Notes under the pieces: model-generated | What the model was told of the DNA's origin: nothing | What the model saw: only the letters and a program-made list of their open reading frames with translations | Databases searched by the model: none | Source: Psychrobacter sp. TAE2020 | GTDB taxonomy: Bacteria; Pseudomonadota; Gammaproteobacteria; Pseudomonadales; Moraxellaceae | Assembly: GCF_018919485.1 (NCBI RefSeq) | Contig: NZ_JAHLMU010000001.1 | Span: 2,175,538-2,239,537 of the forward strand | DNA: 64,000 bases | Direction: 5' to 3' | Program-made: the position numbers and the translations under genes | Part shown: positions 1 to 64,000 of the stretch, one piece after another | Layout of the letters: each line of letters starts with the position of its first letter | How positions within the stretch are numbered: the stretch's first letter is position 1

Positions 1-3
1 TTT

Positions 4-117
4 GCTGACGACAATAGCATGATGGCCCCACCTGATCCCTTCTCGAACTCAGAAGTGAAACATCATTGCGCCAATGGTAGTGTGGCTCCGGCCATGTGAG
101 AGTAGGTCATCGTCAGC
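4..117 (+). rRNA. rrf: 5S ribosomal RNA, last gene of an rRNA operon
   Basis: The stretch carries the 5S hallmarks: GAACTCAGAAGTGAAAC, the GCGCCAATGGTAGTGTGG region, and ends GCTGACGA and TCGTCAGC that pair perfectly as helix I. Length is about 114 nt, usual for gammaproteobacteria. The window opens only three bases before it, so the 23S gene is presumably just outside. An intrinsic terminator follows immediately, which marks this as the operon end. One small oddity: loop C reads TCTCGAAC where most 5S genes, and the second copy here, read CCCGAAC. Confidence 0.95.
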
Positions 118-128
118 TCTCTATTCTA

Positions 129-166
129 AAATTCCCTAATCAGTTATCTGGTTAGGGAATTTTTTT
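129..166 (+). terminator. rRNA operon intrinsic terminator
   Basis: An inverted repeat AATTCCCTAATC / GGTTAGGGAATT is followed by a run of seven T, 11 bases after the 5S gene. This is the expected end of the rRNA transcript. Confidence 0.9.
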
Positions 167-442
167 ATCTTTACTTTAGTAGTGACCTACGCAGAAAACC
201 CTATTTAAAGGGTTTTCTCTTGCGCTGCCTGAGAAGGAATAAGCGAAACAATGTTTCGCCCGGACGCCAGACAAGAATTGTGCTCGCAGTTTGGCATGTA
301 ATTTTTACGGTGCTCTTCTCGTTCCTCAGCTCCCTATTTAAAAAGCCCCCTAACTTGATTGTTGGGTGGCTTTTTTTTGTGCATGATTATGTTTATCCTA
401 TGCTATTATCGATTCAATTTAAACTCGTAAGAAGGAAATAAA
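167..442. other. structured non-coding stretch between 5S and a broken gene
   Basis: I see no convincing gene. A frame from 220 to 441 exists but runs through hairpin and terminator sequence. The stretch holds a perfect 10-bp stem (193-218, arms AGAAAACCCT/AGGGTTTTCT, not followed by a T-run), a short palindrome GCGAAACAATGTTTCGC (243-259), and a terminator-like hairpin at 341-378. A pair of loosely complementary segments (around 227-238 and 318-330) could close these into one folded RNA of about 180 nt. Function is unknown. Confidence 0.5.
341..378 (+). terminator. terminator-like hairpin upstream of the broken accessory gene
   Basis: Arms AAAAGCCCCCTAAC and GTTGGGTGGCTTTT pair with one mismatch and one G-U pair, followed by eight T in total. 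It could end a transcript coming from the 167-340 stretch and insulate the gene at 443. Confidence 0.75.
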
Positions 443-925
443 ATGAGCATTGAACAAAGATTTAGAAAAGAAGTTCAGAATCATTTAAGTAATCTGAGTT
501 CCGATATCAAACCAGTACTAAAACAGCTCATGGAATATAATTATCCAAAAGAAGTTGTGAGTTTAGAATTCGAAGTTTTCGCTGATGGGTTCACACAAGG
601 ATTTCCAGTGATGACTTTTTTTATGGATGAAAGTAATTCTGAGCATTTTATTGATGTAGATGGTCAAGCTCAATATCCGTGACCTGTTTATCCTGAGTTA
701 TTGGATATAGAGTATGTTTATTCTTATGAGCTTGAGGAAGAATATAGAAACAAAGATGAGGATATTGATTTATACACTATTGCTACTGAAGAGCTTATTA
801 AATGGTTTGCAGAATGCTGGAATGAAGTAGGCGGTAAATCGTTCAAGCTAAAAGCTAATATCGCACCTCATGACGATATTAATGAATATAATCTAATAGA
901 AAATAGATGGCAAGAGAGATTCTAG
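443..925 (+). pseudogene. conserved hypothetical gene interrupted by one in-frame TGA
   Basis: Codons run in one frame from ATG 443 to TAG 923-925, 161 codons including the stop, except for a single TGA at 680-682 (codon 80). Both halves look like one acidic globular protein. The first half ends ...VDGQAQYP and the frame continues PVYPELLDIEYVYSYELEEEY without a shift. The second half has a typical amphipathic segment (ATEELIKWFAECWNEVGGKSF). One base change from TCA or another sense codon would create the TGA. A TTG at 701 could restart translation of the C-terminal 74 residues, but no good ribosome binding site is seen. I do not recognise the family; its small acidic make-up resembles immunity or DUF proteins of accessory regions. 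It lies between two 5S copies. Alternatives are readthrough or a sequencing error. Confidence 0.7.
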
Positions 926-928
926 TTT

Positions 929-1050
929 GCTATAAAATAGACGATAATAGCACGATGGTATCATTTGATCCCTTCCCGAACTCAGAAGTGAAACATCATT
1001 GCGCCAATGGTAGTGTGGCTCCGGCCATGTGAGAGTAGGTCATCGTCAGC
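929..1050 (+). rRNA. second 5S rRNA copy with disrupted 5' end, possibly a pseudogene
   Basis: Positions 977-1059 are identical over 83 bases to 44-126 of the first 5S region. The 5' third differs: GCT is followed by an 8-base insertion (ATAAAATA, 932-939) before GACGATAATAGC, and several substitutions follow up to 970. Helix I could form only with an 8-nt bulge. No 16S or 23S lies directly upstream; the preceding sequence is the end of the broken 443-925 gene. It may be an orphan 5S left by recombination or an inserted extra copy. It has its own terminator just downstream. Whether a mature 5S is made is unclear. Confidence 0.75.
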
Positions 1051-1065
1051 TCTCTATTCCTCATT

Positions 1066-1098
1066 ACCCCCTTACGCGAAAGCGTAAGGGGGTTTTGT
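1066..1098 (+). terminator. terminator after second 5S copy
   Basis: A strong GC-rich stem ACCCCCTTACGC / GCGTAAGGGGGT closes a GAAA tetraloop and is followed by T-rich sequence. It sits 16 bases beyond the second 5S. Confidence 0.9.
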
Positions 1099-1270
1099 TT
1101 GTTTGTTCATTATATACAGTCTTTCTACTTGTGACTGTTAGCCTTAGAGTTTTTAATTCTTTTTAGAACGTTCTAAAACGTTTTATTTACGTAGAATTGG
1201 AGTTTCAGACTATCATTTTCTCAAACTATATATAATAATCAATTATTGTGCATTTTTATGGAGTTTAATT

Positions 1271-1465
1271 GTGACCTGGATAATTGATAATAAAGAGTGG
1301 CTTTTTAGTGGAGCAGCTTTAGGAGTTATAGGGTTATTAATACGACTTTTTAAAAAAAGTAGTCCATCCTCAGTCAATGAGCAAGTTCAGAGAGGAGGTC
1401 ACAACTCAACTAATATACAAGTTGGTGGAAGTTTAAATATAAGGGACAAGAAAGATGATGAGTAA
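1271..1465 (+). CDS. small membrane protein with GGxNSxNIQ motif
   Basis: This is a 64-residue protein starting at GTG, with ATGGAG seven bases upstream as ribosome binding site. Residues 9-27 form one hydrophobic membrane helix (WLFSGAALGVIGLLIRLF), followed by a basic KK and a polar tail. The tail holds GGHNSTNIQVGGSLNI (42-57). The same GGxNSxNxQ pattern opens the next gene, which it overlaps by 11 bases, so the two are almost certainly co-translated. The tetrad IQVG (49-52) matches the core pattern of RHIM-type amyloid motifs ([IV]Q[IVL]G); functional relevance is only inference. A plausible role is membrane anchor or effector partner of the downstream protein. I know no named family for this peptide. 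Confidence 0.75.
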   Translation: MTWIIDNKEWLFSGAALGVIGLLIRLFKKSSPSSVNEQVQRGGHNSTNIQVGGSLNIRDKKDDE

Positions 1466-2564
1466 GCAAACTCAAGAAGGAGGTGATAATTCTAGTAATT
1501 ATCAAGCTAAAGAAATGACAGTCAATATATCAGGAATTGACGAAAAACGTGCGAGAGAAATTTTTGAAGAGAAGCATGTTCAGTTAAGAAAAGATTATTC
1601 TGAAGAAGCAATGAAAATTGCTCAAACTAGAATTGATGAGTTTGAAAATAGACTAATGCCCAAGTTGAAAAATGTAGAAGGAGCTTTAGAAGCATTTGCA
1701 GATCCTAGTTTCCAATTATTATTAGTTGAAGCGCAGAAAACGGCTGCTGCTACAGAAAGACCTGCTGATTATGACCTTCTTTCTGAATTATTAGTGCATA
1801 GGTTTCAGAAAGGTGAGAATAGGATAGTAAGAGCAGGAATAAGTCGTGCTGTAAAGATTGTGGATGAGATATCTGATGATGCCCTACTAGGTTTAACGGT
1901 TCTACATGCTACAGGTCAGTTCCTACCTGCAACAGGAGATATTCGTCAAGGATTGAATATACTAGATAGTCTATTTGGCAAAATATTTTATCTTGAGTTA
2001 CCTACAGGTAGAGATTGGCTAGAACATTTAGAAATATTAAATACAGTTCGTTTAGATTCATTCAACACTTTGAAAAAAGTAGAGATCTTTTATTCTGAAC
2101 AGTTAAGTGGTTATGTAGATTCAGGTATACGTAAAGATTCTGAAAATTTTAGAAAAGCAATAATCATTCTCAAAAATAATAATATGCCTCAAAGTTTTTT
2201 AGTAGATCATACTTTAAACTCCGATTTTGTAAGAATACCAGTTGTGTTTAGAGAGGTAATTGATAAACTTTTCTTACTTCAATTAGTTGAGCACGACGGC
2301 AAACTAATTCAAAAAAGAGTAGGCTTAACTATAGAACAAGTAAAGGCGGTCAATGATATTTACAATCTTTATGATGAAAATGAAGATACTAGAAATGAGA
2401 ATATAAATGCATTTACGAAAATTTGGGATCAACATACGCATTTGAAAATGCTTAGAAAGTGGTGGAATGATCTAAATAATGCTTTTAAACTTACATCCGT
2501 AGGAAAGGTACTAGCTCACTCTAATGCACAAAGATGTGATAACAATCTTCCACCATTAGATTAA
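1455..2564 (+). CDS. LPO_1073/Vpar_1526 family protein
   Basis: This 369-residue soluble protein has an N-terminal SKQTQEGGDNSSNYQAKEM segment followed by TVNISGIDEKRAREIFEEK. I recognise this arrangement from the LPO_1073/Vpar_1526 family, which has a polar GDNSxNxQA lead-in, then a charged helix, then an all-alpha body. Biochemical function of the family is unknown to me. Residues 30-80 are strongly charged and helical. The middle contains a hydrophobic block (ALLGLTVLHATGQFLPATGD, about residues 142-161). No nuclease, ATPase or membrane signature is visible. It starts inside the end of the preceding 64-aa gene and shares the GGxNSxNxQ motif with it, implying a joint complex. Low-GC codon use and its place beside 5S copies suggest acquired DNA. 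Confidence 0.75.
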   Translation: MMSKQTQEGGDNSSNYQAKEMTVNISGIDEKRAREIFEEKHVQLRKDYSEEAMKIAQTRIDEFENRLMPKLKNVEGALEAFADPSFQLLLVEAQKTAAATERPADYDLLSELLVHRFQKGENRIVRAGISRAVKIVDEISDDALLGLTVLHATGQFLPATGDIRQGLNILDSLFGKIFYLELPTGRDWLEHLEILNTVRLDSFNTLKKVEIFYSEQLSGYVDSGIRKDSENFRKAIIILKNNNMPQSFLVDHTLNSDFVRIPVVFREVIDKLFLLQLVEHDGKLIQKRVGLTIEQVKAVNDIYNLYDENEDTRNENINAFTKIWDQHTHLKMLRKWWNDLNNAFKLTSVGKVLAHSNAQRCDNNLPPLD

Positions 2565-2702
2565 TTTAGTTTAGCAGTATCGCTAATTTCTATAACAACG
2601 CTGTTACTAAGAATTAAATACTGTATTACTTACTTATAATTTACTGTATGAATAAAAATTTAAGAAGGACTATTACTAATATCTAGATCTGAAATAGAGA
2701 AT

Positions 2703-3065
2703 ATGAAAACTTGGCCAAGAAATTTGAGCACTGCTCAAGGTGGAGGACTTTCGACGTCACAATATGGAGGTATGTCTACATCTCAATATGGAGGTATGTC
2801 TACTTCTCAATACGGGGGACTGTCTACATCGCAGTATGGGGGTTTATCTACGTCACAATATGGCGGCTTGTCAACATCGCAATACGGTGATTTATCAACA
2901 TCACAAGGTGGTGGTATGTCTACTTCTTCAAGCAATGTATATAAAAGCAATATTCCACCTTGGCCAGTTTTTATCAGGGAACTTGAATTAAGAGGCTATC
3001 AAGCTCAAGCAAAATTAATTCGTCAACGTTTACCAGAATACTTGTGGCCAGAAAACTTCTTTTAA
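2703..3065 (+). CDS. octapeptide-repeat protein (STSQYGG repeats) with conserved C-terminal tail
   Basis: This is a 120-residue protein. Residues 8-71 are eight tandem units of eight residues, consensus (L/M)STSQYGG, encoded by a 24-bp tandem repeat. Residues 80-120 form a different, probably helical tail ([21 protein letters not shown]...). Repeats of this Gly-rich type followed by an IPPxPxFxxxLxxRG tail occur in small accessory proteins I have met before, but I cannot name the family or function. Synonymous codons vary between units, so the array is selected as protein and is not a fresh expansion. The unit length keeps frame when copy number changes. It lies 138 bases after the LPO_1073-type gene and may belong to the same cassette. 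Signal peptide and membrane helices are absent. Confidence 0.75.
2724..2915 (+). repeat. 24-bp tandem repeat inside the octapeptide protein gene
   Basis: There are eight consecutive 24-base units (core TCxACxTCxCAxTAxGGxGG) with diverged third positions. There are no spacers, so this is a coding minisatellite and not a CRISPR array. Confidence 0.9.
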
Positions 3066-3123
3066 TTAACACGAAAAATATTAAACTAGAATTATTTATT
3101 ATCTATTTCGTAATTCCAGTCTT

Positions 3124-3375
3124 TCAAAACAACTCCCCAACCTCAACCACCTCATCAAAATCAAATCCTAGTTGCTGATCTTTGAGTTGCTCAATACGCT
3201 GTTTGCGGCCTGCTATTAGCCTTAGCACGTCACGACGCTGTTCATTGGTCATACTGAGCCATAACTGACGCTCAGTACGACTGCGCAGACAGCCGAAGCA
3301 ATAGCCCTTTTTATTGCTAGTGCAAACACTAACGCAGGGACTGGCAATATCAAACAATTCGATTTGTTGAGTCAT
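3124..3375 (-). CDS. DUF1289 domain-containing protein
   Basis: This is an 83-residue protein if started at the ATG whose complement is at 3373-3375 (MTQQIELFDI). A longer in-frame start at 3447 would add 24 residues that look non-homologous (MHKCIFSESAVLC...). Residues 10-45 contain the family pattern SPCVSVCTSNKKGYCFGCLRS with four cysteines, then ERQLWLSMTNEQRRDVL. DUF1289 proteins are small cysteine-rich proteins sometimes called Fe-S oxidoreductase-like; a metal site is likely but the role is undefined. It is divergent from yqiA. The first core gene after the accessory block is on the opposite strand. Confidence 0.9.
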   Translation of the reverse strand: MTQQIELFDIASPCVSVCTSNKKGYCFGCLRSRTERQLWLSMTNEQRRDVLRLIAGRKQRIEQLKDQQLGFDFDEVVEVGELF

Positions 3376-3598
3376 GGCGATATCACGCTCATTGTGCGGT
3401 CTTTTAATACATAATACTGCACTTTCAGAAAAAATACACTTATGCAAAAATAGCTGGATTAATAGCTCTATTATGCCTCTACTGCTTATCAGTGTGCCAT
3501 ATTGCTATTATTACTCTAGACTGCTATATGCTATGATTTTTAGCATAGACTAAATTCTTATCATAAAACAAAAACAAATTTAACAAGTGAGCAAAGAC

Positions 3599-4219
3599 AT
3601 GAACCTTATCTATATTCATGGGCTAGACAGTGACGCCAATTCTACCAAGGGTCTGCTATTAGAGGAATATTGCCAACAGCACCATGCTGACATTAAGGTG
3701 CATCGCCCTGATCTCAATCAACCACCGAAAATAGTTTTTTATAAATTATTGCAGTTAGTGGCAGAGCTAGATACTGAGTCTGAAGTGGTGCTAGTCGGCA
3801 GCTCATTAGGCGGTTACTTCGCTACTTTGGTCAGTAATGAAACAGGCTGTCCTGCGCTGCTTATTAATCCAAGTACTTTACCGCATATTACCCTACAACG
3901 TTTTGAAGCCGATAAGAGTGCTGATACCTTTAAGACAGATAATGATGAAGACAAGGTTCTGCATACTACTGATGGCGGCTGGGCTGTTACTAAAGCAGAT
4001 TTGCAGTGGTTCGCTCATCATCAGCTCCTATCGGTTGATAATCCGAGTCAAGTTACGGTGCTGCTAAAAAAAGGCGATGAATTGCTAGATGCTAATCTAT
4101 CAGCAGCGTTTTATAAGCATCAAGGTGCGACGGTAATTATGCAAGCAGGTGGTGATCATCGCTTTAGTGATTTTAAAGAGCATTTACCGGAAGTTTTTGA
4201 AATACTAAAACAACTATAG
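3599..4219 (+). CDS. yqiA: YqiA/YcfP family alpha/beta-fold esterase
   Basis: This is a 206-residue hydrolase starting MNLIYIHGLDSDANSTKG. The nucleophile elbow is GSSLGGYFAT (G-x-S-x-G with Ser near residue 75). DELLDA (Asp) and the late GGDHRF (His) complete a Ser-Asp-His triad. This is the YqiA pattern, cytoplasmic and active on short acyl esters. A GTG at 3587 would add four residues, but AAGTGAG sits at proper distance before the ATG at 3599, so I prefer that start. It precedes parE by 127 bases in the same order as yqiA-parE in enterobacteria, though linkage in one transcript is not shown here. Confidence 0.9.
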   Translation: MNLIYIHGLDSDANSTKGLLLEEYCQQHHADIKVHRPDLNQPPKIVFYKLLQLVAELDTESEVVLVGSSLGGYFATLVSNETGCPALLINPSTLPHITLQRFEADKSADTFKTDNDEDKVLHTTDGGWAVTKADLQWFAHHQLLSVDNPSQVTVLLKKGDELLDANLSAAFYKHQGATVIMQAGGDHRFSDFKEHLPEVFEILKQL

Positions 4220-4346
4220 TTAAATTGCTGGCTGACAGAGACGACATTATATGACGTACGCGGTTGACTATTCCCCTAAATAACGCCATTTTTGGTTATA
4301 ATAGAGCTATAGAATTTATTGTTTATGACTATTCAAGGAAGTATTT

Positions 4347-6236
4347 GTGAGTCAATATACTGCGCAATCGTTAGAAGTTTTAGAAGGGCTTGAACCAGTA
4401 CGTCGCCGTCCTGGTATGTATACCGATACTACTCGTCCCAATCATCTGGCACAAGAAGTCATCGATAACTCAGTTGATGAAGCATTAGCAGGTTATGCCA
4501 AAATCATTAAAGTGCATCTTTATGAGGATGGGTCATTATCAGTAGAAGATGATGGCCGTGGTATGCCAACCGATATTCATCCCGAATTTAAGCAAACGGG
4601 CATTGAGATTATTTTAACTCGTCTGCATGCTGGTGGTAAGTTTTCGACCTCCAATTATCAAGTTTCAGGTGGTCTGCACGGAGTAGGTATTTCAGTAGTT
4701 AATGCCTTATCAACACGCCTTGAAGTTACCGTTTGGCGTGATGCTATCCAGTATGATATGGCACTTGAGAATGGCGCACCTGTAACCGAATTGGTTGAGT
4801 CGGTTAGTCCGAATAAGCGTAAGCGCGGTACTAAAGTACGTTTTTGGGCTGATGGAAGTTTTTTTGATAGCCCTAAATTCAATATCAAGCAGCTCAAGCA
4901 TAATTTAAAAGCAAAAGCAGTATTGGCCGCTGGTCTTACTATTGAGTTCGTTGATGATATTAATAACGAAAAGATCGTTTGGCAGTTTACTGATGGGGTC
5001 GTTGAGTATTTAGGTGAGCAGCTAGATGGCCTTGAGACTCTCCCAGAGGTGCCTTTTTATTATCATCATGAAGCTCAAGATGGTGCACGGGCAGGAATTA
5101 CTTTTGCCTTGTCGTGGCTACCTGAAGGTGGCACACCAGTGCAAGAGAGTTATGTGAACCTTATTCCTACCGCGCAAGGGGGTACGCACGTAAATGGTCT
5201 ACGTACTGGCATCTTAGAGGCGTTACGTGAGTTCTGTGATATTCATAACTTGCTACCTCGCAGTGTGAAGCTGACCGCAGAGGACGTATGGGATGGTATT
5301 AACTATATCTTATCGCTGAAATTCTCTGAGCCGCAATTTTCAGGACAGACTAAAGAGCGTCTTTCTAGTCGGGAAGCTGCTGGAGCCGTACAAACTTTAG
5401 CCAAAGATGCCTTTAGCTTATGGCTTAACAAACATGCTGATTTAGGCACACAAATCGCTGAACTGGCGATTAACAAAGCTGGCCGTCGTCTCAAATCCGC
5501 TAAAAAAGTCGCTCGTAAAAAGATTACTCAAGGCCCAGCCTTACCCGGTAAGTTGGCAGACTGTCGTGGTGATTTACGTGATGGGGCAGAGTTGTTTTTA
5601 GTGGAAGGGGATTCAGCTGGTGGTAGTGCCAAACAAGCACGAGATCGCCATTATCAGGCGATATTACCCTTACGCGGCAAGATTTTAAATACTTGGGAAG
5701 TGTCGTCCGATACGGTGCTATCGAGCCAAGAGATCCATGATATTGCCATTGCTATCGGTGTTGATCCAGCCTCTGATGATCTGTCTGAACTACGCTATGA
5801 CAAAGTCTGTATCTTAGCCGATGCCGATTCGGATGGCTTGCATATTGCCACCCTGATTTGCGCCTTGTTTGTAAAGCATTTTCCAGCGCTAGTAGATGCT
5901 GGCCATCTATTTGTAGCAATGCCACCTTTGTATCGAGTCGATGTCGGTCGCGAGGTACACTATGCTTTGGATGAGCCAGAGCTTCAGCATATATTAGCCA
6001 AAGTTCCCGGCAATAAAAAAGCGCAAATCACTCGCTTTAAAGGTCTGGGAGAAATGAGCGCTGAACAGCTGCGTGAAACTACTATGAATCGTGATACTCG
6101 CCGCCTAGTGCAGTTAGATATGGACGATATGGTATTGACTAATAGTGTAATGGATATGTTACTAGCCAAAAAACGCTCAGCTGATCGTAAGTTATGGCTA
6201 GAAGATAAAGGCAACTTGGCCAATATATCCTTGTAA
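4347..6236 (+). CDS. parE: DNA topoisomerase IV subunit B
   Basis: This is a 629-residue ParE, the ATPase subunit of topoisomerase IV, which decatenates sister chromosomes with ParC. The GHKL fold shows EVIDNSVDEALAG (ATP-Mg Asn), DDGRGMPTD, and GGLHGVGISVVNAL (ATP lid). The TOPRIM domain has ELFLVEGDSAGGSAKQARDR (Glu of the metal site) and ILADADSDGLHI (the DxD). The C-terminal GyrB-type motif is RFKGLGEMSAEQLRETTMN. Length matches E. coli ParE (630), which separates it from the longer GyrB. The start is GTG with AAGGAA six bases before it. parC is not in the window. Confidence 0.97.
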   Translation: MSQYTAQSLEVLEGLEPVRRRPGMYTDTTRPNHLAQEVIDNSVDEALAGYAKIIKVHLYEDGSLSVEDDGRGMPTDIHPEFKQTGIEIILTRLHAGGKFSTSNYQVSGGLHGVGISVVNALSTRLEVTVWRDAIQYDMALENGAPVTELVESVSPNKRKRGTKVRFWADGSFFDSPKFNIKQLKHNLKAKAVLAAGLTIEFVDDINNEKIVWQFTDGVVEYLGEQLDGLETLPEVPFYYHHEAQDGARAGITFALSWLPEGGTPVQESYVNLIPTAQGGTHVNGLRTGILEALREFCDIHNLLPRSVKLTAEDVWDGINYILSLKFSEPQFSGQTKERLSSREAAGAVQTLAKDAFSLWLNKHADLGTQIAELAINKAGRRLKSAKKVARKKITQGPALPGKLADCRGDLRDGAELFLVEGDSAGGSAKQARDRHYQAILPLRGKILNTWEVSSDTVLSSQEIHDIAIAIGVDPASDDLSELRYDKVCILADADSDGLHIATLICALFVKHFPALVDAGHLFVAMPPLYRVDVGREVHYALDEPELQHILAKVPGNKKAQITRFKGLGEMSAEQLRETTMNRDTRRLVQLDMDDMVLTNSVMDMLLAKKRSADRKLWLEDKGNLANISL

Positions 6237-6391
6237 GCCACTGTTTCTATAGCATAAAATATTATATATTAACAGGTTTTCTGCTACTAATAATCTATAA
6301 GATTATTGTTGGACAAAAGCCTATAAAAGATGATTTAGTAAGCTTAAGTTGATGTTATGATGGCAGTATATTTTCATTATGCGGTGCCATT

Positions 6392-7072
6392 ATGACATCC
6401 AAGTTTGCAACATATTCTAAGATCGGTCGCTCTAAAAAACTACCTAAATTAACTAGAAAAGACTTAGGGGATTTAGTTCCTAAGCGCAATGGCAGCATCG
6501 TGCCTCCTATATCCTCGTGGCTGATGAAAGTTGCCGGTTGGCGCACAGTCGGTGAAATACCTAATATTTCACAAGCAGTAGTACTAGCGCTACCTCATAC
6601 CTCAAACATTGATGGCGTTTATGCGCTTCCCTGTCTCTTTGCATTAGATGTAAAAATCAGCATTATGGGTAAGCATACTTTGTTTAAAGTGCCAGTGCTG
6701 AAGCATTTACTACAATGGATGGGCATAATACCTATTAATCGTAGTGCCAAAGGCTCAGTGCTGCAAACCAGTATTGATAAATTCAAGAATGGTGAACCAC
6801 TATTTTTAGGCTTATCGCCTGAAGGTACGCGTGACTATACCGAAAGCTGGAAAACGGGGTTTTATTATCTAGCACTAGGCGCTAATGTACCGATTTTGCC
6901 GGTGGCGCTTGATTACAATACTAAAGAAGTACGCTTTTTATCCCCAGTATATCCTACTGGCGATATCGAAGCTGACTTGCCAAAGATCTATCAGCAATAT
7001 CGTGGTGTGCTGCCTAGACATCCTGAGCGTCTATCGCAGCCGCTACAGGACATCAATAACACTATTGAATAA
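6392..7072 (+). CDS. lysophospholipid acyltransferase family protein (PlsC-like)
   Basis: This is a 226-residue member of the glycerophospholipid acyltransferase fold. Motif I is HTSNID (the HxxxxD catalytic pair), motif III is LSPEGTRDY, and PILPVALD fits motif IV. Such proteins transfer acyl groups to lysophospholipid-like acceptors at the inner membrane. The N-terminal 40 residues are basic and not strongly hydrophobic, so it is probably peripheral. The protein is slightly short compared with PlsC, and the variant HTSNID is typical of the YihG/'1-acyl-sn-glycerol-3-phosphate acyltransferase-like' subgroup rather than housekeeping PlsC. Substrate is not predicted. It stands alone between parE and a convergent SDR gene. 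Confidence 0.88.
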   Translation: MTSKFATYSKIGRSKKLPKLTRKDLGDLVPKRNGSIVPPISSWLMKVAGWRTVGEIPNISQAVVLALPHTSNIDGVYALPCLFALDVKISIMGKHTLFKVPVLKHLLQWMGIIPINRSAKGSVLQTSIDKFKNGEPLFLGLSPEGTRDYTESWKTGFYYLALGANVPILPVALDYNTKEVRFLSPVYPTGDIEADLPKIYQQYRGVLPRHPERLSQPLQDINNTIE

Positions 7073-7093
7073 TTAGTTAGAACTAATGATAAG

Positions 7094-7876
7094 TTAAAAC
7101 TGCGGCTGACCATTTGAAGCGCTAACTCCGCCATCAACAGGTAGATTGACTCCAGTGATCATTGCGGCATCGTCACTGGCCAAAAAGGTAATAGCTGCAG
7201 CGATATCTTCAGGACTAGCAAGGCGGCCAAGGGGACAACGGGCTAAAAATTTATCAATCTTAATGTCATTATCTTGAATGGCGCTAGTCATGTTGGTTTT
7301 AGTTACGCTCGGGTTGACGGCATTCACTCTCACTCCATCAACGCCATGATCTAGCGCTAAAGTTCGGGTTAGATTACTGACACCAGCTTTTGCAGCATTG
7401 TAAGCAGCCATATTCCAGTCACCACCGACTCCAGAGAGCGAAGAGACATTAACAATATTACCTTTGGAGGCGATTAACTGAGGCATAGCGGCTTTGCAAA
7501 CATAGAAAGTACCGTTTAGATTGACATCTATGGTCGATTTCCACTGTTCAGCAGACAGCTCTGTTATTTTACCTTGAGTTGCTTTGCCAGCATTATTCAC
7601 TAGCACATCAATCCTGCCGAATTTTTCTACTACTAGTGCTATCATTTTTTGCACTTGGTCTTCTGTACTAATATCGCAAACAACCGTTAAATAATTATCA
7701 ACGTGAATCCAAGTACGATCCTTGGGAAACTCTTTAGCAGTATCTTCCAAGGTCTTAAGGGTACGACCCACTAAGACTACGTTGGCGCCTTCGTTGGCAA
7801 AGCGCAGTGCGGTTGCACGGCCTATTCCTGAGCCGGCACCAGTAACGATAACCGTTTTTTCTTTAAAGCGTTTCAT
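7094..7876 (-). CDS. SDR family NAD(P)-dependent oxidoreductase
   Basis: This is a 260-residue classical short-chain dehydrogenase. The cofactor-binding motif TGAGSGIG is at residues 12-19, NNAG at about 92-95, a catalytic Ser in NVSSLSG, and the YNAAK Tyr-Lys pair near residue 158. After the first beta strand the sequence is [11 protein letters not shown]; Arg here favours NADP(H) without excluding NAD. The C-terminal [15 protein letters not shown] is the usual SDR end. Substrate cannot be read from sequence; close family members include 3-oxoacyl-ACP reductase-like and glucose dehydrogenase-like enzymes. It is convergent with the acyltransferase, with only 21 bases between them. Confidence 0.93.
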
Positions 7877-8148
7877 GATCTCTAATCCTTGTGGTCATAA
7901 AGCAGGGTTTTATTGATGCATTTAACTATTGGTCAAAATGCTATATTTTTACTTCTTGGTATACCGTGTTTCATCATAGCAAGTCATGATTATGAAAGCG
8001 ACAGCTTGTCAGGCAAACATTTATTGCCTTTAGCCTGATTCACTATGAGATTATATTGTTAACAGTTCTAGCGATCATAAGTGATAACTATAGGGTTAGT
8101 AGCTGCTAATATCTCGACTAATAGCGTAAGGGCTTGATAAACACCCAC

Positions 8149-8178
8149 AAAAAAAGACAGCCTAAGCTGTCTTTTTTA
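8149..8178 (-). terminator. terminator of the mechanosensitive channel gene
   Basis: A perfect stem AAAAAGACAGC / GCTGTCTTTTT with a CTAA loop lies 28 bases beyond the channel stop codon. It is symmetric enough to work on both strands. The rest of the 329-base gap 7877-8205 shows nothing else I can name. Confidence 0.9.
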
Positions 8179-8205
8179 TATCGATAAATAAACGTCTATA
8201 AAAGC

Positions 8206-9885
8206 TTATAGGTTAGTATCATCATCAACTAAACCGGTACCAGGTAATAAGCTATTTTTAGCATTATTACTAATGTCGGTAGTATTAGTATGAAGAGTAC
8301 TAGTATCTACGATATCTGTGCGCAAATCGTTAGTAGAAGTTGTTGCTGCTGAAGGTGTATTATCACGAACAGACTCTACAACTTTTTCTTGGGTAGATTT
8401 ACTAGGAGTAAGTGCTGATTTTACTTTAGCTTCTTTACGTTCATCATCCATCTTATCTTGCATTTTACGCAGGAAACGACCGGCAGCTTCTTGACCACCA
8501 AGACCGAATGATAGAGCAAAAGCTACTGCTACTGCGCCTAAAGTTAGACCGAATGCTAAGTTAACGATAGAGTCAGCGATACCCATAGCTTTTAGACCCA
8601 TAGCTAATACTAGGCCCATAATTAATACACGGACGATATTGGCTAGGAATTGTGAGCCTTTTTCAGAACGTTCAACCACACCAGCAATGATATTAGCAAG
8701 CCAGAAACCGATGAATAGGATAACCGCGCCTAATATGATGTTGGCACCGAAAGCGATAAACATAGTAATAATAGCTGAGATAGGTTCGAAACCTAACAAA
8801 TCAGCTGCGGCGATAGCAGCAAATAACATAGCGAAGAAGATAATCGCATAGCCAACTAGATCAGAGATCTTTTTGTCGCCCATGGTTTCTTGCAAACCTA
8901 CTTTCGCAGGCAGTTGATTGATCTGAGTGTTCTCTAATAAACCTTTGATAATGTTAGCGACCATACGTATTACATAATAAGTCACCACTAAGATAGCAGT
9001 TGCCATAAAGATATTAGGCAGAGCTTCCATGATCTTATTAAGCATATTGGTTGCAGGACGAGCGATTACTTCGATTTTCAAAGCATTTAAGGCTGCGATG
9101 ATAGTCGGAATAATGACTACTAAGAACGCTAAAGAACCAGCGATATTAGGTAAGCTGTTTTGCTGACTTAAACCTGCTTTTGAAGCAAGCTCTTGTACAT
9201 TAAAGGTAGAAACAAGATTGGTTACAATACCACGTACAACCTTGGCGATGATATAACCCACCACAAAGACCACACCAGCAATAAGAATATTGGGGATAAA
9301 GTCAAAAATCTTGCCAACCATGTTCGTTAATGGAGCAAACAAACCATCAAGCTCTAATTGACCTAAAACCATAGTTAGTACTATTAATAAAATAAACCAG
9401 TAAACTATATCAGCGATAGTGCTGCTCATAGGCTTAACACCAGCATGACTGCTTAGGCGCTCATCCATAGTAGTCTTAGCTAACGCTGCGGTAATAGCAG
9501 TACGTACTACAGTGGCGACAACCCAACCAATAATACCAACAGCAATAGCAGCAATAAGATTAGGAATAAATGACAATACTTGACCTACCATATTGGCAAA
9601 GGGTGCTGAAATAGAATTTAGGTTCAGTTGATCAAGTGCCATTGAAATAGCGATAATAAAAATAAACCAAAATACGATTTTAGAAATAATACCTTCTAAG
9701 TCATAAGATTTACCTGTTGAGGTGTTCATACGCTGATTAATATTAACTTTCGCTAATACATTACGTACTAGAGCAGCTATACCAAGGGCAACCAGCCAAC
9801 CAATGATAAAAATCAAAATAGCACCGATGATAGAGCCGATTGGCCCGCCAAGATAACCATTAAACGATGTAAGCATTGGATTCAT
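8206..9885 (-). CDS. mechanosensitive ion channel family protein (CmpX-like)
   Basis: This is a 559-residue inner-membrane protein. It has repeated units of two hydrophobic helices joined by a short loop: segments near residues 20-43, 64-85, 99-130, 160-182, 196-220, 247-270, 287-312, 340-365, 375-405 and 420-465. The repeated signature (FANMVGQVLSFIPNLIAA..., LTNMVGKIFDFIPNILIA..., ATNMLNKIMEALPNIFMA...) is the 'conserved TM helix' repeat of CmpX-type channels. The last block GLTLGAVAVAFALSFGLGGQEAAGRF is the MscS-like pore helix. The last 90 residues are polar, Ser/Thr/Asp-rich and likely disordered. It is a turgor- or envelope-stress-related channel by family. Confidence 0.9.
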   Translation of the reverse strand: MNPMLTSFNGYLGGPIGSIIGAILIFIIGWLVALGIAALVRNVLAKVNINQRMNTSTGKSYDLEGIISKIVFWFIFIIAISMALDQLNLNSISAPFANMVGQVLSFIPNLIAAIAVGIIGWVVATVVRTAITAALAKTTMDERLSSHAGVKPMSSTIADIVYWFILLIVLTMVLGQLELDGLFAPLTNMVGKIFDFIPNILIAGVVFVVGYIIAKVVRGIVTNLVSTFNVQELASKAGLSQQNSLPNIAGSLAFLVVIIPTIIAALNALKIEVIARPATNMLNKIMEALPNIFMATAILVVTYYVIRMVANIIKGLLENTQINQLPAKVGLQETMGDKKISDLVGYAIIFFAMLFAAIAAADLLGFEPISAIITMFIAFGANIILGAVILFIGFWLANIIAGVVERSEKGSQFLANIVRVLIMGLVLAMGLKAMGIADSIVNLAFGLTLGAVAVAFALSFGLGGQEAAGRFLRKMQDKMDDERKEAKVKSALTPSKSTQEKVVESVRDNTPSAATTSTNDLRTDIVDTSTLHTNTTDISNNAKNSLLPGTGLVDDDTNL

Positions 9886-10566
9886 CCTTTGTTCCTCTAA
9901 TTATCATATGTTAACAGTGAGGAGTTTAGCTCTTAAAAATTGTTAACATATAAATAGTATTTTTAATTCAAATTATTCTTGCACTGATTTCATTGCTGAG
10001 CAGTAAAATAGTATTGTTGTAAGTAGATAATAATAGGTCTCAAAATAGACAATAGTCATTAACTATTCAAGTACTGATATATCTATAGTATATACAATAA
10101 CAGCAGCTATATATTTATAGTAAAGTCTACCAATCTAAATGATTGATAAAATACCTTTGTTTTCCGTAGCTATACTTTTGATAGAAGTGCTTTAAGAATG
10201 GGCGACTAGTATATTAACTCGTACTGTAAGTGTTAATAAATAACCTGATAGAAGGTGGATATAAAGTTTACTCGGTAAGAATTTACATAAGATTGGTTAT
10301 ATTTTAGCGATTAAGATACTAAGTCACAGATTATGATTCATTATTTAGCTAAATTCAGCTTAGCCGATATAACGGTATAGTTAAAGATAGAATGCTTAAC
10401 ATCGCACTATAGTTGTGTGATAACTTGTTATCTTAGTCATCATAATTAACAAGAACTATACACTGTATCGATAATTTCATCTTATTCATAGCTCACAAAA
10501 CTAAGATTTGTTATGATGTCATTCAGGTAAAAACTAATTAATGTTCTGATCATTCGAGAGTAATAT
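9886..10566. other. long AT-rich intergenic region
   Basis: This stretch separates the divergent channel and isomerase genes. No open frame of note, tRNA or strong hairpin is visible. It presumably contains both promoters; individual -35/-10 pairs cannot be chosen with confidence because the whole region is AT-rich. Confidence 0.6.
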
Positions 10567-11289
10567 ATGAAAAAAATCACCACTTTGACTTTTAGTGTGC
10601 TGGCCAGTGCTATGCTATTAACTGGTTGTAATACTAATAGCAAAGAAACTGCTGCCGCTAGCATATCAGTAACTGAGCAAAGTACAGCTGAACAAAAAGT
10701 AGGCTATAGCTTGGGTTATATGATGGCTGAAGGCAACAAAGAGTCTATTGCTGATTTAGACATCGATACCTTCGAAAAAGGCTTCCGTGATGGTTACAAA
10801 GGCAGTAAGTCAGCGTTAACTAAAGAACAAATGGAAAAAGTATTGACGGACTATCAAAAAGTACAAGAGGAGAAGTTTGTGAAAGATATGGCAACTAAAA
10901 CTGCAGAGAATAAAACTAAGGGCGCAGCATTTTTAGCTGAAAATGCTAAAAAAGAAGGGGTTAAAGTAACTGCTTCAGGCCTACAATATAAAGTGTTGAC
11001 TCCTGGTACTGGCAAATCACCAAAAGCTACTGACGTAGTCGAAGTAAACTACGAAGGTAAATTGATTGATGGCACAGTGTTCGATAGCTCGTATGAGCGT
11101 GGCGAACCAGTTGAATTCCCATTGAACCAAGTTATTGCTGGCTGGACTGAAGGCGTTCAGTTAATGAAAGAGGGTGCAAAGTATGAGTTCTATATCCCTT
11201 CTGATATTGCTTATGGCGAGGCTGGCAATCAAGGCATCGACCCTAACAGCACGTTAGTATTTGTCGTTGAACTACTAAAAGTAAAATAA
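10567..11289 (+). CDS. fkpA: FKBP-type peptidyl-prolyl cis-trans isomerase, lipoprotein
   Basis: This is a 240-residue periplasmic folding helper. It has a lipoprotein signal peptide (KKITTLTFSVLASAMLLTGC, Cys at about 21). The N-terminal dimerisation domain contains QKVGYSLGYMMAEG and a long helix. An FKBP domain follows from about 135 (GLQYKVLTPGTGKSPKATDVVEVNYEGKL..., FDSSYERGEPVEFPL, VIAGWTEGVQLMKEG, YGEAG). The order matches FkpA/Mip-type enzymes, which act as chaperones and isomerise X-Pro bonds. The symbol is given by family resemblance; Mip would be an equivalent name. A GAGAGTAATAT stretch precedes the ATG. Confidence 0.9.
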   Translation: MKKITTLTFSVLASAMLLTGCNTNSKETAAASISVTEQSTAEQKVGYSLGYMMAEGNKESIADLDIDTFEKGFRDGYKGSKSALTKEQMEKVLTDYQKVQEEKFVKDMATKTAENKTKGAAFLAENAKKEGVKVTASGLQYKVLTPGTGKSPKATDVVEVNYEGKLIDGTVFDSSYERGEPVEFPLNQVIAGWTEGVQLMKEGAKYEFYIPSDIAYGEAGNQGIDPNSTLVFVVELLKVK

Positions 11290-11360
11290 TTAAAAATAGA
11301 ATAACTGAAAATAGAATAACTGAAAATAACACTGTATTTTAATAAGTTATTTTAGTCAAT

Positions 11361-11397
11361 AAAAAAGCCCTCATACTATAAATATGAGGGCTTTTTT
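11361..11397. terminator. bidirectional terminator between fkpA and argA
   Basis: Stem AAAAAAGCCCTCATA / TATGAGGGCTTTTTT with a 7-base loop is symmetric A/T-flanked and lies between convergent genes. Just upstream (11291-11328) is a short tandem repeat of the unit AAAATAGAATAACTG. Confidence 0.93.
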
Positions 11398-11428
11398 GTT
11401 GGCTAATAGCGGAGATTAAAGCTAATCT

Positions 11429-12751
11429 CTATAGCTTTTTCTGGAATACTTTAGAGTTACGTCCATTATGGTATTGCTGCTGTCGGGATTCAGGTAAAGC
11501 ACTAGCGTCAACTTCTACAAAGCCTTGCTCTACAAACCAATGCGCAGTACGAGTAGTCAATACAAACAGCTTGAGTAGTCCATGACTGCGAGCTTGTTGC
11601 TCTAAAAATGCCAGTAGATCAGTACCGCGACTGCCTTTACGATAATCAGGATGGACGGCGACACAAGCCACTTCTGCTGAATCGTCATCTAATGGATGCA
11701 ATGCGGCGCAGCCTAAAATCATACCATCACGTTCAATCACACTATACAGATCAATCTCTTGCTCTAAGCGCTCGCGTGAACGGGCTACCAGAATACCTTG
11801 ATCTTCTAAAGGAGCTAGTAATTCTGTCAGCCCAACGACGTCATCGATATTGGCATGGCGAATTTCTTCATAAGGGTCGTGGCTAATTAGAGTGCCAGAA
11901 CCATCACGAGTGAATAATTCTTCCAGCAGGGCACCGTCTTTGGCATATGAGATGATATGGGTGCGATGCACTCCCTGACGGCAGGCACTACTAGCACAAT
12001 GTAAGAAATAATTAATTTCATTATTAATATCACGCTCACGCAAAAAGCGATCAACTTCATTAGGAATCATCTCATGAAGTGGGCGACCATCGTCATTAAT
12101 GTCAGCCTCTTCGCCTAAGAAAATAAGCTTATCTGCCCCTAGTGCTACTGCGGCGCTAAGGGCGACGTCTTCTGCCAAGAGATTGAAAACTTCACCCGTA
12201 GCTGAAAAACCCATTGAGCCTAGAATAACAATATGATTATGCAGCAGATTGTTTTTTATCGCATCAATATCTATCGAGCGAACTTCCCCAGTCATCTGAT
12301 AGTCAACACCGTCACGAATACCGTATGGGCGTGCTGTGACAAAATTGCCTGAGACAGCATCGATACGCGAGCCATACATAGGAGAGTTGGCCAAGCCCAT
12401 TGATAGCTGCGCCTCAATTTGCAGACGAATAGCACCAACCGCTTGTAGAATAGGCGGCATCGCTGTACGTGGTGTGACTCGAATGTCTTTATGCAGTGGC
12501 GAAACAATACCAGCTTCTTGGAGACTATTCTCAATTTGTGGTCGCGCACCATGCACTAGTACCAGCTTAATACCTAAGCTATGCAATAACGCAAAATCAT
12601 GGATAAGCGTACTAAAATTTGCATGTTTAACCGCCTCACCACCAAACATAATCACGAAAGTCTTGCCGCGATGAGTATTGATGTAGGGAGCAGAATTACG
12701 GAACCAATGGACGTATTCAGGGTTTATCTTTGGCATGGCGCTAGTAGTCAT
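11429..12751 (-). CDS. argA: amino-acid N-acetyltransferase (N-acetylglutamate synthase)
   Basis: This is a 440-residue two-domain ArgA that acetylates glutamate with acetyl-CoA in the first arginine biosynthesis step. Residues 1-290 form an amino-acid-kinase fold (FVIMFGGEAVKH, LVLVHGARPQI, GSMGFSATGEVFNL), which binds arginine for feedback inhibition in this family. Residues 295-440 form a GNAT domain (CVAVHPDYRKGSRGTDLLAFLEQQAR, the acetyl-CoA loop, and TTRTAHWFVEQGF). Length matches E. coli ArgA (443). The family pattern is the classical rather than the ArgJ or short ArgA type. No ARG box was identified in the upstream gap. Confidence 0.96.
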   Translation of the reverse strand: MTTSAMPKINPEYVHWFRNSAPYINTHRGKTFVIMFGGEAVKHANFSTLIHDFALLHSLGIKLVLVHGARPQIENSLQEAGIVSPLHKDIRVTPRTAMPPILQAVGAIRLQIEAQLSMGLANSPMYGSRIDAVSGNFVTARPYGIRDGVDYQMTGEVRSIDIDAIKNNLLHNHIVILGSMGFSATGEVFNLLAEDVALSAAVALGADKLIFLGEEADINDDGRPLHEMIPNEVDRFLRERDINNEINYFLHCASSACRQGVHRTHIISYAKDGALLEELFTRDGSGTLISHDPYEEIRHANIDDVVGLTELLAPLEDQGILVARSRERLEQEIDLYSVIERDGMILGCAALHPLDDDSAEVACVAVHPDYRKGSRGTDLLAFLEQQARSHGLLKLFVLTTRTAHWFVEQGFVEVDASALPESRQQQYHNGRNSKVFQKKL

Positions 12752-13133
12752 AGTAGGAACACGAAGTATTAGAAAGAAAAAGGAAGGTTGAGTAAAGTCT
12801 TTACTGACTCTAAAGATTTACCATAGCAAAAAATAGGGTTGTGAGCTATCTTTTTATTTTAGAGTGCTAAGTCCGATTTTATACACAACCTAAACACGGG
12901 GTTAATATACCTATAAATACTTTTTGCTATGCTAATAGCTATTATATTCTCTATATCTTAAAAACAATATAAAGTATAAGATTATGATAAAGATGCAGCC
13001 CTTTAGTGACTGATCGATAATAATCGATATTCAGTGACTAATTTAAGCAGCCAAAAAGTCGCCTTTGAATTTGTAAGCCTCTATTTTTATTAGTGTGGTT
13101 TTACCGACACCTTAATTAGGAACCCTAGATATC
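12752..13133. other. intergenic region between divergent argA and a secreted-protein gene
   Basis: The region is AT-rich and has no open frame or strong hairpin. It must contain the argA promoter on the minus strand and one for the gene at 13134. The sequence TAGGAACCC lies just upstream of the ATG at 13134 as a possible ribosome binding site. Confidence 0.5.
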
Positions 13134-13718
13134 ATGAAAAAAACCAACTCTTTTGCCAACCCTTTTGCCGCTTGGAGCGGTCATCGCCTATTTCATGTCG
13201 TTGCCGGTACGTTAGTTGGCGCAATGGTAGTTACGCAGGCGTCAGCCATGCTCCCAACGCCAGAAGCTACTACTAATAGCCCTGTTGCTATGCAAGTATC
13301 AAACAATAGTACTAGTTCAAATGCTCAGGCGATCACCAGCAGAATCACCGCTTCGCTTATTAGTGTTGACGCTAACGGTCAAGAGCTGTTGGTTCCGGTA
13401 AATGAAAATACGCGTTTGCAGTCTGGCAATATCTTAGAGTATCAAGGGTTTTTTACTAATACCAATGCCGATCGCGTACGCAAGATGACTGTTAGTATGA
13501 GTATTCCGCAACAAGTTGAGTTGTTGGGTGCTGTTACACCAGACTTTGCCTTTGCTAGTGTTGATGGTAATGCTTTTGCACGTATGCCACTACGAGGACA
13601 AGTTAATGGTCAGACTCAAGAGATACCATTACAATACTATCAGGCGCTACGCTGGAATCTAGAAGGGGTTGGCTTAAATGATACGGTGATGGTTAAATAT
13701 CGTGCCCGAGTGAAATAA
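13134..13718 (+). CDS. secreted hypothetical protein with DUF11-like domain
   Basis: This is a 194-residue protein with an N-terminal signal: positive start, hydrophobic VVAGTLVGAMVVTQ and an ASA cleavage-like site at about residue 40. The mature part (about 65-194) is beta-rich. It contains NTRLQSGNILEYQGFFTNTNADRVRKMTVSMSIP and ends DTVMVKYRARVK, which fits the conserved-repeat (DUF11-type) fold, where one beta-sandwich copy carries 'G-x-x-x-x-Y-x-x-x-x-x-N' features. It is probably periplasmic or surface-exposed. Function is unknown. It is single-copy rather than the multi-repeat form common in adhesins. A strong terminator follows, so it is monocistronic. Confidence 0.75.
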   Translation: MKKTNSFANPFAAWSGHRLFHVVAGTLVGAMVVTQASAMLPTPEATTNSPVAMQVSNNSTSSNAQAITSRITASLISVDANGQELLVPVNENTRLQSGNILEYQGFFTNTNADRVRKMTVSMSIPQQVELLGAVTPDFAFASVDGNAFARMPLRGQVNGQTQEIPLQYYQALRWNLEGVGLNDTVMVKYRARVK

Positions 13719-13783
13719 GCTACTTTAAACTTAAACCTAAATCTAAAGTACGAGTCGATAGCCATTTTATCGATTTAGTACCT

Positions 13784-13820
13784 AAAAGCACTATCATTGC
13801 TTATGGTAGTGCTTTTTTTT
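13784..13820 (+). terminator. terminator of the DUF11-like gene
   Basis: Stem AAAAGCACTATCA / TGGTAGTGCTTTT, seven-base loop, eight T. Confidence 0.92.
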
Positions 13821-13994
13821 GGCATATTTTTAGCTATTCCCTTTTTAGCACTGAATTGAATAGTCAGTTAGGTGTCATCGTCCTTTCATATTCAGCAAGT
13901 ACTATTATTAGTAGTCATATAACGAACTGTAGACAAGCGCAGTCAGCAGCAGCTCACTATTACGGCCAACTATTCATCAATAAGGACATTGCCA

Positions 13995-15782
13995 ATGCTT
14001 GATGCCAACCATGCCTCGATACTAGCTAATAAAGATCAGCTTATCACTAAGCAGATAACAGTCGCACCAGCAGACCAAAAATTAAGGCGTAAACTAGCTC
14101 GCACCGCTATAAGCTTAGTGATGCCAGCCTTTTTTATAACTGGGTTAGCAGCTTGCAATGAGGATAACAATGGTATTAACGGTATGGGTGGTGGTATAGG
14201 CACTGGTGATGTTTCTGTAGGCAGCGTTTACTCTAAAGTGAATTTTGTACCTGCTGGTAGTTATGTCCATGGCAGCTTTGATGAGTCTGCTGCTGAAATT
14301 ATCGCTTTTCATCCTGCTAGCCGACGCTCTTTTGTGGTAAATGCTCAAAATAAAAAGGTTGATGTAATTAGTTTAACTGACATTAATAGTCCAACGTTTA
14401 TAAGCTCGTTTGATGTATCAGATATTGGCAGTACAGTGAATAGTGTGGCGGTGCATGGTGACGTTGTGGCGCTTGCGGTACAAGCCAATATTAAGACGGA
14501 TAAAGGTCATGTGGTACTGTATAACGCTAGTACTTTAGAGCGTATCAGTAGTATTGAGGTAGGCGCTCTACCGGATATGGTGACCTTTACCCCTGATGGC
14601 AACACGCTATTAGTGGCCAACGAAGGGGAGCCCGATGATGACTATATCATTGATGCTGAAGGTTCAGTAAGTGTGGTTAATATTATCGATATCAATCGTC
14701 CTATCGTCAAGACCGTTAGCTTTGATAGTTATAATTCGCAGAAGCAGAGCTTAATCGATTCTGGTGTGCGGATCTTTGGTCAAAAAGCAGATGGCTCGAT
14801 GAGTTCTGTAGCTGAAGATTTAGAGCCGGAGTATATTGCAGTGTCGCAAGATGGCAAGACTGCTTATGTGAGCTTACAAGAGAATAATGCGATTGCCTTT
14901 ATTGATATTAGTAGCGCTACGGTAACGGCTATTAGGGCGTTAGGGGCTAAAGATCATACCCAAGTCAGTAACGAGCTAGACGTTAGTGATAAAGATGGCG
15001 CTATTAATATTACTACTTGGCCTATTATGGGCATGTATATGCCAGACGCCATAGCTACGTACTCTATCGGTAAAAAAACTTATTTAGTGACTGCTAATGA
15101 GGGTGATGCACGCGAGTGGGGTAACTTTAACGAAGAGATGCGTTACCCAAAAGGGCAAGTTAACAGTGGAAAGTATGATGCTTCTGCGTGTCATGGACTG
15201 GACTGCGGAGATAAGAAAGCGCTAGGTAGGTTGGCCTTCTCATCAGTTATGGGCCGTGCTAATGATGGTCTTTATAATACCTTATATAGTTTTGGCGCAC
15301 GCTCTTTTAGTATTTGGGACACTGAAAATATGAGCATGCCTATCTATGATAGTGGCAGTCTCATGGAAAAATACATTGCTGCAAAATATCCGAATAACTT
15401 TAATGCCAGTAATGATAACAATGGCTTCGATAATCGTAGTGATAATAAAGGAGTAGAGCCTGAAGGCGTCACTATAGGTCAAGTTGGCTCGCAAACTATT
15501 GCTTTTGTAGGGCTTGAGCGTATCTCTAGTATAATGGCGTTTGATGTGACTGATCCCATACACGTCAAACTACTCGGTGAAATAAATACCCGTAGCTTTG
15601 ATGACGCCAAATTATCGGCTGCCCATGCAGGTACGGCACTGGCTAATGCTGATGGAGATTTAGGCCCTGAAGGTTTGACCTTTGTCTCTAGTAAAAATTC
15701 GCCGTCTGGCAAACCGCTGTTATTGGTTGGCTTTGAGGTCAGTGGTAGCTCAAGAGTATTTGAATTAGATTTTCTAAAGTAA
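13995..15782 (+). CDS. choice-of-anchor I family lipoprotein
   Basis: This is a 595-residue secreted protein. I start it at ATG 13995 because AAGGA lies eight bases upstream; an in-frame TTG at 13989 is only three bases from that site. The N-terminus has an unusually long polar leader of about 35 residues before the hydrophobic AISLVMPAFFITGLAAC, which ends in a lipobox-like LAAC (Cys near residue 54). The rest is a beta-propeller-like domain of the choice-of-anchor I type: GALPDMVTFTPDGNTLLVANEGEPDDDY, EPEYIAVSQDGKTAYVSLQENNAIAFID, YLVTANEGDAREWG, EGVTIGQVGSQTIAFVGLER. Such proteins resemble secreted alkaline-phosphatase-like or 5'-nucleotidase-associated propellers; the catalytic role is unproven. 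Asp/Glu-rich loops suggest calcium sites. Confidence 0.85.
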   Translation: MLDANHASILANKDQLITKQITVAPADQKLRRKLARTAISLVMPAFFITGLAACNEDNNGINGMGGGIGTGDVSVGSVYSKVNFVPAGSYVHGSFDESAAEIIAFHPASRRSFVVNAQNKKVDVISLTDINSPTFISSFDVSDIGSTVNSVAVHGDVVALAVQANIKTDKGHVVLYNASTLERISSIEVGALPDMVTFTPDGNTLLVANEGEPDDDYIIDAEGSVSVVNIIDINRPIVKTVSFDSYNSQKQSLIDSGVRIFGQKADGSMSSVAEDLEPEYIAVSQDGKTAYVSLQENNAIAFIDISSATVTAIRALGAKDHTQVSNELDVSDKDGAINITTWPIMGMYMPDAIATYSIGKKTYLVTANEGDAREWGNFNEEMRYPKGQVNSGKYDASACHGLDCGDKKALGRLAFSSVMGRANDGLYNTLYSFGARSFSIWDTENMSMPIYDSGSLMEKYIAAKYPNNFNASNDNNGFDNRSDNKGVEPEGVTIGQVGSQTIAFVGLERISSIMAFDVTDPIHVKLLGEINTRSFDDAKLSAAHAGTALANADGDLGPEGLTFVSSKNSPSGKPLLLVGFEVSGSSRVFELDFLK

Positions 15783-15881
15783 CAGTAATAGCGCACTCAT
15801 ATCACTATGATTAAGGCTGGTTCAACTTGATATAAAAGCAGGTTAAGGCATCACTGTTGGTCATTGAATTTTAATCGACTC

Positions 15882-15914
15882 CCCATAAGCTAACTATTGC
15901 TTATGGGTTTTTTT
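15882..15914 (+). terminator. terminator of the choice-of-anchor I gene
   Basis: Perfect stem CCCATAAGC / GCTTATGGG with eight-base loop followed by seven T. Confidence 0.9.
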
Positions 15915-16030
15915 ATCGCTTAAGATCATCCATAACTGCTAGAGCGTTAATAAATAGTAGTTTACTCACTGACGCAGCCTACTAAGGCGTGTTGAACCTT
16001 CACAAGCAGACAATGCTGATAGCAACTGAC

Positions 16031-17002
16031 TTAAAGCGTGGCGTACTTGCTATTCGACTTCTCTGCGATCAGTTGCTTGATAACCTTAATTTGTGAGGTA
16101 GTAGCCGTTCGACCCGCCTCGATCAAGGCACGACGTTGGCTGCTATCTAAAGAGCTAATATGACCGACATCAGGAATAATCATCACATCTGCCCGCTGCA
16201 GCTCGCCCACCTTTGAGCGACTGTTTTTACTAGCACTAGCATTGGCTGTAGACGCTAAATTATTCTCAAGCAGGCCCCAAAAGCTGGTTAGCGATGTAAG
16301 TGTAGATAGCTTATTAGTATTGTTGCTCGAAGCAGGTGCTGTAACATCAACGGCGATGACGATTTCTGCTCCCAATTCAATAGCACTATCGACTGGCACA
16401 ATACTGATCACCCCACCATCAATATATTTTTTGCCAATAGTCTCAGGAATACGCGGGGCAATAAAAATATTAGGTACGCTACAAGACGCTTGTACAGCTA
16501 GTCCAGCATTACCAGTAGTAAACACCGCCTTTTTTAAACTGTCTTTTTCTGCTGCTACAGCGGCAAAGGCAATAGGGAAATCCTCTATCGACTGCCCAGC
16601 TACTTTGGCGTTGATAAAGTTTTTGAGCTTGATACCTTGAATAAAGCCTTGATTGGATAGGGTGAAATCTATCAAGGCACTATCTGGAGTAGTCACGGCT
16701 AATTGCTCAAGATCATCAGCCGTCATGCCACTGGCGTAGAGACTACCAATTAAACTGCCCATACTAGTACCCACTATTAGCGTTGGGGTAATCCCATTCT
16801 CTTGCAATGCCTGAATGACCCCTACATGAGCGAAGCCTTTGGCACCGCCACCACCTAATACTAGAGCGACACTAGGCGCTTTTACAACTGATTGAGTGGG
16901 GGAAACGGTGGGTGTCAGGCTGCTACAAGCGCCAGTAAATAGCGTCAAGGTTGCAACAAGACTTAGACGGATAGAGAGCTTAGTAGTTAATAATACAGGC
17001 AT
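16031..17002 (-). CDS. patatin-like phospholipase family lipoprotein
   Basis: The protein has 323 residues from the preferred ATG (complement 17000-17002, preceded by TAAGG six bases away); another in-frame ATG at 17017 would add five. The N-terminal signal ends LTLFTGAC, a lipobox, so the protein is probably anchored in the periplasm or outer membrane. The patatin fold is complete: oxyanion loop GGGGAKGFAHVG, nucleophile elbow GTSMGSLIG, and the catalytic Asp in DGGVISIVP. The family hydrolyses phospholipid or acylglycerol esters, RssA-like in domain size (about 300 residues). It has no beta-barrel domain, so it is not a PlpD-type secreted enzyme. It is convergent with the choice-of-anchor I gene. 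Confidence 0.92.
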   Translation of the reverse strand: MPVLLTTKLSIRLSLVATLTLFTGACSSLTPTVSPTQSVVKAPSVALVLGGGGAKGFAHVGVIQALQENGITPTLIVGTSMGSLIGSLYASGMTADDLEQLAVTTPDSALIDFTLSNQGFIQGIKLKNFINAKVAGQSIEDFPIAFAAVAAEKDSLKKAVFTTGNAGLAVQASCSVPNIFIAPRIPETIGKKYIDGGVISIVPVDSAIELGAEIVIAVDVTAPASSNNTNKLSTLTSLTSFWGLLENNLASTANASASKNSRSKVGELQRADVMIIPDVGHISSLDSSQRRALIEAGRTATTSQIKVIKQLIAEKSNSKYATL

Positions 17003-17299
17003 AAAAAACCTTAACATAAAATTATTCTAATAAAAATGTTAGTATCTTAAGTGGTTAACAAACCAAAAAAACACTACTGTTTAATGCTTAGCATAATTCA
17101 TTATATTATCAGCTATAATGCTAAGAGTAAGCTTTTTGCTAGCGGATTGATTATTATAATTTAATAGTATTAACTTCGCTGTCATAAGCTATGCCACCCT
17201 AAGCCAAAAGTATTAGGCAGAATAAATACCTTAAGCCACAGCCTAATGGTTTACGCTTAGACTGTCCTTAATAACAGAGTCATATTGTTAGGATCTTTA

Positions 17300-19654
17300 A
17301 TGCCCACACCTGCAACACAGTCAATCATCCGTCCTATAAATAACCAGCCTGCTTCAGCATTGGATATGTCGATATCTGCGCTGGGGGGTGTTGGACCCAA
17401 AGTCGCTGAGCAATTGGCACAATTGGGTATCGTGCGCATATTTGATCTACTTTTGCATTTGCCACGTGGCTACGAGGATCGCAGTCGTCTATTATCGATA
17501 GCTGATGTAGGGCATGGGCAAGCTGCGCTGATTACTGGTCGTGTGGTGCACGTCGATAATAAGCGTAGCGGTATGACGGTGATAATAGATGATGGTACCG
17601 GCACAGTAGGTTTAAGGTTTTTTAAGGTCTATCGTGGTCTAGAGCAAACCATGAGCTTAGGTACTGAGCTGCAATTATTTGGGGAAGTTAAAGTCACCCG
17701 CTATGGCAAGCAGATCCATCACCCTGAATACCAAGTGATTACGGGCAATACGGCAATGATCGATATTGGTTTGCAGCCTATCTATCCAACGGTAAAGGGA
17801 CTGCATCAAAATAAGCTGCGTACGCTGATTAAACTGGCGCTGCAAACGGTGCGTAGTGAGGGTCTACCCATGACCTTATTAACTAGAGATGATTTTGCTA
17901 CGGTTGCCGATTTGCCCTTAGCGCCTTTTCTAGCCCCGCAGACGGTACTAACCGAAGAGGTCGATGTAGAAGATGTATTTGCCACTCTGGCGCATAAAGT
18001 ACCTGATAGCAGTGTTCAAAAAAACAATCCTGCTGTTTATGACCATACACTTGGTGATGGTCACACTAAAGTTAACCCTCAGTCCGATAAGCTAGCAGCA
18101 AGCAACCTCAATAATAACGTCTATAATTTAACTATATTTGAAGCTCTAGTATTACTACATACGCCGCCTACTTATACCGATGCCACTCAGCAGTATAATC
18201 TGTTGACCCAACTGAGTGCACGTACCCACGCCGCCTGCCAGCGTTTGATCATTGAAGAGCTGACTGCTCATCAGCTGAGTTTATTATATCGGCGTCAACA
18301 GCTGCATCAGTTCAAAGCGCCAAAATGTGCCAGCCAAAGCCCATTAACCGACAAGTTATTTGCCGCTTTACCCTTTGAGTTAACTGGTGCCCAGCAGCGA
18401 GTTATGAAAGATATCACAGCTGATATGGCCACTTCTATTCCGATGCTAAGGTTGATACAAGGCGATGTGGGTTCTGGTAAGACTTTAGTAGCAGCTGGAG
18501 CGGCAGGTTATGCATTAGATAGTGGCTGGCAAGTGGCGGTTATGGCACCGACTGAAATTTTAGCTGAACAGCATTTATCAAATTTTAAACAGTGGTTTGA
18601 GCCGTTAGGTATTGGGGTTGGCTGGCTAGCTGGCAAGCAAACGGTAAAGCAGCGCCGCGAAGCTCTAGCAACCGTTGCAGATAATACGGTACAGATAGTA
18701 GTCGGTACTCATGCGCTGTTTCAAGAAGCTGTGCAGTTTGCCAAACTAGGCTTAGTTATTATTGATGAGCAACATCGCTTTGGGGTTGAGCAGCGCATGG
18801 CGCTGACTAACAAAGGGGTGGCTGGTAGTACGCCGCATCAGCTTATTATGACGGCTACTCCAATACCACGTACGCTGGCGATGAGTGTCTACGGTGATAT
18901 GGATACCTCTATTATTGACGAGCTACCGCCGGGGCGCACACCGATCACCACGGTGACTATTGACCGTAATCGCCGTGACGAGGTCATTGAGCGTATCGCT
19001 ATCAATTGCGCAGCTGGGCGACAAGCTTATTGGGTATGCTCGCTAGTAGAAGAGTCTAGTGTGCTTGATGCCCAAGCTGCTGAGGCTACTTATGAAGACT
19101 TAAATGAGCGCTTAGATATTCGTATTGGGCTAGTACATGGCAAGATGAAGTCGGTCGACAAGCAACAAATCATGCAGCAGTTTAAGGCTGGCGAGTTGGA
19201 TTTACTGATTGCTACTACAGTCATCGAAGTCGGCGTTGATGTACCAAATGCCTCATTAATGGTCATCGAAAATGCTGAGCGTTTGGGTCTATCACAACTG
19301 CATCAGTTACGTGGACGAGTAGGCCGTGGCTCAACTAAGAGCTACTGTGTGCTACTTTACCAAAAGCCTTTATCGGATATTGGTACTGAGCGCCTAAATG
19401 TATTGCGTGATAGCACTGATGGTTTTGTCATTGCGCAAAAAGATTTAGAGCTGCGGGGACCTGGCGAATTGCTGGGTAAACGGCAAACGGGTAATATTGG
19501 TTATTACTTAGCGGATCTAATTCGTGATGAGCAGTTATTTGCGATTGCGCAAAGGCTAGCTAAGCATCTGATTCAAGACACTGAACGCAAAGCTGATGTC
19601 AGTCAACTTATTCATCGCTGGATGCCAGAGGCCAGCCGTTATACTAATGCTTGA
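17300..19654 (+). CDS. recG: ATP-dependent DNA helicase RecG
   Basis: This is a 784-residue RecG that remodels stalled forks and Holliday junctions. I take ATG 17300, preceded by TAGGA, over TTG 17285. The N-terminal wedge domain has GVGPKVAEQLAQLGI, LLLHLPRGYEDRS and an OB fold (LITGRVVHVDNKR...). Helicase motifs follow: Q-like FELTGAQQRVMKDI, Walker A GDVGSGKT, DEQHRFG, MTATPIPRTLAMSVYGDMD, ATTVIEVGVDVPNA, QLRGRVGRG. It is about 90 residues longer than E. coli RecG (693). Much of the excess is a low-complexity insert around residues 235-285 (VPDSSVQKNNPAVYDHTLGD...). It is divergent from the patatin gene and alone on its transcript. Confidence 0.96.
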   Translation: MPTPATQSIIRPINNQPASALDMSISALGGVGPKVAEQLAQLGIVRIFDLLLHLPRGYEDRSRLLSIADVGHGQAALITGRVVHVDNKRSGMTVIIDDGTGTVGLRFFKVYRGLEQTMSLGTELQLFGEVKVTRYGKQIHHPEYQVITGNTAMIDIGLQPIYPTVKGLHQNKLRTLIKLALQTVRSEGLPMTLLTRDDFATVADLPLAPFLAPQTVLTEEVDVEDVFATLAHKVPDSSVQKNNPAVYDHTLGDGHTKVNPQSDKLAASNLNNNVYNLTIFEALVLLHTPPTYTDATQQYNLLTQLSARTHAACQRLIIEELTAHQLSLLYRRQQLHQFKAPKCASQSPLTDKLFAALPFELTGAQQRVMKDITADMATSIPMLRLIQGDVGSGKTLVAAGAAGYALDSGWQVAVMAPTEILAEQHLSNFKQWFEPLGIGVGWLAGKQTVKQRREALATVADNTVQIVVGTHALFQEAVQFAKLGLVIIDEQHRFGVEQRMALTNKGVAGSTPHQLIMTATPIPRTLAMSVYGDMDTSIIDELPPGRTPITTVTIDRNRRDEVIERIAINCAAGRQAYWVCSLVEESSVLDAQAAEATYEDLNERLDIRIGLVHGKMKSVDKQQIMQQFKAGELDLLIATTVIEVGVDVPNASLMVIENAERLGLSQLHQLRGRVGRGSTKSYCVLLYQKPLSDIGTERLNVLRDSTDGFVIAQKDLELRGPGELLGKRQTGNIGYYLADLIRDEQLFAIAQRLAKHLIQDTERKADVSQLIHRWMPEASRYTNA

Positions 19655-20333
19655 TGCTGATGTTTGACATTCATTGTTGATATTTATCTTGTTCATTAAC
19701 TACTGTGTAGCCTTATTGCACCTTGGTTAAAGTCATTGCAAGCTATAGTCTAATATTTCATTGAGGCCTGCATCTCTTATTGGTAGTCAATAAAAGTTGA
19801 CTATCGGTGTTGGGATTAAAGATGCCGTTGGGTTGGCTTTTATAAGCTATCGCTAATCTCGCAGAAAAATCGTTGCCATTACTAAAGCTATCAATGCTAT
19901 CGATGCTATCAACGCCATCAAGGCTACTATGACTAATTAAGTCGCTAGCTTTATCGAAGTAGATACTTCTGTATTATCAAATACTGTTGCTACTGCCCGC
20001 TCTTCTAAAAAATTCTAGATAAATATATCATTTAAAATCCTGTTCTAAAGGCCTAGTCTCAATGACCACTCCTATGTCATTTCCCATCCTAACTCTAAAT
20101 ATTTTTAACAAGTTAATTTGTCCATTAGGTTATCAATACTAGCTTTTCGCACCTATTTTATACCTGCTTTGCTTAATGATATCGCTGGGCAATAGCAGGA
20201 TAGTGACTCTATAAGTTCTAGCTAATTTAACACCCTCAATGCAAATCAAGTATAATTACTAGTCGTTGTTATTGAACAGTTTTTTATAGCCATCGCTTAA
20301 CGTCATTACTGCCCCTGTTTATAGAGACCGATT
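19655..20333. other. 679-base intergenic region with no recognised gene
   Basis: I found no open frame with coding character, tRNA or clear terminator. A short run of imperfect GCTATCAAxGC(C/T)ATC units (about 19885-19925) is the only repeat. It must hold the RND operon promoter, which cannot be pinpointed by eye. Confidence 0.5.
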
Positions 20334-21671
20334 ATGAGTGACCTTCCAGATCTTAATAGTAAGCAAGCGCCTAATGCTAATGAGCCTAAGCCGGTAGTGG
20401 TGTCTGAGCTACCGCCATATCGTCAGTTTGATAAAAATATACCCGCAGCAAAGCTACCGATATGGCTGTGGCCAGTATTGCTTGCGGTACTCATTGGTGG
20501 GGTACTGCTGGGTAAGTATTGGGGTGCTGATAAGGCCGATGATAGCGTCAATGGTAATGTTGGCACTACTAGTCAAACTACTAACGCGCCTGAGGATAAT
20601 AAGGCTAATGTTAGTGCTGAGCAAGCGGTACTATCAGTCGAAACCGTTATGCCAAGTCAAGATAATATCGGTAGTACGCTCAAGGCTGACGGCACTATCA
20701 GTGCCAAAGATATCGCTAACGTTAGCGCTAAAGTCAGCGGCGTGGCTATTGAACGAATATTAGTCGAGGAAGGTCAGCGCGTCAAAGCTGGTCAAGTGTT
20801 GGCAATATTTGACACTGATGCTGTGCGTCAGCAAATAGTACAGGCTGAAGCTGATGTGGCTGAAGCTGAGGCTACTCTTGCTAATGCTAAGGCAGATGCG
20901 ATACGAGTATTACCTTTGATAGATATTGACGCTATCAGTAAACAAGAAGCCGATCGCTATCGTACCTCAGAGCTACAAGCGCGCGCAGCATTACAAGCGT
21001 CAAAAGCACGACTTAGTAGCCAAAACTTAGCCTTAAACAATGCGCAAGTAGTAGCTCCTGTTAGTGGCATCATTAGCGAAAAGAAAGTGGACGTAGGTAT
21101 GGTTGCTGGTGGCGAGCCGTTATTCACTATTATAAAAGACGGTATATTGGAGTGGCAAGCTGACATCGATCCTAAGCTAATAGCAGACGTAAAAGTAGGG
21201 ACTCCAGTTAAAGTGAGCTTGCCACAAGGCCAGTCAGTAATGGGTGAAGTACGCCGAATCGCGCCAACAGCTGATAATAATCGTCAAATCACTATTTATG
21301 CTAGTCTCGCTAGTAATTCAAATGCTCGTGCTGGTATGTATCAAACGGGTGAATTTTTATTAGGTAGCGAAAACACTCAAACGGTCCCTAATAGCGCGAT
21401 TGTCAGTAACGACGGTTATGACTATGTGATGCTAGTGACGGCTATTGAGACTAAGGATAACAAGACAATAGGGAAAATTCAGCAGCAGCGAGTCACTTTA
21501 GGCGAGCGTTTAGGCAATAATGTGGCCGTTGTTGAAGCTTTGCCAGCAGGTAGTAGGCTAGTTAAACAAGGTGGTAGCTTTTTAAATGAGGGCGATTTGG
21601 TACGTATTATTGATAGTAAGGGTGCAGCTACCTCATCTTCTACGCAAAAACAAGCGCAGGCCCCATTATGA
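20334..21671 (+). CDS. RND efflux periplasmic adaptor (membrane fusion) subunit
   Basis: This is a 445-residue HlyD/AcrA-type adaptor bridging an inner-membrane RND pump and an outer-membrane channel. A membrane anchor lies at about residues 40-62 (LPIWLWPVLLAVLIGGVLLG) with a polar 38-residue cytoplasmic lead. The lipoyl half-motifs are GVAIERILVEEGQRVKAGQVLAIFD and VVAPVSGIISEKKVDVGMVAGG. Between them lies an Ala-rich coiled coil (VQAEADVAEAEATLANAKAD...ARAALQASKARLSSQ). The beta-barrel and membrane-proximal parts follow to about 430. No lipobox is present; it is held by a transmembrane helix. Its stop overlaps the permease start by four bases (ATGA), showing translational coupling. Confidence 0.94.
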   Translation: MSDLPDLNSKQAPNANEPKPVVVSELPPYRQFDKNIPAAKLPIWLWPVLLAVLIGGVLLGKYWGADKADDSVNGNVGTTSQTTNAPEDNKANVSAEQAVLSVETVMPSQDNIGSTLKADGTISAKDIANVSAKVSGVAIERILVEEGQRVKAGQVLAIFDTDAVRQQIVQAEADVAEAEATLANAKADAIRVLPLIDIDAISKQEADRYRTSELQARAALQASKARLSSQNLALNNAQVVAPVSGIISEKKVDVGMVAGGEPLFTIIKDGILEWQADIDPKLIADVKVGTPVKVSLPQGQSVMGEVRRIAPTADNNRQITIYASLASNSNARAGMYQTGEFLLGSENTQTVPNSAIVSNDGYDYVMLVTAIETKDNKTIGKIQQQRVTLGERLGNNVAVVEALPAGSRLVKQGGSFLNEGDLVRIIDSKGAATSSSTQKQAQAPL

Positions 21672-24600
21672 ACTTTAACGTATCCTCCTATTCAATCAAA
21701 AACCCGTTAGTAGCGATTCTACTATTTGTCTTGCTAACTATGGGCGGATTATTTGGCTTTCGTCAAATGAAAGTCCAACAGTTCCCTGATATTGATTTAC
21801 CAGCGGTAGTGGTGACAGTAACCCTGCCTGGGGCAGCGCCGGCGCAGTTAGAAAACGATATTGCCAAAAAGATAGAAAATAAACTGACTAGCATTAATGG
21901 TATTAAACATATTCGCAGCACCTTACAGACAGGGGCTGCAACTATTGCCACTGAGTTTGTATTAGATAAAGATATCCAAGAAGCTGTCGATGATGTGCGC
22001 TCGGCAGTCGGAGAAGTACGTGGTGACCTCCCCGCTGCGGCTAACGATCCCATTATTACCAAAGTCTCTACCTCCGGCTTTCCGGTGGTTACTTATTCAG
22101 TAGCTGCTGACAATATGAGCGTTGAGGATTTATCTTGGTTCGTTGATGATACGATTACTAAGCGCTTATCTGATATTCAAGGAGTCGGTTCAATCAGCCG
22201 TATTGGCGGCCTTGAGCGCAAAATTACTGTAGCAGCAGATCCTATAGCCTTGAGTGGATTGCAGTTGTCTATCAGTCAGCTTTCACAGCAAATCTCTGGT
22301 ATTCAGCAGGACAGCTCAGGCGGTGAATCGGAAGTCGGGAACAGCACCCAAACCATTCGAGTGTTAGGCGCTGTTGAGCGTGCCCGTGAGCTCAATGACC
22401 TACAGATAGCAGTTCCTACAGGCGGTACGCAAGCGCTAGGACGTATGGCTGAGGTCACTGATGGTCCTGACGACCCGAACTCTATCGCTAAGCTTGATGG
22501 AAAAGTGGTGGTGGCCTTTAACGTGGTGCGCTCGCGTGGTGCTAGTGAAGTGGAGGTGACTGAGCGTATAGATACTGAGCTGGCTAAGCTGGCGACTGAT
22601 ATGCCTAATATCACGGTAGAAAAAGTCTATGATCGAGCAACGCCAGTCGCTGAGGACTATTCAGCATCATTAAAGATGTTGATTGAAGGAGGGATCCTTG
22701 CGGTTATCGTGGTGTTTTTATTCTTACGGAATATCCGTGCCACTATTGTCACCGCTGTAGCCCTGCCACTATCGATTATTCCTACCTTTTTAGGAATGTA
22801 TTTATTTGATTTCAGCCTCAATATTATCTCGCTACTGGCTTTGTCCTTAGTTATAGGGGTGCTAGTCGATGATGCTATCGTTGAAGTTGAAAACATCATG
22901 CGCCATTTACGAATGGGTAAGACGCCCTATCAAGCAGCGATGGAGGCAGCTGATGAAATTGGCCTAGCAGTAGTAGCCACCACTTTTACTTTGATTGCGG
23001 TATTTCTACCTACTGCTTTTATGGGCGGTATTGTTGGCCAGTTCTTCCGTCAATTTGGTTGGACAGCAGCGTTAGCTATTTTTGCCTCGTTAATGGTGGC
23101 GCGTCTTATTACTCCAATGATGGCCGCTTATATCCTACGTCCTGAAAAAAAGCATGTCGAAAAACAAAGCGCGCTGATGACTTGGTACCTCAATGTAGTC
23201 TCTTGGACGCTAAAGCATCGTTGGCTGACTATGGGCGCCACTTTAGTACTGTTTGTCGCTTCGCTGGGATTAGTTAAACTACTGCCTACTGGTTTTATTC
23301 CTGATAATGATATTGACCAGACACGAGTAGCGATTGAGCTAACTCCGGATGTGGAATTGGAGGATACAGAACGAGTAGCAGCGTTGGCAAGTGAGCGTAT
23401 ATTAGCTTTGCCTGAGGTTACGCATATCTTTACCTCTGTTGGCGAAGGACAAGCTTCTATGGGGTCAGAATCTAGCGGTGGCAAAGCTAAGAACATTGCT
23501 GGACTAGATATAGTGTTAGCTCCACGAGCTGAGCGTGCCTCTAAGCAACAAATTGAACAGCAGATCAGTTCGATATTGTCAGAAGTCCCTAGCGCCCGTT
23601 TCACTGTTGGCTTATCAAGCGGCGGCGAGACTGGCTATAACTTTTCATTGACTAGTACTAGCCCAGAGGTATTGGAAAAAACCGTACAACAGATCATGAG
23701 TGATATCCGTGCTTTACCTATGGTAGGTTCCGTCACCAGTGACCGTAGTCTGCCGCGTCAAGAACTCACGGTGACCCCAGATCGCTTAGCGATGGCGGAT
23801 AAAGGGGTGACTACCCAGGCTATAGCTGAGACCCTACGCATCGCTACAGTTGGCGACTATGAGCAGAGCTTATCTAAGCTTAATTTAGATACAAGGCAGA
23901 TACCAATAGTAGTACGCTTGCCTGATATTGCCAAACAAAGCGTCAGTCAGTTAGAGGGGTTATATGTACCTACTAGCCAACCAACTGGACAAGGGGTACG
24001 AGTAGGGGAAGTGGCTAGTTTAGACTTTGGTACGGGACCAGCCCAAATTAAGCGACTTGATCGTGAGCGTGCTATTAGTATTACGGTGCAGCCTAACGAT
24101 GGCGCGCTAGGTGAGCTAATAGAAGCGGTGAAAGGCACGTCAACTATGCAGAATTTACCAGCCTCAATCACTGTGATTGACCAAGGCCAAGCCGAAAGTA
24201 TGGCTGAGTTATTTAGCGGTTTTGTTATCGCTATGTCGGTCGGCATTGTCTGTATCTTAGGGGTACTGATTTTATTATTTGGCAAGCTATTACAGCCTTT
24301 TACTATTCTTATGGCCCTGCCATTATCTATTGGCGGTGCTTTCGTCGGGCTAGTCCTTACTAAGAGTAGCCTCTCGATGCCATCGATGATTGGCTTTATC
24401 ATGCTGATGGGTATCGCTACCAAAAACTCTATTTTGCTAGTGGATTATGCCATTATTGCGCAAAATCGTGGGCTGATGCGCTTTGACGCTATTATTGATG
24501 CTTGTCGCAAACGGGCACGGCCAATCATTATGACGACTATTGCGATGGGTGCTGGCATGCTGCCATTAGTATTTGGATGGGGTGAGGCTGATCCAACCTT

Positions 24601-24760
24601 CCGTCGTCCGATGGCGGCCGCTGTGCTAGGTGGTTTAGTGACTTCTACATTATTAAGTTTAGTGGTTATTCCGGTGGTTTATACCTTAATGGACGATGTA
24701 TCAGGCTGGTTTAGCAGATGGCTAATTCCGCATGGTAAAAATGCTAACAATGAACCATAA
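21668..24760 (+). CDS. RND efflux permease subunit (HAE1-like)
   Basis: This is a 1030-residue inner-membrane proton-driven transporter. TM1 is near residues 12-32 (NPLVAILLFVLLTMGGLFGF), followed by the first periplasmic loop (LPAVVVTVTLPGAAPAQLE). The TM2-TM6 block includes the proton-relay motif VLVDDAIVEVENIMRHL with adjacent Asp residues and ATTFTLIAVFLPTAFMGG. The second half repeats this with MLMGIATKNSILLVDYAII and IIMTTIAMGAGMLPL. It is related to MdtB/MexB-like and OqxB-like pumps but somewhat closer to the short-loop 'efflux RND transporter permease' group. Substrates cannot be predicted. No outer-membrane factor gene follows, so a shared TolC is likely. No regulator is adjacent. 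Confidence 0.95.
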   Translation: MNFNVSSYSIKNPLVAILLFVLLTMGGLFGFRQMKVQQFPDIDLPAVVVTVTLPGAAPAQLENDIAKKIENKLTSINGIKHIRSTLQTGAATIATEFVLDKDIQEAVDDVRSAVGEVRGDLPAAANDPIITKVSTSGFPVVTYSVAADNMSVEDLSWFVDDTITKRLSDIQGVGSISRIGGLERKITVAADPIALSGLQLSISQLSQQISGIQQDSSGGESEVGNSTQTIRVLGAVERARELNDLQIAVPTGGTQALGRMAEVTDGPDDPNSIAKLDGKVVVAFNVVRSRGASEVEVTERIDTELAKLATDMPNITVEKVYDRATPVAEDYSASLKMLIEGGILAVIVVFLFLRNIRATIVTAVALPLSIIPTFLGMYLFDFSLNIISLLALSLVIGVLVDDAIVEVENIMRHLRMGKTPYQAAMEAADEIGLAVVATTFTLIAVFLPTAFMGGIVGQFFRQFGWTAALAIFASLMVARLITPMMAAYILRPEKKHVEKQSALMTWYLNVVSWTLKHRWLTMGATLVLFVASLGLVKLLPTGFIPDNDIDQTRVAIELTPDVELEDTERVAALASERILALPEVTHIFTSVGEGQASMGSESSGGKAKNIAGLDIVLAPRAERASKQQIEQQISSILSEVPSARFTVGLSSGGETGYNFSLTSTSPEVLEKTVQQIMSDIRALPMVGSVTSDRSLPRQELTVTPDRLAMADKGVTTQAIAETLRIATVGDYEQSLSKLNLDTRQIPIVVRLPDIAKQSVSQLEGLYVPTSQPTGQGVRVGEVASLDFGTGPAQIKRLDRERAISITVQPNDGALGELIEAVKGTSTMQNLPASITVIDQGQAESMAELFSGFVIAMSVGIVCILGVLILLFGKLLQPFTILMALPLSIGGAFVGLVLTKSSLSMPSMIGFIMLMGIATKNSILLVDYAIIAQNRGLMRFDAIIDACRKRARPIIMTTIAMGAGMLPLVFGWGEADPTFRRPMAAAVLGGLVTSTLLSLVVIPVVYTLMDDVSGWFSRWLIPHGKNANNEP

Positions 24761-24959
24761 CCCGTTATTGAAAGTGATAAATAGTAACCATCACACAGCA
24801 GGACAGGGCAATTAAAAAGCAATAGGTTGCGCTGTCAGCTTAGGAGCAAATACTAGCAGGATAAGTTTGAATTACTAACCTACAAGGTAACCCTGCTAGC
24901 AAAGTAATCATCTGTCGCTGTGTATTGTTTCAAACCATAGTGCTTTATAGCAGTAGGCT

Positions 24960-24990
24960 AAGACTAAATGGATAAAGTCTTAGTCTTTTT
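24960..24990 (+). terminator. probable terminator after the RND operon
   Basis: AAGACTAA pairs with TTAGTCTT across a 12-base loop, followed by a T-rich run. The stem is AT-rich and an alternative 5-bp pairing exists, so strength is uncertain. Nothing else stands out in the 322-base gap 24761-25082. Confidence 0.5.
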
Positions 24991-25082
24991 TATAGGCTTG
25001 TTAAAGTCGATGACCATTAAAAAAGTCGATAATCTGTTACTCTGAGTTGACCGACTTATCTTAATACCGAGCGAGACTAGCA

Positions 25083-26027
25083 ATGAATGAATCAGTGCCA
25101 AAAGGGACGCTTGCTCATAGCAGTGCTTGGTTTATTCCTTTTTCATGCCTATTAGTAGGCGGCTTACTATTGGGCATATCTACCAATTTGGCCAAGTACG
25201 CTAGCGAAATAGGGTTGACCCCATTAGCATTTTTGTTTTGGTCAATCTCTGGAGCAGCACTAATTCTATTAGTAGTAGCCTTAGTAAAAAAGGAGCATTT
25301 GTCTCTTAACGCTCGTAGCTTAGAGTACTATACGATTGCCGCATTAGTCAGTGTTGCCGGCTCTAATTTGATTTTCTTCTCTGCTATTGCGCACGTAGGT
25401 GCTGGTTTTGTTGCTTTAATTATTGCCCTACCACCGTTGCTCACTTATCTGGGTGCTCTAGCGTTACGCATAGAGCGCTTTAGTCGCTTGCGTGCTTTTG
25501 GGGTGGCGGCTGCATTAGCTGGAGCAGGGGTACTGGCTGCACGTAAGTTTGCTGCGCCAGATGCCAGCACATTTTGGATTTTGCTAGCGCTCTGTGGCCC
25601 TGTATTACTAGCTATGGGTAATATCTATCGGAGCTTACGCTGGCCGGATAAAGCTTCTGCAATTGCGCTTGCTCCGGGTATGTTGATTGCCGCTGCCTGT
25701 ATCCTCGCTATCGTTGGAATGTTGCCAGGTTTTTCTTTGGCGCTACCGCTTGGCGAAAGTAAGACTAGCGGATTAATATTGCTGCAGGCTAGTATTTTTG
25801 CTGCTCAATTTTTGCTGCTGTTCTTATTGCAAAAAACTGGCGGTCCAGTTCTATTAAGCTTATTAGGAGCGGTCGGTGCGGTAGTTGGCGTGCCTATAGC
25901 GGTATTTTTGCAGGGCGAAGCGCCACCAGAGGGGCTGATTTTAGGGGCTTCATTGATTGGACTTGGGGTGATTTTGGTCACTTGGGGTGGAGTAAAAATG
26001 GCGGCAGCCGTCAAGAGTGATAGTTAG
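25083..26027 (+). CDS. DMT family (EamA) transporter
   Basis: This is a 314-residue inner-membrane protein with about ten hydrophobic helices in two EamA repeats. The first repeat begins ISTNLAKYASEIGLTPLAFLFWS and includes GAGFVALIIALPPLLTYLGAL. The second includes LLALCGPVLLAMGNIYRSLRWP and ends in ASLIGLGVILVTWGGVKMA. EamA proteins export or import small metabolites; the substrate here is unknown. The 15-residue N-terminal lead is polar. It stands alone, with no regulator next to it. Confidence 0.9.
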   Translation: MNESVPKGTLAHSSAWFIPFSCLLVGGLLLGISTNLAKYASEIGLTPLAFLFWSISGAALILLVVALVKKEHLSLNARSLEYYTIAALVSVAGSNLIFFSAIAHVGAGFVALIIALPPLLTYLGALALRIERFSRLRAFGVAAALAGAGVLAARKFAAPDASTFWILLALCGPVLLAMGNIYRSLRWPDKASAIALAPGMLIAAACILAIVGMLPGFSLALPLGESKTSGLILLQASIFAAQFLLLFLLQKTGGPVLLSLLGAVGAVVGVPIAVFLQGEAPPEGLILGASLIGLGVILVTWGGVKMAAAVKSDS

Positions 26028-26428
26028 AAAAATAAATCATTACTAATAAAATGCTAAGATCTATTCACAAATAAACCCTGATGCTAGCTAATGAAAAAGT
26101 TATCAGTACTAAAATATTTAGGCTATCCAAAATCATGAAATAGGTGGCTTTTCGGCTGTTATTAAAATACCTATGCCCACTAGTGACATAGAGGGCTATA
26201 AAAAGTCAGAAAACCTGACAAAACTATAATGTCGCAATAAATGCGGTTAACAGGTATAACAACATTAATCGCTGCCACAGTCTAACCCTTTAGTTTGATC
26301 AAACAGTCCAAGTCTAAGGGGTCAGTTCATAATAAAACAGTGCTTTTTGCCTTCTACTATTTCAGTAAATTTTTAACTGGCGATTTCTATTGCGAGTTAG
26401 CTTGCTCCTTTCATCCTCCTAGCTAGAA
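26028..26428. other. intergenic region between two convergent genes
   Basis: This stretch lies between the ends of the EamA gene and the amidohydrolase gene. It is AT-rich and has no open frame, tRNA or strong hairpin with T-run that I can support. Confidence 0.5.
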
Positions 26429-27688
26429 TCACTCAAAACAAATATGCGCAGCCTGATTACAGAAGGTTTGCTTACCATTTTTGAATCCTGCCAAGGCTTG
26501 TGCTACGGTTCTAATAGTTTCTACTGAATCCTTGGCTTCTACTACTACTAAAGTAGCCGTCGCTCCTACTGCTATCTCAGTGTTAAGCGCCAATAATTTA
26601 GCCGCATTTTTGCTAATCATATCGAATGCCATTGCTATTTCATTATCGGTCGATAGCTGGGCGATATTGGCATACAAGTTGGCCATTCTAATCAATGAGG
26701 CATCGCCGTAAGGGGTAAAAGCATTGAGGATATTATTAGTAGAAATCGTGGTATTAACTCCTAACTCTGCAAACTGATTGGCATTGACTGTGCCTCGGGG
26801 TATCAAAGATTCGTAATCACTGCCATTGATATAGATATCAGTGGCCGGTAACACGATCAAAGTAATGTCTGCCATTTTTAGCAAGCCAGCCATCTCTCCA
26901 CGCTTCATCTTATCCATAGCTGAAAGCTTAGTAACATGACCGATAGAGACGCGGCCTTGGTAGTTGCGCTTAATGGTTTCTTCGAAAACCTTTGGAATAC
27001 TTGACCCTTCTGGGTCTAAATCAAAATCCAAGTGAAAGTCGACATCGACGTCAAACTTTTCCGCTATATCAAATATCATTTCGATATGTTGCTCTGGATT
27101 TTCATCTTTATAAGGACAGCCCCCTAGCAGATCCGCGCCTTGGGCTAATGCTTGCTGTAATAACTGCTGGGTTAGCGGTTTAGTGGTCAAGCCTGACTGC
27201 GCAAAAGCACAAAGCTCTATATCGATAGCAAAGGCGTATTTATCCTGCACTCTTTTTAGCGCTCTAAAGCTACGCATTTCAGTTTGTTCGTCTGTTTCAA
27301 CAAAAGTACGCATGGCTACCGTACCTTTTTTGATAGCCATCTCTATGACCTTTGAGGCGCGTTCGAATACATCTTCTTCAGTGAACTGTTCTTTGGCTTT
27401 ACCCGTCTCATCAACGGCTTCTTCTAAAGTGCCTTGTTCTACACTACAGCGATCTAAAATACAGGCTTTGTCGAGGTGAATATGACTCTCATAAAACCCT
27501 GCACAGACAAAATTGCCTTGAGCGTCATAAACTATGCTACTGGCTGCCGCTTCACTATCATGGCTATCATCACTATTAATAGCGTTTTCTATATCATCAA
27601 TACGCTTGATATGAGCGCCTTCTATGCTGATATTAACTAAGTTTTTCCGGCCCGCTAATTGAGCGTTTTTTATAATTAGATTTATCAT
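26429..27688 (-). CDS. cytosine deaminase-like amidohydrolase family protein
   Basis: This is a 419-residue member of the CodA branch of amidohydrolases. The first metal motif SHIHLDKA has His69 and His71; the strand VDVDFHLDFDLDPEG supplies His219; SIGHVTKL supplies His251. The position that is a metal-binding Asp in CodA (GHDD) reads STNN (about residues 316-319). The rest aligns well (NAFTPYGDASLIRMANLYANI). Substrates of the branch include cytosine, isoguanine, creatinine and triazine-derived ureides; none can be assigned. Residues 31-52 are a low-complexity insert (DDIENAINSDDSHDSEAAAS). The gene is divergent from a decayed racemase and an NCS1 permease, which suggests uptake and hydrolysis of a cyclic amide or nucleobase. 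Confidence 0.85.
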   Translation of the reverse strand: MINLIIKNAQLAGRKNLVNISIEGAHIKRIDDIENAINSDDSHDSEAAASSIVYDAQGNFVCAGFYESHIHLDKACILDRCSVEQGTLEEAVDETGKAKEQFTEEDVFERASKVIEMAIKKGTVAMRTFVETDEQTEMRSFRALKRVQDKYAFAIDIELCAFAQSGLTTKPLTQQLLQQALAQGADLLGGCPYKDENPEQHIEMIFDIAEKFDVDVDFHLDFDLDPEGSSIPKVFEETIKRNYQGRVSIGHVTKLSAMDKMKRGEMAGLLKMADITLIVLPATDIYINGSDYESLIPRGTVNANQFAELGVNTTISTNNILNAFTPYGDASLIRMANLYANIAQLSTDNEIAMAFDMISKNAAKLLALNTEIAVGATATLVVVEAKDSVETIRTVAQALAGFKNGKQTFCNQAAHICFE

Positions 27689-28170
27689 TATTATTTATTC
27701 CGTTTTTGAGGGTGTTAGGGCCTATTCGTTTTAACATCTACGTTTCTACTATTAAGGCGTTGATATTTAATAGAGATTAGCATCAGCTAAGGTAAAATAA
27801 TAGATGAGTTTGCCAAGATTCGCTAGGGATTATTATCCATATCCAATGCTTATTGTGTAGCTGAATTTAATGATAGCCTATCAAAGTTAAGTCATTATTA
27901 GCTTGAATGAGGCGGCATAATTGACAGGAACTTGCAACTACTCAATGCTTTGAACTTACACATATATCTTGATCTAGGTGTTTTTTATTTTACCATCGTA
28001 GAGTTTCAACTGTGCGGCGCTGCTCTGATACTAAAGCTGTGATTGAATTAATAATAATCTGTTCTAATATTTCGTCACTTTTGCTATCTATGTTTCGGTT
28101 TTTCTCATAGTGCCAACTATAGTGCGCTAACTCAGTCTTCACAATAAATAATTAATATATCCATTGTTTT

Positions 28171-28202
28171 GTTAACAAAATTAGTTAACAATGTTTGTTA
28201 AC
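28171..28202. promoter_or_regulatory. three GTTAAC repeats at 13-bp spacing, putative operator
   Basis: GTTAACA occurs at 28171, 28184 and 28197, each 13 bases after the last. GTTAAC is itself palindromic. The array sits between the divergent amidohydrolase and racemase/permease genes, where a local regulator would bind. No regulator gene is adjacent. Apart from this array, the 558-base gap 27689-28246 has only a repeat end at 27714-27735. Confidence 0.45.
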
Positions 28203-28246
28203 AATTATTCTTTCAGCATCAACTAAGTAATTGATAGCAGTATTCT

Positions 28247-28689
28247 ATAAGTATTCTAGTTACAAACCTCAACTCAACAATATCTACGACCGATAAAATC
28301 GTAGCAAGCGCCCGTAAAACAGCGATTGTTGGTACTACAATTATTGCAGCTTCCAGAACAAATTCTCCTGCTCCTATGCAACAGCATTATGATGAAGAAC
28401 CCTCTGCCCCAAGAGTATTTGCGTGCTTAAGACAAGCTAAAGAGGAAGAGCTCAATGGGGTAATCGTAGCCTGTTTTGATGATCTCGGTATTGGGTCTTA
28501 TCATGAAGTGTTTTCAGGCTTAGCCGTTGGGGTTTTTGCACTACTATGGCCGATTTAACTGAATGCTTGACACAGGAAGCAAGTATTCATGTGATTGACA
28601 GCATCACGATAGCAATGCACAGGGTTGAAGACTTAGTAAGATGCGGAATGAAAACGAGCAAAATTGGAGCATATGCGTTGACTATTTAA
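28247..28689 (+). pseudogene. decayed Asp/Glu/hydantoin racemase
   Basis: Conceptual translation from 28247 gives ISILVTNLNSTISTTDKIV..., matching the family opening (K-I-L-V-x-N-P-N-S-T), with ATA in place of a start codon. It continues through HYDEEPSAPRVFACLRQAKEEELNGVIVACFDDLGIG, which carries the family Cys motif VIACFDD. After SGLAVG at about 28533 roughly 100 residues are missing. The conserved end resumes in a different frame from 28546 as MADLTECLTQEASIHVIDSITIAMHRVEDLVRCGMKTSKIGAYA. So the gene has a lost start, an internal deletion and a frame change. Intact relatives racemise hydantoins or Asp/Glu. It preceded the NCS1 permease by 51 bases and was probably its operon partner. Confidence 0.85.
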
Positions 28690-28740
28690 TATCAACAAAG
28701 TTATAACCCACTAAAAATTGTTCCAAGGAAGGGAAGTGTT

Positions 28741-30141
28741 ATGAATTCTAAAGAAGGTTATGTAGCAACAGCAGAAATAAAAACCATAGTTGTTGAAACT
28801 ACAGGCGACGAAAGCCTTACACCAAATGGCCCAGAAGATAGGACTTTAGGGGCGTTTGGCTACATGTCTTTGTGGGTCGGGGACGGTGTGAATATGGGTA
28901 ATATGACACTCGGTGCGAGTGTTATAGTTGCCGGTATGGCAATATTGAATGTTTGGCAGACTATCGCAGCCGCATTAATTGCAATCGCCATTGTTTCTAC
29001 CTTCTTTGCACTAAACGACAGAGCAGGCTATAAATATGGTATTCCCTACGTAGCTCACCTAAAAGCATCATTTGGTAAAAAAGGAACGCTGATCTCTTCA
29101 CTGCTCCGTGCAGTGCCCGCTGTGATCTGGTACGGTGTTCAGAGTTGGATCGGTGGTACTGCACTAAATGAAGTGTTCAAAATATTGTCGAGCGGAGCTT
29201 TTGATAATGTATTTGTCGGATTCATCATTCTTATAGTTGCGCAAATACTGCTTTCAATGAAAGGCTTTAAGAGCATTAAAATAGTTGAGTCGGTAGCATC
29301 TGTTGTGCTGATGGGTATCGTTATTACGGTATTTATCATACTAGTTAAAGACCACAGTGCAGCCATTTCAACTTCTTGGATTAATGCCAAAGGTACATGG
29401 GGAATCGAGTTTTTTGCCTATATTATGGTGTTTCTCGGTAACTATGCCGCTATATTTTTAAGTGCAGCAGACTATTCACGTGAGCTAAAAACAGGTTACA
29501 CGGACAGAAAAAGAGGACTTCTTTACTTCGTACCGATTCTCGTTGCTTACGGCTCGGTAATCATTGTAGGCGCTATGCTTGCCAGTGCGACAGGTTATAC
29601 CAATCCTGCACTAGGACTACCCGTATTATTCGATAACGTTTATATGCAGTTATTCATCTCTGTATTTATTGTGTTTGGTGTAATTGCTACCAATATGGTA
29701 GCAAACATTGTTACGCCAGCTTATGTTATTCAACTATTTACCAAACTGAATTACAAAGCTTCAGTGGCAATTACTGGGGTGCTGGCAATAGGATCATTCC
29801 CATGGTTATTAGTGCAGGACGATAACGCAAAAGGACTAGATACTTTTATTCATGTCTACTCAGCTTTTCTTGGACCCCTAATTGCGATTCTTCTTGTTGA
29901 CTTCTATATCATGAGAAAGCAGCATATCGATATCAAAGAATTATACAAAAAAGATGGAGAATTTGATGGGGTGAATTATGCCGCACTACTAGCGCTTGCT
30001 ATCGGAACAGCGGCAGCATTTATAGTCGTTGATCTTGCTTGGTTGATCGGATTAATCGTTGCCGGCATTGCTTATCCTATTATTATGAAAACAATGTTTA
30101 AAGACTCTAAATTCAAAAAAGATACTATTTTTGAAAAATAA
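28741..30141 (+). CDS. NCS1 family purine/pyrimidine/hydantoin-type permease
   Basis: This is a 466-residue cytosine/purine/uracil/thiamine/allantoin permease of the inner membrane with about twelve helices. Family marks are GYMSLWVGDGVNMGNMTLGAS at the first helix, IWYGVQSWIGGTALNEVF in the middle, FLGNYAAIFLSAADYSRELK, and FYIMRKQHIDIKELYKKDGEFDGVNYAAL near the end. The polar 38-residue start and GAP-like 'NGPEDRTLGAFGYM' fit NCS1 porters. It is preceded by AAGGAAGGGAAG, a strong ribosome binding site. Gene context (amidohydrolase, racemase remnant) favours a hydantoin, cytosine or ureide substrate. Its codon use looks slightly different from flanking core genes, but I did not measure it. 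Confidence 0.92.
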   Translation: MNSKEGYVATAEIKTIVVETTGDESLTPNGPEDRTLGAFGYMSLWVGDGVNMGNMTLGASVIVAGMAILNVWQTIAAALIAIAIVSTFFALNDRAGYKYGIPYVAHLKASFGKKGTLISSLLRAVPAVIWYGVQSWIGGTALNEVFKILSSGAFDNVFVGFIILIVAQILLSMKGFKSIKIVESVASVVLMGIVITVFIILVKDHSAAISTSWINAKGTWGIEFFAYIMVFLGNYAAIFLSAADYSRELKTGYTDRKRGLLYFVPILVAYGSVIIVGAMLASATGYTNPALGLPVLFDNVYMQLFISVFIVFGVIATNMVANIVTPAYVIQLFTKLNYKASVAITGVLAIGSFPWLLVQDDNAKGLDTFIHVYSAFLGPLIAILLVDFYIMRKQHIDIKELYKKDGEFDGVNYAALLALAIGTAAAFIVVDLAWLIGLIVAGIAYPIIMKTMFKDSKFKKDTIFEK

Positions 30142-30156
30142 ATTTAATACTATAAG

Positions 30157-30192
30157 AAGAGCAGTAAAATCGATAAATCTCTGCTCTTTTTA
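30157..30192 (+). terminator. probable terminator after the permease gene
   Basis: AAGAGCAG and CTGCTCTT pair across a 16-base loop and are followed by TTTTATT, 16 bases after the stop codon. Confidence 0.65.
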
Positions 30193-30296
30193 TTCTAGGT
30201 AAACCTACTATTTGGTTAAATGACCAAGCTGAAAAGAATCCGTTTCTATTAATTTACTAAGACACTATCACTAAGATTATTTATTCCTAGTAATAT

Positions 30297-30380
30297 TAGG
30301 GCGTATTGAACATTCAATCACAGCTTTGATAAATCAGTAGCTACCAGCAGTGGCTACTTGTGAAGACTCAACAGGCCCTA
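30297..30380. repeat. MITE-like short inverted-repeat element
   Basis: The 84-base element begins TAGGGCGTATTGAACATTCA and ends with the reverse complement of TAGGGCCTGTTGAGTCTTCA, 15 of 20 positions matching. Its centre folds as AGTAGCTAC / GTGGCTACT around CAGCA. There is no coding frame. Similar single ends occur at 15983-16006, 27714-27735 and 37856-37880, so this is a dispersed repeat family of the chromosome. Confidence 0.6.
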
Positions 30381-30407
30381 ATCGTTATAGCTATTTTGTG
30401 ACGATAA

Positions 30408-30446
30408 AAAATCCCTAATACTGTTCAACACGGTATTAGGGATTTT
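30408..30446 (-). terminator. glmS terminator
   Basis: Perfect 14-bp stem AAAATCCCTAATAC / GTATTAGGGATTTT, 11-base loop, with T-run on the minus strand 47 bases after the glmS stop. Confidence 0.92.
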
Positions 30447-30492
30447 AGTAATAAGTACTACTAGTTTATATCACTGTCTAATCAGCAATAAA

Positions 30493-32337
30493 CTACTCAA
30501 CGGTAACTGACTTGGCCAAGTTACGAGGTTGATCAACGTCAGTACCACGCATAACCGCCACGTGGTAAGACAATAGCTGCACTGGTATGCTATAAACAAC
30601 CGGTGCTAGCGTCTCGCAAACGTCAGGTACGTAAACCACATGCATCCGATCTTCAGCGACCATTTTGCTTGATTCACTAGCGAATACAAATAGCTCGCCA
30701 TGACGAGCATGAACCTCTTGCATATTAGCTTTTAGTTTATCGAACATACTGTCTTTAGGAGCTAGTACGACAATGGGCATATCCTTGTCTACTAATGCTA
30801 ATGGACCATGTTTAAGCTCACCAGCTGCATAACCTTCAGCATGGATATAAGAGATCTCTTTGAGTTTCAGCGCGCCCTCAAGGGCTATTGGAAACTGCAG
30901 ACCACGACCTAAGAATAGGCAGCTTTTTTTATCTTCAAAGCTTTCGCTCATGGTTTTGATAGCAGCGTCTAAATGTAAGCTAGCATAAAGCTGACCGGGT
31001 AACTGCTGTAGTTCACTAAGTAAAGTGCCTAAGCGTTCACTATCCATACGCTGCTGAGTAGCGCCGATTTTTAACACTAATAGCATTAAAGCGACCAGCT
31101 GAGTGGTAAAAGCCTTAGTGGAAGCTACGCCAATCTCGGGACCTGCAAGGGTAGGCAAGTAAATATCAGTCTCACGTACTAATGATGAGGTGGCGACATT
31201 ACAGAGGGCCAGACTCACTAACCCAGTCGGCTTTTGTTTTTGAGTATCACGTAGAGCCGATAAAGTGTCAGCAGTCTCACCAGATTGCGAAATGCAAATC
31301 ACTAATGAGTTGTCGACCACTACTGGGTTGCGATAGCGAAACTCACTCGCCACTTCAACTGAGCAGGGTAGACGGGTTAAGTTTTCAAACCAGTATTTAG
31401 CAACCATGCCAGCATGATAACTAGTGCCACAAGCCAACACTTGAATGTTACGAATACCGGACAGCTGATCCTCATGACGTTGCAAGAAATCATCACGTAG
31501 CTTTGAGGTATTAGCGCTATCAATGGCCATTTCTAAAGTACGAGCGACCGCATCTGGCTGCTCATAAATTTCTTTGAGCATATAGTGTTTAAACTCGCCT
31601 TTATCGGCATTATGTTGCTGTGCATCTATCTCATGAATCTTACGACTGACTTCTACACCATCAGCAAATATTTGAATACTATTACGAGTCAGCTTGGCAA
31701 TGTCACCTTCTTCTAGGTACATAAAGCGGTTGGTTACTGGTAGCAGCGCTAGTTGATCGGATGCGATAAAGTTCTCACCGATGCCTACACCAATCACTAA
31801 TGGCGAGCCTAGACGTACAGTAATTAATTCCTCTGGGCTGTCTACATGCACAATGCCTAGGGCAAAAGCGCCATGTAATAATGGAATGACTGCACGTACT
31901 GCTTCTAATAAGTCAGGCGTCTGTTGGTAAAGGTCATTAATCAGGTGCGCCACAACTTCAGTATCAGTTTGTGAAGTAAACTCATAGCCTTTGGCGACCA
32001 GCTCTTCTTTGAGCTCAGCATAGTTCTCAACGATACCGTTATGCACCACAGCGATTTTGCCGGATACATGCGGATGTGCGTTACGCTGTGCAGGCTCACC
32101 ATGAGTCGCCCAACGGGTGTGAGCAATACCGATATGACCATCAAAAAACTCAGGGTTGATAGCGACAGCATCGACCAATGCTTGCACTTTGCCAACTTGA
32201 CGTTCACGATGCAGCTCGCCATCACGAATCACCGTGAGACCAGCAGAGTCATAACCTCGATACTCTAAACGCTTGAGACCCTCAAGTAAAATATTGGCAA
32301 TATTACGTTCAGCGACTGCGCCTACGATTCCACACAT
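30493..32337 (-). CDS. glmS: glutamine-fructose-6-phosphate aminotransferase (isomerizing)
   Basis: This is a 614-residue GlmS that makes glucosamine-6-phosphate from fructose-6-phosphate and glutamine, the first step to UDP-GlcNAc. The start MCGIVGAVA exposes the catalytic Cys2 after Met removal. The class II glutaminase domain shows HTRWATHGEP and HNGIVENY. Two SIS domains follow (VLACGTSYHAGMVAKYW, ISQSGETADTLSAL; LFLGRGLQFPIALEGALKLKEISY). The C-terminus is PRNLAKSVTVE with the family-typical catalytic tail. Downstream of glmU on the same strand, 177 bases apart, the two genes provide successive steps to UDP-GlcNAc. No glmS ribozyme features are seen in the leader. Confidence 0.98.
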   Translation of the reverse strand: MCGIVGAVAERNIANILLEGLKRLEYRGYDSAGLTVIRDGELHRERQVGKVQALVDAVAINPEFFDGHIGIAHTRWATHGEPAQRNAHPHVSGKIAVVHNGIVENYAELKEELVAKGYEFTSQTDTEVVAHLINDLYQQTPDLLEAVRAVIPLLHGAFALGIVHVDSPEELITVRLGSPLVIGVGIGENFIASDQLALLPVTNRFMYLEEGDIAKLTRNSIQIFADGVEVSRKIHEIDAQQHNADKGEFKHYMLKEIYEQPDAVARTLEMAIDSANTSKLRDDFLQRHEDQLSGIRNIQVLACGTSYHAGMVAKYWFENLTRLPCSVEVASEFRYRNPVVVDNSLVICISQSGETADTLSALRDTQKQKPTGLVSLALCNVATSSLVRETDIYLPTLAGPEIGVASTKAFTTQLVALMLLVLKIGATQQRMDSERLGTLLSELQQLPGQLYASLHLDAAIKTMSESFEDKKSCLFLGRGLQFPIALEGALKLKEISYIHAEGYAAGELKHGPLALVDKDMPIVVLAPKDSMFDKLKANMQEVHARHGELFVFASESSKMVAEDRMHVVYVPDVCETLAPVVYSIPVQLLSYHVAVMRGTDVDQPRNLAKSVTVE

Positions 32338-32514
32338 GGCTATTCCTTAAATTAAATATATTTGGTTATTTGGTTATTTATTAAATTAGAAGGGTTGGAA
32401 AAATATAGGTTAATTAAATACTATTAAGCAGCGCTGCAAACCTTGCTACGCTGCTTGATGTTTATTAGGTTGTCCATACGACCTAGAACTATTTAAGCTC
32501 TTAGCGTCATACTA

Positions 32515-33888
32515 TTACTTGATGGGTCTTTTAAAACCTGACTTCTGCACTTGGCGTCCTCGACCCAATGCCAAGGCATTAGCGTCTACATCCACAGTGA
32601 TCACTGAACCAGCACCGACCGTAGCATTTTTGCCGATAGTCACTGGCGCCACTAAGCTTGAGTTAGAGCCAATAAAGGCATTATCATGGATAATAGTTTG
32701 TGACTTATTGACACCGTCATAATTACAAGTGATAGTACCAGCACCGATATTAGCATTAGTACCAACTGTCGCATCACCGATATAGCTAAGGTGATTGACC
32801 TTACTGCCTTTACCGATAACTGACTTTTTGATTTCAACGAAGTTGCCAACTTTACTGTTATCAGACAATACGGTATCAGGGCGCAGATGAGCAAACGGAC
32901 CAATATCTACCCCAGCACCTACTTGCGCATGATCAATAACACAATAAGGCTTTATGTGACAGGCATTACCTAGCTGTGAGCTCTTAATGACGCAGCCAGC
33001 TTCGACATAGACGTTATCCCCTAAGGTACAATCGCCCTCGAATACTACGTTAATATCTACGAATACATCTTGACCAGCCGTTAAGCTGCCACGAATATCA
33101 ACTCGTGTCGGATCAGCAAACTGGACGCCAGCCACTTGTAAATCATGGACTAATTTACTCTGCCATGAGCGCTCTAAGCTCGCGAGCTGCTGACGGTTAT
33201 TAACCCCTTCAATCTCAAAAGCATGCTCAGGCTCAATCGCTGCAATACTAATACCATCTGCTACCGCCATTTTTACGATATCAGTGAGATAGTACTCTTG
33301 CTGCGCGTTATCATTGGACAATTTAGGCAAGTATTTATGCAGTAGGGCATTATCAACGCAGTAAATACCGCTGTTAATCTCAGTAATCTGCTGTTCAGCG
33401 CTACTAGCGTCTTTTTGCTCAACGATAGCTTCAATATCACCATTGCTATTACGCTTAATACGGCCTAGCCCAAAAGGATTGTTGACTGTCAAAGTCAGCA
33501 TTGACATGCCATTGGTATTGGCCGCTCGCAACAAAGTCAAAGTTCGACCACTAACTAACGGTACATCGCCATATAAGATTAGACTTTGACCTTGTTTAGG
33601 TAGCTTATCTAGAGCAACTTTTACCGCATGCCCAGTACCCAATTGTTCCGTTTGCGCCACCCAAGTGATAGATAAATGTGCATATTGATCATCAATTGCT
33701 GTCTGAACTTGATCGCCACCAAAGCCATAAACCACGATAGTGTCATCGACAGTCAGCTGATGACAAGTGTCTAATACATGACCTAATAAAGACTTGCCAG
33801 CTAGTGTTTGCAATACTTTTGGCTTAGCCGATTGCATACGAGTGCCTTTACCGGCAGCGAGGATAACGACAGAAAGAGATGAAGTCAT
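32515..33888 (-). CDS. glmU: bifunctional N-acetylglucosamine-1-phosphate uridyltransferase / glucosamine-1-phosphate acetyltransferase
   Basis: This is a 457-residue GlmU. The N-terminal pyrophosphorylase domain opens with LAAGKGTRMQSAKPKVLQTLAGKSLL. It continues with QTEQLGTGHAVKVAL, YGDVPLVSG and NSGIYCVD. The C-terminal left-handed beta-helix is made of hexapeptide repeats (DVFVDINVVFEGDCTLGDNVYVEAG...). It includes acetyltransferase residues in HLRPDTVLSD and the VGNFVEIKKSVIGKGSKVNHLSYIGDA block, then NYDGVNKSQTIIHDNAFIGS. It uses acetyl-CoA and UTP to form UDP-GlcNAc for peptidoglycan and LPS. Length equals E. coli GlmU (456). Confidence 0.98.
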   Translation of the reverse strand: MTSSLSVVILAAGKGTRMQSAKPKVLQTLAGKSLLGHVLDTCHQLTVDDTIVVYGFGGDQVQTAIDDQYAHLSITWVAQTEQLGTGHAVKVALDKLPKQGQSLILYGDVPLVSGRTLTLLRAANTNGMSMLTLTVNNPFGLGRIKRNSNGDIEAIVEQKDASSAEQQITEINSGIYCVDNALLHKYLPKLSNDNAQQEYYLTDIVKMAVADGISIAAIEPEHAFEIEGVNNRQQLASLERSWQSKLVHDLQVAGVQFADPTRVDIRGSLTAGQDVFVDINVVFEGDCTLGDNVYVEAGCVIKSSQLGNACHIKPYCVIDHAQVGAGVDIGPFAHLRPDTVLSDNSKVGNFVEIKKSVIGKGSKVNHLSYIGDATVGTNANIGAGTITCNYDGVNKSQTIIHDNAFIGSNSSLVAPVTIGKNATVGAGSVITVDVDANALALGRGRQVQKSGFKRPIK

Positions 33889-34163
33889 AGTATTCCTAAA
33901 AGATATTGCTAAAATAAAGCCACAAATGTAACAAGGTATGACTTAATTATAACGCATAGTTGTTGATAAAAACTTGTAAATACAAAAAATATATAAGATT
34001 ATAAAAGTGTTAGGCCTATATGTGTTTGCTAAACCCCTGCTTAAATATTAACTTTTTATCAAATTAATATCGATAAAGCACTTTTGATAAATACTTTTTA
34101 TAAGGCAGTTAATAGGCTTAGTATTAAGGCTTATGATGCCCAGTTTAGCTATACAGTAAAGCT

Positions 34164-34754
34164 TTAAAGCATAATGCCCGTTATGGCTATCATCCATATA
34201 ACGGCAGCCATAATACCAGCTATGATATCGTCAAGCATAATCCCCAAACCGCCAGCAACTTTTTTGTCCGCCCAATCAATTGGTGGTGGCTTAATAATGT
34301 CAAAAAATCGAAACAGGATAAAGGCAAGCGCTAAAGAGAGGATGCCCAATGCTTGGGTAATATCATGCCAAAAAGTAGCAGTACTTACGCCTAGATAAGA
34401 AAAAGGCAATAAAGTAATCCAGATACCTGACCATTCATCCCAAACAATATGCGGATCGTCATGGACACCCATTAGCTCTGAGGTACGACCACATATCCAT
34501 ACCCCAACCACGCAGGATAGCAAAGTAATAATAAAAAATGTCGTAAAGCCTAAGCTCATGAGCGGTACGGCGATAAGTAAGCCACCGACTGTACCCCAAG
34601 TACCCGGCGCGCGACGTGGCAACCCACTGCCTAGACCAATACCTAACCAATAGACAAGACTATCCAGCGTACTGGCATTGGCGGGTAGAGACGGGCAGTC
34701 ATTAGCTTTGCTAATATCAGGCTTAGTGCTATGTTTAGATGAGTCGTCAGTCAT
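34164..34754 (-). CDS. pgpA: phosphatidylglycerophosphatase A
   Basis: This is a 196-residue inner-membrane lipid phosphatase that converts phosphatidylglycerol phosphate to phosphatidylglycerol. Family motifs: LGIGLGSGLPRRAPGTWGTVGGLL near residue 36, DPHIVWDEWSGIWITL near 98, FRFFDIIKPPPIDWADKKVAGGLGIMLDDIIAG near 147. Four hydrophobic helices are evident, with an extra polar N-terminal leader of about 30 residues. It lies three bases beyond the thiL stop and forms the last gene of ribH-nusB-thiL-pgpA. Confidence 0.95.
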   Translation of the reverse strand: MTDDSSKHSTKPDISKANDCPSLPANASTLDSLVYWLGIGLGSGLPRRAPGTWGTVGGLLIAVPLMSLGFTTFFIITLLSCVVGVWICGRTSELMGVHDDPHIVWDEWSGIWITLLPFSYLGVSTATFWHDITQALGILSLALAFILFRFFDIIKPPPIDWADKKVAGGLGIMLDDIIAGIMAAVIWMIAITGIML

Positions 34755-34757
34755 GAT

Positions 34758-35795
34758 CTAACCTGTAAAGTGTTGATAACCAGTGAGCGTAGGTAGCGTA
34801 TTAAAAGGTGCTGGCTGCTCAACAGTCACTGCCTGCCCTTGATAAACCAGGATAGGATTTAGCATTAAGGTAGAGTTGCTGTTTTGATCTTCAGGGGCAT
34901 CAGCAGCGATGGCAATAACCTCGCCGATACAGCTAACGGCAGTATTATCGATAGGCGGTTCGATATCAGCTGGCAAAGTAAAAGCCAACTCATAATCATC
35001 CCCACCTGCCAATTGGCATAATAGGCGCTCAGATAAATCAACTTTGGCTAAAGCACTGCTGGTTGGCAAGCGCTCAAGATTAATACGCATAGTGACAGCG
35101 CTTTGTTGGCAGATATGACCTAAGTCTTGATAAAGGCCGTCAGAGATATCTATCATCGCCGTCGCACCGATTTGTGCTAGCTTAGCCCCCAGCGTGATAC
35201 GTGGAGTGGGCATATGCAAACGATGGCTGAGCTCAAGCCCAGTCGCATTATCAGGGTGTTGCAACGCATAACTGGCATCGCCAAGGGTACCCGAAACATA
35301 AACTTTATCACCCACTTGTGCGCCTGACCTATAGACCGCTGGCGTGTTCGAGCTCAAAATACCTTGAGCACTAACGCTCAATATTAGATTGTCGCTACGC
35401 GTAGTGTCACCGCCAATAAGGGTGACGCCAAATAATTGGCAAGCATGAAATAAACCTTCGGCAAACTCAGTTAACCACTGCTCATAAGCAAGGCGCTCAG
35501 GCAAGGCTAGCGCTAATAAAATGCTGTGTGGCGTCGCACCCATAGCCGCTAAGTCTGAGACGTTAACCGCTACGGCTTTATAGCCAATAGCAAAAGCCAG
35601 TTTTTGCACCTCTGACCAATCAGCGCTAAAGTGGCGTCCTTGAACTAAAGTATCGATACAGCTGACTAAGCGCGCACCAGTAGGCAGGCCCATGACCGCC
35701 GCATCATCGCCAATACCTTTTTCAATATCAGCAGGTAAGGGTAGCGCTGCTTGCAACTGGCAGAATATACGCTCAATCAGCTCAAACTCAGTCAT
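34758..35795 (-). CDS. thiL: thiamine-monophosphate kinase
   Basis: This is a 345-residue ThiL that phosphorylates thiamine monophosphate with ATP to the active diphosphate cofactor. Diagnostic segments: FELIERIF at the start, GIGDDAAVMGLPTGARLVSCIDTLVQGRHF with the Mg/ATP Asp residues, AVNVSDLAAMGATPHSILLALALP, LIGGDTTRS, and MIDISDGLYQDLGHICQQS, followed by LAGGDDYELAFTLP. It is two bases from nusB upstream and three bases from pgpA downstream, so translation is coupled. Length is slightly above E. coli ThiL (325) because of extra residues near the C-terminus. Confidence 0.96.
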   Translation of the reverse strand: MTEFELIERIFCQLQAALPLPADIEKGIGDDAAVMGLPTGARLVSCIDTLVQGRHFSADWSEVQKLAFAIGYKAVAVNVSDLAAMGATPHSILLALALPERLAYEQWLTEFAEGLFHACQLFGVTLIGGDTTRSDNLILSVSAQGILSSNTPAVYRSGAQVGDKVYVSGTLGDASYALQHPDNATGLELSHRLHMPTPRITLGAKLAQIGATAMIDISDGLYQDLGHICQQSAVTMRINLERLPTSSALAKVDLSERLLCQLAGGDDYELAFTLPADIEPPIDNTAVSCIGEVIAIAADAPEDQNSNSTLMLNPILVYQGQAVTVEQPAPFNTLPTLTGYQHFTG

Positions 35796-35797
35796 GA

Positions 35798-36985
35798 TTA
35801 GTCTTGGCTTCTATTAACAGTAGCATCTGCAACAGTACTATCAGTTTCAACAGTATCTGATTCTTCGTTATCTGCTTGGTCGCTGTTAGTAACCTTACTT
35901 TCTGCAGTTTGCTCTGCTACGTTGCTTTCTATTGTTTCTGCTACTGCATCATCTGCTACTAGGCTATCTTCTACTGCTAGTACAGCAGCGCTATTGTCGA
36001 CAGTAGCCTCATCGCTAGCGACAGTAGCTGCTACCGTTAATAAGCTATTTTGTTCAGCAGTAGTATCGATAGCTTTTTCATTAATAACCGTGTCATTAAT
36101 AATCGCATCTTCAGCAACACTTTCGTCTTTTTGTGGCGCAGCTACTGGCTTTACGCTTTGTTGTTGCGCTTTTTTAGTATTGGCTGCTGCCGCTTGAGCA
36201 GTACTAGTTCCAGCGCTTACTTTAGTGGGACGGTTACGTTTGACACTAGCATTATTAGCACTAATACGTGGCTTAGTAGAAGTGGTTGCGCTGCTTTCTG
36301 TTTCAGCACTAATGGCTGGCTCATTTGTATTAGCCGCTACTTTTAGTGCAGCTGGTCTTTGTGAATTGCGTTTATTAGCCTTAGTGTCCGCTTGTACTTC
36401 AGCAGCACGTAACTCAACGGCCATTTTATCGAGTACCGCATTAATTAATTTGTGTGCATCAGTAGCACCGAAGTGATTATTAAGCTTCATTGCTTCATCC
36501 ATAACTACTTTATATGGAATTTCTAAGCGGTTTTGCAGCTCATAAGCACCAATAAGCAAAATAGCATGCTCAACAGTATCTAACTTATCGACTTCACGGT
36601 CTAACTGCTGACTAATAAGGGCGTCTAGTGCTTGTATTTGTTCTGGAATATCACGCATCATTTCATGATAGTAACCAATATGCACTGTATGCATAGCATT
36701 AGTGGCACGAGTACGCGCAGCAATGTCATGCGGTGCATTGTCTTTCCAACCTAGTTTACCGCTGGTATCAAAGCGACGATCAGTCATTAGCCATTCATAA
36801 AGACCTTGCATAGCAAAGCGCCGTGCCTTACGCACAGCAGTGTGACTAGTCTTATAAGAAGACTCACTCATATCGAAGTGTTGGTCACCAGCACTACTGC
36901 TCGCTAAGCTGATAGCTTCAGCTTGCTCAGAATTGGTTTGTGCTGTTTTCGCAGCGCTAATGGCGCGCTTGAGTTGGTCAGTCAT
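35798..36985 (-). CDS. nusB: transcription antitermination factor NusB with long C-terminal extension
   Basis: This is a 395-residue protein whose residues about 49-196 are a normal NusB fold: [21 protein letters not shown] at the start, then [64 protein letters not shown]. NusB binds boxA RNA with NusE to prevent premature termination in rRNA operons. Ordinary NusB is about 140-150 residues. This one adds a 48-residue polar leader and a tail of about 200 residues rich in Ala, Thr, Val, Asp and Glu. The tail is first basic and then strongly acidic and is probably disordered. It lies between ribH (upstream) and thiL, the classic neighbourhood. The tail is a lineage-specific feature with unknown role. 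Confidence 0.93.
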
Positions 36986-37198
36986 AAGGGAAAAATACCT
37001 AAATGTTAAATAGTGGTTTTAATCAATAGTGTTCACTAACGATTCTAAACAATGCTGTTAAATAGTAGTCGACTGATAAATATTATCAGTACATCTTAAA
37101 GCTTAAACGCCATGATTGTTAACCACAGCGCCTATTAAATTATAATCAGACAATAAAATTCAAAAAGCGGTAATCAGCTGCTTATTAACGCTGTCAAA

Positions 37199-37720
37199 TT
37201 AAGCAACATCATCGCTATCGTCGATATCTAACTGCGACAATACAGCGATCATTTCTAGGACTACCATGGCAGCTTCTGAGCCTTTATTGCCAGCTTTAGT
37301 ACCTGAACGTTCGATAGCTTGTTCAATAGTATCAGTAGTCAATACCCCATTACTTACTGGAATATTATAATCAGTAGCAACACTACTTAGACCTTTGGCT
37401 GATTCGCTAGCTACAAAGTCAAAGTGTGGTGTGCTACCACGGATAATGGCACCCAAAGCTACGATAGCGTCAAAACGATCTGATTCGGCAGCACGCTGAG
37501 CGACTAATGGTAATTCAAAAGCACCAGGCACACGGATAACAGTGATATTGCTACCCAAAACGCCATGACGTAATAAGGCGTCGATAGCGCCATCAACTAA
37601 TGACTCAACTACAAAACCGTTGAAACGAGCCACGACAATACCGATACGAGCGTCTTCATTTTGATGCAAGTTGCCATCAATATGAGTAACATCATCACGC
37701 TGCTGTTTTAGATTTGACAT
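37199..37720 (-). CDS. ribH: 6,7-dimethyl-8-ribityllumazine synthase
   Basis: This is a 173-residue lumazine synthase for the penultimate riboflavin step. Family features: [77 protein letters not shown] (with catalytic His), [31 protein letters not shown]. It should form a 60-mer or decamer shell. It is the first gene of the run ribH-nusB-thiL-pgpA, 213 bases from nusB. Other rib genes are not in this window and no FMN riboswitch was recognised upstream. Confidence 0.97.
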
Positions 37721-37920
37721 AAAGCTATCCTTTGTTACTTATTAAAATGAGGAATTAAATTATTGTTTAAGGCTTCAATCAATTTTTAAACGACTAATTG
37801 ACTAAAAACAAAACGAAAATAAATAGTTAGCGCTATGATAGCATTTTTCTATATAAAGGGTCTGTTGAACATTGACAAATATGCACGACATTTGGCTACT
37901 AATGGTGTTTCAAAGTCATC

Positions 37921-38703
37921 TTACAAACGCATAGCTATTCCTTGAGCAGCCATGTACTGTTTGGCCTCAAGAATAGTATGTTCACCGAAGTGAAAAATAC
38001 TGGCAGCTAGCACCGCATCGACGCCACCTTTTAGTACTCCATCAGCTAAATGTTGCAGGTTACCAACGCCACCTGAGGCAATTACTGGCACATTAACTAA
38101 GCTAGTAATTTGCTGCATAAGCGCTAAATCATAGCCTTTTTTAGTGCCATCGCCATCCATTGAAGTGACTAACAATTCACCTGCGCCTAGAGCCGCCATT
38201 TTTGCCGCCCAAGAAACGGCATCGATACCAGTTGGCTTACGTCCACCATGAGTGAAAATCTCCCAACGTGGTACTAGCAGACCATCAACCGTTATGTCAG
38301 CTACGCGCTTGGCGTCGATAGCCACTACGATACATTGATTACCAAATTTCTGTGCCGCTTCGCCTACGAATTCTGGAGTAAATACTGCTGCTGAATTAAT
38401 CGCTACTTTATCTGCGCCAGCGTTGAGTAAATTACGGATATCAGCAATTTTGCGTACCCCGCCGCCAACGGTTAACGGTACAAATACGGTCTCTGCCATA
38501 CGCTCAACAGTGTGATAAGTAGTATCACGCTCATCATTAGTCGCCGTAATGTCCAAAAAGGTAATTTCATCGGCCCCTTGTTCATTGTAGCGTCTGGCCA
38601 CTTCAACTGGATCACCAGCATCTTTTATATCGACAAATTGTACGCCTTTTACCACGCGGCCATTATCGACATCCAAACAAGGTATGATACGTTTTGCTAG
38701 CAT
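37921..38703 (-). CDS. hisF: imidazole glycerol phosphate synthase subunit HisF
   Basis: This is a 260-residue (beta/alpha)8 cyclase subunit that uses ammonia from HisH to form imidazole glycerol phosphate and AICAR in histidine synthesis. Seen: [23 protein letters not shown] with the catalytic Asp, [59 protein letters not shown] (second catalytic Asp), [16 protein letters not shown]. Length is standard (258). It stands apart from other his genes here, divergent from a glutamine amidotransferase gene. Confidence 0.98.
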
Positions 38704-38800
38704 GAAACCGCCTATTGGATAGTAGAAGAATACAAAGGTAAATAATATAAAATGCTATGATACTCGTTACTTTTTTACAAAACAAATGCTAAGGGTATTT

Positions 38801-39649
38801 ATGTGTCAACTGCTTGGGGTTAATAGTAAAAATCCTGCAGATATTGGTTTTTCTTTTAGTGGATTTCGCCGTCGTGGTGGCTTAACTGATGATCATGTTG
38901 ATGGCTTTGGTGTGGCCTATTTTGAGCCTACAGGGTTGCGCATCTACTGTGATGATCGTGCAGCTATGGACTCACCAATTGCAGAATTAGTAGCTAACGC
39001 TAAGATTAAAGCGCTCAATACTATAGTGCACTTACGTAAATCTGATGATAGCTTACTGCGCAATGCCCATCCTTTTGTACGTGAGATATGGGGCGAGTCT
39101 TGGGCGTTTTCTCATAATGGTAAGATGACTATTGAACAGGCGACTGACAGCGACCCTATCAGGCAAGGAGTGTCTCATTATTATTGTCCAGTAGGCGACA
39201 CTGATTCAGAATTTGCCTTTTGTTATTTACTTAATCAGCTCAAAGATAATTTTGAGCATAAGCCTGATGATAAAACCCTTTTTGGCTTTTTAACTGAGCA
39301 ATGTCGCTTTTTGGCTGATTATGGTCTATTTAACTGTCTATTATCAAATGGCGACTGGTTATTAAGTTATGCTAACACTTTATTGTTTTATGTCACGCGC
39401 CAAGCGCCTTTTGGTCTAGCTACTTTAGTTGATGCTGATATCAGTATTGATTTTCAGCAAGTCAATGACCCTGATGATGTTATAACCGTATTAGCGACTA
39501 TACCGTTGACTGCTAATGAAGATTGGCAGCAGCTAGCAGTCAATGAGTGCGCGATTTTTGCAGAGGGTAGAATCGCCCATCAAGATATCCCTAAACAGCC
39601 GATTTATTTATCGATTGAAAAAGGCTTGCAGATCGCCAAAAGGGCATAG
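38801..39649 (+). CDS. class II glutamine amidotransferase (YafJ-like), first paralogue
   Basis: This is a 282-residue protein beginning MCQLLGVNSKNPADIGFSFSGFRRRGGLTDDH. The class needs an N-terminal Cys exposed after Met removal. I therefore start at ATG 38801, which is preceded by AAGGG, rather than the in-frame ATG at 38786. Further motifs: GFGVAYFEPTGLRI, HLRKSD (Arg for substrate), NAHPFVREIWGESWAFSHNGKM, DSEFAFCYLLNQL. The family is the YafJ/DUG3-type hydrolase, whose substrate in bacteria is unsettled. A second copy lies at 41769-42677, about half identical by eye, with the same layout. No partner domain is present. Confidence 0.9.
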   Translation: MCQLLGVNSKNPADIGFSFSGFRRRGGLTDDHVDGFGVAYFEPTGLRIYCDDRAAMDSPIAELVANAKIKALNTIVHLRKSDDSLLRNAHPFVREIWGESWAFSHNGKMTIEQATDSDPIRQGVSHYYCPVGDTDSEFAFCYLLNQLKDNFEHKPDDKTLFGFLTEQCRFLADYGLFNCLLSNGDWLLSYANTLLFYVTRQAPFGLATLVDADISIDFQQVNDPDDVITVLATIPLTANEDWQQLAVNECAIFAEGRIAHQDIPKQPIYLSIEKGLQIAKRA

Positions 39650-39998
39650 CCTATACGTTTCTTGACTATGACTGTGACAAATTGGCTATTAACACCAAGT
39701 GTCCATTCAGATAAAGTCGCTATTAAAATAAAATGGCTATAGTCGGTTTTTGTTTGATGAATAGCATTATACAATAGCCGTTCACGACAGCAGCACCCTG
39801 CCATAAGCATTGAGCTATTATTCTAAAATCAATATAGTAAAATCATTACTACATTCAGCACAATTTCGCCAAATTTCTACCCTGCTATTTAATGTTTGCT
39901 TATAGATACCTTTATTGTCACTATTGTCATCTAAATTTTAGCTATTAAACTTTTATTGATCATAATTTCCTATTCATTCATTTTTTACGAGAGCGCCC
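39650..39998. other. intergenic region before the homoserine kinase gene
   Basis: AT-rich, no gene or clear terminator visible. TACGAGAG near 39986 may be the ribosome binding site of the next gene. Confidence 0.45.
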
Positions 39999-41276
39999 AT
40001 GTCCGTCTATACCCAGTTAACCAATGAGCAATTTTCAACCTTTTGTCAAAGCTTCGGGGTGTCTTTTGCCCGAGCGATTCCCATTACTCAAGGGATCAAA
40101 AACTCTAACTGGTTTATTCAAACGACGGACGATAGCGATGGTGAGCACTCTTACGTCTTTACCTTATTTGAAGAGCGTCCAGCAACAGATATCGAAAAAA
40201 TGGCGGTGATACTCAATCAGCTTGTTGGTAAATTACCCGTTGCTGCCCCGCTAGCGTTGCTTAATGCAGCAGATGCTAATGTTAATGATGCTAATAGTAA
40301 TGATGCGAGCGACGATCAACGCTATGTCATTCATTACCAAAACAAAGCCATAACTCTAGTGCCGTGTTTGGCTGGCGAACATCCTAAGCAAACTACTCAG
40401 GCGATGTGCCATGAGATCGGGGCAGCTTTGGCATTGCTGCATGAAACCCTGCAAGCGTTGCAGCCTAGTGAGGATTATGGCGTTGCATTATATCCGTGGG
40501 CGCAAGTACGTGACCGCGAGATCCAGTTTATGCCGGGTGATGAAGCCAAATTAATGCGCGATATTTGGCAATCCTATACTGACTTGCCGCTGGCCACTTT
40601 GCCTAAAGGTCTATGTCATCTCGATATGTTCGCTGATAACACCCTTTGGGATTTAAAGCTTAGCAACGGACAACAAGCTAATGCTAAACTGACTGGTTTG
40701 CTCGATTTTACTGAGGTCAGTGTTGATCATTATGTAATGGATATTGCCATCACTATTAATGACTTTTGCACTACTTGGGGTGATGCCGAGCAAGGAGAGT
40801 CAGTTAATTTTGATCGTAGTAAAATGAAAGCTTTCTTAGATGGTTATCAGTCAAAAAGAATTCTGGCTAGTGATGAGCAGCGCGCGTTACCAGTGATGCT
40901 AGCCAAAGCGGCGGTGATATTTTGGTTATTGCGCCTAAACGTTATTCATTACAACCGGACTGAAGGGCGTACTGGCGATAATATTATGGTCAAAAACCCT
41001 GACTTAATGAAACGCCTTGCCGCTTATCATTGGTCACATGTCGAAAAATCTCAAGATATAGTATATGTACTTGAGCATGCGGTTTATAAAGATGATAATC
41101 GCACAAATGATGTCGAAGATTTGAAATTAATCGGTGTTTTCACCACTAAGCAACAAGCTCAAGTAGCGATTAAACAGCTACAAGCTCAACCTGGTTTTAA
41201 AGATTATCCTAATGGCTTTCATATCGATAGTTATCCGCTTGGTCAAATTAATTGGTCTACAGGATTTGGCGGATAA
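39999..41276 (+). CDS. thrB: homoserine kinase (ThrB, APH-fold) with C-terminal extra domain
   Basis: This is a 425-residue protein. Residues about 1-345 form an aminoglycoside-phosphotransferase-type homoserine kinase that makes O-phosphohomoserine in threonine synthesis. Motifs: ITQGIKNSNWFI, YVFTLFEERPATD, GLCHLDMFADNTLW (Brenner HxDxxxxN), GLLDFTEVSVDHYVMDIAITINDF. An insert (NANDVNDANSNDASDDQ) at about residue 95 is low-complexity. Residues 356-425 form a separate small domain, YVLEHAVYKDDN...KLIGVFTTKQQAQVAIKQLQAQPGF. They end GFHIDSYPLGQINWSTGFGG, resembling DUF7336-type solitary domains. Normal ThrB of pseudomonads ends near 316 residues. The fusion could bring regulation or a protein contact. 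Confidence 0.88.
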   Translation: MSVYTQLTNEQFSTFCQSFGVSFARAIPITQGIKNSNWFIQTTDDSDGEHSYVFTLFEERPATDIEKMAVILNQLVGKLPVAAPLALLNAADANVNDANSNDASDDQRYVIHYQNKAITLVPCLAGEHPKQTTQAMCHEIGAALALLHETLQALQPSEDYGVALYPWAQVRDREIQFMPGDEAKLMRDIWQSYTDLPLATLPKGLCHLDMFADNTLWDLKLSNGQQANAKLTGLLDFTEVSVDHYVMDIAITINDFCTTWGDAEQGESVNFDRSKMKAFLDGYQSKRILASDEQRALPVMLAKAAVIFWLLRLNVIHYNRTEGRTGDNIMVKNPDLMKRLAAYHWSHVEKSQDIVYVLEHAVYKDDNRTNDVEDLKLIGVFTTKQQAQVAIKQLQAQPGFKDYPNGFHIDSYPLGQINWSTGFGG

Positions 41277-41429
41277 TAGAACTAACCCTAGTTTATCTCT
41301 TACTATTTTGTACAGGCCTATTGCGCATTGACCTTATCCATTATCAAGACCTTAGCTACTTATAGATTTTCTGATTTATTGGCGACTAAGGTTACAAAAA
41401 CTAATAGCCTAGACCCTAAGGATGACCTT

Positions 41430-41768
41430 ATGAGCAACCAAGCTGATAACTGGCACAAACTGGCGCGTTATGACACTAATATGCAAGGTGAGCTGCACGC
41501 TAATCTGCTACGTAACAATGGTATTACGGTCTCTTTACAGCCGCTTAGCGCTATTCCAGGTATGAACTCTGGCATGGTGTTATGGGTAGAGAATACAGAT
41601 TTTGCTCAAGCCCAGCGTATCCTAAACGGTGTTAATAATGAGGGTGTTGATGGCGCCAGTTTACTCGCCGAAATGAGCGATGCAGAATTAGGTATTGTCT
41701 CAGACAATCCATCAAACCAAATAACGAGTGATCCTAGCGCTCCAACTAACAAAGGCGGTACTCTTTAA
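41430..41768 (+). CDS. DUF2007-type small protein
   Basis: This is a 112-residue protein from ATG 41430, preceded by TAAGGATG. An earlier in-frame start at 41328 adds 34 residues with no homology-like pattern. Sequence WHKLARYDTNMQGELHANLLRNNGITVSL...GMNSGMVLWVENTDFAQAQRILNG fits the putative-signal-transducing DUF2007 fold, a ferredoxin-like alpha/beta domain. The C-terminal 35 residues are polar. Its stop codon is directly followed by the ATG of the second glutamine amidotransferase, so the two are translationally coupled. Confidence 0.75.
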   Translation: MSNQADNWHKLARYDTNMQGELHANLLRNNGITVSLQPLSAIPGMNSGMVLWVENTDFAQAQRILNGVNNEGVDGASLLAEMSDAELGIVSDNPSNQITSDPSAPTNKGGTL

Positions 41769-42677
41769 ATGTGTCAACTCTTAGGCATGAACTGTAACGT
41801 TCCAACTGATATAGGGTTTAGCTTTGCAGGTTTTCGTCGCCGTGGCGGTATGACTGATAGCCACGAAGATGGGTTTGGTATTGCCTTTTTTGAGCGCAGT
41901 GACTGTAGTAAAGCTGACGGCACAGATAATGCATCAACCGGACTACGCTTATTTCATGACAATCGTCCTAGCCATGAATCACCTGTTGCTGACTTAATCA
42001 ATAGTTACCCGATCAAAGCTATGAATGTCATCGCACATATCCGTAAGGCTACTCAAGGGCAAAACTGCTTAGCCAATACTCATCCTTTCGTGCGTGAAGT
42101 ATGGGGCGAGCAGTGGGTATTTGCTCACAACGGTCAGATGAATAGAGAATTTATAAAACGCTGTCAGCGCTTGCAGGATAACGGCAATGCTTCACATTGT
42201 CAGCCTGTCGGTTCAACCGATTCTGAAATGGCGTTTTGTTATTTGATTAACCGCTTAAAAAGCAGCTTTAAAAGCCGTCCTGATGATCAAACGCTATTTA
42301 ACTTTTTAACCACTCAATGTCGTTATTTATCTGCTAACGGCTTGTTTAATTGCTTGATCTCTAACGGCTCTTGGCAGTTGGCTTATGCTGGCAGTTTATT
42401 GTTTTATCTCACGCGCCAAGCACCATTTGGTGATGCGGAGTTGGCTGATGACGAGATATCTATCAATTTTGGTGAAGTGACCACGGATAAAGATAAAGTC
42501 ACTATTCTAGTCACTGTGCCGCTAACCAAAAACGAAAAATGGCAACAATTAGCGGTCAATGAGTGCCTAATCTTTCGGGATGGTGATATTTTATATAAAG
42601 ACAGTCCAAGCCAGCGTAAGTTCTTAACCATAGACGAAGGGATTGCTATTGCCCGGGCAGTTGGGGCGAGTGTTTAG
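41769..42677 (+). CDS. class II glutamine amidotransferase (YafJ-like), second paralogue
   Basis: This is a 302-residue paralogue of the protein at 38801. It begins MCQLLGMNCNVPTDIGFSFAGFRRRGGMTDSH; Cys2 is the expected nucleophile. Other shared blocks: HIRKATQG, NTHPFVREVWGEQWVFAHNGQM, GSTDSEMAFCYLINRL, LLFYLTRQAPFGDAEL. Here the loop HIRKATQG keeps the family Arg and TQG, which the first copy has changed to HLRKSDDS, so this copy looks nearer the ancestral type. It starts one base after the DUF2007 stop. Its end overlaps the convergent YchJ gene by four bases. The pair likely arose by duplication. Confidence 0.9.
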   Translation: MCQLLGMNCNVPTDIGFSFAGFRRRGGMTDSHEDGFGIAFFERSDCSKADGTDNASTGLRLFHDNRPSHESPVADLINSYPIKAMNVIAHIRKATQGQNCLANTHPFVREVWGEQWVFAHNGQMNREFIKRCQRLQDNGNASHCQPVGSTDSEMAFCYLINRLKSSFKSRPDDQTLFNFLTTQCRYLSANGLFNCLISNGSWQLAYAGSLLFYLTRQAPFGDAELADDEISINFGEVTTDKDKVTILVTVPLTKNEKWQQLAVNECLIFRDGDILYKDSPSQRKFLTIDEGIAIARAVGASV

Positions 42678-43198
42678 GGTAAATACCCACCACAACAACG
42701 CTTAAACTTCTCCCCCGATCCACAAAGACACGGCTGCTTTTGACTAATGGTCATAGCAACCGTCGGATCTAAAAAGTACCAACGCTCATCTATTCTCACA
42801 AAGCTCGATAACTCATGATGTGCTTTGATGCCTTCTGCGCTATTGTAATAAGCTTTGAACTCAACTTGTGCATGACCTTTGCCAAGTTTTGGTAAATGTT
42901 TAACGATCTCTAATCCTGCCCAATCGGTCTCCTGCGCCCATGATTCAATATCCTTGATATCGAGTAATGTCTGCTGGGCGGGCACTGTAGTCTTGACAAT
43001 ATAATCCGCCTTTTGTAATACAAAAGCACTGTAGCGAGTACGCATTAAGCGCTCAGCGCTATCCGCTTTGACGGTATTAGGGTCATCGCTGTTATTCTCG
43101 TCAACAGCATCGTGATAAGGCTGACAGCAGTCGCTATACGCTATCGGCGTAGTCAAGAAACTCAATGAAGGCGAGACTCGGCAGGGGCATAGTGGCAT
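42674..43198 (-). CDS. YchJ family protein (SEC-C motif)
   Basis: This is a 174-residue YchJ-type protein. An N-terminal segment with cysteines (PLCPCRVSP...YSDCCQPYHD) and the C-terminal SEC-C zinc motif QPCLCGSGEKFKRCCGG frame an NTF2-like middle: RLMRTRYSAFVLQKADYIVKTT, WAGLEIVKHLP, AQVEFKAYY, SSFVRIDERWYFLDP. Function is unknown; the zinc knuckle suggests protein binding. It converges on and overlaps the amidotransferase gene by four bases. Confidence 0.92.
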   Translation of the reverse strand: MPLCPCRVSPSLSFLTTPIAYSDCCQPYHDAVDENNSDDPNTVKADSAERLMRTRYSAFVLQKADYIVKTTVPAQQTLLDIKDIESWAQETDWAGLEIVKHLPKLGKGHAQVEFKAYYNSAEGIKAHHELSSFVRIDERWYFLDPTVAMTISQKQPCLCGSGEKFKRCCGGYLP

Positions 43199-43290
43199 AT
43201 ACGCTTGGCTCTACTGATTAGTTGATAAAGTTTAGCTAATGATATTTAGCTAATAAAGTTCGGTTGATAAAGTGTACTGATGGCGCAGGT

Positions 43291-44007
43291 TTACTTAAGT
43301 AGGTCCTCCATCATAGCTGGCAGCATATCTACTCTAAGCTGTGCCCAAGGTGCTGGATCACTTACTTGCTGTAAAAATGTCTCAAAGGGCGGAGCAAAAT
43401 ATACCAATACAGCCAGTAGAGCATATAAAAGCAAGTACCACCAACGGTCTTTATGCTGATAAAACTTCATTGCAGTACCCGATGAGCGCTTCATGCGCAT
43501 GCCTGATAGGTTAACACTATACAGCTCATCTAAGCTCAGATGCACAAGAGCACCACCGAATAAAAACAACCCATAAAACCAGCTGGCTGTGAGCGGATTG
43601 TGCATTACATAATAACTTATATAAGTGAACCCTAAGCCTAATATAGCCATGTAGGGCACTGAATGGATGACGCCACGATGTACAGTCATAGTAGTGAAAA
43701 CATGAAATACCACATAGCGCATAAAACCATAGCCTGCTAACCATAACGCCATCAGCGCTAGTAAGCTAAGGTCGCTGCGCCAGTGCATCACTAAGCCAAA
43801 AGCAAATATAAATGAGGCTAAGTTAAAGCCAAGCTTGATCGGGGTAGAGTGATCTGAATCTAGATCGGGTAATAGACCGCCAGCAGTACCTAAGGCTACG
43901 CACAGCAAAAACCCCGAATCATCTATCAATCCTGTCTTATAGATAGTCAAAGCGGTGATACCACTAACGGCAAATGCGACATTAAGGTGAGTGTTAAAAT
44001 TGGCCAT
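43291..44007 (-). CDS. membrane-bound metal-dependent hydrolase (DUF457/YdjM-like)
   Basis: This is a 238-residue inner-membrane protein with about five helices. It begins FNTHLNVAFAVSGI and contains GTAGGLLPDLDSDHSTPIKLGF, VHRGVIHSVPYMAIL and HLSLDELYSVNLSGMRMKRSSGTAMKFY. His, Asp and Glu in these loops match the YdjM/YbcI-type metal site. The in-vivo role is unclear. The gene stands alone, divergent from a DUF3025 gene. Confidence 0.9.
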   Translation of the reverse strand: MANFNTHLNVAFAVSGITALTIYKTGLIDDSGFLLCVALGTAGGLLPDLDSDHSTPIKLGFNLASFIFAFGLVMHWRSDLSLLALMALWLAGYGFMRYVVFHVFTTMTVHRGVIHSVPYMAILGLGFTYISYYVMHNPLTASWFYGLFLFGGALVHLSLDELYSVNLSGMRMKRSSGTAMKFYQHKDRWWYLLLYALLAVLVYFAPPFETFLQQVSDPAPWAQLRVDMLPAMMEDLLK

Positions 44008-44158
44008 AAATAAAAGGTACTCTGCTATTGCTATAAATAGGGGGTAATCTGCTGCTAAAAAAGCGCCTTATGATACCATGAGCTTAACCGCCAAATTTAA
44101 TCCAATGTGCATAATAAGTTGGCATAACTAAGGCTTATATCTAATAGAGATCGTTATC

Positions 44159-45178
44159 ATGACTAGCACTACCTTTTCATCTGTAGGGTCGCCTAAAACG
44201 CTATCTAAACTAACACCTGACACAATGACCCCTAGCCCCCTAAGCTTAGATAAAAGCTTTGCTGCTATTGACTGGCAGGCACCTTGGTTGTGCCATCTCA
44301 GCGAACTAAATTATTTGAGCCAGCAAGTAAAACAGCTCAGTGAGTCAAAAGATAATGACCAAGGGTCTGGTAAACAACCAGCAACTCAGAGTGATACTAT
44401 TCTTGCAGAACTATTAAACACGGCACTGTTGCAGCGCCTAAAAAATGAGCAAAATCAGCCTGCACAGACTAAGCCTAGTACAGGCCAGCAAGCGCACCTG
44501 TTAAAGTTTGTCGCTCAAGATGCACTGCCAGAAGGGGGAGGTTATGAATATTTTATTGCCACTACGGGCAACATTCCAACTCGCAATAATTTGCATGATT
44601 TATTTAATGGCAGCATTTGGCTGACTTTCCCTAAGACAAAGGCACTGCTTAATTATTATCATATGGATGAGATTGCTAAGCAGGGGAATGGCGATAGTCG
44701 TGGGCGAGTGCGTGACACTATCACCGTCTTCGATGAGAATGGCGCTGTATTAGTCACTGCTAACCCTAGTATTGGCGAGGCTCTAATCGATTTTGATTGG
44801 CAGGGCAGCTTAGTGACGCCACGTGATGATTTTGATCATCCTTATCAAGCAAAACCTCAGGCAAAGGCCGCGGTCTATATCTTTGGTCACGCTTTACTAG
44901 AGCAGTTGATACAGCCGCGCAAGGCTTTATGTGCGCATAGTACGGTTATCCACGTTGAGCCTGAGTTCTTTGCTTTGCCACTAGCCGAGCGCTTAGCCTG
45001 TCTAGATCAATATTTAGCAGATAAGATGGATGAACTCCTATCACAACAGGCCGTTACCCCACGTCAGCTTGCCCCTTTACCTATTTTGGGTATCCCGCAT
45101 TTTTGGGCAGATAATGCTGACCCTAGCTTTTATGACGATAATTACGTGTTTCGTAGTGGCCGTCGGAATCCTCGTTAA
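44159..45178 (+). CDS. DUF3025 domain-containing protein
   Basis: This is a 339-residue soluble protein. The pattern IPTRNNLHDLFNGSIWLTFPKTKALLNYYHMDEIAK...RGRVRDTITVFDENGAVLV and ILGIPHFWADNADPSFYDDNYVFRSGRR at the end is that of DUF3025. Function is unknown. The first 100 residues contain a Gln/Asp/Lys-rich spacer (SESKDNDQGSGKQPATQSD). No signal peptide or metal motif is certain. It precedes acnA by 289 bases on the same strand but seems to be independently transcribed. Confidence 0.85.
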   Translation: MTSTTFSSVGSPKTLSKLTPDTMTPSPLSLDKSFAAIDWQAPWLCHLSELNYLSQQVKQLSESKDNDQGSGKQPATQSDTILAELLNTALLQRLKNEQNQPAQTKPSTGQQAHLLKFVAQDALPEGGGYEYFIATTGNIPTRNNLHDLFNGSIWLTFPKTKALLNYYHMDEIAKQGNGDSRGRVRDTITVFDENGAVLVTANPSIGEALIDFDWQGSLVTPRDDFDHPYQAKPQAKAAVYIFGHALLEQLIQPRKALCAHSTVIHVEPEFFALPLAERLACLDQYLADKMDELLSQQAVTPRQLAPLPILGIPHFWADNADPSFYDDNYVFRSGRRNPR

Positions 45179-45467
45179 AACAAGATAATTAGCCCTGTTA
45201 AACAACTGTTTTATTTGCTATTTTGTTACTATTCACTACTTATCTAGGGTTAACAACAGCGAGGTTAATTGTTATAGTAAAAGGCAGTTACTGTAAATCA
45301 TTACCCTTTCAGTAGTAAGTTATTTTAACCAGCTTATTAAATAAAGATATAAACTGCAATAGTAGGATGTCGTAAATATATAGCCACCTGTCATAACAAT
45401 AAATTCATAATAATCTATGCCCTAGATTCTAAAAGTTAGAAACTATAATGTAGATAAGGAAGCTACC

Positions 45468-48254
45468 ATGAGTGATATTTTCAACGTAAAAGATACCCTT
45501 TCGGTCAAGGGCAAGGAACATGCCTACTATAGCTTGCCTGCCTTGGCTAAAACCCATGAGAACATTAATAAACTGCCATTTTGCATGAAAATCGTACTAG
45601 AGAATCTATTGCGTAATGAAGATGGTGGTCAATCTGTCGGCAAAGATCATATTGAAGCCGTTGCTAATTGGGATGCTGGTGCTGAAGCCTCAAAAGAGAT
45701 TGCCTTTATGCCTGCACGTGTAGTGTTGCAGGATTTTACAGGCGTGCCTTCTGTTGTCGATTTAGCGGCTATGCGTGATGCGATAGTTGAGCTTGGCGGC
45801 AAGGCCGAGCAAATTAACCCGTTTATCCCTAGTGAGCTGGTGGTTGACCACTCAGTACAAGTTGACGCCTATGGCCGTGAAGACGCGTTAGATCTAAACG
45901 AGAAAATCGAATTTAAACGGAATAATGAGCGTTATGAGTTTTTGCATTGGGGTAAGAACGCTTTTGAAAACTTCGTGGTCGTACCACCAGCGACTGGTAT
46001 CGTGCATCAAGTAAACCTTGAATATCTGGCCCGCGTAGTGATGGCTGTTGATATCGATGGTGAGCTAACCGCTTATCCTGATACGGTATTTGGCACTGAT
46101 AGTCATACCACTATGATTAATGGTATCGGTGTACTCGGTTGGGGCGTAGGCGGTATTGAAGCTGAAGCCGCTATGCTTGGTCAACCGTCATCGATGCTTA
46201 TTCCACAAGTGGTTGGTTTTGAGCTGACAGGCAAGCTCAATGAAGGTGTCACTGCTACAGATTTGGTACTACGCGTGGTTGAGATGCTACGGGCTCATGG
46301 CGTGGTTGGCAAGTTTGTCGAGTTTTATGGTGAAGGCTTACATAGTATGCCGCTTGCCGATCGAGCCACCATTGCCAATATGGCACCAGAGTATGGCGCA
46401 ACGTGCGGGATTTTTCCAATTGACAAAATGGCGATTGATTATTTACGCTTATCAGGTCGTGAAGAAGCCCAGATTGAGCTGGTTGAGAAATATGCTAAAG
46501 CGCAAGGTTTATGGCATGATGCCGATACACCATCTGCGACCTACTCAAGTAAGCTAGAGCTAGATTTATCTTGTGTTCAGCCAGCGCTTGCTGGGCCTAA
46601 TCTGCCACAGCAGCGTATTAATCTGTCTGATATGCACGAAAAATTTGGTGAAACTTTAGCGAAAATGACTAAAGATCGTAAATCGGAAATTAAAGGCAAA
46701 GAGCGTTTTGATGAAGAGGGCGGTGAGCAAGAGCAGGCTGAAAGACTCTATGCTAAGCCAAATGTATACTCTGATATCAATATCAATGAGGAAAGCCACA
46801 AGTTACGTGATGGTTCTGTCGTTATTGCCGCTATCACCTCTTGTACTAATACCTCAAACCCTGCGGTAATGATCGGCGCAGGCTTAGTCGCTAAAAAAGC
46901 GGCTGCAAAAGGCTTAAAAGCCAAGCCTTGGGTTAAGACCTCATTAGCTCCCGGTTCTAAAGTCGTCACTGACTACTTAGAAAAGAGTAAGCTGATGGAA
47001 GAGTTAGAAAAAACTGGCTTCTACTTAGTTGGCTACGGTTGTACCACTTGTATCGGTAACTCAGGGCCTTTACTTGAAAGTATCGAAAAAGGTATCGAAG
47101 ACAAGGACTTAGTAGCCGCTGCAGTGCTCTCAGGTAACCGTAACTTTGAAGGTCGCATTCACTCGCATGTCAAGGCAAGCTACTTAGCCTCGCCGCCTTT
47201 AGTGGTAGCTTATGCGCTGGCAGGTACTGTTGATATTGACTTGACGAAGCAGCCTCTAGGGCAAGATCAACAAGGCAATGACGTATTCTTAAAAGATATC
47301 TGGCCGACATCGAGCGAGATTAATGAGCTGATTGCCAATAATATCGATGCTGATATGTTCCGCAAAAACTATGGTGAAGTCTTTGATGGTAGTGAAGCAT
47401 GGAATGCTATTAGTTCAGCTGATAGTCAGTTATATCCGTGGAGCGAGGAGTCAACCTATATTAAAAACCCGCCGTTCTTTGATGGAATGACTATGGAGCC
47501 AGAAGGCATCCTAGATATCGAAGGCGCCCGTATTTTAGGTCTATTTGGTGACTCAATCACTACTGACCACATCTCACCTGCTGGCAATATCAATCCGGAA
47601 TCGCCTGCTGGCAAATACTTGCAAGAGCGCGGTGTGCTACAAGCCGACTTCAATAGCTATGGCTCACGCCGTGGTAACGATGCGGTCATGACTCGCGGCA
47701 CCTTCGCCAACATCCGTATTAAAAATACTATGATGGGTGGTAAAGAGGGCGGTTATACTTATTATTTCAGTGGTGATAAAGCTACGTTACAAGATGGTCA
47801 AGAGATGGCCATCTATGATGCAGCGATGAAGTATAAACAAGATAAGCGTCCGCTGGTAGTGCTTGGCGGAGCAGAATATGGCTCTGGCTCTAGTCGTGAT
47901 TGGGCAGCCAAAGGAACTATTCTACTAGGCGTAAAAGCAGTATTGACTAGCTCGTTCGAGCGTATTCACCGTTCAAACTTAGTCGGTATGGGTGTGTTGC
48001 CCTTGACCTTTAAAGAAGGCGAGAATGCAGCAACTCACAACCTTGATGGTTCAGAAGTGCTTAGCATTACTGGTCTAAATAATGGCGAGAGCAAGACGGC
48101 AAAAGTTATTGCCACTCGTGCTGATGGTTCGACTGAGAGCTTTGATGTCAACGTCATGCTACAGACGCCAAAAGAGCGCGAATACGTCCGTCATGGCGGC
48201 GTGTTGCACTATGTGCTACGTCAGTTAGCTGCTGAAAGTAAAAACGCGGCGTAA
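45468..48254 (+). CDS. acnA: aconitate hydratase A
   Basis: This is a 928-residue aconitase of the AcnA/IRP type that isomerises citrate and isocitrate in the TCA cycle. The [4Fe-4S] cysteines are in ITSCTNTSNP and GYGCTTCIGNSGPL. DSHTTMINGIGVLGWGVGGIEAEAAMLGQP is the classical signature. The swivel domain has YGSRRGNDAVMTRGTFANIRIKN and GGAEYGSGSSRDWAAKG. Near residues 390-430 there is an acidic/basic segment (KDRKSEIKGKERFDEEGGEQEQ) longer than in E. coli AcnA (891). The ribosome binding site is AAGGAAG before the ATG. A terminator follows. Confidence 0.97.
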   Translation: MSDIFNVKDTLSVKGKEHAYYSLPALAKTHENINKLPFCMKIVLENLLRNEDGGQSVGKDHIEAVANWDAGAEASKEIAFMPARVVLQDFTGVPSVVDLAAMRDAIVELGGKAEQINPFIPSELVVDHSVQVDAYGREDALDLNEKIEFKRNNERYEFLHWGKNAFENFVVVPPATGIVHQVNLEYLARVVMAVDIDGELTAYPDTVFGTDSHTTMINGIGVLGWGVGGIEAEAAMLGQPSSMLIPQVVGFELTGKLNEGVTATDLVLRVVEMLRAHGVVGKFVEFYGEGLHSMPLADRATIANMAPEYGATCGIFPIDKMAIDYLRLSGREEAQIELVEKYAKAQGLWHDADTPSATYSSKLELDLSCVQPALAGPNLPQQRINLSDMHEKFGETLAKMTKDRKSEIKGKERFDEEGGEQEQAERLYAKPNVYSDININEESHKLRDGSVVIAAITSCTNTSNPAVMIGAGLVAKKAAAKGLKAKPWVKTSLAPGSKVVTDYLEKSKLMEELEKTGFYLVGYGCTTCIGNSGPLLESIEKGIEDKDLVAAAVLSGNRNFEGRIHSHVKASYLASPPLVVAYALAGTVDIDLTKQPLGQDQQGNDVFLKDIWPTSSEINELIANNIDADMFRKNYGEVFDGSEAWNAISSADSQLYPWSEESTYIKNPPFFDGMTMEPEGILDIEGARILGLFGDSITTDHISPAGNINPESPAGKYLQERGVLQADFNSYGSRRGNDAVMTRGTFANIRIKNTMMGGKEGGYTYYFSGDKATLQDGQEMAIYDAAMKYKQDKRPLVVLGGAEYGSGSSRDWAAKGTILLGVKAVLTSSFERIHRSNLVGMGVLPLTFKEGENAATHNLDGSEVLSITGLNNGESKTAKVIATRADGSTESFDVNVMLQTPKEREYVRHGGVLHYVLRQLAAESKNAA

Positions 48255-48279
48255 TAGTCAATTCAGCTTAGTATGATAG

Positions 48280-48325
48280 AAAGCCCAGTCCCAGTCCCAG
48301 TCAAAGTAGGGGATTGGGCTTTTTT
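48280..48325 (+). terminator. acnA terminator
   Basis: AAAGCCCAGTCCC pairs with GGGATTGGGCTTT (one wobble) across a loop that contains two extra copies of CCCAGT, followed by a T-run. The rest of the gap 48326-48567 has a short palindrome GGGTGCACCC (48514-48523) inside a REP-like GGTGCGCGGGGTGCACC. Confidence 0.9.
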
Positions 48326-48567
48326 ATGGCATGACCTTTACTGGTTGGCTTTAAGGGGTAGCTAATCGCCCTTTTGCTTGTCTCTGTATACCTGATAGGG
48401 GCGAAAGTATCCATTACTGAGTAGGTTGGGCGGAGATTGCGACCCCCAACAACTTACTATGCAATAACTATAGTTTGTAACAATAAATGATTTTTTGAAC
48501 ATTTCGGTGCGCGGGGTGCACCCTACACATTACTATTGAATGGTATTTAAACATTCAGCTTTTATTC

Positions 48568-49062
48568 TCATCGAAAATTCTCGTTCCAGCTCTCATTAAA
48601 GATCTTATTTAAAAATTTTTCTTTATCAAGACTGCCGTCACCATTTATGCAGGACTTATCAGCAAAAACATAATTCATCCAATTGATATCGGGAGACAGC
48701 TCATTAATCTCATTTACTATATCAACCTCACTAGTGTTGGAAAAATCTCTAGCGATCAGCTGTTCAACTAGCTTTATAATTAGAGTCTTGGTTTTATACT
48801 CAGAAGAATTTGGGTACTCAGCAATCTTCTTAAAGAACTTGTCATAATTTAAGCTGACCTTTTTATTTTCGTCTTCGTTCTCGTCTTCATTTTCGTTGTC
48901 ATTTAAATAGTCGTTACTCCAAAAGATATAGTCACTCCAAAAAGGGTCGGGAGATAGCTTGCTTACTTCAGCATTTATTTCTTCTTGCCTTGACTCTGAG
49001 TTTGCAGTGGTGAGTAACTCTTCAAGTAATATTGTAAGTCTTTTCTTAGTTTCATCGTTCAT
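48568..49062 (-). CDS. hypothetical acidic protein with internal duplication
   Basis: This is a 164-residue soluble protein I cannot assign. Two halves repeat: first EEINAEVSKLSPDPFWSDYIF (about 26-46) and then VDIVNEINELSPDINWMNYVF (about 120-140). Each is preceded by a helix of similar charge (LTILLEELLTTAN and KLVEQLIARDF) and followed by an acidic strand with ...DKFFKKI and ...KEKFLNKIF. Between them lies an acidic run DNENEDENEDEN. This is a tandem duplication of one roughly 75-residue domain. The style resembles small immunity-type proteins in accessory sites, but no toxin gene is adjacent. It is followed by a divergent DUF2809 gene. Confidence 0.7.
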   Translation of the reverse strand: MNDETKKRLTILLEELLTTANSESRQEEINAEVSKLSPDPFWSDYIFWSNDYLNDNENEDENEDENKKVSLNYDKFFKKIAEYPNSSEYKTKTLIIKLVEQLIARDFSNTSEVDIVNEINELSPDINWMNYVFADKSCINGDGSLDKEKFLNKIFNESWNENFR

Positions 49063-49232
49063 TGTGAACTCCTATTATTGCTTACTTGTGTCGATGGTTG
49101 TGCTGATTAAAGTGCTTATTCTACTGGCATTTATTAAACTATTTTTAATAGTTTTAAACCGTATCTTAGTAAATAATCCTTCGATACTCTATGATAAATC
49201 CATGATTTCTTTGTTACGCTTAGGGCACATTA

Positions 49233-49661
49233 ATGGCCATCTGCGGAGCAACAGCCTTGTCAAAAATACCTAGATTTCGTTTGCATGTTGGCTATTTGCT
49301 GTCAGCTATAGTTCTATTTTTGCTCGAAATAGCGATAGCTAACTATAGCACTGGATGGGTGAGAGGTTATTTTGGTGATATTTTAGTCATCATGCTGATA
49401 TATAGTGCCCTAATGACTGTTGTTAAGCTAAATAAGCAGTTATTGGTTTTGTTTACCCTTATATTTGCCTTTAGCATCGAGTTTAGCCAGTATTCTAAAC
49501 TGGCAGAGTTACTCGGTTTTAAACAAGGAAGTGTGGCCTATACGCTATTAGGCAATACTTTTAGCATAGAAGATTTAGGGTGCTATCTAGTCGGAGGTAT
49601 TATAATTTTGCTATTTGAAACTGTTTTTGTAAAAAGCACTGCTTTAGCTAGTAAAGGCTAA
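49233..49661 (+). CDS. DUF2809 domain-containing membrane protein
   Basis: This is a 142-residue inner-membrane protein with about four helices. The pattern FRLHVGYLLSAIVLFLLEIAIA, GWVRGYFGDILVIMLIYSAL, FIFAFSIEFSQYSKLAELLGF, GNTFSIEDLGCYLVGG matches DUF2809. The FGDIL and EFSQ boxes are the family marks. Function is unknown; relatives are often near stress or permease genes. A shorter start (after KIPRF) is possible; 49233 is the first ATG after the divergent gene. Confidence 0.8.
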   Translation: MAICGATALSKIPRFRLHVGYLLSAIVLFLLEIAIANYSTGWVRGYFGDILVIMLIYSALMTVVKLNKQLLVLFTLIFAFSIEFSQYSKLAELLGFKQGSVAYTLLGNTFSIEDLGCYLVGGIIILLFETVFVKSTALASKG

Positions 49662-49667
49662 CAAGAT

Positions 49668-50147
49668 TTAACTAGTAGTACTAAGCGCCTTTTCACAAGT
49701 TTCTGTAGTTAAAGTCACATCTGCAATAGCTTTGTCGTCTATATCACGATAAGAATAAACCAGTTTATGGTTATTTGCTTGCATATACTTAGCAGGATAA
49801 AAGGATTTTATACATAAATTCTTTAGGTTGTCGGTTGAGGATAGCCATTGTTTCATTTCTGCTAATTCATCGGCAGGTAAGGCGAGCGTTAGACGGTAAT
49901 CAAATCGACTATAAAAAGGGGTAGTCACTACAGCCGTGTTTTCAACTAAAATATTGACTTTAATTGGTAAGGTACTAGCGAAGTTATCTTCTGCAGTTTT
50001 AAAGAAATCGTTAACCAAAGTCATGTCTTTATAAACGTAATTGGCCTCAACAGCATTTATCCTAGCTAAGCCTTGATCAAAAGCTGAATCGGCGCATACT
50101 TGGCTAGATAGAAGCAATCCCATCGTTATCACTAAAATTTTATTCAT
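49668..50147 (-). CDS. hypothetical periplasmic protein
   Basis: This is a 159-residue protein from the ATG whose complement is 50145-50147, preceded by GCGAGG. A start at 50183 would put 12 residues before the signal peptide. Signal: MNKILVITMGLLLSSQVCADSA with cleavage near residue 19. The mature part (FDQGLARINAVEANYVYKDMTLVNDFFKTAEDNF..., RFDYRLTLALPADELAEM) has no motif I recognise. Two Cys (NLCIKSFYP and TETCEKA) may form a disulfide in the periplasm. It is convergent with the DUF2809 gene. Confidence 0.7.
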   Translation of the reverse strand: MNKILVITMGLLLSSQVCADSAFDQGLARINAVEANYVYKDMTLVNDFFKTAEDNFASTLPIKVNILVENTAVVTTPFYSRFDYRLTLALPADELAEMKQWLSSTDNLKNLCIKSFYPAKYMQANNHKLVYSYRDIDDKAIADVTLTTETCEKALSTTS

Positions 50148-50579
50148 ACAAACCTCGCTATAAATTTGTAATAAAGTAAGCACTTGACAGTAATACTGCT
50201 ATAAATCAATGCTGATAAATACTTGGTTTTTTAAAAATGCCGCTAGCAGAGGGGGGAAATACTAACGTGGCTAGAGTCATTAATGTAACTAAAGTAGCTA
50301 AATATTTCTAAGCCCTTTTTAAAGTGACCATCTAAATGAATAGCTTAAACCTAGTGTTCTTGTCAGCTATTTAATAGTGTTAGTAGATCAAACAATTAGG
50401 CTGGATGCCAGCATCAATACTTCGATTAAATTCAATCATTGATCAGCGTAACGACTGTCTCTCTATACATAAATAACAACACCTCAATAGCGGTTAAAAC
50501 GTTATCATCATCGTATTTCTATAAACTAGCAGATAACAGCCAAACAGCTATCGTGCTAACTGTCTAAGTTGAGTGAGCA
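50148..50579. other. intergenic region before an EamA gene
   Basis: No open frame, tRNA or strong hairpin seen in 432 AT-rich bases. It must hold promoters of the two divergent genes. Confidence 0.45.
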
Positions 50580-51479
50580 ATGAGCAGACGCGACCTGATT
50601 ATATTTTTAACTTTATCCTTTATGTGGTCGATATCCTTTATATTTTATCGGATAGGTGTCCCTGAGCTTGGCTCGTTGGCCTTTGCCAGTCTACGAGTGA
50701 TATTTGCAGGGCTTGTGATGGTAGTGTTTTTATTACTGAGTCCAAAAGATCGAATAGGTATCCGGGAAAAGTGGAAGGTACTTACCATTGTAGGTCTATT
50801 CTCTGCGGCTATTCCTTTTATGCTGTTCTCTTTTTCAGCCCGGTCAGTGAATGCAGGGGTATTAGCGGTACTCAATGCTGCTGTACCGATGATGAGCGGC
50901 TTTATTGCTAGTACTTTTTTTAATGAGAAGCTGGCTAAAAAGCAAATATTAGGGTTAGTTATTGGGGTTATAGGTGTGGTTATTTTGATGAGTGAGAATC
51001 TATTTGCTGAGCAAGGAGCAAATGGTTTAGGCTCAAAACTGCTACCGATGGGCTATGCTTTATTAGGTGCAGTAGGCTACGCAGTAGGAGCCAATGTCAC
51101 GAGAAATTACTTAGAAGATGTCTCGCCAGTAGCTATCACCGCAGGGTCATTAATTATTGCCAGCTTAGTAATGCTACCCGTAGCTATTTATAACTTTCCC
51201 TATGGGCAAAATATTAGCTTAAAAGCGTGGGGTTCAGTGATTTGTATTGGCGTATTTTCTACCGCAATTGCGCTGGTATTCATGAACCAGCTTATTAAAA
51301 GTATTGGCCCGATGCGCGCCACTAGCATTACGTTAGTGATTCCTATTTTTGCCATTGTCTTAGGTTATTTTCTACTTGGTGAAGCGCTAGATATTGGGGC
51401 TATTATTGGTTCAGTAGTGATATTGATTGGTACTTATCTGTCACTTAACTTATCTTTTAACAGTTTGGCTAAGTCGTAA
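50580..51479 (+). CDS. DMT family (EamA) transporter
   Basis: This is a 299-residue inner-membrane protein with ten helices in two EamA repeats. Repeat 1 begins LIIFLTLSFMWSISFIFYRIGVPELGSLAFASLRV and contains FSFSARSVNAGVLAVLNAAVPMMSG. Repeat 2 begins LLPMGYALLGAVGYAVGANVTRNYL and ends GSVVILIGTYLSL. It is distinct from the EamA gene at 25083 (different subgroup; WS...FYRIG start). Substrate is unknown. Confidence 0.92.
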   Translation: MSRRDLIIFLTLSFMWSISFIFYRIGVPELGSLAFASLRVIFAGLVMVVFLLLSPKDRIGIREKWKVLTIVGLFSAAIPFMLFSFSARSVNAGVLAVLNAAVPMMSGFIASTFFNEKLAKKQILGLVIGVIGVVILMSENLFAEQGANGLGSKLLPMGYALLGAVGYAVGANVTRNYLEDVSPVAITAGSLIIASLVMLPVAIYNFPYGQNISLKAWGSVICIGVFSTAIALVFMNQLIKSIGPMRATSITLVIPIFAIVLGYFLLGEALDIGAIIGSVVILIGTYLSLNLSFNSLAKS

Positions 51480-51497
51480 TTTAGCTTAAGATAATAG

Positions 51498-51530
51498 AAA
51501 AAGCCCGATCATTATGATCAGGCTTTTTAG
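51498..51530. terminator. terminator between EamA gene and a convergent membrane-protein gene
   Basis: AAAAAGCCCGATC / GATCAGGCTTTTT with one mismatch and a five-base loop, symmetric flanks, usable on both strands. Confidence 0.9.
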
Positions 51531-51612
51531 ATGGTTTGATTCTAATTAATCGCGTTCTAACATAAGTAATCTAATTAATATGAGCTTCTGATATTAAGTT
51601 TTTTACTACAGC

Positions 51613-52671
51613 TTAACGAATGTTATCACCATAAGTTATGATTGGTTTAGCTAAACGATAGTTAGCAGCTGCACTTTTGGCACCCATAGTAGCGGCGATA
51701 AAAGTAAGTAAAGCACTAATTAACCAAAATAGACCACTATATAAAGCTGCTTTACGAGCAACCTCTTCAGCTTGTTGTAAGCCGTCATCTAGAGTTTGCT
51801 GAGCTTCAGCAACATACTGCTCAGTTTTAACTTTGTATTCAGTGAATGACTGTTGAACTTCAGTACGAACTTCAGTTGCTTGCGTTTCAGTTAGGCCTTC
51901 AGCTTGCAGACGGTTCACTAATTCAGGACCTTTTAGCGTAGCTTCGATTGATGCCATACGATTTTTAGCATAGTCATCAATGTTACGCCAAGTATCGATA
52001 CTAGTGAAGTCCATCTCTTTAACTTCGTTCTTAGTCTTGTTCAGCATATCGTCTAATACATTAGTCGTTGCTGCAATTTGCTTCTCATTCAAGTTCTGAG
52101 TGTTTTTAGCAACCAAAGCATTGATATCTTCTTTGCTAATATTACCAGATACTTTTTGGTAAACGTCTTGCGCTGACTGTTGTACTTTTTCTACAGTACT
52201 ATCAGGTGCTGCAACGGCTGCAGTACCAGCGGCTGATGTACCAGCGGCTACTACGCCACCTGCAGTCTTAGCAACCGTACTCACAGTGCTACCTACTGCA
52301 TTACCAGCCGTAGCTAAGATACTAGTAGCGCTACTCATAGCAAAGAAAGTAGTTAGCAATATTATTAAGGCAGCAGTAAGCATGCCTGTTAAGCTAGCAT
52401 CTTTTGGATCGATATCAGTACCATCACCGAATAGAGCTTCTGGCGCTGAGAATTTGATAGCAAAATAACCTGCTACAAAAGCGCTAACTAAAGCAGTAAT
52501 TGCAGCATAAATACCACCAGCAATACTACTGCCCTTTAAATCAAAAGGTAAAAATGAGCTTAGAACTAAAGCTAAGGCAATCATTGCCATAACCACTATC
52601 AAGCCCATTACCAGACCAGCAAGTACACCGCGCCATGACGGGCGGCGCTGTGGTGAGTAAGTTTGTATCAT
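51613..52671 (-). CDS. conserved hypothetical membrane protein
   Basis: This is a 352-residue protein. Helices lie at about residues 15-42 (GVLAGLVMGLIVVMAMIALALVL), 50-72 and 94-120. A long soluble mid-region (about 150-305) rich in Gln, Glu, Thr and Lys, probably helical or coiled coil (SAQDVYQKVSGNISKEDINALVAK...TEQYVAEAQQTLDDGLQQAEEV), follows. A last helix lies near 312-335 (ALYSGLFWLISALLTFIAATMG). The middle Ala/Gly/Thr/Val segment 120-155 is unusually simple. It resembles 'TIGR04086/YrzE-like' N-terminal membrane parts with an added periplasmic or cytoplasmic coiled coil, but I cannot assign a function. Confidence 0.75.
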   Translation of the reverse strand: MIQTYSPQRRPSWRGVLAGLVMGLIVVMAMIALALVLSSFLPFDLKGSSIAGGIYAAITALVSAFVAGYFAIKFSAPEALFGDGTDIDPKDASLTGMLTAALIILLTTFFAMSSATSILATAGNAVGSTVSTVAKTAGGVVAAGTSAAGTAAVAAPDSTVEKVQQSAQDVYQKVSGNISKEDINALVAKNTQNLNEKQIAATTNVLDDMLNKTKNEVKEMDFTSIDTWRNIDDYAKNRMASIEATLKGPELVNRLQAEGLTETQATEVRTEVQQSFTEYKVKTEQYVAEAQQTLDDGLQQAEEVARKAALYSGLFWLISALLTFIAATMGAKSAAANYRLAKPIITYGDNIR

Positions 52672-53190
52672 AGGTGTTCCTCAGTGTTATATAGATAGTA
52701 TGAAATGATAGGGGTGTATTCCTATATTATTTGCATACGTTGATATGATTATTTTAATTCATTCCTTTCAGCATACTCATAGCAATAGTCTGCTTTGCGA
52801 ATATTCGCTCATAATAGTCAAGAAGATGAATTATTAATAACACTGTTAAGTAGAGAAACACTAGTTTTGTGTATACAGCAGTAAGTTTGTGTGACAAATT
52901 AGAGGTAATGTAAAGTTGTGTTGAAACTGAGTTAAATCAGTTAACTAGTTGATATTTATAATTTTAAATTATCTCACTCAAACTCCGAAAAACTTGTGAC
53001 ATTGCTAATAACAAACCTCATCCACAATATAGGTGAATGAGCCTTTGTTAGAACTATCGAAACTCTAAGATTTTTAACGGCAATAAAGATGGTTTCTGGT
53101 TGCAGTCAATGCAGATAACCTTGCTGCTTTATTGGGCTCAGCAGACAAAGAGCTACTGTTGAATGCCGCTTCAATTTGCTAATTTAATAG
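52672..53190. other. intergenic stretch with possible gene remnants
   Basis: No intact gene is seen. Around 53096-53182 the plus strand reads FLVAVNADNLAALLGSADKE... without a start and runs to a TAA at 53180-53182, which looks like the end of a lost protein that I cannot name. The rest is AT-rich. Confidence 0.35.
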
Positions 53191-53385
53191 CTAGGCTTGA
53201 ATGAGTAGGGAATCGTAATTGATAGTACCTGACTTGATTACTAACAGCTGGTCTCGATTAGGTGGTTCGATGATAACTTTTCTAGTGACAGCAACATCAT
53301 AAGCCATTTGCAACAGCCAAATAGTGTGCATCATGTTTTTGGCATCGTCTAAGCTTGCACGGTTACGATTATCAGCTAGTAACAA
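53191..53385 (-). pseudogene. C-terminal remnant of a nucleotidyltransferase-superfamily gene
   Basis: The 64-residue frame has no ATG; TTG is the first candidate start and an in-frame TAA lies a short way upstream. Residues KNMMHTIWLLQMAYDVAVTRKVIIEPPNRDQLLVIKSGTINYDSLL match the C-terminal part of DNA polymerase beta-like nucleotidyltransferases (RlaP/PF10127-type: histidine helix, then RDxLLxIKxGxxxYxxL). The N-terminal catalytic G-S-x-x-x-D half is missing. It is best read as a leftover of a larger gene. Confidence 0.6.
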
Positions 53386-53426
53386 TACTATGATTGAAGC
53401 TAGTTAGCACTGATAAATAAACAGCC

Positions 53427-53466
53427 AAAAAAAAGCCCAAACACTGGATAGTGATTGGGCTTTTTA
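53427..53466. terminator. terminator near the tRNA-Glu gene
   Basis: Long stem AAAAAGCCCAAACACT / AGTGATTGGGCTTTTT with one mismatch and a small loop, flanked by A and T runs. It is about 80 bases downstream of tRNA-Glu on the minus strand and could end that transcript. Confidence 0.8.
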
Positions 53467-53543
53467 GAAGTGCTACTTATTAGTCTAATCTGATGCTAAG
53501 AAAACAGCTCTAAGCAAAAGTGCTAATAAGTGACGCCGAATAG

Positions 53544-53619
53544 TGGCGTCCCCAGGGGGATTCGAACCCCCGTTACCGCCGTGAAAGGGCGGTGTCCTAG
53601 GCCTCTAGACGATGGGGAC
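53544..53619 (-). tRNA. tRNA-Glu (anticodon TTC)
   Basis: 76 nt. Acceptor GTCCCCA pairs with TGGGGAC, D-arm TCGTCTAGAGGCCTAGGA, anticodon stem CCGCC/GGCGG around loop CTTTCAC, TpsiC arm GGGGGTTCGAATCCCCC, and encoded CCA end. The tandem tRNA-Ala lies upstream on the same strand. gltX, whose product charges this tRNA, is 1.7 kb away. Confidence 0.97.
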
Positions 53620-53769
53620 GCATAGAGTGTTATAGCTGCTATTTTTCAATAATGCTATAACGGTACTTCACAATATCAGAGTGCTTATCTATGAATAGAA
53701 AAAGCCTTGCCTAGGTGCTGATACTGTCCTACTAGCGATATTTATATAGTCAAGACTAAGATAAATAGA

Positions 53770-53845
53770 TGGTGGAGCTAAACGGAGTCGAACCGTTGAC
53801 CCCTTGCATGCCATGCAAGTGCTCTACCAACTGAGCTATAGCCCC
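53770..53845 (-). tRNA. tRNA-Ala (anticodon GGC)
   Basis: 76 nt. Acceptor GGGGCTA / TAGCTCC with terminal CCA encoded, D-arm AGCTCAGTTGGTAGAGC, anticodon stem CTTGC/GCAAG with loop ATGGCAT, T-arm CGGTTCGACTCCG. The GGC anticodon reads GCC/GCU codons. It precedes tRNA-Glu by 150 bases, probably one transcript. Confidence 0.97.
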
Positions 53846-54283
53846 TCGCTAAGAGTGTGCGTATTTTAGGGAATCATAGAGATGTTGTCAACACCTATTT
53901 GAAGATTAATTGATAAATAGTGAAATAAAAGTAAAGAAAGCAGTTTTCAGTAGCTTAACTACAGCATAAGGCTGGATTTTAGCCATAGTCGATAACCAAT
54001 ATCTATCATCTTGCAACATTTGCAGTGTTTAGCTAATCATCAATGTGGCCATCTAGACTAATGATCTGAGTCTAAAATCTCTCATTAGCAATTAATAATT
54101 CATTTAATAGTGCCTTGGCAAGATTCTGTTATGAAATAGACCGTATGCTCTCGCTATTTCAGTGTTATTAGCAATTATTAGTAAGCTCAGTGCATTTTTT
54201 AGCAAAAAAATTATCTAATGGTTACTCCTCTATCCCAATAAGCAAGTTTTGCTATCGTCTTAAAGGCATGGATTACGGTATGA
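53846..54283. other. intergenic region upstream of the tRNA genes
   Basis: No gene or strong hairpin visible. A short frame at 54211-54432 overlaps the next gene in another frame and is not supported. Confidence 0.45.
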
Positions 54284-54712
54284 CTATTTAGCTTGAGTAT
54301 GCTTTTGGAGGAAATCAGGGATATCGTTAGCTTCTCTTGTACCTCTAGCCAACCACTCAGCTTGCCATTCTGTGATTCTCTCGCCCTTGTGGTGGATGTA
54401 GACCCCTCGTGAGGGCTGATCGACCCATTCAAGCTGTCTGACTAAGGCCACGGGTGTCTCTGCGTTTTGAGTACTAGCAGCGAACGCTAAAGCTCGCTGA
54501 TAGGTGGCAAAGGCACGGTAATAAGCATGGTGATTGCTATTGCTAGCGTTATTTTGCTTATAGTCATCAGTATCTATCACTTTTGTACTGCTATTAGCAC
54601 AGCACCAAACTCGATACTCTAAGACTTGGTCAAAGAAATAACCACCGCCCGAATCAGCAGCTTCCTCGTACTGTCCTACTTGATTAGGGTCTATAGCTGC
54701 TGAATATGACAT
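54284..54712 (-). CDS. conserved hypothetical protein
   Basis: This is a 142-residue soluble protein, start MSYSAAIDPNQVGQYEEAADSGGGYFFDQVLEYRVWCC. The middle is Asn/Tyr-rich (YKQNNASNSNHHAYYRAFATYQRALAFAASTQ). The end WVDQPSRGVYIHHKGERITEWQAEWLARGTREANDIPDF has the look of a small enzyme-like or metal-binding fold. I cannot name it. It carries no signal peptide. AAAAGGTAACGC precedes the ATG as ribosome binding site. Confidence 0.65.
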   Translation of the reverse strand: MSYSAAIDPNQVGQYEEAADSGGGYFFDQVLEYRVWCCANSSTKVIDTDDYKQNNASNSNHHAYYRAFATYQRALAFAASTQNAETPVALVRQLEWVDQPSRGVYIHHKGERITEWQAEWLARGTREANDIPDFLQKHTQAK

Positions 54713-54841
54713 GCGTTACCTTTTAGGGTCTAAATATTAGGCTAAAGCAAACATTTATTGCTTATGGCTTATTTTAAATACAGTTGAGTATGTAGGCCAA
54801 AAAATCACTTAAAGCTATTTTATTTACATTATGAGTTTAAC

Positions 54842-55207
54842 TTAACGTGGGTTTTGTTTGCTAGTGATCTCTTTAATAGCTTTATCAGTAGAGAACTCTT
54901 CTTCAGTACCATCAGAAAAAATAACCGCACAGCATTCAGTGGAAACGTATTGACCACCCATTTGTCGAATGCTTTTTATCCCTTTAAAACCAGTGATCTT
55001 AGTATTGCTTAATCTGTCTAACTTATAATTAGTGTACTCGCAATAACAACTGTATATCCACTTTAAGTCTTCAAAATCCTGCCCATTAGCAAGGATAATG
55101 TTAGTGTCATAAAGCTCTTTTACAATCGAATAATAATATCTTTGTGCTTCTTTTTGGGTTGAAAAAACATAATCTTTGCTTTCTATCGTGACGGTTTTAG
55201 CGGCCAT
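54842..55207 (-). CDS. DUF3223/DCL-like small protein
   Basis: This is a 121-residue protein. I choose the ATG with complement at 55205-55207 (MAAKTVTIESKDYVFSTQKEAQRYYYSIV), preceded by GGAAATAAAT, over 55252. The pattern (strand, FxTxxxAxxYYxxI helix, then FEDLKWIYSCYCEYTNYK and a second half ...YVSTECCAVIFSDGTEEEFSTDKAI) fits the DCL/DUF3223 fold, with some divergence. Function is not predicted. It is downstream of gltX in the minus direction, 102 bases beyond, with no shared terminator noted. Confidence 0.6.
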   Translation of the reverse strand: MAAKTVTIESKDYVFSTQKEAQRYYYSIVKELYDTNIILANGQDFEDLKWIYSCYCEYTNYKLDRLSNTKITGFKGIKSIRQMGGQYVSTECCAVIFSDGTEEEFSTDKAIKEITSKQNPR

Positions 55208-55354
55208 ATTTATTTCCAATTGAGATATTAAATAAAGAATCGGTATGAGCATTCAAATGCTGGGATTAACGTAAAAAGGGGTCAGTATTAACATGACCCC
55301 TCTTTTTAATTAACTATGTCTTCAATTAACTATGTTGTTAACTGATAATTAAAG

Positions 55355-56884
55355 CTATTCTGCTGCCAAAAAATCAGGCAAGTCTGCAGCTGTTTTTTCT
55401 AATTTCTTTAGCTTCTTCTTGCCTAAGCCGCCAAGAATATCGACTGCATGACGCAGACGTATTAATGTCATATCAGCACCAATGATCCACATAGAGTTCA
55501 TCACTGGAGTCGATGAGGTGCTACCAGCAATAGCGATAAAGAACGGAGCGATAAAGTCACGCATTTTGATATCTAGCGCTGCCGAGAGGCCTTTGATAGT
55601 AGCGTAGATATTGTCTTCAGACCAAGTAGGCAAGGCTTCAAGCTGCCATATTGCTAGCTGTAGCAATTCTATAACTTGCTCATCGGAGAGCGTCTTATGG
55701 CTAAAGTCTTCAGCTTTGATCGCCGGCAAGTTTTGGAAGTAGAAGCCACCCCAATTGACAGCATCAGAAAGCAGCTCAATACGAGGTTGAATAGCAGCTG
55801 CCATAGCAGTAAGTTTGTCGCTATTATTAGCCCAATCAAGGATTCTGTTCTTCAGCTCCTCTGGCGTTAGCGCCCGTAGCCACTCAGCATTGAGCCAATT
55901 AAGTTTTTCGGTATCGAAGATAGGGCCGCCAAGCGAAACACGTTGAATATCGAAGCTGGCTATCATTTCTTCTAAACTGAATTTCTCAGCTTCATTCGGC
56001 ATTGAGTAACCCATACGGCCGAGGTAGTTTAGCAAAGCTTCAGGTAATACCCCAGCATCACGATAGTAAGTGATAGAGGTTGGGTTTTTACGCTTTGACA
56101 ATTTTGACTTATCAGGGTTACGTAACAACGGCATGTGGCAGAGTACTGGCATCTCCCACCCAAAGTATTCATACAGCAGCTGATGCTTTGGCGCAGAGTT
56201 TAGCCACTCTTCACCACGCATGACATGGCTGATTTCCATTAAATGGTCATCGACGACGTTAGCTAAATGGTAAGTAGGTAAGCCGTCAGTCTTTAGTAGC
56301 ACTTGCATATCGACTTGTGCCCAAGGGATTTCAACAGTACCCCGTAGCATATCGTCAACTTTACAAACCCCTTCGCTCGGAACCCGCATACGGATTACAA
56401 ACGGCTTGCCATCGCTTACCATCTGATCAGATTCTGCACGTGACAAATCAGCATAACGACCGTCATAGCGGGGCGACTCACCTCTAGCCATTTGCTCGCT
56501 ACGCATCACATCAAGCTCTTCACTAGTACAAAAACAACGGAAAGCATGATCGTTATCAAGCAGCTGCTGGGCATGTTGTTTATAGATATCGGCACGCTCG
56601 CTCTGACGATATGGTGCATGTGGCCCACCAACATCAGGGCCTTCCGCCCAATCAAGACCTACCCAACGCAGAGCGTCCAAAATCATTTGTTCAGACTGCT
56701 CAGTAGAGCGAACTTGGTCAGTATCTTCAATACGTAGAATAAACTCGCCGCCATGAGCTTTAGCAAAGGCTAAGTTAAATAGCGCAATATAAGCGGTGCC
56801 GACATGCGGAAAGCCAGTAGGAGAAGGAGCAATTCGGGTACGTACAGGGCGGTTGGAGTTGGCAGTAGGATTAGCTTGGGTCAT
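55355..56884 (-). CDS. gltX: glutamate-tRNA ligase
   Basis: This is a 509-residue class I synthetase that charges tRNA-Glu. HIGH-type motif [18 protein letters not shown] near residue 22 and KMSKS-type motif [10 protein letters not shown] near 260; [38 protein letters not shown] is characteristic. The C-terminal half is the all-helical anticodon-binding domain ending [18 protein letters not shown]. Its length suits gammaproteobacterial GltX (about 470-510). The start is ATG at 56884, divergent from rsmH. Confidence 0.97.
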
Positions 56885-57130
56885 GATGGCCTCAGATGTA
56901 TTATTATAAATAAAAGAATATCGCTGAAAGAATTTTATTGCAGCAAGCGAATAGCGTAAAATATCGCTCTAGTATAACAGACAGATATAATATTTTTTTC
57001 GAAAACAATAGATGGCGCTTGACTACCAGTGTATCCTTGCGATAATAACACTAGGCAATTCTTAAGCCATTTATTTCTATCTAATTTTTACTATTAATGG
57101 CCTCATTGGTCGTCATTTATTGAGTTATTT

Positions 57131-58252
57131 GTGTCATTATCTAAGTCTCAGCTAGACCCTAAGTTACCTCCTTCATCAGCCACTGATGTCTTGGACTCGT
57201 CGACCACGATTACTGCACCGACAGCTGATATCGCTGCGCTGGATAATTTGCCGTCGACTAATACAGTAACGCCCGATGAATTAAGCTTTAACCATGATGC
57301 AGTATTATTATCAGAAGCTGTAGCGGCAGTATTAGGGATTAAGTCTTTACCCGAAGACAGTCTGCAAGCTACTGGTATTTACGTCGATGCAACTTTTGGC
57401 CGTGGTGGTCATAGTCGATTGTTATTGAGCCAACTGGCAGACGATGCGCGGCTGATTGTCTTTGACAAAGACCCGACCGCTATTAGCGTGGCGCAAGCGT
57501 TGGCGAGCGAGGATAGCCGAGTAACGGTTATTCACGATAGTTTTGCCAGCCTAACGACTAGCTTAGCCGCTATGGGTATCAGTCAGGTGGATGGGCTAAT
57601 GGCCGATTTAGGCGTATCCTCACCACAAATTGATGATGGTAGTCGTGGCTTTAGCTTTATGCGTGATGGCGAAGTCGACATGCGCATGGACACGAGCCGT
57701 GGTCAGCCAGTTTCAGCATGGCTAGCAGATGTCGATGATGAGACTTTAGCCAATGTGCTTTTTGAATTCGGTGAAGAGCGTCACAGTCGCCGTATTGCGC
57801 GTGCGATCAAGGAGATGGACAGTTATACTTCTACCTTGGCGCTGGCTGAGACCATAAAAGTGGCGCATCCTAACTGGCAGCGTGGTAAGCACCCAGCGAC
57901 TCAAAGCTTTCAGGCGATGCGGATATTCATTAACAACGAGCTTGGTGATGTTGATAGCTTTTTGCAACAAAGTATTGAAGTGGTCAAAGCGGGTGGACAG
58001 CTGGCAGTGATTAGTTTTCATTCGCTTGAAGATCGCCGTATTAAGCAGTTTTTGCAGCGTCATAGTAAAGGTCAGTATCCCGAGGATGAGCAATTACCCA
58101 TAAGGCCTGATCGCCCCCGTTATTTTAGTAAGCCAAGACGTGTTGGCCCCAGTAAAGCTGAAGTGGCTGCTAATCCGCGTTCGCGCAGTGCTTGGTTACG
58201 TGCAGCTACTCGTACTGATACCGTCGCCAATCCTACAGAAGATAAGCAGTAA
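57131..58252 (+). CDS. rsmH: 16S rRNA (cytosine(1402)-N(4))-methyltransferase
   Basis: This is a 373-residue RsmH (MraW) that methylates C1402 of 16S rRNA with S-adenosylmethionine. SAM motif GIYVDATFGRGGHSRLLLSQL, VDGLMADLGVSSPQIDDGSRGFSFMRDGEVDMRMD, QSFQAMRIFINNELG and VISFHSLEDRRIKQFL are seen. Against the usual 310-315 residues it has an N-terminal extra of about 55 residues (SLSKSQLDPKLPPSSATDV...) that is Ser/Thr-rich. The start is GTG at 57131. An internal later start is possible but no ATG appears before the conserved HDAVLLSEAV. It opens the division/wall gene run; mraZ is absent. Confidence 0.95.
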   Translation: MSLSKSQLDPKLPPSSATDVLDSSTTITAPTADIAALDNLPSTNTVTPDELSFNHDAVLLSEAVAAVLGIKSLPEDSLQATGIYVDATFGRGGHSRLLLSQLADDARLIVFDKDPTAISVAQALASEDSRVTVIHDSFASLTTSLAAMGISQVDGLMADLGVSSPQIDDGSRGFSFMRDGEVDMRMDTSRGQPVSAWLADVDDETLANVLFEFGEERHSRRIARAIKEMDSYTSTLALAETIKVAHPNWQRGKHPATQSFQAMRIFINNELGDVDSFLQQSIEVVKAGGQLAVISFHSLEDRRIKQFLQRHSKGQYPEDEQLPIRPDRPRYFSKPRRVGPSKAEVAANPRSRSAWLRAATRTDTVANPTEDKQ

Positions 58253-58484
58253 CTAGCAAAGGGTAGTGAGTAATAGTCAGCTAGTGATTAGTAATTAGGT
58301 AGTGATTGATTATGAATGACTACGCTACTGTTAAAAAGCTGTAAATATTGGCTGCTAGGCTTTGAGCGGGTTGGTTTTAGATTTTACTCAGTTATGGTTA
58401 TGAAATTGTTATTAACAATGAAGGTAAATTGTATAGATATAAATACTCTTTATCATCGATGTGATGACTGACATTTTTATTACT

Positions 58485-58521
58485 GTGAATGTCTATAACA
58501 ATAATTGTTATAGACATTCAC
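58485..58521. repeat. perfect 18-bp inverted repeat between rsmH and ftsL
   Basis: GTGAATGTCTATAACAAT, one A, then its exact reverse complement. It is followed by AATAATTTTTTA, so it could serve as an AT-rich terminator or attenuator as well as an operator. It lies 40 bases before ftsL. The 309-base gap 58253-58561 otherwise holds no gene. Confidence 0.8.
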
Positions 58522-58561
58522 AATAATTTTTTATATTTAAGTTCACTTTTTTGAGATCGTC

Positions 58562-59026
58562 ATGGCACTATCGGGTAAACCTAGCAACCAACACAAGGCC
58601 GCTGCAGCGGCAACAACTGATGTCGGCGAAATATTCGCGCAGCGCTTTAACGTGGTCAGTATTTATGTAGTGTTGCTGCTATTATTGGCAACAAGCATCG
58701 TCTGGAGCGGTATCAAAACTGCCGAAGGGATTCAACAATATCATCAGGATTATAAAACCTTGCAAGATATGAAAAAGCAACAACGCAAACTACAAGTTGA
58801 GCATCAGCGCTTGCTCATTGAACAGCAAACCTTTAGTGCGACGCCACAGATTGCTAGTCGTGCGGTTTCCGAACTTAATATGTACACCCCAACCCTTAAA
58901 GATAAGCTCATTATCCAGTTAGGTGCTCCAGTAGCAACGGCTGAACCTAAAGCGAGTGCTCCTGCAGATGCAAGCATAAAAGCTAGTACTACTGATGATG
59001 CTGCAGTAGCGGAGGTCGCTCAATGA
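58562..59026 (+). CDS. ftsL: cell division protein FtsL
   Basis: This is a 154-residue bitopic division protein. A cytoplasmic lead of about 35 residues, one membrane helix (VVSIYVVLLLLLATSIVWSG, about 34-53), then a periplasmic heptad-like coiled coil (YKTLQDMKKQQRKLQVEHQRLLIEQQTF) and a polar tail. Position between rsmH and ftsI is diagnostic, as FtsL sequences are poorly conserved. FtsL forms a complex with FtsQ and FtsB at the septum. Its stop overlaps the ftsI start by four bases (ATGA). Confidence 0.93.
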   Translation: MALSGKPSNQHKAAAAATTDVGEIFAQRFNVVSIYVVLLLLLATSIVWSGIKTAEGIQQYHQDYKTLQDMKKQQRKLQVEHQRLLIEQQTFSATPQIASRAVSELNMYTPTLKDKLIIQLGAPVATAEPKASAPADASIKASTTDDAAVAEVAQ

Positions 59027-61122
59027 GTGATAAAACACCCAAAACTGGCAAAGCATCTAGCAGCAAAGCTACCGCTGGCAAAGTCATCAAACCTTTGCGC
59101 CGCGCTAGTAGTGCTAAAGCTGATAATAGCACTGGAAATAAAGCCTCGGCCTCCAAAAGCACTGCTAAAACTAACTTAAAAAATCGCTCTGCTAAACTAA
59201 ACAGCCGTCTAAAAAATGATAGTACAGCGGGCGCTTATACTAGTGTTAAGAACCGTAAGAAAATCGCTTTTAATAAAGCGTCTGGTGCCTCGTCACGTGG
59301 TGGTTTTGAGAGTGATAAAAACCGTTTTCGCACTATCTGGGGCATTGCGCTATTTGTCTTAGTTGCGCTAGTAGGCCGTGCCTATTATTTGCAAGTCGCT
59401 AACGCTCAGTTTTATCAAGATAAAGGTAATGAGCTGATTACTAGTGTGCGTACGCAAAAGTCCTACCGAGGTATGATTACTGATCGTAATAATTTGCCAC
59501 TAGCGGTTAGCGCCCCTTTAGCTACTGTCTCTTTTAGCCCGCATGATTATGCACAAGAGTACTATGAGCTAAAACGCATTATCATTGAAAATAACGATCA
59601 TCCGCAGATGCAAGCCCGCATGCAAAAGCGTCTAGATAATATGGATTTAACACCCCTAGCGGTCGCTGCTAATATTCCATTAGAACAGCTGAAAAAGTCG
59701 GCTGCTATTGATGCTAGCGTTGATGCGACCGACGCTGCGGCGGTAAAAGCAGCGTTACCCTCAGGTGCAGGTTCGCATTATTTACCGCTACTCAATAAAG
59801 TCACTCCTGAAATTGCGCAGAGCGTTACTAGCCTTGACTTCCCTGGAGTATACGAGAAGAACTTCTTCCAGCGTTATTACCCACAGCCACAACCCAATTC
59901 GCAGCTGTTAGGCTTTATGGGGCAAAATGTTGATGACCCTGAAGGCGGTTATGAGGGTAGAGCAGGTATTGAGCGTCAATACGACAGCATGCTAGCTGGT
60001 AAGGATGGCAAGGTATTGATCCTAAAAGATGCCAAACAAAACAGCTTAAGAGAGCTGAAGCAAATTGAGCCCGAAGTACCGGGACAAGATGTAGCTTTGA
60101 CTATCGATTCGCGTCTACAATATTTGCTGTACAAAGAGCTAGAAAAAGCTGGACGCTTGCAACAAGCCCGTTGGTCGACCGGCATGATAGTGGACGTGCA
60201 GACTGGCGAGGTATTAGCTTTGTCGACATGGCCATCATTTAACTCTAACAACCTCAACGAGATGACTGGCGAGAATCAGCGTAACCGAGCGTTACTCGAT
60301 GTCTTTGAACCCGGTTCAGTAATGAAGCCCTTTACCGTTGCTGCGGCTTTGGACTCAGGTAAATATACGGCCGGCTCTCTTATTGATACTAACCCTGGCT
60401 CCATCCGAGTCCCAGGCTACACGATCCGCGATCATAACAATTTGGGTACCATAAACATGGCTACCTTATTGCAAAAATCAAGTAACGTGGCCTCTACTAA
60501 AATAGCTTTATCTTTACCTGCAGATGCCATCACTAATATGCAGCATCAATTTGGCTTTGGTTCAAAGACCCCACTACAGTTTCCAGGGGAAGGCGCTGGT
60601 TTAGTGACTACGCCAAAAGAAAAAGAAATCGCTCGCCGTGCTACTGTCAGTTATGGTTATGGCCTGCAAGTAACTTTGGCACAAGTAGCCCAAGCCTATG
60701 CCGCTTTGGCTTCAGGTGGAGTAATGCACCCGCTAACCTTGAGCAAAAATACTACCCCATTGCCTAGTAAACGTATTATGGAACGTGAACAAGCGATGGA
60801 TATCGTAAAAATGCTAGAGGCGGTTACTGAAATAGGCGGTACAGCAAAAGCAGCGGCTATTGATGGTTATCGAGTAGCGGGCAAAACAGGTACTTCACGA
60901 CGTATTAATCCTGATGGTGGTTATTATACTGATCAGTACCGTAACGTCTTTGCTGGTATGGCTCCAGCTTCTAACCCAAAGCTAGTAGGAGTGATCTTAA
61001 TCGAAGATCCACGCGGTCAGATTTATGCCGGTTTAACCGCAGCACCAGTATTTCATAATGTGATGAAAGAGGCGCTGCGTCTGTACAATGTACCTTTAGA
61101 CAAGCCTTTAGAGACTGAATAA
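59023..61122 (+). CDS. ftsI: peptidoglycan D,D-transpeptidase FtsI (PBP3)
   Basis: This is a 699-residue division-specific class B penicillin-binding protein that crosslinks septal peptidoglycan with FtsW. One membrane helix lies near residue 105-125 (FRTIWGIALFVLVALVGRAYYLQ). The pedestal RGMITDRNNLPLAVSAPL follows. The transpeptidase has EPGSVMKPF (SxxK), KSSNVAST (SxN) and AGKTGTSRR (KTG). E. coli FtsI has 588 residues. The excess here is an 85-residue cytoplasmic leader, Lys/Ser/Ala-rich and likely disordered (KASSSKATAGKVIKPLRRAS...). Start overlaps ftsL by four bases. Confidence 0.96.
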   Translation: MSDKTPKTGKASSSKATAGKVIKPLRRASSAKADNSTGNKASASKSTAKTNLKNRSAKLNSRLKNDSTAGAYTSVKNRKKIAFNKASGASSRGGFESDKNRFRTIWGIALFVLVALVGRAYYLQVANAQFYQDKGNELITSVRTQKSYRGMITDRNNLPLAVSAPLATVSFSPHDYAQEYYELKRIIIENNDHPQMQARMQKRLDNMDLTPLAVAANIPLEQLKKSAAIDASVDATDAAAVKAALPSGAGSHYLPLLNKVTPEIAQSVTSLDFPGVYEKNFFQRYYPQPQPNSQLLGFMGQNVDDPEGGYEGRAGIERQYDSMLAGKDGKVLILKDAKQNSLRELKQIEPEVPGQDVALTIDSRLQYLLYKELEKAGRLQQARWSTGMIVDVQTGEVLALSTWPSFNSNNLNEMTGENQRNRALLDVFEPGSVMKPFTVAAALDSGKYTAGSLIDTNPGSIRVPGYTIRDHNNLGTINMATLLQKSSNVASTKIALSLPADAITNMQHQFGFGSKTPLQFPGEGAGLVTTPKEKEIARRATVSYGYGLQVTLAQVAQAYAALASGGVMHPLTLSKNTTPLPSKRIMEREQAMDIVKMLEAVTEIGGTAKAAAIDGYRVAGKTGTSRRINPDGGYYTDQYRNVFAGMAPASNPKLVGVILIEDPRGQIYAGLTAAPVFHNVMKEALRLYNVPLDKPLETE

Positions 61123-61333
61123 GTCAGTAACTAACTGGCTTCGCCAAAAGCAGATCAAAGCAAATATAGCCTTGTATTAGGTTGCTGGGTTTTATTTAAA
61201 CATTAAACCCAGAATTTGCTATTGCTGTTATTTTTGTATATTGTTTTTTTAACTTATTTTTTACTTAAATTTCTACGGTGTCATTTAACAGACTCTGTTA
61301 ACACCTATTTTCTCACTTGTTTAGGATCTGCTC

Positions 61334-63010
61334 ATGACTGATTACGCTCATAACGCTGTGACTTTGCAGCAGCTTATCGACAATAACCAGACTAGTAAGC
61401 AGCAGCTAATAGCCTTAAATCAGCTGAATGACTATGCAAATTCAATCACTGATATCCCTTTTGTTCAGCTGCGTCTGGACAGCCGCCAAGTTACGACTGA
61501 CGACGTATTCGTATTACTAGCTAGTCAAACTCAGTCCTATGAAGCTAGTTGCTGCTATCTGCAGCAGGCCGCTAAATCGGCGGCTTTTACCTTATCTGAA
61601 ATTGAGCCCAGCACTTTACTTAACAATAGTAGTTTGGGGACATCGACTGATGGTCAAGCTAGCGACTCGCAAGTTGACAGTCATCAACTTACGGCTCAAC
61701 AGCAATTGGCTGAACTGGGTTGTCCCGTTATCTATGTGCCTAATATTCGTGAGCTGCTTGGTGACTTTGCCCAAGCCCTGTTACAACACTCGCAGCCAGT
61801 CAAGTTGCCTACTGTGGTGGCTGTTACTGGCACTAATGGCAAGACTACTATCAGTCAATTAGTGGCGCAACTAGGTCAACTCGCTACTATGAGTAGTGCG
61901 GTCATGGGCACGGCAGGTAATGGCAGACTTGGCGCCTTAGTACAAGCTAGTCATACTACGGGCGATGCTTTAGCGGTACAGCAGTTCCTACATCAAATGG
62001 GTACTGAGGGTGTGGAGTTACTAGCACTAGAAGCTAGCTCGCATGGTTTGGATCAGCAGCGCTTGCAAGGTGTGCCAGTTACGGTCGCTATTTATACTAA
62101 TCTTAGTCGTGATCATCTAGATTATCATGCGGATATGGGAGAGTACGTCGCTGCAAAAGCTAAGCTATTCAATAAAGCTTATTTTCCGAGCTTAACGCAC
62201 GCTATTATCAATAGTGATGATGAGCATGCGCAAGTGATGCTTGATACCGCGCATGCTAGCCAATTAATAGTTTGGACTTATAGCTTGCAGGCTTCAGCCT
62301 CAGCTACCTTTGTTGCCGCTAGTATTAAACCAAGTTTGCAAGGCGTTGAGATTGATTTAGTCAGTGAGTTCGGCAATATCAGTATCGTCAGTCCGTTATT
62401 AGGTCGCTTTAATGTTGCTAATCTATTGGCTGCTATCGCAGCGGTAGTGGCGCTTGGTGTAGATATTGAACAGCTAGCCTCATTAGTAGCGCAGTTACAA
62501 GGTGCTGTTGGGCGTATGCAGCGTATCGCATCAAATGATGGCTGTTTTATCGTCGATTATGCTCATACGCCAGATGCGTTAACCCAAGTCCTTGATAGTC
62601 TTAGAACTCATTGTACTGGCGAGCTGTGGGCAGTGTTTGGCTGTGGTGGTGATCGCGATACTGGTAAGCGACCGCTGATGGCGCAAGCTGGTTTGGCGGG
62701 TGCTGATAGAGTGATATTGACAGCTGATAATCCACGTACTGAAGATCCTCAGCAGATATTGCAAGATATGCAAGCAGGCATGAGCACTGAACAATATCAG
62801 CGCACTCATATTGAGGCGGCGCGTAAACAAGCGATTGAGTATGCGGTCAGTCATGCTAGCGTTGATGATATCGTGGTGATTGCTGGCAAAGGCCACGAAA
62901 CCTATCAAGAGATTCAAGGTGTGCGCCATGATTTCGATGACACTGTGGTTTTAGCAGAAGCTCTGCGACGAGCTGGACGACTGTCATTACCAACAGCAGC
63001 AAGACTATAA
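61334..63010 (+). CDS. murE: UDP-N-acetylmuramoyl-L-alanyl-D-glutamate--2,6-diaminopimelate ligase
   Basis: This is a 558-residue Mur ligase that adds meso-diaminopimelate to the wall precursor. Mur motifs: VAVTGTNGKTTISQLVAQL (ATP), ALEASSHGLDQQRLQG, YTNLSRDHLDYHADM, VDYAHTPDALTQVL, GCGGDRDTGKRPLMA. DNPRTEDP is the DAP-specificity loop, which favours mDAP over lysine. The protein is longer than E. coli MurE (495) because of extra residues in the N-terminal third (SLGTSTDGQASDSQVDSHQ region). AGGA precedes the ATG. It follows ftsI by 211 bases. Confidence 0.96.
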   Translation: MTDYAHNAVTLQQLIDNNQTSKQQLIALNQLNDYANSITDIPFVQLRLDSRQVTTDDVFVLLASQTQSYEASCCYLQQAAKSAAFTLSEIEPSTLLNNSSLGTSTDGQASDSQVDSHQLTAQQQLAELGCPVIYVPNIRELLGDFAQALLQHSQPVKLPTVVAVTGTNGKTTISQLVAQLGQLATMSSAVMGTAGNGRLGALVQASHTTGDALAVQQFLHQMGTEGVELLALEASSHGLDQQRLQGVPVTVAIYTNLSRDHLDYHADMGEYVAAKAKLFNKAYFPSLTHAIINSDDEHAQVMLDTAHASQLIVWTYSLQASASATFVAASIKPSLQGVEIDLVSEFGNISIVSPLLGRFNVANLLAAIAAVVALGVDIEQLASLVAQLQGAVGRMQRIASNDGCFIVDYAHTPDALTQVLDSLRTHCTGELWAVFGCGGDRDTGKRPLMAQAGLAGADRVILTADNPRTEDPQQILQDMQAGMSTEQYQRTHIEAARKQAIEYAVSHASVDDIVVIAGKGHETYQEIQGVRHDFDDTVVLAEALRRAGRLSLPTAARL

Positions 63011-63133
63011 GCCGCACCTTAAACGGGGCTATAAATACTGCTCTTATGCACAGCCGTATTTTTGTGATAAATAGGCCCTAATTTTTCAACCGCATCACTA
63101 TATAAGATAAGCCGCTACCTAAAGGTAATTACT

Positions 63134-64000
63134 ATGACAGCCGATAACAATAATATTATACAGTCGCAGGGACTTTATGTCTGGCAAGCCGACAATCTGC
63201 TGGCAGCAACAAACACTCTCAACAGTCATTGGCAGCTACCTGAAACCCAGAACTCTACTGAGAGTAAGGTGACTAGCAACCGTATCGCTACTGATACTCG
63301 TACTATTAATCAGGGCGATATTTTTTTAGCCTTGACTGGTGATAATTTTGACGGTCATGACTATATTAATCTAGCCGCTTCTAAAGGCGCTGTTGCCGCT
63401 ATCGTATCACGACCAATATCGACTACTATTCCACAGTTGGTAGTCAGCGATACGCGTTTGGCTTTTGGTCAGATGGCCGCTCATCGTCGTCAGCAGCATA
63501 AAGATTTGACGGTTATCGCTATCACAGGATCCAGTGGCAAAACCACTTGTAAAGAGATGCTAGGCAGTATCTTTGGCCGTCTGGCACCAACTCTAATCAC
63601 TCGCGGTAACCTCAATAATGATTTGGGTGTACCGATGATGTTGCTTGAGTTATCTGATCATCATCGTTATGCGATTATGGAGCTCGGAGCCAATCATATC
63701 GGCGAGATTGCCTACACGACCGAGATAGTACGTCCTGATGTTGCTTGTATTCTCAATATTGGCACTGCACATCTAGGAGAGTTCGGTAGTCGTGAAGGTA
63801 TCTGTCAAACTAAGGCTGAAATCTACCACACTTTGAATGCTGATCAGTACGCTATCGTGCCTGATAATGATGACTTTGCCAACCAACTGCGCCGGATTGC
63901 CGAGACCCATACAAGCCACGTAATTGGCTTTGGTAATACTGATGTTAGTGCCAGTCATCTCGATGTCGAGCCTGAGCGTAGTGAGTTTCAGCTGCATATT
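63134..64000 (+). CDS. murF: UDP-N-acetylmuramoyl-tripeptide--D-alanyl-D-alanine ligase, 5' part
   Basis: The frame opens at ATG 63134 (MTADNNNIIQSQGLYVWQADN) with AAAGG just before it and stays open to the window end, so 289 codons are visible of a usual 450-460. Seen motifs: SNRIATDTRTINQGDIFLALTGDNFDGHDYI, AITGSSGKTTCKEMLGSIF (ATP loop), RGNLNNDLGVPMMLLEL, IMELGANHIGEIAYTTEIV, NIGTAHLGEFGS. MurF adds D-Ala-D-Ala to the tripeptide precursor. It follows murE by 123 bases in the usual order; the 3' end, mraY and murD are presumably just outside. Confidence 0.95.
   Translation, partial: MTADNNNIIQSQGLYVWQADNLLAATNTLNSHWQLPETQNSTESKVTSNRIATDTRTINQGDIFLALTGDNFDGHDYINLAASKGAVAAIVSRPISTTIPQLVVSDTRLAFGQMAAHRRQQHKDLTVIAITGSSGKTTCKEMLGSIFGRLAPTLITRGNLNNDLGVPMMLLELSDHHRYAIMELGANHIGEIAYTTEIVRPDVACILNIGTAHLGEFGSREGICQTKAEIYHTLNADQYAIVPDNDDFANQLRRIAETHTSHVIGFGNTDVSASHLDVEPERSEFQLHI

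Follow-up and report, generated by a model that had tools for sequence, protein, structure and literature searches.

Accessory gene cargo and 5S rRNA relics at the 3' ends of Psychrobacter rRNA operons

The 3' ends of rRNA (rrn) operons in the cold-loving genus Psychrobacter carry hypervariable gene cargo, with families that are common to different operons. On the far side of some of this cargo lie 5S rRNA scars in which the 3' part is kept, and one such relic, in Psychrobacter sp. TAE2020, is a mosaic of two 5S types. Judged from sequence comparison, these operon ends probably act as shared docking sites at which small gene cargo is gained, swapped and lost. Homologous recombination with the rRNA operon as its anchor is the likely means of this exchange, and the pieces of 5S are probably its scars. 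All of the support is comparative; transfer is read from genomes and not from an observed event.

Two copies of 5S in the TAE2020 window

The window, the whole stretch of 64,000 nucleotides analysed here (C1:2175538-2239537), starts directly after a 100-N scaffold gap (L005 9901-10000), so the 16S-23S part of the operon is unassembled at this place. An rrn promoter-like sequence lies to the left of the gap, which probably hides the whole operon body. There is no N between the first 5S (5S1) and the second. The features that follow the gap are collected in Table 1. Three units, each consisting of a 5S tail and a terminator, stand in series at 4-170, 325-378 and 940-1100; older remnants are stacked behind the newest insertion, the arrangement of sequential displacement. 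The earlier note had described a terminator, a folded stretch and a broken gene between the 5S copies, and all three were found again, as a hairpin at 128-163, a fold at 176-376 and a reading frame interrupted by a TGA.

Table 1. Features at the start of the window, with the evidence for each
Feature	Position	Strand	Evidence
5S rRNA copy 1 (5S1), end of the rrn operon	4..118	+	Rfam, 89.3 bits
Terminator T1	128..170	+	16-nt inverted repeat 128-143 / 148-163, then T run
E element, long form (structured dispersed repeat)	183..324	+	Model R1 match 183-280, 43.4 bits
Short 15-base copy of the 5S 3' tail, CTCAGCTCCCTATTT	325..339	+	Third copy of the tail
T2, terminator-like hairpin of rrn type	344..378	+	Sequence; similar hairpins behind 5S tails in relatives
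Cargo gene, one in-frame TGA at 680-682	443..925	+	ORF; intact homologues in G041, G079
5S relic, 5S nt 4-115 and 8 nt of tail	940..1059	+	Rfam, repeat and profile matches
Terminator T3	1066..1100	+	Orthologue of the terminator behind the lone P. urativorans 5S at this locus
Second-layer cargo, small ORF (64 aa)	1271..1465	+	ORF list
Second-layer cargo, LPO_1073/Vpar_1526 family protein	1455..2564	+	NCBIfam NF045477, 102.5 bits
Second-layer cargo, ALTTAQ-repeat protein	2703..3065	+	Pfam PF20080
yqiA-like gene (UPF0227), conserved anchor of rrn locus A	3587..4219	+	Domain match

The broken cargo gene (443-925) was found in 3 of 105 genomes and each time behind an rrn operon, at locus A in the window and at locus B in G041 and G079. 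Its intact relatives share 67% protein identity (G041 to window) and 71-73% DNA identity with it. No Pfam family scored above the cut-off for this gene, and its homologue P0001 matched no NCBIfam or PADLOC family. Further to the right, the LPO_1073/Vpar_1526 protein (family F36) has a homologue at rrn locus B of G076. The window proteins at 1455-2561 and 2703-3062 gave zero PADLOC matches, and the ALTTAQ-repeat protein is encoded by 24-nt tandem repeats at 2741-2950. The UPF0227 gene, which we take to be yqiA, is present in 104 of the 105 genomes.

The Rfam 5S_rRNA model matched the second copy at 937-1051 (74.1 bits, E 8.5e-14) and a 5S profile matched it at E 4.3e-39, while shuffled sequence gave 0 matches. 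The identity of 44-126 and 977-1059 over 83 bases that the earlier note reported was confirmed, and the longer pair 7-126 / 940-1059 is 93% identical. The note had also proposed several upstream changes and an 8-base insertion in helix I of the second copy. The changes are real: there are 8 of them, and all fall in nt 4-40 of the relic. The insertion is uncertain, as Rfam aligns the second 5S without it, TTTGCT at 926-931 alone suggests it, and the copy is equally readable as starting at 5S nt 4, shortly past the stop of the cargo gene.

The differences divide the relic in two. Identity to 5S1 is 29/40 on the left side and 75/75 on the right; the count of 8 changes omits nt 1-3, which are not alignable. 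Relic nt 41-115 equal the resident genome's own 5S and are 1 base off the P. urativorans 5S. For nt 4-40 of the relic, the best match is the G082 5S, with 4 differences vs. 8 to the genome's own 5S, and four of the relic's 8 changes match another lineage's 5S. These comparisons drew on 32 distinct full-length 5S sequences in the loci studied, those of 115 nt being compared position by position. Under simple models, the clustering of the changes has P 4.6e-5 and the four foreign-type states have P 1.3e-5. The mosaic thus appears to mark an exchange inside the 5S; it is compatible alike with the exchange that brought the cargo and with later gene conversion by 5S1, and could stem from either. 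The foreign-looking half could also be an older state of the lineage. No remnant of 23S or of the 23S-5S spacer was found upstream of the window relic.

The sister species P. urativorans ACAM534 (G101) was used to identify the resident end of the operon. Window 1-126 (99%) and 940-1101 (93%) both align to one stretch of its contig C13, which holds one intact 5S and a terminator upstream of yqiA. In front of this 5S, the sequence as far as the contig end is normal 23S-5S spacer. Since the sister has one 5S with a T3-type terminator, the right-hand 5S and T3 are read as the resident end and the segment from 5S1 to the gene, which is absent from P. urativorans locus A, as the extra. The earlier note proposed that unequal recombination duplicated the 5S around a cargo; recombination through the 5S gains support from the mosaic second copy and from a sister species with one 5S. 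Window 3123-7000 is 94% identical to P. urativorans. The intervening 1102-3122 does not align to it and is cargo other than the sister's, a second layer of change. The 5S1-T1-E junction was found independently in P. urativorans, at two loci. At its locus B, the T1-E insertion is ~135 nt long and is flanked by a 24-nt duplication of the 5S tail; this insertion is not in the TAE2020 genome.

The TAE2020 genome (G000) has other irregular places near rrn sequence. One is the second rrn locus (C1:1323466-1323807), where an N gap stands between identical copies of 5S (1323466 and 1323693). Because the contig ends are identical, this pair is most likely an artefact, that is, duplicated contig ends. 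At C1 about 2386640-2386790 (L118 about 6640-6790), an rrn promoter region is joined directly, without N, to the flank found after the third rrn operon in P. urativorans; an entire rRNA operon seems to have disappeared there from the TAE2020 genome, with its promoter kept as a scar.

Cargo and 5S relics across the genus

Three conserved rrn loci were recognized: A (yqiA), B (families F1-F2-F3) and C (F5 to F9). A total of 99 rrn ends were mapped and 95 were assigned, 36 to A, 33 to B and 26 to C, with L088 and L094 placed by hand and L140, L183, L085 and L089 unassignable to a locus. Between the 5S and the first conserved gene there are 175 ORFs (>=80 aa) in 115 families. Conserved flanks with unrelated cargo between them, the pattern of a gene-turnover hotspot, were found at A, B and C. 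Thirty-six cargo families have at least 2 members, and 15 of the 36 occur at 2 or more loci; these counts of sharing are descriptive and ignore shared ancestry, and common descent accounts for part of the recurrence at a single locus. Family F21 occurs at all three loci. It is present in 21/105 genomes, and judged by coordinates 17 copies sit no more than 500 nt from a detected 5S. The remaining copies are at contig ends (G061, G049), beside an rrn-type E element (G058) or, in the case of a distant paralogue of 51% identity (G056), elsewhere.

The nature of the cargo was evaluated with Pfam in 40 proteins picked by family size and length from the 115 families. Mobility domains (rve or IS605-type) were present in 3 of the 40, and neither these 40 proteins nor the window cargo contained a tyrosine or serine integrase; the cargo shares its paucity of mobility genes with gene-turnover hotspots. 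PADLOC defence models were matched by 12 of 30 large cargo proteins, a chosen sample with no baseline. The matches comprise a TIR effector, LmuB-like, Old-like and DpdB/DndB-like proteins and PDC candidates, and the loci concerned include L157, L195, L143, L099, L094, L164 and L079. Such matches hint at what cargo is traded. A 579-aa cargo protein on the minus strand at locus B matched no NCBIfam or PADLOC family, and its homologue had no PADLOC or Pfam match.

The search for relics covered Psychrobacter genomes. A 5S search, combined with local scans of some ends, detected a second or partial 5S downstream of rrn ends in at least 16/105 genomes (G000 (twice), G001, G002, G009, G015, G026, G034, G061, G068, G071, G073, G076, G088, G096, G101 and G104). 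In G061 and G104, the upstream 5S is itself unassembled (contig end), and G001 was counted by its profile match (E 0.00065), the BLAST match being just 34 nt. A 5S piece at a contig end (G080:C76) and a minus-strand match at E 0.075 (L103) were excluded. That the 5S end is a recurrent insertion point, as the earlier note suggested, is supported by these relics, which differ in cargo and break points. A second copy at every operon without cargo, the pattern named there as refuting, was not seen when the rrn ends were compared.

The frequency of relics was determined for 80 defined rrn 3' ends, taken from 27 near-complete genomes; 2.2-6.2 kb was read per end, and one rrn end of G102 was left out. 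A relic was present at E<0.01 in 6 of the 80 ends and a short tail at E 0.02-0.08 in 3 more; shuffles gave 0. Because relics are a minority, most cargo exchange would leave no 5S scar. All nine sequences are on the same strand (+) as the operon and extend to model position 122-123: each retains its 3' end, and what varies is how much is missing on the 5' side. The starts are scattered, the leftmost lying at the 23S 3' end and the rightmost near 5S nt 93, and the relics of L006, L067, L069, L072 and L088 begin in the 23S-5S spacer. Beyond locus A, relics occur at B (L006, L079) and C (L187). One mechanism for all relics was considered and rejected, because spacer-bearing relics and within-5S relics may differ in origin.

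Proposed exchange at operon ends and the alternatives

In the proposed exchange, DNA of another operon or species would pair, on the left, with the conserved operon sequence, which is roughly 5 kb long. On the right there are two options: pairing with a 5S piece that the cargo already has at its far end, or end joining within the resident 5S. The operon would thereby acquire cargo together with a fresh 5S tail, while the resident 5S would stay downstream as a relic. In the window, the segment composed of 5S1, T1, E, the 5S tail, T2 and the gene would have been added before the terminal 5S already resident at the yqiA locus. The exchange on the right, or else gene conversion at a later time, would have fallen near nt 40 of the relic. 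The direct 5S repeats could permit renewed loss of the cargo. Natural transformation is the likely route of DNA uptake. The route is feasible, as a published laboratory test reports transformation of Psychrobacter marincola with rRNA-flanked marker plasmids, at ~1e-5 to 1e-6 in transformable isolates (PMC3364145).

The second 5S might instead be what is left of a tandem rrn operon that lost its promoter, 16S and 23S by deletion, the cargo being inter-operon sequence or a later arrival. Tandem decay is the serious rival, although for the window it is judged unlikely. According to 5S and yqiA coordinates, 21 of 26 other near-complete genomes have 2-4 operons in tandem at locus A, a few inter-operon spacers contain ORFs (G006, G047), and one operon seems to have been deleted from the TAE2020 genome. 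The five relics that retain part of the 23S-5S spacer are explained as well by a decayed tandem operon. However, the window relic lacks any such remnant, and its 5' part carries another lineage's states, which would not be expected from a deleted operon of the genome itself. Moreover, in the 26 genomes arrays were found only at locus A, whereas relics also occur at B and C. The tandem spacers upstream of yqiA measured 0.6-2.8 kb in 12 cases, 8 of which are 0.6-0.8 kb with at most one short ORF each. Tandem decay and cargo exchange may both act in the genus.

Constant retention of the 5S 3' part, together with the 5S tails that flank the E cassette in 21/21 rrn-linked copies, might instead indicate a site-specific integrative element that uses the 3' part of 5S as its attachment site, in the manner of elements that target tRNA genes, the relic being the displaced original end. 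This is very improbable, as the scattered relic starts do not agree with a fixed crossover, no linked integrase was found (the 40 scanned cargo proteins include a few IS-type transposases only) and the cargo differs almost every time. A further proposal, that the 5S 3' tail, often with E, is the joining site of a dedicated integron-like system in which cassettes are added at the operon and older ones pushed outward, at three loci and in many species, is rated unlikely. Least probable of all is an assembly artefact around a collapsed repeat. The scaffold gap at the window start and the probably artefactual 5S duplicate at the gap of the second rrn locus speak for it, but the two 5S copies in the window differ and have no N between them, the 5S1-T1-E junction recurs in P. 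urativorans, and the relic is joined to a T3-type terminator in the window as it is there.

Exchange of cargo anchored in the rRNA operon, the preferred reading, resembles several known systems. In Neisseria, minimal mobile elements consist of alternative cassettes between conserved genes that are swapped by transformation; they lie between two protein genes at single-copy loci and are not known to have RNA-gene scars. The exchange proposed for the Psychrobacter rrn ends is like theirs in swapping cassettes and unlike it in the multicopy rRNA flank and the 5S scars. Integrative elements at tRNA genes duplicate the 3' part of the RNA gene at the far end of the cargo. The Psychrobacter ends also repeat the 3' part of an RNA gene, but their crossover points vary and the cargo scanned lacks a linked integrase. 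Serial displacement is a known kind of process, and so is the recombination hotspot, whereas rRNA operons as a shared anchor with 5S scars look like a new variation; among open-licence PubMed Central papers, no listed title or opening abstract treats the 3' ends of rRNA operons as places for cargo or mentions relics of 5S.

Gene-turnover hotspots (PMC5635113) share with the rrn ends a fast turnover of cargo between conserved flanks and few mobility genes, and are expected in transformable bacteria; recombination at the flanking genes is described for them. Unlike in those hotspots, the left flank in Psychrobacter is a multicopy rRNA operon, which would open three chromosomal loci to the same cargo, and past events would be recorded by 5S relics. 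The effector-immunity arrays of the Vibrio cholerae T6SS (Kirchberger et al. 2017, PMC5361080) are alike in having a one-sided conserved anchor and displaced remnants downstream, and homology-facilitated illegitimate joining is proposed for the side opposite the anchor. In Psychrobacter the anchor is rRNA, part of an RNA gene forms the remnant, and the cargo is diverse in contrast to the toxin-immunity pairs of Vibrio. rRNA operons are among the most conserved long sequences common to species and therefore offer a ready-made anchor for foreign genes. If the preferred reading is true, accessory genes would in general enter and be exchanged at rRNA operons, and the history of such events could be read from 5S relics. 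Exchange at operon ends is testable in this transformable genus.

The E element

The stretch 176-376 of the window folded better than 200 of 200 shuffles (z -3.96), and homologues of the E element within it were found behind 5S at 20 further loci. Twelve copies gave 24 pairs, 12 of them with double changes, and the stems covary. No Rfam family reached its gathering score for the folded stretch, and the weak matches (up to E 5) were set aside as they look like chance. The E model has matches in 100/105 genomes, with 1-31 copies each and 13 in the TAE2020 genome. Among 20 non-rrn E regions chosen, 11 contain tRNA genes (ARAGORN), and E abuts the 5' end of tRNA-Lys or tRNA-Val.

In 21 of 28 E loci tested, E lies <=140 nt past a 5S. 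A copy of the 5S tail is present within 300 nt of the E start in all 21 of these 5S-linked copies; as a control, shuffled 300-mers matched in 9/2000. The other seven loci comprise five without a tail copy, one with (L016) and one with no match (L024). The short E cassette thus has the same layout as the gene cargo. In G032, direct repeats of roughly 48 nt stand on both sides of the E copy (L119 about 340-550), a pattern that an insertion with target duplication would leave.
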